This document shows, in pieces, positions 1 through 40,392 of a stretch of DNA of 40,392 nucleotides. The stretch is from an uncultured SAR116 cluster alpha proteobacterium (lineage in GTDB: Bacteria > Pseudomonadota > Alphaproteobacteria > Puniceispirillales > Marisalimonadaceae), in NCBI GenBank assembly GCA_902618195.1, contig CACMZO010000010.1, positions 1 through 40,392 of the forward strand. The letters run 5' to 3'. Below the pieces are notes generated by a model. The model was not told where the DNA came from. It did not search any database and saw nothing but the letters and a program-made list of their open reading frames with translations. Made by a program: the position numbers and the translations under genes. Position 1 is the stretch's first letter. Every line of letters starts with the position of its first letter.

Positions 1-1283
1 GCTAATTCCACAATAAAATCAATGATTTTATCTTCAAAAACTGGTCCAGAAAGTTGATTTTGTGCATCTGGATTTTTCTTGAAATAATCTAAGATTTCTT
101 TTTCTCGTCCAGGATATCTTTGTAATTCTTGCATCATTGCGTTTTGAGTATCTTTTTCTTCAACTTTAATATTATTAAGTCGTCCAATTTCTGCAAGTAT
201 TAGCCCTAATCTTACTCTTCTTTTTGAAATCATTAATGCATCATCTTTTTCAGTCTTAGACAAGCCTTCATCATTTGCTTTATCTTTTTTATCATTATTT
301 TTATCATTAAGAGTCTCTTGATTTGGTTTCATAACCATACAAACACTTTGATATTCATCTTCAACGAGTGTTTTTGGAAGTTCAAAGTCTAATGAATCAG
401 CTAGCAAGTCTAATATTTCCCTTTTCATCTTAGATCTAGTTTGAATTGAATGTTGATTTACAATCTGTTCTTTAACACTTTTCTTTAATGATGCTAAATT
501 TTCTAAACCCAATGATTTAGCAAATTCATCATTAATTTCTGTTTTTATATCTTCTCTAATTTCATTTATAGTTACATTGAAAACAACTTTTTTTCCCGCT
601 AATTCTTTAGCTTGGTAATCATCTGGAAAGTTTAGATCTATATCAAAATTCTGGCCTGAATTTTTACCGATTAATTTATCTTCAAAACCAGGTATAAAAG
701 AATTAGAGCCAATTTTTAAATGATGACCTATTGCAGCCCCTCCTTCAAAAACTTGGTCATTAATTTTTCCTTCAAAATCAATAACAACTGTATCGTTTAA
801 TTTAGTCTTTCTATCTTTATCAATCTTTTGAGTCTTTGAATTTTGTTTCGCAATTCTTTCAATTGCCTCTTCAACTTGTTTTTCTTCGACTTTTACAATT
901 GGTCGAGTAATTTTTAATTTGGTTAAATCAGGAACTTTGAAATCTGGCATCACTTCAACTGCATAATTAACTATAATATCTTTTCCTTCATCAAGTGACT
1001 TAATATCCATTTTAGGTTGCGTTGCGGCATTAATTTTAAAGTCATCAACAATCTTCTTTGAGGCATTGTTTAAGCTTTCATTAACTACCTCACCAAAAAT
1101 TTGCTTTCCAAATCTCATTTTTATAATGTTGTGAGGAACTTTTCCTATCCTAAAACCTGGTATACTAGCTTTTGGAGCAAGTTCTGAAATTTTGTTTTGA
1201 ACAAGTTGATCAATTGATTTGTTAGTAATAGTAACCTCAAACTCTCTTTTTAAACCAGTGGTTTTTATTTCTTTTATTTCCAT
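1..1283 (-). CDS. tig: Trigger factor, ribosome-associated chaperone (3' end beyond window)
   Basis: Trigger factor binds the ribosome exit tunnel and shields nascent chains in the cytosol. About 427 codons are visible. The N-terminal ribosome-binding domain has the signature GFRIGKVP at residues 43-50. An FKBP-like prolyl isomerase domain follows around residues 155-240 (VVIDFEGKIND, then IPGFEDKLIG), and then the helical chaperone domain with a Lys/Asp-rich insert near residue 340. The ATG at 1283 is preceded by AGGAAG. No stop is reached at the left edge, so the last residues are missing. The gene starts 23 bases after tRNA-Leu on the same strand and is probably co-transcribed with both tRNAs. 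Identification is firm. Confidence 0.95.
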   Translation of the reverse strand, partial: MEIKEIKTTGLKREFEVTITNKSIDQLVQNKISELAPKASIPGFRIGKVPHNIIKMRFGKQIFGEVVNESLNNASKKIVDDFKINAATQPKMDIKSLDEGKDIIVNYAVEVMPDFKVPDLTKLKITRPIVKVEEKQVEEAIERIAKQNSKTQKIDKDRKTKLNDTVVIDFEGKINDQVFEGGAAIGHHLKIGSNSFIPGFEDKLIGKNSGQNFDIDLNFPDDYQAKELAGKKVVFNVTINEIREDIKTEINDEFAKSLGLENLASLKKSVKEQIVNQHSIQTRSKMKREILDLLADSLDFELPKTLVEDEYQSVCMVMKPNQETLNDKNNDKKDKANDEGLSKTEKDDALMISKRRVRLGLILAEIGRLNNIKVEEKDTQNAMMQELQRYPGREKEILDYFKKNPDAQNQLSGPVFEDKIIDFIVEL

Positions 1284-1306
1284 CTCAACTTCCTGAATTT
1301 AATTTA

Positions 1307-1391
1307 TGGTGCGGGCGGAGGGACTTGAACCCCCACACCTCTCAGTACATGAACCTAAACCATGCGCGTCTACCAGTTCCGCCACGCCCGC
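1307..1391 (-). tRNA. tRNA-Leu (anticodon UAG)
   Basis: The minus strand folds as a class II tRNA. The acceptor stem GCGGGCG pairs with CGCCCGC, followed by A73 and an encoded CCA (complement of 1307-1309). The anticodon loop is TTTAGGT, giving UAG, which reads CUN leucine codons. There is a long variable arm and a T loop TTCAAGT. It lies 50 bases downstream of tRNA-His and just upstream of trigger factor. Confidence 0.95.
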
Positions 1392-1441
1392 ACTTAATAG
1401 TTATCTAATATATGTATATGTAAAAATAATCAATATTAAAT

Positions 1442-1519
1442 TGGGGCGAGTGACCGGGATCGAACCGGCGGCCTCAAGAGTCACAGTCTAGCGCTCTAAC
1501 CAACTGAGCTACACTCGCC
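1442..1519 (-). tRNA. tRNA-His (anticodon GUG) with encoded G-1:C73
   Basis: The acceptor stem GCGAGTG pairs with CACTCGC. It is preceded by an extra G (complement of 1519) and followed by C73 and an encoded CCA. The anticodon loop CTGTGAC gives GUG, histidine. The T loop is TTCGATC. The anticodon stem CTAGA/TCTTG has a U28-U42 mismatch. A G-1 opposite C73 is the classical histidine identity pair, and it is reported lost in several alphaproteobacterial orders, so it carries taxonomic information. Confidence 0.93.
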
Positions 1520-1631
1520 ATATCATTTTCTTTATTAAAGTAAGACTAATCTGAAATCAAACTATATGTATAAATTACATTAAAAACTTTTGTTTTTTTT
1601 ATTTATATGTAAATGTTGTTAATGTTAAAGA

Positions 1632-2798
1632 ATGATTACAAAAAGAAGTTTAAATTTAGGTACAGAAACTGCGTTTTCAGTTTTAGCAAAAGCTAATAGA
1701 CTTGCAGAACAAGGTAAAGAAATAATAAACCTCGGCATAGGACAACCTGACTTTTTAACACCTGAACATATCGTAGAAGCTGGGATAAAAGCATTAAGAG
1801 ATGGTCATCATGGTTATACACAAGCTTCTGGAATACCAAAATTAAGAGAGGCTGTTTGTTCAGATATTTTTAGAAGACATAATATTGAAATTTCACCAGA
1901 AAATATTTTGATCGTTCCAGGTGGAAAGGTCATAATTTTCTTCTCCTCTATGCTTCTTGGAGATCATGATAGAGAAATTTTATACCCAAACCCAGGGTTT
2001 CCAATATATGAATCAGCGATAAGATTCTCTGGTGCGAAACCAGTCCCCTACCGCTTGAGAGAAAATATTGGGTTTTCCTTCTATGCTGATGATATTCTAA
2101 ATAAATTAACTAATAAAACTTCACTTGTAATTATTAATAGTCCTAGTAATCCAACTGGAGGAATTATTTCGAAAGATCAAATAGATAAATTAGTAGAGGG
2201 TTTAGAAAATCATCCCAATACAATGTTAATGAGTGATGAAATTTATGATCAATTTTGTTTTGGAGAAACACGTTTCACTTCTCTTTTAAATTATCCTTCT
2301 ATAAGAGATAGACTCATAATATTAAATGGCTGGTCAAAAACATATGCTATGACAGGTTGGAGATTAGGTTATGGAGTTTTTCCAGATACGCTTATTGATG
2401 CGGCAGACAAACTAGCTGTAAATGTTCACTCATGTGTAAACGCTAGCGCACAATATGCCGCTTTAGAAGCTTTAAATGGTCCACAAGATTGCGTATCTAT
2501 GATGAATAATGCATTTAAAATAAGATCAAAGATTATGTTTGAACAATTAAACAAATTGGATTTAATTTCTTGTAATAACCCACAAGGTGCCTTTTATTGT
2601 TTTCCAAATATATCAAAATTAAATTTTAGTTCTTTGGATTTTCAAAATAAACTTTTAAACGAAACAGGAATCGCAGCCATAGCTGGGACTTCTTTTGGTG
2701 AATTTGGTGAAGGATATTTACGTTTTTCATGCGCTAGCTCTGAAGAATCAATAAAAAGAGCTATTGAAAAATTATCATTATTATTATCTAGCCTTTAA
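1632..2798 (+). CDS. PLP-dependent class I/II aminotransferase (aspartate aminotransferase-like)
   Basis: A cytosolic fold-type I aminotransferase of 388 residues, normal for the family. Visible residues are N173 in SPSNPTGG, D202 and Y205 in SDEIYDQF, the PLP-binding lysine K236 in GWSKTYAMTGWR, R244, and a C-terminal arginine in YLRFSCASSEE near residue 368 that would hold the substrate carboxylate. The N-terminal GIGQPDF motif is typical of the aspartate/aromatic group, but the amino donor cannot be fixed from sequence. It lies alone between the tRNAs (opposite strand) and glnB, with about 100 bases on each side. A second aminotransferase at 14598-15761 belongs to a different subgroup. Confidence 0.88.
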   Translation: MITKRSLNLGTETAFSVLAKANRLAEQGKEIINLGIGQPDFLTPEHIVEAGIKALRDGHHGYTQASGIPKLREAVCSDIFRRHNIEISPENILIVPGGKVIIFFSSMLLGDHDREILYPNPGFPIYESAIRFSGAKPVPYRLRENIGFSFYADDILNKLTNKTSLVIINSPSNPTGGIISKDQIDKLVEGLENHPNTMLMSDEIYDQFCFGETRFTSLLNYPSIRDRLIILNGWSKTYAMTGWRLGYGVFPDTLIDAADKLAVNVHSCVNASAQYAALEALNGPQDCVSMMNNAFKIRSKIMFEQLNKLDLISCNNPQGAFYCFPNISKLNFSSLDFQNKLLNETGIAAIAGTSFGEFGEGYLRFSCASSEESIKRAIEKLSLLLSSL

Positions 2799-2829
2799 AT
2801 TAGCTTAAAATTTAGGCATTTATTTTTCA
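2792..2829 (+). terminator. Possible weak terminator after the aminotransferase gene
   Basis: GCCTTTAAATT and AATTTAGGC can form an imperfect stem with a two-base bulge, followed by a T-rich run ATTTATTTTTC. The stem starts inside the last codons of the gene and is mostly A/U, so this is a weak candidate. Confidence 0.25.
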
Positions 2830-2894
2830 TTCATTAACATAAGAGAATAAACGCTTTAAATCATTTTTGCTTAATATATAGACTATTCTTGTGA

Positions 2895-3239
<345 letters not shown>

Positions 3240-3253
3240 ATAAGGAGTGATAA

Positions 3254-4663
3254 ATGTCTAATGTTCAAAATATTTTAAAAACTATAAAAGAAAAAGAAAT
3301 ACAATTTGTGGATTTGCGTTTTACTGATCCAAGAGGTAAAATGCAGCATGTATCCCAACATGTAAGTACAATTGATGAAGATTCTTTAGCAGAAGGCTTC
3401 ATGTTTGATGGCTCATCTATCGCAGGATGGAAAGCTATCAATGAGTCTGATATGAAATTAATGCCAGATTGTTCTAGATCTGTTGTAGATCCATTTTACT
3501 CACAACCAACATTAGCAATATTTTGTGATGTTTTAGATCCAATTTCTGGCCAACCATATGAAAGAGACCCCAGATCTACTGCAAAACAAGCACTAAAATA
3601 TATGGAGAGCATGGGTATTGGTGATACAGCATATTTCGGACCTGAACCTGAATTTTTTGTATTTGATGATGTTAGATATGAGGCTGAGATGAACTCTTCT
3701 TTTTACAAAATCGATAGTAGTGAAGGACCTTATAACACTGGAAAAAACTATGAAGAAGGTAACATGGGACATCGTCCTGGCATCAAAGGAGGTTACTTTC
3801 CAGTACCCCCAGTTGATTCAGGGCAAGACCTTAGAAGCGAAATGGTTCTATCCCTTACTGAAATGGGAGTGCCGATGGAAAAACATCATCATGAAGTGGC
3901 TCCCTCTCAGCACGAATTAGGTCTTAAATTTGGTACTTTAATATCTACAGCAGATAATGTTCAACTTTATAAATACGCAGTTCATAATGTTGCACATTCT
4001 TTTGGACAAACGGCTACATTTATGCCTAAACCAGTTGCTGGTGACAACGGTACTGGGATGCATACTCATCAATCTATTTGGAAAGATGGAAAACCTGTTT
4101 TTGCTGGTGATAAGTATTCCGGACTTTCAGAAACTTGTCTTCATTATATTGGAGGCATAATTAAACATGCAAAAGCAATAAATTGTTTTTCAAATCCCTC
4201 TACTAATTCATATAAAAGACTAATACCTGGTTTTGAAGCTCCGGTTTTGCTAGCTTACTCAGCAAGAAATAGATCTGCCTCATGTAGAATACCATTTGTA
4301 GATAGTCCAAATGGAAAAAGAGTTGAGGTACGCTTCCCAGATGCGACTGCAAACCCATACCTTGCCTTCTCAGCAATGCTAATGGCAGGTTTAGATGGTA
4401 TAAAAAACAAAATTCATCCTGGTGATCCAATGGATAAAGACTTATATGAGCTTCCAGAAAATGAACTTCAAAACATACCAACAGTATGTGCCTCATTGAG
4501 AGAAGCAACAGAAGCATTAAGAAATGATATGAATTTTTTAACGCAAGGTAATGTATTTACAGAAGATCAAATTGAAGCATATATTGATTTAAAAATGGAA
4601 GAAGTGATCAATTTTGAACATTCACCTCACCCTGTTGAATTCAAAATGTATTACTCAAGTTAA
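3254..4663 (+). CDS. glnA: Glutamine synthetase type I
   Basis: This ATP-dependent ligase makes glutamine from glutamate and ammonia as a cytosolic dodecamer. It has 469 residues, standard for GS type I-beta. Visible motifs are [11 protein letters not shown], the metal-binding [34 protein letters not shown] and [10 protein letters not shown]. Tyr398 in [10 protein letters not shown] is the expected adenylylation site, so activity is probably adjusted by GlnE under GlnB control. A strong ribosome site (AAGGAG) sits just before the ATG. It is the second gene of glnB-glnA. Confidence 0.97.
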
Positions 4664-4691
4664 AACTTGATTTTATAATCTAATTTATTAA

Positions 4692-9281
<4,590 letters not shown>

Positions 9282-9284
9282 TTA

Positions 9285-9686
9285 TTAAGAATTTTCTCGA
9301 GTATTAGTGTACGCCAATAATGAATGTTTATCACAATATGGTCTACCAGGAAAAATTTCTTGACCACAAAATTTAAAGTCATTTTGCTTTGGATCTCCTT
9401 CTGGCCAACAACATTTTGTTCTAGACCACTGTACTTCTCTTAACTTAATTTTTAAAGGTATAATTTTATCGGAAATTTCATTATCTTTTATACCAGTTAC
9501 GCTTTGTTTTTTTTCTGAGGATATAGGTGAAGTTCTTTTGGCTAAACCCATTCTATGTGCTTTTCCAGCAACAGAGTTTCGTGAAACACCAAGCATCTCA
9601 CCAATCTTTGAAATTGGATGGCCTTGACTCCATAGATCTTCTAATTTTTTAAGTTTTAAATCATCCCATGTATTTTTATTTTTCAT
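9285..9686 (-). CDS. gcrA: GcrA cell cycle regulator
   Basis: GcrA is an alphaproteobacterial transcription factor. In the known examples it binds sigma70-RNA polymerase and acts at promoters carrying CcrM-methylated GANTC sites. This 133-residue protein has the N-terminal helix-turn-helix (WDDLKLKKLEDLWSQG, then ISKIGEMLGVSRNSVAGKAHRMGL), a polar linker, and the conserved C-terminal CCWPEGDP, FKFCGQ and PGRPYCDKH cysteine/histidine motif. It sits between the aroE-like gene (9 bases upstream) and pepN (3 bases downstream) in what looks like one transcript. Its presence suggests a CcrM-type methylase elsewhere in the genome. Confidence 0.88.
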   Translation of the reverse strand: MKNKNTWDDLKLKKLEDLWSQGHPISKIGEMLGVSRNSVAGKAHRMGLAKRTSPISSEKKQSVTGIKDNEISDKIIPLKIKLREVQWSRTKCCWPEGDPKQNDFKFCGQEIFPGRPYCDKHSLLAYTNTRENS

Positions 9687-9695
9687 ATAATTTTC

Positions 9696-10487
9696 CTACC
9701 ATAAATTGAAAAAGTTTCCAGCTAATTTAATTTGTGACATTAACATATTTTTTCCTAAGAGATAATTTCTTTTATATTTAATTGCTTCTTTAATTAGAAT
9801 TGTTTCTTCAGGATCCATGACAATATCAATAATTGTACAATTCGTTCTTGTTTTTTTTACATCAAAAATTAAATCTTTATTGTCTTTAAGGCCAAGACTA
9901 GTTGCATTTATGACATAATCATATTCTGAAATATCATAATGTCTAAAATCATCAATTAAAATTTCGGTATTAAATTTTAGATCTTTAAGTTTGTTAGCTA
10001 ATAAATTTAGTTTAGTAGCATCCCTGTTAATCAGCTTTAATTTCCTTGCATTAGCTCTTATTAAAGAGTAGCAAATAGATGTGCCTGCTCCGCCTATTCC
10101 AAAAATTACAAAATCTTTATTTTCTACGATTAAGTTTTTGTTTTTTAAACCATTTACAAAACCTATACCATCAAAATTCGTTCCAATAAGTTTTTTATTT
10201 TCAATTTTTATCCAATTAACTGATTGTGTATCTATAGCTTCATTTTCTAGATGATCACAATATTTTAGAACATTGGTTTTATGAGGTATTGTTACAGTCA
10301 TGCCAACAAAATTTTTAATACTCTTAATCCCAGAAAAAAAAATTTCTAAATTATCACTACTTACATTTATTGGGATCATAATTGCATTTACTTTTTGTTC
10401 TTGAAATATTTTTGTAAACAGTGTTGGTGCTTTAACATGATTAATAGGATCAGCTATGCAGCCAAAGATTTTGGTATTAGCTTTCAT
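9696..10487 (-). CDS. Shikimate dehydrogenase family protein (AroE-like, altered substrate pocket)
   Basis: A 263-residue NADP-dependent dehydrogenase of the AroE fold: N-terminal substrate domain, then a nucleotide-binding domain with GIGGAG at 130-135. The catalytic pair is present as K70 (TIPHK) and D106 (GTNFDGIGF), and Q252 lies in the C-terminal [10 protein letters not shown]. The usual substrate-binding segment HSLSP / HSxSP is replaced by NHVKAP near residues 16-21, and the Asn of GxNVTxPHK is Thr. It may therefore be a shikimate dehydrogenase-like paralogue acting on a related substrate, or the only and divergent AroE. It overlaps msrB by 11 bases and is not beside coaE/dnaQ, where many alphaproteobacteria keep aroE. 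Confidence 0.75.
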
Positions 10488-10857
10488 TTTTTTCTTCTTT
10501 ACTAAAATTTAAAGCTAAAGAATTTATACAATATCTTAAACCAGTCGGTTTCGGTCCATCTGGAAAAACATGGCCCAAATGAGCTTTACATTCAGTACAA
10601 TGTACTTCAGTTCTAACCATTCCATGCGTTTCATCTTTAGAAGAGCTTACAGCATTAAAACTAAATGTGTCAAAAAATGAAGGCCAACCAGAATAAGATT
10701 CATACTTTGTGTCGCTTGAGAATAAATTAGAATCACAGCAAACACATTTATAAATACCTTTTTCTTTGTTATGTAAATATTCACCTGAAAAAGGTGGTTC
10801 AGTTCCATGTTGTTGAGTAATATAATATTGATCTTCAGATAATTTATTTTTATTCAT
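10477..10857 (-). CDS. msrB: Peptide-methionine (R)-S-oxide reductase
   Basis: MsrB reduces methionine-R-sulfoxide in oxidised proteins, using thioredoxin. The 126-residue protein has the zinc-binding pairs C38/C41 (KCVCC) and C87/C90 (HCTEC), [19 protein letters not shown], and the catalytic cysteine C110 in [10 protein letters not shown]. There is no signal peptide, so it acts in the cytosol. The 3' end overlaps the downstream aroE-like gene by 11 bases, which ties the two in one transcript with gcrA and pepN. Confidence 0.95.
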
Positions 10858-10918
10858 TCATAATCCATATACAAAATAACATAAATTTACAATATATTAG
10901 TTATATTAGTTCTAAAAT

Positions 10919-11530
10919 TTAGTTTATAGAATTTAATATTTTACTAACTTTAATTACTCTAACTATTGCAGTTAAAAAACATAACAGTGCAAATATCCAA
11001 GCTATGAAACTTGCTACTTCATAAAATACAAACATTAATATAAATAAAATTATAGTTTCTGCTCCCTCAATAAGACCTTCACTGTAAAAAAATGATTTTT
11101 TTGATAGTTGTTTAATTTTTATTTTTTTTTTCTCAAAAATCCAAGCTGTCGTTAAAAAAGTGGCACAGGTTCCTATAAAGGAGGTTAGTAATAATGACAT
11201 TGAAAGGAAATTCTCATTATCGAATAAAATAAAGCCAAAAGGTAAAAAAGCATAAATTAAAAAATCAGAAATTATATCGTAAAAGCCACCTAAATCTGTT
11301 GGCTTTTTTAACCTAGCCAAAGTTCCATCAACACCATCAAAAAATCTATTTAATATGAAAAAAATTAAAGCAATGTATATCATCCCTAGAGATAAAAAAA
11401 TAAAACAAAAAACACCTAAAATAAAACTAAATAATGTAACGTGATTTGGTGAAATTTGATATTTTAGAAGAATAGTCGCAAATTTTTTTAAAACTGGTTT
11501 AAAAAAAAAATTCAATTTTTGGTCTAACAT
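10919..11530 (-). CDS. CDP-alcohol phosphatidyltransferase family membrane protein
   Basis: An integral membrane enzyme of 203 residues with several hydrophobic helices. The family motif D-x2-DG-x2-AR-x7-G-x3-D-x3-D is complete: D65, D68-G69, A72-R73, G81, D85 and D89. Such enzymes move a phospho-head group from a CDP-alcohol to a second alcohol, as in phosphatidylglycerol-phosphate or phosphatidylserine synthesis. The substrate cannot be told here; the short form fits generic alphaproteobacterial homologues better than PgsA or PssA. It follows the LysM protein gene after 7 bases, so both may act at the envelope. Confidence 0.85.
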   Translation of the reverse strand: MLDQKLNFFFKPVLKKFATILLKYQISPNHVTLFSFILGVFCFIFLSLGMIYIALIFFILNRFFDGVDGTLARLKKPTDLGGFYDIISDFLIYAFLPFGFILFDNENFLSMSLLLTSFIGTCATFLTTAWIFEKKKIKIKQLSKKSFFYSEGLIEGAETIILFILMFVFYEVASFIAWIFALLCFLTAIVRVIKVSKILNSIN

Positions 11531-11537
11531 GTTTTTT

Positions 11538-12554
11538 TTAAGGTAATATGAATAACTGCTTTGGGAAAATTAAATCTGGATTATTTATTTTATTTTTATT
11601 TAATTTAATAATATCTACGTATTTTTCTCCACCGCCTAGCCTTTGATAAGCAATTTTCCACAATGCATCTCCTTTTTGAACAACTAAAAGAGTTTTGTTA
11701 CCTGCATTTTTTAGAATTTCTCCATAAATGTTGATTTGATCTTTAGCAACAATTTTACCTTCTTTATCAATGAGATTTGCAATTAAAACTTGTTCACCAG
11801 ATATTAAAGAATTTGGTAATGTAATATTCCAAGCATTATCTAGAATTGATCCACTAAATACTTTTCCTCCTAGTATTCTTGCTTCTACCTTAACACCTTT
11901 TATGGAATAACCCGATATCTGTAATTGATTTAATTCTAAATCATTTGTAAGTGATAAGATTGAAATTTCTGGATTTAGATTACTTATAGAATTTTGAGAA
12001 ATTAATTTTAGTTTTTGTTTCTTTTTGTTGAGTTTTGGAGATTGTATTATTTTAGTAGCTTTAACACCATCTGTATCAATAATAGCTACTATTGGAACTG
12101 TATCTTTATTATTATCAATTTTAATTGCTATTGCATCATTTGAAATTATATTTTTTTTTTCCGATGAAGTTATTTTAAAAGCTAAAATATGATCGCCAGT
12201 ATTAAGTGGTTTCTCAGTAACTATAACAAATTCTCCAACATTATCTGATAAAGTTTTGGCAATTACTTTTCCATTTGAAATTACATTTAACTCTGAATTA
12301 GGAATCGTTTTTCCAGCTATAAGAACATCTCCACTGGGATTTACACGGATTGTTTGTAAGTTTAAAATTTTTTCACTTTTAATATTGTCTACTTTCTTTT
12401 CCTCTTCAATTAGAGGTTTTGCTTCTTTAATTTTATTAACCACTGGTACATTAATTTTTTTTTCTTGAATATTTATTGGTTGATAAATGTTATAAGTTAG
12501 GGCCCCAACAGCTAAAAAAGTTCCTAAAAAAAGTAAGTATGTAATTTTAGACAA
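11538..12554 (-). CDS. Membrane-anchored LysM domain protein
   Basis: A 338-residue envelope protein. A hydrophobic segment at about residues 4-24 (YLLFLGTFLAVGALTYNIY) anchors it. A charged linker and a beta-rich region with Ig-like repeats follow (near 70-145 and 205-280). A C-terminal LysM domain (about 289-337: VVQKGDALWKIAYQRLGGG, IIKLNKNKINNPDLIFPKQ) should bind peptidoglycan. The reading frame has no ATG near its start, and TTG at 12554 is the likely initiator; an in-frame stop lies six codons upstream. The same architecture is common in alphaproteobacteria, but its exact job is not known to me. It is the first gene of a run going toward pepN. Confidence 0.8.
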   Translation of the reverse strand: MSKITYLLFLGTFLAVGALTYNIYQPINIQEKKINVPVVNKIKEAKPLIEEEKKVDNIKSEKILNLQTIRVNPSGDVLIAGKTIPNSELNVISNGKVIAKTLSDNVGEFVIVTEKPLNTGDHILAFKITSSEKKNIISNDAIAIKIDNNKDTVPIVAIIDTDGVKATKIIQSPKLNKKKQKLKLISQNSISNLNPEISILSLTNDLELNQLQISGYSIKGVKVEARILGGKVFSGSILDNAWNITLPNSLISGEQVLIANLIDKEGKIVAKDQINIYGEILKNAGNKTLLVVQKGDALWKIAYQRLGGGEKYVDIIKLNKNKINNPDLIFPKQLFILP

Positions 12555-12626
12555 AATATTTATCTTTCTTTATAAAATAAATGTATAATTTAACATCACT
12601 ATAATATTAAATCAAAGACTTAAAAA

Positions 12627-13172
12627 ATGGTAAAAAAAAATATTTGCGTATTTTGTGGAGCTTCTTCAGGATCCTCACCTGACTTTATTACACTAGCAGA
12701 AAAAATTGGTAAAATAATTGGAGAAAATAATTTCAACCTAATTTATGGTGCCGGTGGTACTGGTCTCATGGGAGCGTGCGCAAAATCTGCCCAACAATCT
12801 GGAGCTAAAGTATTTGGTGTAATGCCAAACTTTCTTGCAAGAGTGGAAAAACCATTAGACGGTATTAATACAAGATTTACAACTACTATGCGATCTCGAA
12901 AGGCAATAATGTATAAAAAAGCGTCTTTGTTCATAATTTTACCTGGCGGCATTGGTACTCTCGATGAATGCGTTGAAGTGCTAACATTAATTCAATTAAA
13001 ACAAATAAAAGAAAAAAAAATAATTATATTTAACTACAAAAATTATTGGAATTTCTTAATGAAGCTTCTTGAAAAGATGAAAAAAGAAAAATTTATGAAT
13101 GATAATTTTTATTCAGATTTAATTGAATTAAATGATTTAAATAAATTAAAAACTTTATTAAAAAGTTTTTGA
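12627..13172 (+). CDS. LOG family nucleotide 5'-monophosphate phosphoribohydrolase (TIGR00730)
   Basis: Proteins of this Rossmann-like family cleave the N-glycosidic bond of nucleoside 5'-monophosphates; plant and some bacterial members release cytokinin bases. The 181-residue protein shows the family signatures: GAGGTGLMGACA at 41-52, MRSRK at 88-92 and PGGIGTLDE at 106-114 with the catalytic glutamate. The physiological substrate is unknown. It lies divergent from the LysM gene and 59 bases ahead of the unrecognised 454-aa protein on the same strand. Confidence 0.9.
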   Translation: MVKKNICVFCGASSGSSPDFITLAEKIGKIIGENNFNLIYGAGGTGLMGACAKSAQQSGAKVFGVMPNFLARVEKPLDGINTRFTTTMRSRKAIMYKKASLFIILPGGIGTLDECVEVLTLIQLKQIKEKKIIIFNYKNYWNFLMKLLEKMKKEKFMNDNFYSDLIELNDLNKLKTLLKSF

Positions 13173-13231
13173 AAATTTTGTCTAATAGTCTATACCTAAT
13201 TTTATTATTACTTGAATTGTAAGGGATTAAT

Positions 13232-14596
13232 ATGCTTGATTTATTAAAAATTGCTAAAACAGAGGCTAATGGAGATGATCTTTTAAAATTAATATCTTCA
13301 TTATATAAGTCATCTGATATAAGACCAAAAGGATATTCAAATGCTATTGTTTGGGAAGGTGGAAACTTTGATAAAAATATTGCCCCAATAGCACATTCAT
13401 TAACTGATGCTTATGCGCTTTTAGGTACAATTGCAACAATTGATATTTTAAATTTACCATTTTATGCAGTTCCAATGTGGTCTCAAATTAGACATGACAA
13501 AAATTTAGAGCCCTTGAGTTGGTTTGGAAATATGCCTATGACTTCAATAAAATGGTCTACTGCAGGTGATGCTTATGTCAATGATAAAAATGGATCTAGA
13601 GTGGTTGTGATGGGAAAGTCTGGAAATGCTCCTTTAAGAACACAAGCTGGGGTATACTGTAATGTTAGACCATATGGCCCAATAACCGTAGTAAGATGTA
13701 TGCCATGTCTACCATATTCTCAAAATAAGCAAAAGTTTGAAGTTAGCAAAGATACAGGCATTATACATTCCGAAATGAATACACCTGGAATACAAATGGC
13801 TTATGCAGGAAGGCTTTTTTTAAAAATGATTAGTGAAACTGGCAAGCTTGGTAGAATTGCCTTTAAACCAACTCAGGCAATGGAAGATGGTATCAATGCA
13901 GGAATAATAACTTGGTTGCTTGAAGATACAAAATTTAAAATCGGTAGAAAATGGGCAGTAAATGCTTACGAAGAACATAAAGAGAGTATTAATAAAATTA
14001 TAAATTTACTTCCTAAAGATTTTAAATCAGGCATGGAAAATTGGACGGGACAAATTGAACAACACATATCTGATACAAATTATGGTCTTTTAGTTTGGGA
14101 TTTGATTGAAAAGAAAGAATGTGTAGTTTTAGCTACTGACTTGGACGGTGACAGACTGACTGACCTTCTTGCAGATATATCAGATCCTTTAAGACGATTT
14201 GGTGATATCATTCTAAATCATATTAATAATGATAAAAAAATGAATATATTATGGAATGAATTAGGTTATACAACTGGTAATGGAAGAGACATGACTTCAG
14301 TAATGCACAGAATGGATGGTCCACCAATACATGAACAAACACTTGGTTCAGCTGATGCAATGTTACTGCGATTATTAGATGGAGATGAAAGTATGGGAGG
14401 AACAAAGCAACCTTATGATCCTAGAATTCATTTTGTTTTAATAAGAGATGCATATTTAGATGCAAACCCCAACAACCAAGCACTTAAAGAATGGTTCGAT
14501 ATAAATTTAAAAAAATTTGATGATATTTATGGTGATACAAGACCAGGGTTTATTGAAGGTTATAAATTACTCAAAGAAAATATTACTCCTTGGTAG
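13232..14596 (+). CDS. Unrecognised conserved-looking 454-aa cytosolic protein
   Basis: I do not recognise this protein. It has no signal peptide and no clear membrane helix. It is rich in short polar motifs that look constrained, such as VWEGGNFDKNIAPIAHS (about 42-58), MWSQIRHDKNLEPLSWFGNMP (77-97), RCMPCLPYSQ, WTGQIEQHISDTNYG, ATDLDGDRLTDLLADISDPLR, MHRMDGPPIHEQ, DGDESMGGTKQPYDPR and GDTRPGFIEGY. Abundant Asp, His, Trp and Gly suggest an enzyme or ligand-binding protein, possibly metal-dependent. The start is supported by AAGGGA five bases upstream. Base composition matches the neighbours. It converges on the aminotransferase at 14598 with a one-base gap. Confidence 0.75.
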   Translation: MLDLLKIAKTEANGDDLLKLISSLYKSSDIRPKGYSNAIVWEGGNFDKNIAPIAHSLTDAYALLGTIATIDILNLPFYAVPMWSQIRHDKNLEPLSWFGNMPMTSIKWSTAGDAYVNDKNGSRVVVMGKSGNAPLRTQAGVYCNVRPYGPITVVRCMPCLPYSQNKQKFEVSKDTGIIHSEMNTPGIQMAYAGRLFLKMISETGKLGRIAFKPTQAMEDGINAGIITWLLEDTKFKIGRKWAVNAYEEHKESINKIINLLPKDFKSGMENWTGQIEQHISDTNYGLLVWDLIEKKECVVLATDLDGDRLTDLLADISDPLRRFGDIILNHINNDKKMNILWNELGYTTGNGRDMTSVMHRMDGPPIHEQTLGSADAMLLRLLDGDESMGGTKQPYDPRIHFVLIRDAYLDANPNNQALKEWFDINLKKFDDIYGDTRPGFIEGYKLLKENITPW

Positions 14597-14597
14597 T

Positions 14598-15761
14598 TTA
14601 ATTAAACTCTTCTTCTAATCTATTTAAAATATTTTCAAGAAATTTAACATCTGCTGCAAAACAAAGACGTAAAAAGTTATCTCCAGTCTTTCCAAATGCA
14701 ACTCCTGGAGCTAAACCAACTTGAGTTTTTTTAATAAGATTTTTACAAAAACTTATAGAATCTTGAGCATCATTTACTTTGAAGAAAAAATAAAAAGCTG
14801 ACTCTGGTTTATTTATTTTTAATCTAGTCCAATGTTTCATTTTGTTAAAAACAAAATCTCTAGAAACATGAAGATTGTTCATAACTTCATCAACTAAAAA
14901 TTTATGATTTTTTAATGCCTCTATAAAACCCTTTTGTATAAATTCAGGTACTCCTGTTGTAGATATCTGAATTAATTTCGCTATATGCTGACCTAAATAT
15001 TCAGGATGTGTAATCCAACCTACTCTCCATCCTGTCATATTGAAACTTTTAGAAGATGAATTTATAACTAATAATTTATCCTCTGGTTCACTTAAAGATA
15101 AAAAACTTGATGATGCATTCCCTTGGTAGACAATTCTATGATAAACTTCATCCGCCAATAACCAACAATTTTTCTCTCTTACGTGATCTAAAATAATTTG
15201 TTGTTCATTTGAATTAAGCATCCACCCTGTTGGATTATTAGGACTATTTATAAAAACTAATTTTGTTTTATCAGTAATCGCATTTAAAAGTTTATTTAGA
15301 TCTAAAGTCCATGTTTTATCAAAGTCTAAACTAACTTCATTTATTACAGCTTCTCTTAGAACTACAGATGATCTAATATTTGGCCAAACTGGTCCAACTA
15401 TTACAACCTCATCACCCTTTTCAAGAACAATTTCACAACAAATTTTAATGCCAAGCATACCACCATTTACTATAGAATGTTGAAAAGGTGATGTCTTAAG
15501 ATCAAACATTTGATTCATATATTTGGATATTTCTTCTCTTACCTCAGGAATTCCATTTTGATAAGTATAGAATGTTTCACCAGCTTTAAGTGCATTAATC
15601 GTTTCATTGTAAATTAACTTGTCTGTTGAGATGTTACCTTCTCCAAACCAAGCTGGATAAACTACTTTTCCAGTTTCTTTTGTAAAATTCCTACCATAGT
15701 TTGCAATTTCCATAATTGGAGTTTCTTTAATTTGTAAAATATTTTTATTTATAGAATTCAT
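14598..15761 (-). CDS. PLP-dependent class I/II aminotransferase
   Basis: A fold-type I aminotransferase of 387 residues. Key residues are N175 in NSPNNPTGW, D204 and Y207 in LADEVYHRIVY, the PLP lysine K238 in SSSKSFNMTGWRVGW, and the C-terminal arginine in FLRLCFAAD. The N-terminal YPAWFGEGNISTDKLI motif places it with aspartate/alanine-type transaminases rather than with the gene at 1632. The substrate is unknown. It follows alaS by 4 bases and probably shares a transcript with it; the downstream end abuts the unrecognised 454-aa gene on the other strand. Confidence 0.88.
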   Translation of the reverse strand: MNSINKNILQIKETPIMEIANYGRNFTKETGKVVYPAWFGEGNISTDKLIYNETINALKAGETFYTYQNGIPEVREEISKYMNQMFDLKTSPFQHSIVNGGMLGIKICCEIVLEKGDEVVIVGPVWPNIRSSVVLREAVINEVSLDFDKTWTLDLNKLLNAITDKTKLVFINSPNNPTGWMLNSNEQQIILDHVREKNCWLLADEVYHRIVYQGNASSSFLSLSEPEDKLLVINSSSKSFNMTGWRVGWITHPEYLGQHIAKLIQISTTGVPEFIQKGFIEALKNHKFLVDEVMNNLHVSRDFVFNKMKHWTRLKINKPESAFYFFFKVNDAQDSISFCKNLIKKTQVGLAPGVAFGKTGDNFLRLCFAADVKFLENILNRLEEEFN

Positions 15762-15765
15762 TATA

Positions 15766-18417
15766 TTATTTATTAATCAAATTTCTTTTTAATAAGTTGA
15801 TTGCGTTTTGTACACCTTTAACATTTTGTCCACCAGACTGAGCCATATCCGGCCTTCCTCCACCTGGCTTGCCATCAACTTTAGTAGAAATTAAATTAAC
15901 TAATTCTACTGCATTTAATTTATTTGTTATTTCTTTTCTTATATTTACAACACAAGAAACCTTTTCATTAATTGTTGAAACTATACAAACAACATCTAAC
16001 TTATTTTTATTTAACATTTTTTCAGCATATGATCTCAATTCTTTAGGTTGTAATTCTTCACTGACAAATGAAAAAAATTTAAAACCATTTATCATCTCTG
16101 AGTTCACTAAAACGTCATATTCATCAGACTTTATCTGGTTTTTTATTTTTTTTAATTTTGTATTTTCTTCTATTAATTGATCTATTTTTTTTATAATATT
16201 TGATGAATTTATATTTAATTTTAATGTAATTGTTTTAATAATTTCATTTTTATCCTCATAATACAACATTGCACTTTTTCTTGTAACAGCTTCAATTCTC
16301 CTTACCCCAGATGCTACTCCGCTTTCTCCAATAATTTTGAATCTTATAGTTTCACCAACTGATTGTAAATGAGTACCACCACATAATTCAACTGACCACG
16401 CTATTCTTTTTTTTGTTATTGATTTCCCCATAGAAACGACCCTTACTTCATCTCCATATTTTTCACCAAAAAGAGCTATTGCACCTTTTTCCATTGCTGA
16501 TTTTTGATCCATAATTTCAGTATTTACTTTGTCATTTTGATATATTTTTTTATTAATAACATCTTCTATCTTTTGTAAAACATTTGATTGAATTGGATGA
16601 TTTAAATTAAAATCAAATCTTAATTTTTCATTACTAACTAATGATCCTTTTTGTTTAACATTTGTCCCAAATTCCTCTCTAAGTGCTTCATGAAGAAGAT
16701 GTGTGGAGGTGTGATGTGAAGAAATTTCTTTTCTATTTTCTGTATCTACTTCTAAATTAAATAAGTCGTCTATATTTATATAACCCTTTGTGACTTTTAC
16801 TTTATGCAAAAATATAAATTTATCTGCGACATTTATTTTTTTACAATCTAAAACTTTTATCTTTGTATTTTTAGAGCTAATTTCACCAACGTCACCTTTC
16901 TGGCCACCACTTTCAGCATAAAATACTGTAGTATCAAAGATTAAGTCTCCTTTTTCAGTTTCTTTTAAACTATTAGATAGTTTATTATTTTTAATAATAC
17001 TTAAACATTTTCCTTCACATGTTAAATTGTCATAACCAACAAATTTTGTTGATGAGTGATTATTTAAAGTCTTAATTATCTCTGAACTAATTTCATTGTC
17101 TCCTGAACCAGCCCATGCTGCTCTTGCTCTACTTTTCTGTTTTTTCATTTCCTTTTCAAAGTTTTGTTCATCTACCTTCCATCCATGACCTTTTAAAACA
17201 TCTTGAGTTAAATCTAATGGAAATCCATATGTGTCATATAATTCGAAAGCTTTTTTTCCTGAAAATACTTTTTTACTATTTTTTTGTAAAATCTCACTAT
17301 TTAGTATTTCCAAACCTCTATCTAAAGTTTCCCTAAATTTTAGTTCTTCATTTAGAATGATATTTTTAACAAAATCTTTATTTTCATATAATTCGGGATA
17401 TGCAGACCCCATTTCACCTACAAGGTAATCAGATAATTCATTCATAAATGGTTTTTGATAACCTAATATATTTGAATGTCTAATAGCTCTTCTCAATATT
17501 CTTCTTAAGACATAGCCTCTTCCGTCATTGCTAGGAAGCACCCCTTCAGCAATTAAAAATACACTTGATCTAATATGATCTGCTATTACTCTATGTGAAG
17601 CGGCATTTTTTATTGTAACTTTAGACTTTGTTACTTCGGATGATGCTTTAATTAAGTTTTTAAATAAATCTGTTTCATAATTATCATGAGTGCCTTGCAG
17701 TAAAGCTGATATCCTTTCTAAACCCATACCTGTATCAATGCTAGGTTTTGGTAAATTTACTCTTGTCTTAGTATCAATCTGCTCAAATTGCATAAAAACA
17801 AGATTCCAGATTTCTATAAACCTATCTCCATCCTCATCTTTTGACCCAGGTGGGCCACCTTTAACACTTTCACCATGATCAAAGAAAATTTCTGAGCATG
17901 GGCCACATGGCCCAGTATCACCCATACTCCAAAAATTATCACTTGTTTTAATTTTAATAATTTTTCTTTCGTCAAGATTACCAATTTTTTTCCATAGACG
18001 CTCAGCTTCTTCATCTTCATGAAATATTGTCACTAATAATTTATTTTCAGGAATTTCAAATACTTTAGTAAGCAAATCCCATGAATGATGTATTGCTTGT
18101 TCCTTAAAATAATCCCCAAATGAAAAGTTTCCTAACATTTCAAAGAATGTATGGTGACGTGCAGTATGACCTACATTCTCTAAATCATTATGCTTACCAC
18201 CAGCTCTAAGGCATTTTTGAGAAGTGACAGCCTTATCGTAATCTCTTTTTTCTACTCCAGTGAAAATATTTTTAAATTGGACCATACCTGAATTCGTGAA
18301 TAAAAGAGTTGGATCGTTATCAGGTACTAAATTACTAGATTTAATTTCTTTATGACTATTTTTCTTAAAATACTTTACAAAAGTATTTCTTATTTCTGAA
18401 AGATTCACATTCTTCAT
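15766..18417 (-). CDS. alaS: Alanyl-tRNA synthetase
   Basis: Charges tRNA-Ala in the cytosol. At 883 residues it is full length. It has the class II catalytic core at the N-terminus (NSGMVQFKNIFTGVE; HHTFFEMLGNFSFGDYF; GRGYVLRRILRRAIRH), the editing domain with zinc-type motifs HTSTHLLHEAL and CGGTHLQSVGE, and the C-Ala domain ending in KPGGGRPDMAQSGG. It lies 68 bases downstream of recA on the same strand, a pairing common in proteobacteria. The partner tRNA-Ala at 37566 keeps the G3:U70 identity pair this enzyme reads. Confidence 0.97.
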   Translation of the reverse strand: MKNVNLSEIRNTFVKYFKKNSHKEIKSSNLVPDNDPTLLFTNSGMVQFKNIFTGVEKRDYDKAVTSQKCLRAGGKHNDLENVGHTARHHTFFEMLGNFSFGDYFKEQAIHHSWDLLTKVFEIPENKLLVTIFHEDEEAERLWKKIGNLDERKIIKIKTSDNFWSMGDTGPCGPCSEIFFDHGESVKGGPPGSKDEDGDRFIEIWNLVFMQFEQIDTKTRVNLPKPSIDTGMGLERISALLQGTHDNYETDLFKNLIKASSEVTKSKVTIKNAASHRVIADHIRSSVFLIAEGVLPSNDGRGYVLRRILRRAIRHSNILGYQKPFMNELSDYLVGEMGSAYPELYENKDFVKNIILNEELKFRETLDRGLEILNSEILQKNSKKVFSGKKAFELYDTYGFPLDLTQDVLKGHGWKVDEQNFEKEMKKQKSRARAAWAGSGDNEISSEIIKTLNNHSSTKFVGYDNLTCEGKCLSIIKNNKLSNSLKETEKGDLIFDTTVFYAESGGQKGDVGEISSKNTKIKVLDCKKINVADKFIFLHKVKVTKGYINIDDLFNLEVDTENRKEISSHHTSTHLLHEALREEFGTNVKQKGSLVSNEKLRFDFNLNHPIQSNVLQKIEDVINKKIYQNDKVNTEIMDQKSAMEKGAIALFGEKYGDEVRVVSMGKSITKKRIAWSVELCGGTHLQSVGETIRFKIIGESGVASGVRRIEAVTRKSAMLYYEDKNEIIKTITLKLNINSSNIIKKIDQLIEENTKLKKIKNQIKSDEYDVLVNSEMINGFKFFSFVSEELQPKELRSYAEKMLNKNKLDVVCIVSTINEKVSCVVNIRKEITNKLNAVELVNLISTKVDGKPGGGRPDMAQSGGQNVKGVQNAINLLKRNLINK

Positions 18418-18485
18418 AACAAAACCAATTAAAAAATATATTTAATTATTTTGTTAATATTAAAGCAAGTTTAAATAATAAAAAA

Positions 18486-19559
18486 TTACTCTTCTGTATT
18501 TTTTTCTTCAGAAACCTCTGGGTTCATCATAATATTATCAACTAATCCAGAGTTACTTCTAATTTTATTTTCTATTTCCAATGCAGTATCTGGATTATCT
18601 TTTAAATACTTTTTTGCATTTTCCTTACCTTGACCAATTCTTTGATCATTGTAAGAGAACCATGCACCAGCCTTATCGATAATTTCTGCTGCAACACCTA
18701 AATCTATAAGTTCTCCATGTTTTGAAATTCCCTCTCCGTACATAATGTCAAATTCTACAGTTCTAAAGGGAGGTGCAACTTTGTTTTTAACAACTTTAAC
18801 TCTTGTTTGATTTCCAACTATTTCATCCTTATCTTTTATAGCTCCAATTCTTCTTATATCGAGTCTTACAGATGAATAAAATTTTAAAGCATTTCCACCT
18901 GCTGTAGTTTCAGGACTTCCGAACATAACACCAATCTTTAACCTAATTTGATTTATGAATATAACTAGACAATTAGATTTAGATATTGATGAAGTAAGTT
19001 TTCGTAATGCTTGACTCATTAATCGAGCTTGAAGCCCAACATGTGTATCACCCATATCCCCCTCTAATTCAGCTCTTGGTACTAAAGCAGCAACCGAGTC
19101 TATAACCATTACTGATATAGCGCCTGATCTAACTAATGTATCAGCAATCTCTAATGCTTGTTCACCAGCATCAGGTTGTGAGATAAGTAATTCATCAATA
19201 TTTACACCCAATTTTTTAGCATAAACGGGATCTAAGGCATGTTCTGCATCTACAAAAGCACAGGAACCCCCTTGCTTTTGTGCTTCAGCAATAGCATGAA
19301 GAGCTAAAGTCGTCTTACCAGAACTTTCTGGACCATAAATCTCAATTATTCTACCTTTCGGAAAACCACCTATTCCAAGGGCAATATCTAACCCTAGTGA
19401 TCCTGTAGAAATTGATTGAATATCAATATTTTGATCATTTTCTCCTAATTTCATTACAGAACCTTTACCAAAGTTCTTTTCAATTTGTGAAATTGCACCT
19501 TCTAGTGCTAAATTTTTATTCTCATTATCCATGGAAAATTCAAGTACCTCAGCATTCAT
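18486..19559 (-). CDS. recA: Recombinase RecA
   Basis: RecA forms the strand-exchange filament and, when bound to single-stranded DNA, triggers LexA self-cleavage. The 357-residue protein has Walker [10 protein letters not shown] at 76-84, [20 protein letters not shown] (L1 region), and the L2 region [19 protein letters not shown]. It ends in an acidic tail. The ATG at 19559 is chosen over the internal Met at residue 10 because AGGAG lies 7 bases upstream. It is driven by a near-consensus promoter flanked and overlapped by GTTC-N7-GTTC type LexA boxes, so SOS induction is expected. Confidence 0.97.
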
Positions 19560-19588
19560 TTTTATACTCCTAAAAAATTTATAAGAAT

Positions 19589-19617
19589 ATAATATTCATG
19601 TTTTGTTCTTAAGTCAA
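19589..19617 (-). promoter_or_regulatory. recA sigma70-type promoter
   Basis: On the minus strand the -35 element TTGACT (complement of 19612-19617) and the -10 element TATTAT (complement of 19589-19594) are separated by exactly 17 bases. Each matches the consensus at five of six positions. The predicted start is near 19582, about 22 bases before the recA ATG, followed by AGGAG at 19567-19571. Confidence 0.7.
19594..19608 (-). promoter_or_regulatory. Second, degenerate LexA-type box inside the recA promoter
   Basis: The minus strand reads GAAC-AAAACAT-GAAT, one mismatch from GAAC-N7-GAAC. It lies between the -35 and -10 elements, a position where a repressor would block polymerase. Its centre is 29 bases from the perfect box at 19623-19637. 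Confidence 0.5.
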
Positions 19618-19622
19618 CAAAT

Positions 19623-19637
19623 GTTCACATTTTGTTC
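19623..19637 (-). promoter_or_regulatory. LexA (SOS) box upstream of recA
   Basis: GTTC-ACATTTT-GTTC on the plus strand (GAAC-N7-GAAC on the minus strand) is a perfect match to the alphaproteobacterial LexA direct-repeat operator. It lies just upstream of the recA -35 element and 3 bases beyond the dksA stop codon. Confidence 0.75.
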
Positions 19638-19640
19638 TTT

Positions 19641-20120
19641 TTAATCGTCTTTATGAATTTTTTCCATTTTTTCATGCCTTTCTTGAGCATCCAAACATAA
19701 GGATGCTATTGGCCTTGCTATTAATCTTTTAATACCAATAGGCTCATCTGTTTCTTCACAGTAACCGTAAGTACCTAAATCAATTCTTCTCAAAGCAGAG
19801 TCAATTTTACTAATTAATTTTCTTTCTCTATCTCTAGTACGTAATTGAATAGCAGCATTACTTTCAACTTGAGCTCTATCAGCAATATCAGGTCTCTGCA
19901 ATCCATCTTCAGATAGATCATCTTTAGTATCTGAAGCCTCATTTAATAACTCTTTTTTCCATATCAAAAGTTTTTGTCTAAAAAACTCTAAATGATTTTC
20001 ATTCATATATTCTTCAATGTCTGTAGGCACATAATTTTCAGGAAGTACAAGTCTAGATCCTTGAATGCCAGATTTATTTGAAGATTCATTGTTTATTTTA
20101 TTTTTATCTATAGAATTCAT
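19641..20120 (-). CDS. dksA: DksA/TraR-family RNA polymerase-binding factor
   Basis: DksA enters the polymerase secondary channel and, with ppGpp, represses stable RNA promoters. The 159-residue protein has a long coiled coil with a tip carrying DIADRA, the DxxDxA motif. The zinc-finger region is YGYCEETDEPI to SLCLDAQERHE, so only two of the four usual cysteines remain, as in other alphaproteobacterial DksA proteins. The start is backed by AAGGTG. It is transcribed toward recA, but recA has its own promoter directly after the dksA stop. hemA is divergent, 125 bases away. Confidence 0.9.
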   Translation of the reverse strand: MNSIDKNKINNESSNKSGIQGSRLVLPENYVPTDIEEYMNENHLEFFRQKLLIWKKELLNEASDTKDDLSEDGLQRPDIADRAQVESNAAIQLRTRDRERKLISKIDSALRRIDLGTYGYCEETDEPIGIKRLIARPIASLCLDAQERHEKMEKIHKDD

Positions 20121-20151
20121 TTAAAAACACCTTATATAAATTGTATGTAGG

Positions 20152-20178
20152 CTTATAATGAAACCTTTAAAAGTTCAA
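20152..20178 (-). promoter_or_regulatory. Possible dksA promoter
   Basis: The minus strand carries TTGAAC (complement of 20173-20178) and TATAAG (complement of 20152-20157). The 15-base spacer is shorter than ideal. The elements sit about 30 bases before the dksA ATG in the divergent dksA/hemA gap. No equally good match was seen on the hemA side. Confidence 0.35.
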
Positions 20179-20245
20179 CATATTTTTTAAAAAAAAAATA
20201 ATTACACTCAGAGATGCCAAATAAATAATCAACAAAATAACTTCT

Positions 20246-21475
20246 ATGAATAAACAACTATATAAAAATTTACTTGCCAATGAATTGACAAAAATAAAAA
20301 AAGAAAAAAGATATAGAATTTTTAATGAGATTAAGAGAGATGATTCTTTTCCGCTAGCAAAAAAAGCTTATAAAAATAAATTTAAAGATATACTCATTTG
20401 GTGTTCCAATGATTATCTCGGAATGAGTAGAAATGCGTCATCCATAAAAAGAGCAAAAGAATGTCTAGATAATTATGGAATTGGTTCAGGTGGAACAAGA
20501 AATATATCTGGAACCCATTCTCCTCTAGTTAAATTAGAGGCTGATTTAGCTAATTTACATTGCAAACAAAAAGCGTTGGTTTTTACATCTGGATATGTAG
20601 CAAATGAAAGTGCAATTGGTGCATTAACAAGTATTTTTAAGGATTCGATTATATTTTCTGATGAAAAAAACCATGCATCCATTATTTCCGGAATAAAAAA
20701 AAATAAATGTGAAAAATATATTTTTAATCATAATGATATGATTGATTTAGAAAATAAATTATCTTTAGTAAATATTAATCGCCCTAAAATTATTATATTT
20801 GAATCTATTTATTCAATGGATGGAAGTTTAGGAGACTTGGCTGGGATAGTTAATTTATCCAAAAAATATAATGCGTTTACTTATGTTGATGAAGTTCATG
20901 CAGTTGGCATGTATGGCAAAACAGGTGCAGGAATTTCAGAGAAATTTAATTTGCAAAATGATATTGATATTATTCAAGGAACACTAGCTAAAGCTTTTGG
21001 AACAATAGGAGGCTATATAGCATCTGATGATCTTATTTGTGATGCTATTAGATCTACAGCGAGTGGCTTTATCTTCACCACTTCGTTGCCTCCATTAGTA
21101 GCTGAGGGTGCAAGAGCATCCATTGAATATCTTAAATCTAATAGTGAATTAAGAATCAAACAGCAAGAAAACGTTAAATTTTTAAAAAATGAACTTTTAA
21201 AACATGACATAGAGATACTTAAAAATACAACCCATATTATCCCAGTGATGATTAGAGATGCTGAATTATGTAATAAAATAAGTAAACATTTACTTGATAA
21301 CTACGGTCATTATATTCAACCAATTAACTACCCAACTGTAAAAAAAGGAGAAGAGAGGTTAAGAGTTACACCAGGACCATTTCATAATAAAAAGATGATG
21401 TTAGATTTAGTTGATAGTTTAAAAGAAACATTTAGAAAATTTAATTTTACAAAAACCAGAATTAATGCAGCGTAA
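20246..21475 (+). CDS. hemA: 5-aminolevulinate synthase
   Basis: This is the C4 (Shemin) route enzyme: it condenses glycine with succinyl-CoA to 5-aminolevulinate, the first haem precursor. It is a PLP alpha-oxoamine synthase of 409 residues with CSNDYLGM (53-60), [12 protein letters not shown] (80-91), the VDEVHAVG motif with D215, and the PLP lysine K249 in [13 protein letters not shown]. The alpha-oxoamine synthase family also includes BioF and Kbl, but the N-terminal [15 protein letters not shown] and overall match favour ALAS. The C4 pathway in bacteria is typical of Alphaproteobacteria. hemH follows after 5 bases. Confidence 0.93.
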
Positions 21476-21480
21476 ATAAA

Positions 21481-22497
21481 ATGATACAGAAACCCTCAAA
21501 TCATATAAAAACGAAATTTGATAAAATTGGTATCCTTTTAATAAACTTAGGTACACCTGAAAACACTGATTATTGGTCAATGAGAAAATACCTTAAACAA
21601 TTTCTTAGCGATAGACGTGTAATAGATGTGTTTAAACCTCTTTGGTGGTTAATCTTAAATGGACCTATCTTAGCCTTCAGACCTCAAAAATCTGGCAAAG
21701 CTTATAAACGAATTTGGGATAAAAAAAAAGGATCACCACTTAGATACATCACAGAAAGCCAGTTAAAAAAAATACAAGATAAGTTTAAATCAAATGATAC
21801 ATTAATATTTGATTATTCAATGAGATATGGGAAACCATCAATTAATGAAAAACTTGAACTTTTATTTCAAAAAGGTTGTTCTAAATTATTAATTTTGCCA
21901 CTTTATCCTCAGTACTCCGCAAGTACCACAGCATCAGTGCAAGATGAGGTGTTTAGATGGTTATTAAAAAAAAGATGGCAACCGTCCATTAGAACTATAG
22001 CTCCTTGGTTTGATAATGATAAATATATTACAAATATTGCAAATTCAATTCAGGAATCATTCAAAAAAACTGGAAAACCTGAACATCTTATTGTTTCTTT
22101 TCACGGTGTTCCTCGTAGATATTTATTATTAGGTGACCCTTATCATTGTCATTGCCAAAAAACTGGAAGATTAATAAAAGAAAAACTTAAATGGCCAGAT
22201 AATAAATTTACCGTTTCGTTTCAATCAAGATTTGGTCCTGAAGAGTGGTTAAAACCTTATACAGATGAAACCTTAATAGAACTTGCCAAAAATGGAACAA
22301 AAAAAATCAGTATAATTTCTCCTGGTTTCGTTACAGACTGTTTAGAAACACTTGATGAAATCAAAAATGAAGCTTTGGAAACTTTTCAAGAGCATGGTGG
22401 AAAAAACTTAAATTATATAAATTGCTTAAATGATGGGGAAAAAGGTATTTCATTATTATCTAAATTAATTCAAAATAATATTAAAGGATGGAATTAA
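21481..22497 (+). CDS. hemH: Ferrochelatase
   Basis: Inserts ferrous iron into protoporphyrin IX, the last step of haem synthesis, at the membrane surface. The 338-residue protein has LINLGTPE, DYSMRYGKPS, LPLYPQYSASTTASV, the catalytic histidine H208 in SFHGVPRRYLLLGDPYHCHC, and the acidic patch near LETLDEI. It starts 5 bases after hemA, so the first and last enzymes of haem synthesis form one operon. tRNA-Gly lies 60 bases downstream with its own likely promoter. Confidence 0.95.
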   Translation: MIQKPSNHIKTKFDKIGILLINLGTPENTDYWSMRKYLKQFLSDRRVIDVFKPLWWLILNGPILAFRPQKSGKAYKRIWDKKKGSPLRYITESQLKKIQDKFKSNDTLIFDYSMRYGKPSINEKLELLFQKGCSKLLILPLYPQYSASTTASVQDEVFRWLLKKRWQPSIRTIAPWFDNDKYITNIANSIQESFKKTGKPEHLIVSFHGVPRRYLLLGDPYHCHCQKTGRLIKEKLKWPDNKFTVSFQSRFGPEEWLKPYTDETLIELAKNGTKKISIISPGFVTDCLETLDEIKNEALETFQEHGGKNLNYINCLNDGEKGISLLSKLIQNNIKGWN

Positions 22498-22519
22498 TTT
22501 TAATTTGATTAAACCAATA

Positions 22520-22547
22520 TTTACATTTTTTAAAAAGATTGTATATT
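22520..22547 (+). promoter_or_regulatory. Likely promoter of tRNA-Gly
   Basis: TTTACA (22520-22525) and TATATT (22542-22547) are separated by 16 bases. Each is one mismatch from consensus, and they lie about 10 bases before the mature tRNA 5' end. Confidence 0.5.
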
Positions 22548-22557
22548 ACCAATACAT

Positions 22558-22631
22558 GCGGGTATTGTGTAGTGGTAAGACCTCAGCCTTCCAAGCTGAT
22601 GACGCGAGTTCGATTCTCGCTACCCGCTCCA
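22558..22631 (+). tRNA. tRNA-Gly (anticodon UCC)
   Basis: Acceptor GCGGGTA pairs with TACCCGC, followed by T73 and an encoded CCA. The anticodon loop CTTCCAA gives UCC for GGA/GGG. The T loop is TTCGATT. The gene is single, downstream of hemH and convergent with the EamA transporter gene. Confidence 0.95.
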
Positions 22632-22643
22632 TAGATATAAATT

Positions 22644-23501
22644 TTATTTAAAATTTAAATAAAGTATTACCGATACGCTTGATATAATTAAAAATCCTCC
22701 CAATAAAGTTGTCAAACTCGGTAGATTTTCCAGAAATAAATAGTCAATTATTATTGAAAAAATAGGAATTAAAAATAAAAAAAACGATGCTTTATTTGCA
22801 CCAAAATATCCAACTGAAAATGTCCAAGTATAGTAGCCTAGAAGAGTTGGAAATAAAGTTAGCCAAACAAGAGCAAATATACTCTTTTCATCTAAAACAC
22901 TGACTGAATTTAAAGTTGAATTAAACCAGAATAACATTGGAATTGTTCCAAAAACTAGAGTTAAAGATAATGAAATAGCAACACCATATTTGTCTATTAA
23001 TGGTTTTACAATATGAAAATAACTCGCAGTCAAAAAAGCAGCAAAAAATATTAAAAATGCACCCTTATTCAAAATAGTGTCTAATTGTTTTTCTAATGAA
23101 ATTATAAACACACCTAAAATACATATAATTATACCAACCCAGTAGTAAGCTTTTATCTTTTGTTTTAATACATAGAAACCAATTAAAAATGCAAACAGTG
23201 GATTACAATTTACTATAAAACTACTTGCACCTGCGCTAACCGAAGTTTGTCCAGTATTTAAAAAAAAATTATATAAAAATATTCCAAAAAAGCCTGATAA
23301 AAAAAAACGAAGATAATCTCTCGTTGAAATATTTAAATTAGTTTTTAAAAAGTATAATAATCCCAGAATACCGGGTAATAAAAATCTACCTAAAGCTAGC
23401 TCCATGGGGTTTAAATCTTTTAAAAGGTATGACATTGCTGGGAAAGATGATCCCCAAACTAAAATTGTTATTAAAAGATAAAAAAAAGGTTTTATGGTCA
23501 T
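22644..23501 (-). CDS. EamA/DMT-superfamily transporter
   Basis: A 285-residue inner-membrane protein with about ten hydrophobic helices in two EamA repeats (first from PFFYLLITILVWGSSFPAMSYLL, second from AFLIFFAAFLTASYFHIVKPL). Members export or import small metabolites such as amino acids; the substrate is unknown. The WGSSFPAMSYLLKDLNP motif with Pro and Met is typical of the family. I use the ATG at 23501 rather than a TTG one codon earlier. The gene starts 5 bases after the stop of the substrate-binding-like gene, so the two are one operon. Confidence 0.85.
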   Translation of the reverse strand: MTIKPFFYLLITILVWGSSFPAMSYLLKDLNPMELALGRFLLPGILGLLYFLKTNLNISTRDYLRFFLSGFFGIFLYNFFLNTGQTSVSAGASSFIVNCNPLFAFLIGFYVLKQKIKAYYWVGIIICILGVFIISLEKQLDTILNKGAFLIFFAAFLTASYFHIVKPLIDKYGVAISLSLTLVFGTIPMLFWFNSTLNSVSVLDEKSIFALVWLTLFPTLLGYYTWTFSVGYFGANKASFFLFLIPIFSIIIDYLFLENLPSLTTLLGGFLIISSVSVILYLNFK

Positions 23502-23506
23502 CAAAA

Positions 23507-24235
23507 TTAATTTGATTTTGGAATACTTAATTTATTATCTACATTATGCTTTTGTAAAGAATTTTTAATATATCCATTCTCTATAGCTTCAAATATTATA
23601 GAATTAATAAATTCAATAACTTCAGGATAATTCTTCTTAAACCCTACGGATTGATTTATATATGTAAATGGTTCATCAATAATCCTATCATTATTTTTCA
23701 AATGTGTTTCATCAATTAACTTTGGTCTTAAACCAGCTAACACATTTGCTTTACCAGTCCTATAATAAGTGTGAGAATCTTCAATCGACTTGACTCTAAC
23801 AATTTTAGAAAATTTAAAATTTGATTTTAGCCATAAATCGTAAGCGCTTCTATCTGCAACAACAATGGTATTTTCTTGTTTGTCAATATCCTGATTTGTA
23901 AGAAGACCAGATTCATTTTTAACTAAGAAATTTGCATCTATTAAAACATATGGATTACAAAAATCTATTGTATTACCTCTTTCGGGCTCAAAAGCGATAT
24001 TACCTATATCCCAAACATCATCATTTACAACATCAGCTAACTGTCCTGGTCTTTCAAATAAAATAAATTTACATTTAACATCAATTTTTTTTGCAATTAA
24101 TTTTGCAATATCAGGTGAAATACCAATTGGATCACCATCTTCATTTTTACCCACAACAAGTAAAAAATTACTCATGTTAATTCCAACTCTTAAATATCCC
24201 TTTGGTGCTATTGTTTGTTTTATGTCATATGTCAT
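23507..24235 (-). CDS. Family 3 solute-binding-like protein without signal peptide
   Basis: The 242-residue protein matches the fold of amino-acid ABC transporter binding proteins (SBP_bac_3): LRVGINMSNFLLVV, GISPDIAKLIAKKI, WDIGNIAFEPERGNTIDFCNPYVLI, TIVVADRSAYDLWL, and a C-terminal VGFKKNYPEVIEFINSII. It begins MTYDIKQTIAPKGYLRV with no signal peptide or lipobox, so it should stay in the cytosol. The ATG at 24235 is preferred over a TTG at 24247 because GGAG (complement of 24242-24245) is 6 bases before it. No ABC permease or ATPase adjoins it; its partner is an EamA transporter. It might be an intracellular sensor or an enzyme of the cyclohexadienyl dehydratase type. Confidence 0.78.
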   Translation of the reverse strand: MTYDIKQTIAPKGYLRVGINMSNFLLVVGKNEDGDPIGISPDIAKLIAKKIDVKCKFILFERPGQLADVVNDDVWDIGNIAFEPERGNTIDFCNPYVLIDANFLVKNESGLLTNQDIDKQENTIVVADRSAYDLWLKSNFKFSKIVRVKSIEDSHTYYRTGKANVLAGLRPKLIDETHLKNNDRIIDEPFTYINQSVGFKKNYPEVIEFINSIIFEAIENGYIKNSLQKHNVDNKLSIPKSN

Positions 24236-24297
24236 TTCAATCTCCAAAACATCTAAAAAACTATTGTTATTATATATTTTTAAAATACAATCAAATT

Positions 24298-24635
24298 ATG
24301 AAATTTTTTATTGCCATTATTAAACCTTTTAAACTTGATGATGTTAGAAAAGCTTTAACTCAGATTGGAGTTGAAGGGTTAACCGCTTCAGAAGTAAGAG
24401 GCTTTGGCAGACAAAGAGGCCAAACTGAAATTTACAGAGGAACTGAGTATAGCGTTTCTTTTGTACCAAAACTTAAGATTGAATTAGCTGTTCCAGATGA
24501 ATTAGAAGAAAAAGTTTTGGATACCTTAAACAAAAGTGCAAATACTGGTCAAATAGGTGATGGTAAAATCTTTGTATTTGATATTAAAAGTGCAACTAGA
24601 ATAAGAACTGGTGAAACAGGAAATGATGCTTTGTC

Positions 24636-24639
<4 letters not shown>
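24298..24639 (+). CDS. glnK: Second nitrogen regulatory protein PII (GlnK-like)
   Basis: The 113-residue PII protein has T-loop QTEIYRGTEYSVSF with the modifiable tyrosine Y51, and the C-terminal signature [15 protein letters not shown] and RIRTGETG. The start is placed at [15 protein letters not shown], matching the family; an open frame extends upstream but shows no PII sequence. GlnK usually pairs with the ammonium channel gene amtB. None adjoins here, so the GlnK name is tentative. The gene is divergent from the substrate-binding-like gene, and its stop shares TTAA with that of queG. Confidence 0.9.
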
Positions 24640-27835
<3,196 letters not shown>

Positions 27836-27838
27836 TGT

Positions 27839-28774
27839 CTATTTAAATATTTGAATTACACCAACTATCTTTTCATCATTATTTTTTACAACTAATGATT
27901 GTAATCTGGCCTCTTTCATTCTCTCGTGAGCAACTTGTAAGTTATCATTCTCATATGCCGTCATAGGTGATTTATTTAAAATATCTTTTATTTCTATTTT
28001 AGTAAAATCATCTGACATTAATAAAGATCTTCTAAGATCACCATCTGTTATAATGCCTTCAAGTTTTTCTTCATTTCCAATTAATGCTAATCCTAATCTA
28101 CTTTCTGTCATTTTTAGAACAACTTCTTTCGTAGTTCCATTTTTGTTCACAAAAGGTAAATTTTGAGTAATCATTTCGTCCTTAACACTCAACAACAATC
28201 TTCTACCCAAAGATCCACCAGGATGAGTTAATGCAAAGTCCTCTTGTTTAAAGTTTTTTAAATTCATTAAAGAAACAGCTAAAGCATCACCAATTATTAA
28301 AGTTGTTAAAGTTGATGTAGTTGGAGCCAAATTTAATGGACAAGCTTCTTTATCTACAGATATATTTAAAACGATGTCTGAATTTTTTGCTAGATTAGAA
28401 TTTAATTCACCTGTCATTGCAATTATTTTTACTTTCAATCTCTTTAATGCAGGTAAAAGTGCTAAAATCTCATCAGTTTCACCTGAATATGATATTAGAA
28501 TAATGATGCTTTTTGATTGAACTATACCTAAATCGCCGTGGATAGCCTCACCAGGATGCAAGAAATAACTTGGCGTTCCAGTTGATGCCAAAGTAGCAGA
28601 AATTTTTCTTCCAACTAGCCCAGATTTTCCCATTCCGCAAACAACAATATGACCATCTGAAGAAGTAATTAACTTTACAGTTTTTTCAAATTCTGCATCA
28701 AAAAGTTTTTCGAGTCTATCAATTGCATTTTTATAAGTTTTTGTTAAATTTAAAAATGTTTCTTTTATTTGCAC
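27839..28774 (-). CDS. kdsD: Arabinose-5-phosphate isomerase (KdsD/KpsF family)
   Basis: Interconverts ribulose-5-phosphate and arabinose-5-phosphate, the first step toward Kdo for lipopolysaccharide. The 311-residue protein has a SIS domain (VCGMGKSGLVGRKISATLASTGTPS, HPGEAIHGDLGIV, ISYSGETDE; about 43-190) and two CBS domains at the C-terminus (about 205-311). The initiator is GTG at 28774, with AAGG upstream. It heads the kdsD-queA-tgt-queG run. It implies that the cell makes Kdo, though no other Kdo gene lies in this window. Confidence 0.9.
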   Translation of the reverse strand: MQIKETFLNLTKTYKNAIDRLEKLFDAEFEKTVKLITSSDGHIVVCGMGKSGLVGRKISATLASTGTPSYFLHPGEAIHGDLGIVQSKSIIILISYSGETDEILALLPALKRLKVKIIAMTGELNSNLAKNSDIVLNISVDKEACPLNLAPTTSTLTTLIIGDALAVSLMNLKNFKQEDFALTHPGGSLGRRLLLSVKDEMITQNLPFVNKNGTTKEVVLKMTESRLGLALIGNEEKLEGIITDGDLRRSLLMSDDFTKIEIKDILNKSPMTAYENDNLQVAHERMKEARLQSLVVKNNDEKIVGVIQIFK

Positions 28775-28821
28775 TAATTGGCCTTTTTTTGATTAACTAT
28801 GTATATAATTAATTTATTGAT

Positions 28822-29589
28822 ATGACAATGAAAATACACTTTACATCATCGAATAGTAAAGAAGCTCTCTCTCTTAAATCTAAATATTGTGAACTTTATA
28901 ATCAAGCTAATTTAAGAGAAGCAGATGTAATTGTGGCAATAGGTGGTGATGGAGAAATGTTAAAAGCTTTAAGACTTGCAATTAAAAACAACTCTTCTGT
29001 TTTTGGTTTAAATAAAGGTCATATTGGTTTCTTGATGAATAAAATTAAAAAAACAAATTTGATTAAGAGAATAAATAAAGCTAGTCAATTAACTGTCCAT
29101 CCTCTCGAGATGGAGTGTTTTGATCATAAGGGAAAAAAACAAACATTTCTTGGAATAAATGAAATTTCATTATTCAGAAATACAAATCAAAGCTCAATTA
29201 TTTCTATTTCAGTTGATGGAGTGGAAAGACTAAGAGATTTATATTGTGATGGAATTTTAATTTCTACTCCAGTAGGTTCAACGGCTTATAATTACTCTGC
29301 AAAAGGACCAATTATACCACTTAAATCCGATATACTTGCACTAACACCAATAAGTCCATTCAGGCCAAGAAATTGGCAAGGAGCTTTACTAAATAATAAT
29401 TCAATTGTTACATTCACAATAAAAAATCCAGAATATAGACCAGTTAATGCCAGTGCAGATTCAGAAGAAGTCAAAAACATTAAAAAAGTAATAATTAAAT
29501 TGAGAAAAGATATTAATATAAAACTGTTACACGATCCTGAAGATAATATGGAAAACAGACATTTAAAAGAACAATTTTTAATAGATTAA
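28822..29589 (+). CDS. nadK: NAD kinase
   Basis: Phosphorylates NAD to NADP. The 255-residue protein, short but normal for alphaproteobacteria, has GGDG at 41-44 followed by EMLKALR, the NE/D motif in GINEISLFR, YCDGILISTPVGSTAYNYSAKGPIIPL, and LTPISPFRPRNWQG. Start could be the first ATG or the third codon (28828); no clear ribosome site separates them. The stop shares TTAA with the stop of the convergent Atm1-type transporter. Confidence 0.94.
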   Translation: MTMKIHFTSSNSKEALSLKSKYCELYNQANLREADVIVAIGGDGEMLKALRLAIKNNSSVFGLNKGHIGFLMNKIKKTNLIKRINKASQLTVHPLEMECFDHKGKKQTFLGINEISLFRNTNQSSIISISVDGVERLRDLYCDGILISTPVGSTAYNYSAKGPIIPLKSDILALTPISPFRPRNWQGALLNNNSIVTFTIKNPEYRPVNASADSEEVKNIKKVIIKLRKDINIKLLHDPEDNMENRHLKEQFLID

Positions 29590-31391
29590 AAAACTTGTTT
29601 TTTTATCTCTTTTTGCTTGTTCCACATTTCATAATATAATCCTTTATTTTCTATCAAATTATTATGTTTTCCTTGTTCAATTATTTTTCCTTTAGACATA
29701 ACTACAATCTTATCAGAGTTACGAATGGTCGTTAATCTATGAGCAATTATTATTTTCGTATTATTTTTAAAATATTTATCTATTGAGTCCAAGACTAATT
29801 TCTCTGTTTTAGAATCAAGAGCTGACGTTGCCTCATCTAAAATTAAAATTTTTGGTTTTTTTAACATCATTCTAGCGATTGCTATCCTTTGCTTTTCTCC
29901 ACCTGATAATTTTAAACCTCTTTCACCAACAATAGTTTCATACTTTAAATCTAAAGTTTCAATAAAATCATCTAAATTACAAAGTTCAACTACTTTTCTG
30001 ATTTCTTTTATAGAGGCGTTTGGGTTTCCATAAGAAAGATTATAACCTATTGTATTATTGAACATGATTGTATCTTGAGGAACAACACCAATAATTGATC
30101 TTATAGAATCCATTTTACAATCTTTTAATTTTTGTTTATCTATTGAAATTTCACCTTTATTAGGATCATAAAATCTAAAAAGTAACTTAGTTAAAGTAGA
30201 TTTTCCACAACCTGTTGGTCCGACAATTGCTGTACTTTTACCTCCTTCTATTTCAAGATTTAAATTTTTAATGATATTTCTGGAATTATAGTTGAAACCT
30301 AAGTTTGAAATGTTTATTTCGCCATTATGAAATCTAAAATTTTTGGCATTATCTTTATCAAATATATCTAACTTTTCATTCATTAATTCAAACATTTTTT
30401 TCATATCAAAAATTGATTGTCTTATCTCCCTATAAACATATCCTAAAAATTCTAATGGAACATATAATTGAAGCAAGAATGTGTTTACGACAACAAAATC
30501 ACCAAGACTCATTTTTTCATGGTAAATATCATATGCAGCCATAGACATAATGGAAAATAAACCTAAAGAAATGATTAAACCTTGTCCTAGATTTACCGCT
30601 GTAAGTGACAATCTTGTTTTTACAGCTTTGTCTTCATAATCTTTGAGAGCATTGTTATAAGAATTTATTTCTTTAATTTCAGAATTAAAATATTTCACTG
30701 TTTCATAATTAAGTAAACTATCAACCATTTTGGTTCCTGCATTTTCATCAGATTCATTCATTTTTTTTCTGATTAAGATTCTCCATTCTGTCAGTTTAAA
30801 GGTGAAAATACCGTAAAGAAAAACAGTTAACAATGTAGCAGCACAATAAAAAAAGCCAAACGTTGTCCAAAGTACCACGCCTACCATTATCACCTCTAAA
30901 ACAACAGGGATGACTTCAAAAATACTGAATCTTAATAAAAGCTCTATTCCTTTAGCACCTCTATCGAGAGCTCTAGACAATCCTCCTGTTTTTCTATTGA
31001 GGTGAAAATTTAAAGATAAGTTATGCAGATGTTGAAAGGCAAATAATGCTGCAGCTCTTACAGATTTTTGAGCAACTTTTATGAAAACAAATTGTTTAGC
31101 TTCATCAAAAAATACCTTGGCAAAGCGAGCAAAACCATAACAACCAATTAATACAATTATTAAATAAAAGTTTGAAAGTTCTTTTTTATTTACTAAATCA
31201 ACAGAATATCCATATAAAAATGGAATCAATATATTAGTTAATGTTCCCAAAAAAAGAAAAAAAACAGCTATAAAGATTCGAACTGGAATTTCAATATTAC
31301 CTTTTGGTATTACAAAGTTATAAAGTTGTTTCAGAATTGAAAGGAAATCCAATGCACTTGGATTTATTGTTTCATTAACATTTTTTTTCAT
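29586..31391 (-). CDS. Atm1-type ABC exporter (ABCB7/HMT1 subfamily)
   Basis: A half-size ABC exporter of 601 residues: six hydrophobic helices at about 36-330, then a nucleotide-binding domain with Walker A GPTGCGKST (391-399), Q-loop Q439, signature LSGGEKQR (495-502), Walker B ILILDE (515-520) and H551. Atm1 hallmarks are HLNRKTGGLSRALDRG (130-145), LLNYETVKYFNSE (226-238) and VPLEFLGYVYREIRQ (311-325). Bacterial and mitochondrial Atm1 proteins export glutathione-linked sulfur or metal species needed for Fe-S homeostasis. It starts 6 bases after sufA, as the last gene of the suf operon. Confidence 0.92.
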   Translation of the reverse strand: MKKNVNETINPSALDFLSILKQLYNFVIPKGNIEIPVRIFIAVFFLFLGTLTNILIPFLYGYSVDLVNKKELSNFYLIIVLIGCYGFARFAKVFFDEAKQFVFIKVAQKSVRAAALFAFQHLHNLSLNFHLNRKTGGLSRALDRGAKGIELLLRFSIFEVIPVVLEVIMVGVVLWTTFGFFYCAATLLTVFLYGIFTFKLTEWRILIRKKMNESDENAGTKMVDSLLNYETVKYFNSEIKEINSYNNALKDYEDKAVKTRLSLTAVNLGQGLIISLGLFSIMSMAAYDIYHEKMSLGDFVVVNTFLLQLYVPLEFLGYVYREIRQSIFDMKKMFELMNEKLDIFDKDNAKNFRFHNGEINISNLGFNYNSRNIIKNLNLEIEGGKSTAIVGPTGCGKSTLTKLLFRFYDPNKGEISIDKQKLKDCKMDSIRSIIGVVPQDTIMFNNTIGYNLSYGNPNASIKEIRKVVELCNLDDFIETLDLKYETIVGERGLKLSGGEKQRIAIARMMLKKPKILILDEATSALDSKTEKLVLDSIDKYFKNNTKIIIAHRLTTIRNSDKIVVMSKGKIIEQGKHNNLIENKGLYYEMWNKQKEIKKQVF

Positions 31392-31397
31392 TGAAAA

Positions 31398-31748
31398 TTA
31401 AGAGTTTGATACTGTGAAACTTTCACCACATCCGCATCTCGAAATTTCATTTGGATTTTCGAATTCGAAGCCTGAACTAAATTTACTTTCTTTATAATCC
31501 ATTTTTGATCCAATTAAAAACATTGTTGCTGCAGGATCTACTAAAATAAGTACGTTATCAACAATTACTTTTTCTTCAAATGGTTTTACTTCTTTAGCGT
31601 ACTCAATATTATATTTTAAACCTGAACAACCAGCTGTTTTAATACCAACTCTTAATCCAACGATATCATTACCTGTTTTTTTCATGAGGAATTTGACCCT
31701 ATTTAATGCAGCGTCCGTAATAGTCAAAATTTGTTTGTTATTTTCCAT
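31398..31748 (-). CDS. sufA: A-type Fe-S cluster carrier (SufA/IscA family)
   Basis: Receives and passes on Fe-S clusters from the SufBCD scaffold. The 116-residue protein has the three conserved cysteines C41 (AGCSGLKY), C105 and C107 (RCGCGESF). Family members SufA, IscA and ErpA are hard to tell apart by sequence; the operon context supports SufA. It abuts sufT with no gap and is followed by the Atm1-type exporter. Confidence 0.93.
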   Translation of the reverse strand: MENNKQILTITDAALNRVKFLMKKTGNDIVGLRVGIKTAGCSGLKYNIEYAKEVKPFEEKVIVDNVLILVDPAATMFLIGSKMDYKESKFSSGFEFENPNEISRCGCGESFTVSNS

Positions 31749-32159
31749 TTATATATCTAACGCTAATTTAGCGTCCTCGCTCATTCTTTCTTTTGTCCAT
31801 GGTGGATCCCACACAAGCTCTACTTCAATTAGACCTATATTTTTAATTTTAGTCAACTCATCTGCAACCTGTTTTGGTAATTCACCTGCAACAGGGCACC
31901 CAGGTGATGTTAAAGACATTTTTATAAACACATTATTACCTTTTGATATATTTATGTCATATATAAGACCTAAATCATAAATATTGACTGGTATCTCTGG
32001 ATCATAAACATTTATTAAATTCGAAACTATATCATTTTCACATATTGAAATTTTATCAAAAGTATTTTTACTCCCTGACTTTACAATAAATGGTTTTGTT
32101 GAACCTTTTGGGTAGTTTGGTATAAAATCATAAAGCGTTTTTGTATCTTTATTCATCAT
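31749..32159 (-). CDS. sufT: SUF system protein SufT (MIP18/DUF59 family)
   Basis: The 136-residue protein carries a MIP18/DUF59 domain from about residue 42: INVYDPEIPVNIYDLGLIYD, then MSLTSPGCPVAGELP with the conserved C88, and VWDPPWTKERMSEDAKLALDI. SufT proteins help mature Fe-S enzymes in bacteria and relate to eukaryotic cytosolic Fe-S targeting factors. About 40 extra N-terminal residues precede the domain, as in other alphaproteobacterial versions. It overlaps sufS by 4 bases. Confidence 0.92.
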   Translation of the reverse strand: MMNKDTKTLYDFIPNYPKGSTKPFIVKSGSKNTFDKISICENDIVSNLINVYDPEIPVNIYDLGLIYDINISKGNNVFIKMSLTSPGCPVAGELPKQVADELTKIKNIGLIEVELVWDPPWTKERMSEDAKLALDI

Positions 32160-33394
32160 TTAAAAATCTTCTTAACTTTTTCCAAAGATAATACTAATCT
32201 ATCAAAATCTTCATATGTAGAATAAGCTCCAACTGATGCTCTAGTTGTAGAACTTAAATTAAAATGATCTAAAAGTGGTTGTGCACAATGATGACCAGCT
32301 CTAACGGCCACACCTTCTCTATCAATTATTGTAGCAATATCATGAGAATGTGCACAGTCCATTGTAAATGATATTACTCCTGCTTTATTCTTATTTTTCC
32401 CAAAAATATTTACACCATCTATTTTTTCGAGTTTTTCATATGCATAAGATATCAATTTTTGTTCATGATTACCAATATTTTCAATTCCATATTTATTAAT
32501 CCAATCAATAGCTTTTCCTAATGCAATTGCTTGAACAATGGGAGGGGTCCCAGCTTCAAATTTTAGAGGTGGGTCTGCAAAAGTTGTTTTGTCAATGCTT
32601 ACTACGTCAATCATATCACCTCCACATAAAAAAGGAGGCATGTTTTCTAATAATTTATAATTTCCATAGAGAATACCAATTCCAGTTGGCCCATATAATT
32701 TATGTCCAGAAAAACAATAAAAATCACAGCCAATATTTTTAACATCAACAGTGAAGTGATTTATTCCTTGGCATCCATCTACTAAAGAAATAGCATTAAC
32801 AGATTTGGCTAAATCACAAATTTCTTTAATTGGAAATATTGTCCCTAAAACATTTGAAACGTGAGGAAAAGTTATGACTTTAGTTTTATCTGATATAAGT
32901 GATTTAATTATATTTATATCAAAATCTTTATCAGGATCAAAATAAGCAACCTTTATGTTAGCTTTTTTTATTCCAGCAATATATTGCCAAGGTACAAAAT
33001 TAGCATGATGCTCTGCAATTGTTAAAATTATTTCATCATTAGGACTTAGATTTTCCATCCCCCAACTATAAGCAACTAGGTTTATTGATGCAGTTGCACC
33101 TGACGTAAAGATAATTTCTTTTTCATCTGCGTTTATAAATTTTGCAACTTTTCGTCTAGCTTCTTCATAACTCTCTGTGGCTTTTTCTGATAAAAAATGT
33201 AATCCTCTGTGTACATTCGAATATTCCTTAGAGTAGTTATTATTAATTACATCAATAACATCTTTTGGCTTTTGCATTGATGCTGCTGAATCTAAATATA
33301 CTAATGATTTATCCCAAACTTTTTGTTTTAATGCTGGAAATTCATTAATAATTTTTTTTGTATCAAAATTCTTATTTATATCATTCATATTCAT
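32156..33394 (-). CDS. sufS: Cysteine desulfurase SufS
   Basis: Takes sulfur from cysteine to form a persulfide for cluster assembly. The 412-residue group II desulfurase has the PLP lysine K232 in FSGHKLYGPTGIG and the active cysteine C370 in VRAGHHCAQPLLDHF; H129 lies in TIAEHHANFVPWQ. No sufE is seen in this window, so the sulfur acceptor must be encoded elsewhere or be SufB directly. The gene overlaps sufD by 14 bases and sufT by 4. Confidence 0.96.
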   Translation of the reverse strand: MNMNDINKNFDTKKIINEFPALKQKVWDKSLVYLDSAASMQKPKDVIDVINNNYSKEYSNVHRGLHFLSEKATESYEEARRKVAKFINADEKEIIFTSGATASINLVAYSWGMENLSPNDEIILTIAEHHANFVPWQYIAGIKKANIKVAYFDPDKDFDINIIKSLISDKTKVITFPHVSNVLGTIFPIKEICDLAKSVNAISLVDGCQGINHFTVDVKNIGCDFYCFSGHKLYGPTGIGILYGNYKLLENMPPFLCGGDMIDVVSIDKTTFADPPLKFEAGTPPIVQAIALGKAIDWINKYGIENIGNHEQKLISYAYEKLEKIDGVNIFGKNKNKAGVISFTMDCAHSHDIATIIDREGVAVRAGHHCAQPLLDHFNLSSTTRASVGAYSTYEDFDRLVLSLEKVKKIFK

Positions 33395-34643
33395 TAGCTA
33401 ATAATTTATTAATTTTAGTTTTAGTTTCATTATAAATTATGTCATGAAATTTATCACTAATTGATAAAGAAATCATCTCATTTAAAAATGCATCTATAAG
33501 AATAACTTTTGATTTTTGTTTTGATATACCTCTACTTGAAAGATAAAAAATTTGATCTTCATCTAATTCGCCAACTGTTGCTCCATGCCCACATATCACA
33601 TCATCTGCATAAATTTCAAGTTCAGGCTTAGAATTAGATACAGCTTTATCAGATAACATAATAGCCCTACTCATTTGTTTAGCTTCAGTTTTCTGTGCAA
33701 GTTTTTCAACTCTGACTTTCCCTTGAAAGACTGCAGTTGATTCTTCTCCTAGTACACCTTTAACAATTTGAGAAGATTTGCAATTAGGTACATTATGATA
33801 AACACATGAAGTTAAATCATGATGCTGATTTCCCGATGATAAATAAATGCCATTAATATCTGCATTTGAGTATTCCCCTTCTAACAAAGTATGCATTTCC
33901 GATCTAGTGAATTCACCACCTTTGATAAGCGCAAAACTTCTTAAATTAGCTTCTTCCTTTATTACAGAAAGTGTCAATGATAAATTATGTGAATTTATTT
34001 TATCGTCATATATTTTAATAATTTCTAAATTTGAGTTTTCTGATAAATTTATAATTTCAAAAGGAGCTAATAATCCGGCATAGGTTGAGTAATGTTGAAA
34101 AACTTGAGCATCTGCATTTTTTTCTAAATCAATAAAAATAAAAGGATGTATTGACGTGTTTTCACTTCCTCCTAAATTAAAAATTTCAATTGGTTTATAA
34201 AATTTTATATCATTTTTAAATTTAATTTTAAAAAACTTCTGAGAACATGAAAGGGTAGAATTTAATGTTGGATGATTTTTTACAGATAAGTTATCAAACT
34301 TTTTGATTATATCTTTAAAATCTTCTATTTGAACTTCTTCAATTACAATTTCTGAAAGTAATTTATCTGATAATTTTTTTTCAAATTTTCCGTTAACAAA
34401 AACTAAAGATATAGAATCTTTTATTAATTTATTAATACTAAAATCTTGTTGATTTTCCAAATTTAGTGGTAAAATATTTTTTCTAGCTAACTTACCTAAT
34501 CGGCTAAATTTCCAAGCTTCATCTCTTGGAGAAGGCCAAGACTTTAAACTCAAATAAGGTTGTCTTTGAGGTTGATTTGGATAAACTTTATTAACAAATT
34601 TTTCTAAATTTGAAAAGAATTGGTCATTTCTAGCTTTTTTCAT
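33381..34643 (-). CDS. sufD: Fe-S assembly protein SufD
   Basis: Partner of SufB and SufC in the scaffold complex. The 420-residue protein has a divergent N-terminal helical region (YPNQPQRQPYLSLKSWPSPRDEAWKFSRLGKL) and the SufBD beta-helix. Conserved signatures are CVYHNVPNCKSSQIVKGVLGEESTAVFQGKV, SNSKPELEIYADDVICGHGATVGELDEDQIFYLSSRGI. It overlaps sufC and sufS by 14 bases each, so translation is probably coupled. Confidence 0.95.
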   Translation of the reverse strand: MKKARNDQFFSNLEKFVNKVYPNQPQRQPYLSLKSWPSPRDEAWKFSRLGKLARKNILPLNLENQQDFSINKLIKDSISLVFVNGKFEKKLSDKLLSEIVIEEVQIEDFKDIIKKFDNLSVKNHPTLNSTLSCSQKFFKIKFKNDIKFYKPIEIFNLGGSENTSIHPFIFIDLEKNADAQVFQHYSTYAGLLAPFEIINLSENSNLEIIKIYDDKINSHNLSLTLSVIKEEANLRSFALIKGGEFTRSEMHTLLEGEYSNADINGIYLSSGNQHHDLTSCVYHNVPNCKSSQIVKGVLGEESTAVFQGKVRVEKLAQKTEAKQMSRAIMLSDKAVSNSKPELEIYADDVICGHGATVGELDEDQIFYLSSRGISKQKSKVILIDAFLNEMISLSISDKFHDIIYNETKTKINKLLANEYE

Positions 34644-35385
34644 TCAAAATCTCAGAATAACCATTTTTTTCTACGTACAAAGCTAGGTCTGCATCTCCAG
34701 ATTTAATAATTTTACCGTCTGACATTATATGGACAATGTCTGGTTTTATATAATCCAATAATCTTTGATAATGAGTGATTACAACTACAGCATTTTTTTT
34801 ATCTTTTAAGTTATTAACACCTTCAGAAACTATTTTTAGTGCGTCTACGTCTAAACCTGAATCAGTCTCATCTAGAACAGATATTTTTGGATTTAAAAGA
34901 GCCATCTGAAGTATTTCAAATCTTTTTTTCTCTCCACCAGAAAAGCCAAAATTTACATATCTTTTTAACATTTCATCTTTAATGCTAAGATTTTCAGCAA
35001 CTTTTCTTAAATACTTTATAAAATCAAGATGTGATAATTCATTTTCACCTAAATATTTTTTTCTAGAGTTAAAAATTTCTCTTAAAAAATTTGTGCTAGA
35101 TACACCAGGTAGTTCTACTGGGTATTGGAAAGCTAAAAACAGCCCTAAGTTTGATCTTTCATCTGGTGAAAGTAGAGTAAGATCAATATTATCAAATGTA
35201 ATACTTCCATTATCTAATTCATAACCATCTCTTCCGGCTAACATATATGAAAGCGTACTTTTTCCAGATCCGTTTGGACCCATAATCGCATGAGTTTCTC
35301 CTTCATTAACGCTTAATGATAATCCTTTTAATATCTTTTTATTATCAATGCTTAATTCAGCATTTTTAATCTCAAGGATAGGCAT
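34630..35385 (-). CDS. sufC: Fe-S assembly ATPase SufC
   Basis: Soluble ABC-type ATPase of the SufBCD scaffold. The 251-residue protein has Walker A GPNGSGKST (36-44), Q-loop in LAFQYPVELPGV, signature FSGGEKKR (148-155), Walker B ISVLDE (168-173) with the SufC-typical ETDSGLDVDAL, and the H-loop in VVITHYQRLL. It has no membrane partner, consistent with its scaffold role. It starts 6 bases after sufB and overlaps sufD by 14 bases. Confidence 0.97.
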   Translation of the reverse strand: MPILEIKNAELSIDNKKILKGLSLSVNEGETHAIMGPNGSGKSTLSYMLAGRDGYELDNGSITFDNIDLTLLSPDERSNLGLFLAFQYPVELPGVSSTNFLREIFNSRKKYLGENELSHLDFIKYLRKVAENLSIKDEMLKRYVNFGFSGGEKKRFEILQMALLNPKISVLDETDSGLDVDALKIVSEGVNNLKDKKNAVVVITHYQRLLDYIKPDIVHIMSDGKIIKSGDADLALYVEKNGYSEILNEKS

Positions 35386-35391
35386 AAGGCT

Positions 35392-36843
35392 TTACCCTAC
35401 AGAACCTTCTAGACTAATACCTATTAATTTTTGAGCCTCAACAGCAAATTCCATAGGAAGTTCTTTCATTACTTCTTTACAAAATCCATTAACAATCATA
35501 GAAGTTGCTTGTTCAGCATCTAGACCCCTTTGCATACAATAAAACAGTTGTTCTTCTGATATTTTTGAAGTAGTTGCCTCATGCTCAACCTTAGCATTTG
35601 ATACATGTTGATTAATATAAGGTACTGTATGTGCTGAACAAGTGTCACCAATGAGTAAAGAGTCACACTGAGTAAAATTGCGTGCATTGTAAGCACTTTT
35701 TTGTATTTGAACTTGTCCTCTGTATGTATTTTGTGACTTTCCTGCTGAAATACCTTTTGAAATAATTGTAGATTTTGTGTTTTTACCAATATGTATCATT
35801 TTAGTACCAGTATCCGCTTGTTGAGCATTATTAGTTATTGCTACTGAATAAAATTCACCAATTGAGTTATCCCCCATAAGAATACAAGATGGGTACTTCC
35901 ACGTAATTGAAGAGCCTGTCTCAACTTGTGTCCAAGATATCTTAGAATTTTCACCTAAACATTTACCTCTTTTAGTTACAAAATTATATATTCCACCTTT
36001 ACCTTTTTCATCTCCTGGATACCAGTTTTGTACAGTTGAGTACTTTATCTGTGATTTGTTCATAGCAACTAGTTCTACTACAGCAGCATGCAATTGATTT
36101 TCATCTCTTTGTGGAGCTGTACATCCTTCCAAATAAGAGACATAACCTTCATCCTCAGCAATTATTAATGTTCTTTCAAATTGACCAGTATTTTTTTCAT
36201 TAATCCTAAAATAAGTAGATAATTCCATAGGGCATTTAACTCCTTTTGGAATATATACAAATGAACCATCGGTAAAAACTGCGGAATTAAGCGCTGTGTA
36301 ATAATTATCAGTTACTGGTACTACTGAACCAATATATTTCTTAACCAAATCTGGATGATTTATTATTGCTTCGGAAATTGGACAAAAAATCACTCCAACT
36401 TCTGAAAGTTTTTCTCTAAAAGTTGTAGCTACAGAAACAGAATCAAAAACAGCGTCAACTGCAACACCAGCTAACATTTTTTGTTCATTTAGAGGTATAC
36501 CCAATTTTTCGTATGTTTTTAAAAGTTCAGGGTCAACTTCATCTAGACTGTTTAACTTCTTTTTGGATTTTGGAGCAGCATAATAATAAATATCTTGAAA
36601 ATCTATATCTGGAAAAGAAACTTTTGCCCAATTAGGTTTTTCCATTCTTTTCCATTTTTTAAAAGCTTCTAATCTCCAATCTAACATCCATTTTGGCTCG
36701 TCTTTTTTTTGAGAAATAAATCTTATAATATCTTCATTTAGTCCTTTTGGAGCCTTATCAACTTCAATCTCAGTGGAAAACCCATATTTGTATTTATCTG
36801 TAGTTGTCTTTACTTGATTAATCGTTTCAGTTGTTGCTACCAC
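35392..36843 (-). CDS. sufB: Fe-S assembly protein SufB
   Basis: Main scaffold subunit on which the cluster forms. The 483-residue protein is highly conserved: [60 protein letters not shown]402 in [10 protein letters not shown], and the C-terminal [19 protein letters not shown] and [20 protein letters not shown]. The initiator is GTG at 36843. First gene of the suf run, 98 bases after hspQ. No iscR or other regulator gene adjoins, and no recognised iron-responsive operator was found in the leader. Confidence 0.96.
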
Positions 36844-36904
36844 TTTAATTTACCTTATTTGAAAAAATTACTGATTTTAAATTAATTATATGTGTATATA
36901 TAGT

Positions 36905-36910
36905 ATTATA
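36905..36910 (-). promoter_or_regulatory. Possible -10 element of a sufB promoter
   Basis: The minus strand reads TATAAT about 60 bases before the sufB GTG. No convincing -35 element lies at the right distance, so this is tentative. The leader is almost all A/T. Confidence 0.25.
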
Positions 36911-36941
36911 TAACATTAATTAAAGAACATTTAATAAAATA

Positions 36942-37286
36942 TTAATTCCTAACCTGAGGCTTTAATAAATATTTACCTTTTTGAATACCACTAAACATTT
37001 GTTTAAGATCAGGATGATCAACTGGACCATTATCACTATCCATAATAATATTTTGTTGAGAAACATACGCAGAATAAAATGTTTCAGAATTTTCAGCCAT
37101 TAAATGATAAAATGGCTGTTTCTTAGAAGGTCTTAAATCTACAGGAATTGATTGATACCACTCTTCAGTATTTGAAAATTCTGGATCAACATCTACAATA
37201 ACGCCTCTAAATGGATATATCCTATGTTTGACAATATCACCTATGTTAAACGTTGGATTTTTGGAAACTTTTTTTTTATTACTCAT
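36942..37286 (-). CDS. hspQ: Heat shock protein HspQ
   Basis: HspQ (YccV family) was described in E. coli as binding hemimethylated DNA and as an enhancer of Lon. The 114-residue protein has IGDIVKHRIYPFRGVIVDVDPEF, EEWYQSIPVDLRPSKKQPFYHLM and YVSQQNI, as in other alphaproteobacterial members. I use the ATG at 37286 rather than a TTG nine bases earlier. It lies between rpmF (66 bases upstream) and sufB on the same strand. Confidence 0.9.
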   Translation of the reverse strand: MSNKKKVSKNPTFNIGDIVKHRIYPFRGVIVDVDPEFSNTEEWYQSIPVDLRPSKKQPFYHLMAENSETFYSAYVSQQNIIMDSDNGPVDHPDLKQMFSGIQKGKYLLKPQVRN

Positions 37287-37352
37287 ACTCGTCAACTTAT
37301 ATCAAATATAAAAAAAGAAATATTTTAATATATTATTTAACTTAAGAAAATA

Positions 37353-37538
37353 TTAATTTTTTGTTTTAATTTTTAAGATCTGTTTCCCATTATACATACC
37401 TGTTTTTAAATCAATGTGATGAGGACGATGTAACTCACCAGTATCCTTATTTTCAACGTACGCATCATTATCAATAGCATCATGAGATCTTCTCATTCCA
37501 CGTCTTGATTTAGTTATTTTACTTTTAGGAACAGCCAT
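37353..37538 (-). CDS. rpmF: 50S ribosomal protein L32
   Basis: The 61-residue protein starts [21 protein letters not shown] and has the L32 pattern [11 protein letters not shown] in its zinc-less form ([21 protein letters not shown]). It is a small component of the large ribosomal subunit near the peptidyl transferase centre. An AGAGAGAG stretch precedes the ATG. It lies 27 bases after tRNA-Ala on the same strand, and the two are probably co-transcribed. The usual partners yceD upstream and plsX downstream are not here. Confidence 0.95.
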
Positions 37539-37565
37539 TTTTCTCTCTCTACTAAATTTATTTTA

Positions 37566-37641
37566 TGGTGGAGCTGGACGGGATCGAACCGACGACCTGA
37601 TGCTTGCAAAGCACCCGCTCTCCCAACTGAGCTACAGCCCC
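37566..37641 (-). tRNA. tRNA-Ala (anticodon UGC)
   Basis: The acceptor stem GGGGCTG pairs with CAGCTCC and includes the alanine identity wobble pair G3:U70, then A73 and an encoded CCA. The anticodon loop TTTGCAA gives UGC. The T loop is TTCGATC. Single gene, not in an rRNA operon in this window. Confidence 0.95.
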
Positions 37642-37653
37642 ATTAATATATTT

Positions 37654-37682
37654 GTGATATAACTAACTTAGATTTACGTCAA
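37654..37682 (-). promoter_or_regulatory. Likely promoter of tRNA-Ala
   Basis: The minus strand carries TTGACG (complement of 37677-37682) and a TTATATCA -10 region (complement of about 37654-37662) at roughly correct spacing. The mature tRNA starts about 12 bases further on. It may also drive rpmF. Confidence 0.45.
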
Positions 37683-37728
37683 GTAATTTATCATATATAT
37701 TATGACCAAATATTGAGATATTGCTTTA

Positions 37729-38721
37729 ATGATATTTAAAACTGTTCAAATAAATAAATGTGTTGGTTACATATTACCCGAAAATATTTTTGTTATAAAA
37801 AATGGAAAAAAAGTTAAGCTGTCTAAAGGAACTAAAATTAATCAACAAATTAAAAATATTCTTGTAGATAATGGTTTTAAACAAATAAGTGGGTTTTTAC
37901 TTAATGAAAATGATCTTGATGAAAACAAAGCATCAGATCTTATTGCTAGAAGTATATGTGCAAATAGATTTAATAATTTAAATTATAAAAATCTAAATAC
38001 TGGAAGAAGTAATATTTATAGTACTCAATCAGGATTATTTATTTATAACGCAAACAAATTAATTAAATTGAATAATAATTCAAAAATTGCCATTAGTGCA
38101 ATAAGACCATTTTCTAGAGTTGAACAAAACCAAGAACTAATTACAGCTAAAGTAATACCTTACGGAATTGATAAGAAACTCTTACAAAAAAATAGTTTAA
38201 GACTAAAAGATACTTTTAGAGTAGCACCTTTCCAAAAGAAAAATATTACTTTAATCCAAACATTTGATAATAAAATAAATGAAAAATTGATAGTTAAGTC
38301 TAGAAATGTTACGCAAAAAAGATTGGAATCATGTGGTATAAAAAAAATCGAAGAGATTATAATTCCTCATAAAGAAAATATTTTATGTAATAAAATACAA
38401 ATTTGTATAAATAGAAATGTTGATATTATTTTAATTATTGGTCCACATGCTATAACGCATATCAAAGATGTAATCCCAAATGCTATTTCGAAAAGTGGAG
38501 CAAAAATCATCAGATTTGGTATCCCAGTTGAACCGGGAAATTTATTGTTATTATCTAAATTTAAATACTCTAATAAAGATATATATATTATTGGCATGCC
38601 AAGTTGCGCAAAATCTCCAAAAGAAAATGGTTTTGACTGGGTATTGTGGCGTATTTTATGTAATATTAATTTTAAGAATTCTAATCTTAATGAATTATCA
38701 GTTGGTGGTTTGATAAAATAG
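37729..38721 (+). CDS. Molybdopterin-binding protein (MoeA-like half of the molybdopterin-binding/NTP-transferase family)
   Basis: The 330-residue protein resembles the N-terminal half of an alphaproteobacterial two-domain family in which a MoeA-like molybdopterin-binding part is fused to a MocA/MobA-like nucleotidyltransferase. Supporting motifs are RPFSRVEQNQELITAKVIPY (126-145), RVAPFQ (164-169), LIIGPHAITHIKDVIP (235-250), PVEPGNLLLL (266-275) and PSCAKSPKENGFDWVL (291-306), ending VGGLIK. The nucleotidyltransferase half is absent: a stop at 38721 is followed at once by the opposite-strand trhO. It may work with a separate transferase in molybdenum cofactor maturation. Assignment is from memory of the family pattern. 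Confidence 0.75.
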   Translation: MIFKTVQINKCVGYILPENIFVIKNGKKVKLSKGTKINQQIKNILVDNGFKQISGFLLNENDLDENKASDLIARSICANRFNNLNYKNLNTGRSNIYSTQSGLFIYNANKLIKLNNNSKIAISAIRPFSRVEQNQELITAKVIPYGIDKKLLQKNSLRLKDTFRVAPFQKKNITLIQTFDNKINEKLIVKSRNVTQKRLESCGIKKIEEIIIPHKENILCNKIQICINRNVDIILIIGPHAITHIKDVIPNAISKSGAKIIRFGIPVEPGNLLLLSKFKYSNKDIYIIGMPSCAKSPKENGFDWVLWRILCNINFKNSNLNELSVGGLIK

Positions 38722-38728
38722 AATTTAT

Positions 38729-39703
38729 CTAATTTTTAGGACCTAAATGGTTTAAATTCTTAACTTTTGATAACTTGATTTGCTTTTCTCTTTCATTAAA
38801 TCTCTCTTTTTGTTTAATTGTTGTTTGATCATAACAATATTCACAACTTTGTCCTTTTAGATAATGTTTGTTTTTTTTATTTTCCTTACTCAAAGGCATT
38901 CTGCAAGCATAACACATTTCATATTCGCCTTTTTCCAGAGATTTATTTAAAGAAACACGATAATCAAAAACAAAACATTCACCCTTCCATTCATTTTCAT
39001 CGGATTTAACATTTTCTAAATAGTTTAAAATTCCTCCGTCCAAATGATAAACATTTTTAAACCCAAGTTGTTTTAAGTATGATGTGGATTTTTCACAACG
39101 AATACCACCTGTACAGAACATTCCGATTTTTGATTTTTTTGAAATTTTTTTATCAATTAAATTTTTTTTAACCCACTTTGGAAATTCTCTAAAAGATTTA
39201 ATGTTAGGATTAATACTGTTTTTGAAAGTCCCAATGGATACTTCATATTTATTTCTAGTGTCTATTATCATACTATCACTCTCATTTAAAAGTTCATTCC
39301 ATTCTTCTATATTTAAATATTTTCCCACTAGATTGGATGGACTTACTTCAGGAATACCAATTGTTACTATTTCTTTTTTTAGTCTTACTTTCATTCTTAA
39401 AAAAGGATTTTTATTACTACAAGAAAATTTTGGAGCAATGTCCCTAAATTGACTAAATTTATCTAAATATAAAAAGAATTTTTTTAGATCTCTTCCTGAG
39501 CCAGCAATAGTTCCATTAATCCCCTCATTTGCTAATAATATTGTACCTTTTATATTTGTTTTAATTAAAGATTTTTCAAATTTAATTTTTAATTCTTTAT
39601 AATCTTCTAATACTAAAAATTTGTAAAAAGTTGAAATGATGTATTCATCTAGTGTAGAGTTATTTATAATTAGATAATTTTGTAAATTTTGATTTAATGA
39701 CAT
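38729..39703 (-). CDS. trhO: tRNA uridine(34) hydroxylase, rhodanese family
   Basis: TrhO (YceA) hydroxylates wobble uridine 34 to 5-hydroxyuridine using oxygen. The 324-residue protein has an N-terminal acylphosphatase-like part with LLANEGINGTIAG (57-69), a rhodanese domain (about 125-235) with the active cysteine C197 in MFCTGGIRCEKST, and a C-terminal cysteine cluster C264/C267 and C287/C290 likely to bind zinc. Likely substrates include the UAG and UGC anticodon tRNAs seen in this window, by analogy with known ho5U34 tRNAs. It is a single gene between two plus-strand genes. Confidence 0.92.
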   Translation of the reverse strand: MSLNQNLQNYLIINNSTLDEYIISTFYKFLVLEDYKELKIKFEKSLIKTNIKGTILLANEGINGTIAGSGRDLKKFFLYLDKFSQFRDIAPKFSCSNKNPFLRMKVRLKKEIVTIGIPEVSPSNLVGKYLNIEEWNELLNESDSMIIDTRNKYEVSIGTFKNSINPNIKSFREFPKWVKKNLIDKKISKKSKIGMFCTGGIRCEKSTSYLKQLGFKNVYHLDGGILNYLENVKSDENEWKGECFVFDYRVSLNKSLEKGEYEMCYACRMPLSKENKKNKHYLKGQSCEYCYDQTTIKQKERFNEREKQIKLSKVKNLNHLGPKN

Positions 39704-39743
39704 AATCTTTTACTGAACCTTATAATATGACAATTATCACTTT

Positions 39744-39748
39744 AGGAG
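39744..39748 (+). promoter_or_regulatory. Ribosome binding site deciding the HbpS-like start
   Basis: AGGAG lies 5 bases before the ATG at 39754. The upstream in-frame ATG at 39727 has no such site and would add nine unlike-family residues. Confidence 0.7.
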
Positions 39749-39753
39749 TTAAG

Positions 39754-40185
39754 ATGAATAACATAGATAAAACCACAGCACAAAAATTAATTGAAAAATC
39801 GTTTGAAAAAGGTCGTGAATTAAAACTTAATCCATTAATGGTTGTAGTTCTTGACAACAGAGGTGCTATAAAAGCATGTGCAGCAGAAGATGGAACAAGT
39901 CCGTTAAGGTTTAGTATTGCTTATGGTAAAGCAAATGGAGCATTTCAGATGGGAATGGGTTCCAGAGCTTTATTTAATAGAGCTGAACAACAAGCTTATT
40001 TTATCAATGCAGTAAATGCTTTGACAGATGGAAATTTAGTACCAGTTCCAGGAGGTGTTCTAATAAGAAATAGTAATAAGGAAATAATTGGGTCTATAGG
40101 AATATCTGGAGATACATCTGACAATGATGAAAGTGCAGCTATTTACGGTGTTGAAAGCGTAAATTTAACTCCGGATATTGGTTAA
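39754..40185 (+). CDS. GlcG/HbpS family protein (DUF336), possible haem binder
   Basis: The 143-residue protein matches the GlcG/HbpS fold: MVVVLDNRGAIKACAAEDGTSPLRFSIAYGKANGAF, then NALTDGNLVPVPGGVLIRN, IIGSIGISGDTSDNDE and AAIYGVES. Some members bind haem or cobalamin, and others are linked to glycolate or diol metabolism; the function here is unknown. No signal peptide is present. Its last 21 bases overlap the 3' end of a convergent cytochrome b561-like gene, a hint, though not proof, of a haem connection. Confidence 0.85.
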   Translation: MNNIDKTTAQKLIEKSFEKGRELKLNPLMVVVLDNRGAIKACAAEDGTSPLRFSIAYGKANGAFQMGMGSRALFNRAEQQAYFINAVNALTDGNLVPVPGGVLIRNSNKEIIGSIGISGDTSDNDESAAIYGVESVNLTPDIG

Positions 40186-40392
40186 ATAATAAAAAATAGA
40201 TGGCCCAATAAAAATTAAAATTAGAACTAATAATCCATAAGCATTTTTTTTTGATGGATTATCTTTTTCTATAAAATTTTTATCCTTTGATTTTCCATCA
40301 ATCATTTGATTTATTATTTTTTCTTTTAAAAAAAATTGATAATAGCTTACAGCACTTAAATGAAGAAATAATAATATGTATAAAAAATAATG
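40165..40392 (-). CDS. Probable cytochrome b561-family membrane protein, C-terminal part
   Basis: An open frame of 75 codons enters from the right edge and stops at 40165. It has two hydrophobic segments: YFLYILLFLHLSAVSYYQF and YGLLVLILIFIGPSIFYYL. Between them lies KEKIINQMIDGKSKDKN. The LHLSAVSYYQFFLKEKIINQMIDG pattern resembles the last haem-ligand helix and following loop of cytochrome b561-type proteins, with the histidine as likely axial ligand. The 5' part lies outside the window. It could be another small membrane protein. Confidence 0.55.
   Translation of the reverse strand, partial: HYFLYILLFLHLSAVSYYQFFLKEKIINQMIDGKSKDKNFIEKDNPSKKNAYGLLVLILIFIGPSIFYYLTNIRS

Follow-up and report, generated by a model that had tools for sequence, protein, structure and literature searches.

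In Caulobacter crescentus, the alphaproteobacterial LexA operator has been described as the direct repeat GTTC-N7-GTTC (PMC12700426, PMC9578287, PMC3323433). Paired LexA boxes are known from Escherichia coli colicin promoters, where two LexA dimers block RNA polymerase (PMC4482635), and at the Rhodobacter sphaeroides recA promoter LexA is reported both to stimulate and to repress (Tapias et al., 2002, as cited in PMC8565304). In a literature search, no study of LexA in SAR116 was found, and a single paper mentioned the two, once each. The locus described here is very probably a recA promoter under SOS control, equipped with two LexA operators, in a SAR116-group alphaproteobacterium, and the analysis provides a record of an SOS circuit in an ocean lineage that is mostly uncultured.

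The window (the whole stretch of DNA that was analysed, 40,392 nt) contains a gap of 81 bp between the dksA stop and the recA ATG (19559, minus strand). Within this gap, a promoter of the form TTGACT / 17 / TATTAT (19617-19589, minus strand) was recognized with 10/12 matches, accompanied by two LexA-type boxes (Table 1). The starts of the two boxes lie 29 bp apart, which is 2.76 helical turns at 10.5 bp per turn. Box 1 is separated from the -35 hexamer by 5 bases, and box 2 ends in a T that also opens the -10 hexamer. A perfect GAAC-N7-GAAC box and a GAAC-N7-GAAT box, flanking and within a near-consensus promoter, had been described in the first-pass annotation, and every coordinate and spacing of that description holds. 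Its placement of the perfect box 3 bases past the dksA stop was also borne out, as exactly three bases (19640-19638) lie between the two.

Table 1. Features of the recA promoter region, with positions in the window
Feature	Position	Strand	Basis
LexA box 1, GAACAAAATGTGAAC, GAAC-N7-GAAC, 0 mismatches, upstream of -35	19623..19637	-	Pattern match; half-site columns invariant in 27 family leaders
-35 hexamer TTGACT, between both boxes	19612..19617	-	TTGAC invariant in 27 aligned family leaders
LexA box 2, GAACAAAACATGAAT, GAAC-N7-GAAT, 1 mismatch, inside promoter spacer	19594..19608	-	GAAT half-site in 30/30 family leaders
-10 hexamer TATTAT, shares one base with box 2	19589..19594	-	Promoter match
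recA, regulated gene (predicted)	18486..19559	-	Pfam PF00154, E 5e-146
dksA, upstream neighbour	19641..20120	-	Pfam PF21157 and PF01258

Leaders of the family (Marisalimonadaceae) were chosen through RecA homology alone. Both boxes with TTGAC between them were present in all 30 of these leaders, this genome's included, with a box spacing of 29 bp in 28/30 (range 28-30) and a -35 hexamer of TTGACA in 29/30. Across the 27 distinct family leaders with 29-bp spacing, 16/16 half-site columns were invariant, compared to 8/14 of the N7 columns and 2/35 of the flanking columns. The AAA after the first half-site was also invariant in the family leaders, which extends the conserved unit beyond GAAC-N7-GAAC, and the conserved operator takes the asymmetric form GAACAAAN-N3-GAAY. 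Among the congeners, recA was found at 95-99% identity in 10/12. In two leaders of another genus (L057, L065), the boxes are kept without dksA ending just upstream, and dksA is not needed as upstream neighbour for the boxes.

Beyond the family, two same-strand boxes were present in 20/20 leaders from three other families, which makes 50/50 RecA-anchored leaders for the order as a whole. Lack of conservation in relatives had been named in the first-pass annotation as a finding that would count against its reading; in both the family (30/30) and the other families (20/20), the opposite was clearly observed. In the three other families, the boxes are 30-33 bp apart, once 48 (L141), and the second half-site varies more (GAAA, GAAT, GAAC, GTAC or GATC). 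The distance from box 1 to the -35 hexamer ranges from 3 to 8 bases across all leaders compared, a variation in which no strict geometry is apparent. In some members of family f3 (L151, L153), TTGAC precedes the first box and the second one is placed further downstream; judging by this layout, these leaders look as if the recA promoter had been shifted by one box.

In order to place the arrangement within the class, an exact-layout scan of 84,980 species was used, in which 51 stretches matched. Recognizable by homology as recA leaders were 45 of these, mostly titled SAR116, while five were chance matches and one (L116) ends too soon to assign. The recA-leader matches also included three Beijerinckiaceae and one Rhabdaerophilum (L109, L110, L120, L135) with a tighter spacing of 25 bp. 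With a looser pattern, 14 of 385 genomes of the class were matched, each time before recA. For the class survey outside the order, 46 usable RecA-anchored leaders were obtained from 58 stretches. A box in the spacer position was present in 32/46, and an upstream partner box was present as well in 8/46, versus 0.4 expected by chance. This upstream box is inverted in six of the eight (L208, L211, L222, L226, L227, L229), at 19-35 bp. Given that box 2 occupies the same place in most alphaproteobacteria, it is most likely the core and ancestral site, corresponding to the common alphaproteobacterial recA operator. Box 1 is, by the same comparison, a lineage-specific addition that certain lineages have acquired and that has become fixed in this order.

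Based upon the positions of the boxes, their conservation and the presence of the motif at lexA and umuDC (described below), a mechanism can be proposed in which LexA dimers would bind the direct repeats GAACAAAN-N3-GAAY at boxes 1 and 2. With both boxes filled, RNA polymerase would be left without productive use of the promoter. RecA on single-stranded DNA would then bring about LexA self-cleavage, and recA would be induced. Box 1, as the added site, may tighten repression, or its partial occupancy may tune the promoter. That recA is repressed by LexA can be predicted with near certainty from these sequences. The assignment of LexA-type operators to recA in the first-pass annotation is strongly supported: the boxes are conserved order-wide, the motif recurs at lexA and umuDC, and congeners possess LexA.

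The one mismatch in box 2 deserves comment within this mechanism. Because the mismatched T also serves as the opening base of the -10 hexamer, GAAT rather than GAAC is probably a trade-off between contacts with LexA and with sigma, and not decay. The invariance of GAAT in 30/30 family leaders, together with the same form at lexA, argues that box 2 is a working operator rather than a weaker copy.

The wider regulon was surveyed using strict-motif pattern searches and selected stretches; weaker sites would escape such a survey, and the regulon may be larger than the one detected, which consists of recA, lexA and umuDC. The sequence GAACAAANNNNGAAY recurs at recA (twice), at lexA and at a third place in 11 genomes of the genus. 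At the third place the site is always GAACAAAACATGAAC, situated before genes for an S24 peptidase and a Y-family polymerase, identified as umuDC in the six loci that were examined. In this genome umuDC is preceded by this perfect box, and an identical 15-mer was recovered in 10/10 congeners searched (11/11 genomes of the genus). At the lexA genes of the genus a single box was found, GAACAAAAGGTGAAT, which has the GAAC-N7-GAAT form of box 2 and ends right before the ATG (L069-L075). A search for further boxes, as had been suggested in the first-pass annotation, was successful at lexA (in congeners) and at umuDC. It came back empty for the uvrA-ssb region, where no intergenic box was present in the five relatives examined, and uvrA itself was not found in this assembly. 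When imuB and dinB were sought via the IMS domain, umuC alone was found, with one match per genome.

Several observations were made alongside this survey. The lexA box of the genus directly adjoins the ATG, and its N7 part (AAAAGG) possibly serves as a ribosome-binding site as well. In other genera of the family, the usual position of the lexA box is farther upstream, with a separate AGG-type site following it. The lexA genes of family f4 (L011, L014, L015) have three to four GAAC half-sites upstream, arranged in 11-bp steps, which amounts to two or three LexA boxes that overlap. This genome has six further perfect GAAC-N7-GAAC sites, including the one at 28134-28148, which were set aside as candidates, all being within ORFs. 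The site at 28134-28148, GAACAAAAATGGAAC, also recurs among the genus genomes; the same 15-mer was present in four congeners, probably via coding conservation.

Neighbouring LexA dimers may contact each other and so bind the two boxes cooperatively, a reading that we consider possible but doubtful. It is favored by the 29-bp spacing in 28/30 family leaders and by the 30-33 bp in the order's other families, but 29 bp corresponds to 2.76 turns, not 3. Spacing also drifts among families (28-30 here versus 30-33, once 48, and 25 in Rhabdaerophilum and Beijerinckiaceae), outside the order the upstream box is inverted in 6/8 leaders at 19-35 bp, and the constant 29 may merely reflect recent descent and promoter geometry. 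The argument of the first-pass annotation, in which a separation of nearly three helical turns was taken to suggest cooperative repression, is not supported in that form, given this helical phase, the drifting spacing and the often inverted upstream box elsewhere.

LexA could also serve as an activator, with a dimer at box 1 aiding RNA polymerase when LexA is low or falling, and a filled box 2 stopping initiation. The position of box 1 immediately upstream of the -35 hexamer is typical of activators, and dual LexA activity at the Rhodobacter sphaeroides recA promoter is the finding announced in the title of a 2002 paper by Tapias et al. (cited in PMC8565304). However, the -35 hexamer is near consensus already (TTGACA in 29/30 family leaders) and would have little need of an activator, and we regard this role as rather unlikely. 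As a tentative extension of the two-operator reading, the SAR116 order may possess a fixed two-operator switch, with box 1 performing a function of its own, either activation or graded release. This switch would come on top of a reduced SOS regulon (recA, lexA and umuDC) lacking both a further Y-family polymerase and a uvrA box. With box 2 as an old fixture and box 1 fixed in the order, natural one-box and two-box promoters make the role of a second operator testable.

The presumed regulator was sought in the genome itself. The LexA DNA-binding domain was not found in this assembly (1.24 Mb, 61% complete), and the moeA-lexA stretch of a congener (in which moeA was named by eye from sequence) had no match anywhere in the assembly. 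Given that the whole lexA neighbourhood is missing too and that the assembly is 61% complete, the absence of lexA is likely an assembly gap. LexA was present in 7/12 congeners and in 24/24 near-complete relatives, with scores of about 33-35 bits in the genus versus 40-61 in other genera. Full-length LexA proteins retain the recognition stretch SKSG(I/V)HR, which reads SKSGIHR in the genus, together with the Ala-Gly site of cleavage and the catalytic residues Ser and Lys. A genome lacking lexA had been listed in the first-pass annotation among the findings that would speak against it; none was found in the assembly, a result that is uninformative at this completeness with the moeA-lexA stretch absent. 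The same annotation had stated that an SOS circuit survives in a very compact genome. The circuit is supported for the genus, and the description of the genome as very compact is overstated, with 1.24 Mb representing an assembly 61% complete and congeners reaching 1.4-2.0 Mb at 84%. The missing DNA-binding domain could be taken to mean that lexA has been lost and that another regulator, for example an S24-type paralogue, reads the boxes here; with the lexA neighbours missing as well from an assembly 61% complete, and with most congeners carrying lexA with the same box form, this is highly improbable.

Chance was evaluated by using motif counts and shuffled sequences. In the 40,392-nt window, 18 one-mismatch motifs were found versus 16.7 expected from shuffles, and genome-wide there were 8 perfect sites versus 23 for a reversed control. 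The bare motif is thus enriched in neither window nor genome, and motif counts by themselves carry little weight. Dinucleotide shuffles of the 81-bp leader yielded any perfect box in 27/20,000 and a perfect box with a same-strand partner in 2/20,000. The arrangement of the box pair is unlikely by chance, and conservation is decisive. That both boxes are chance matches in AT-rich DNA, as the equal frequency of one-mismatch matches in window and shuffles and the unenriched perfect sites might suggest, has next to no probability against the family-wide invariance, the order-wide presence, the shuffle test and the recurrence of such sites at lexA and umuDC, and is already refuted by conservation.

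The SAR116 recA promoter is a well-conserved instance of known SOS regulation and no new system, with a two-operator layout that is fixed in the clade. As at the E. coli colicin promoters, two LexA dimers are predicted to act at one promoter; the colicin sites differ in that they overlap, belong to the LexA of E. coli, regulate a colicin gene and act jointly with AsnC. The Rhodobacter sphaeroides recA promoter, which reportedly has more than one SOS box, is likewise an alphaproteobacterial recA promoter under LexA. With the Caulobacter crescentus operator, the boxes share the direct repeat, the half-site and the location at recA, and congeners encode a LexA that belongs to the same family. The boxes differ from that operator in that the SAR116 operator is longer and asymmetric (GAACAAAN-N3-GAAY), in that recA has two boxes, and in that the strict-motif regulon is small, comprising recA, lexA and umuDC.
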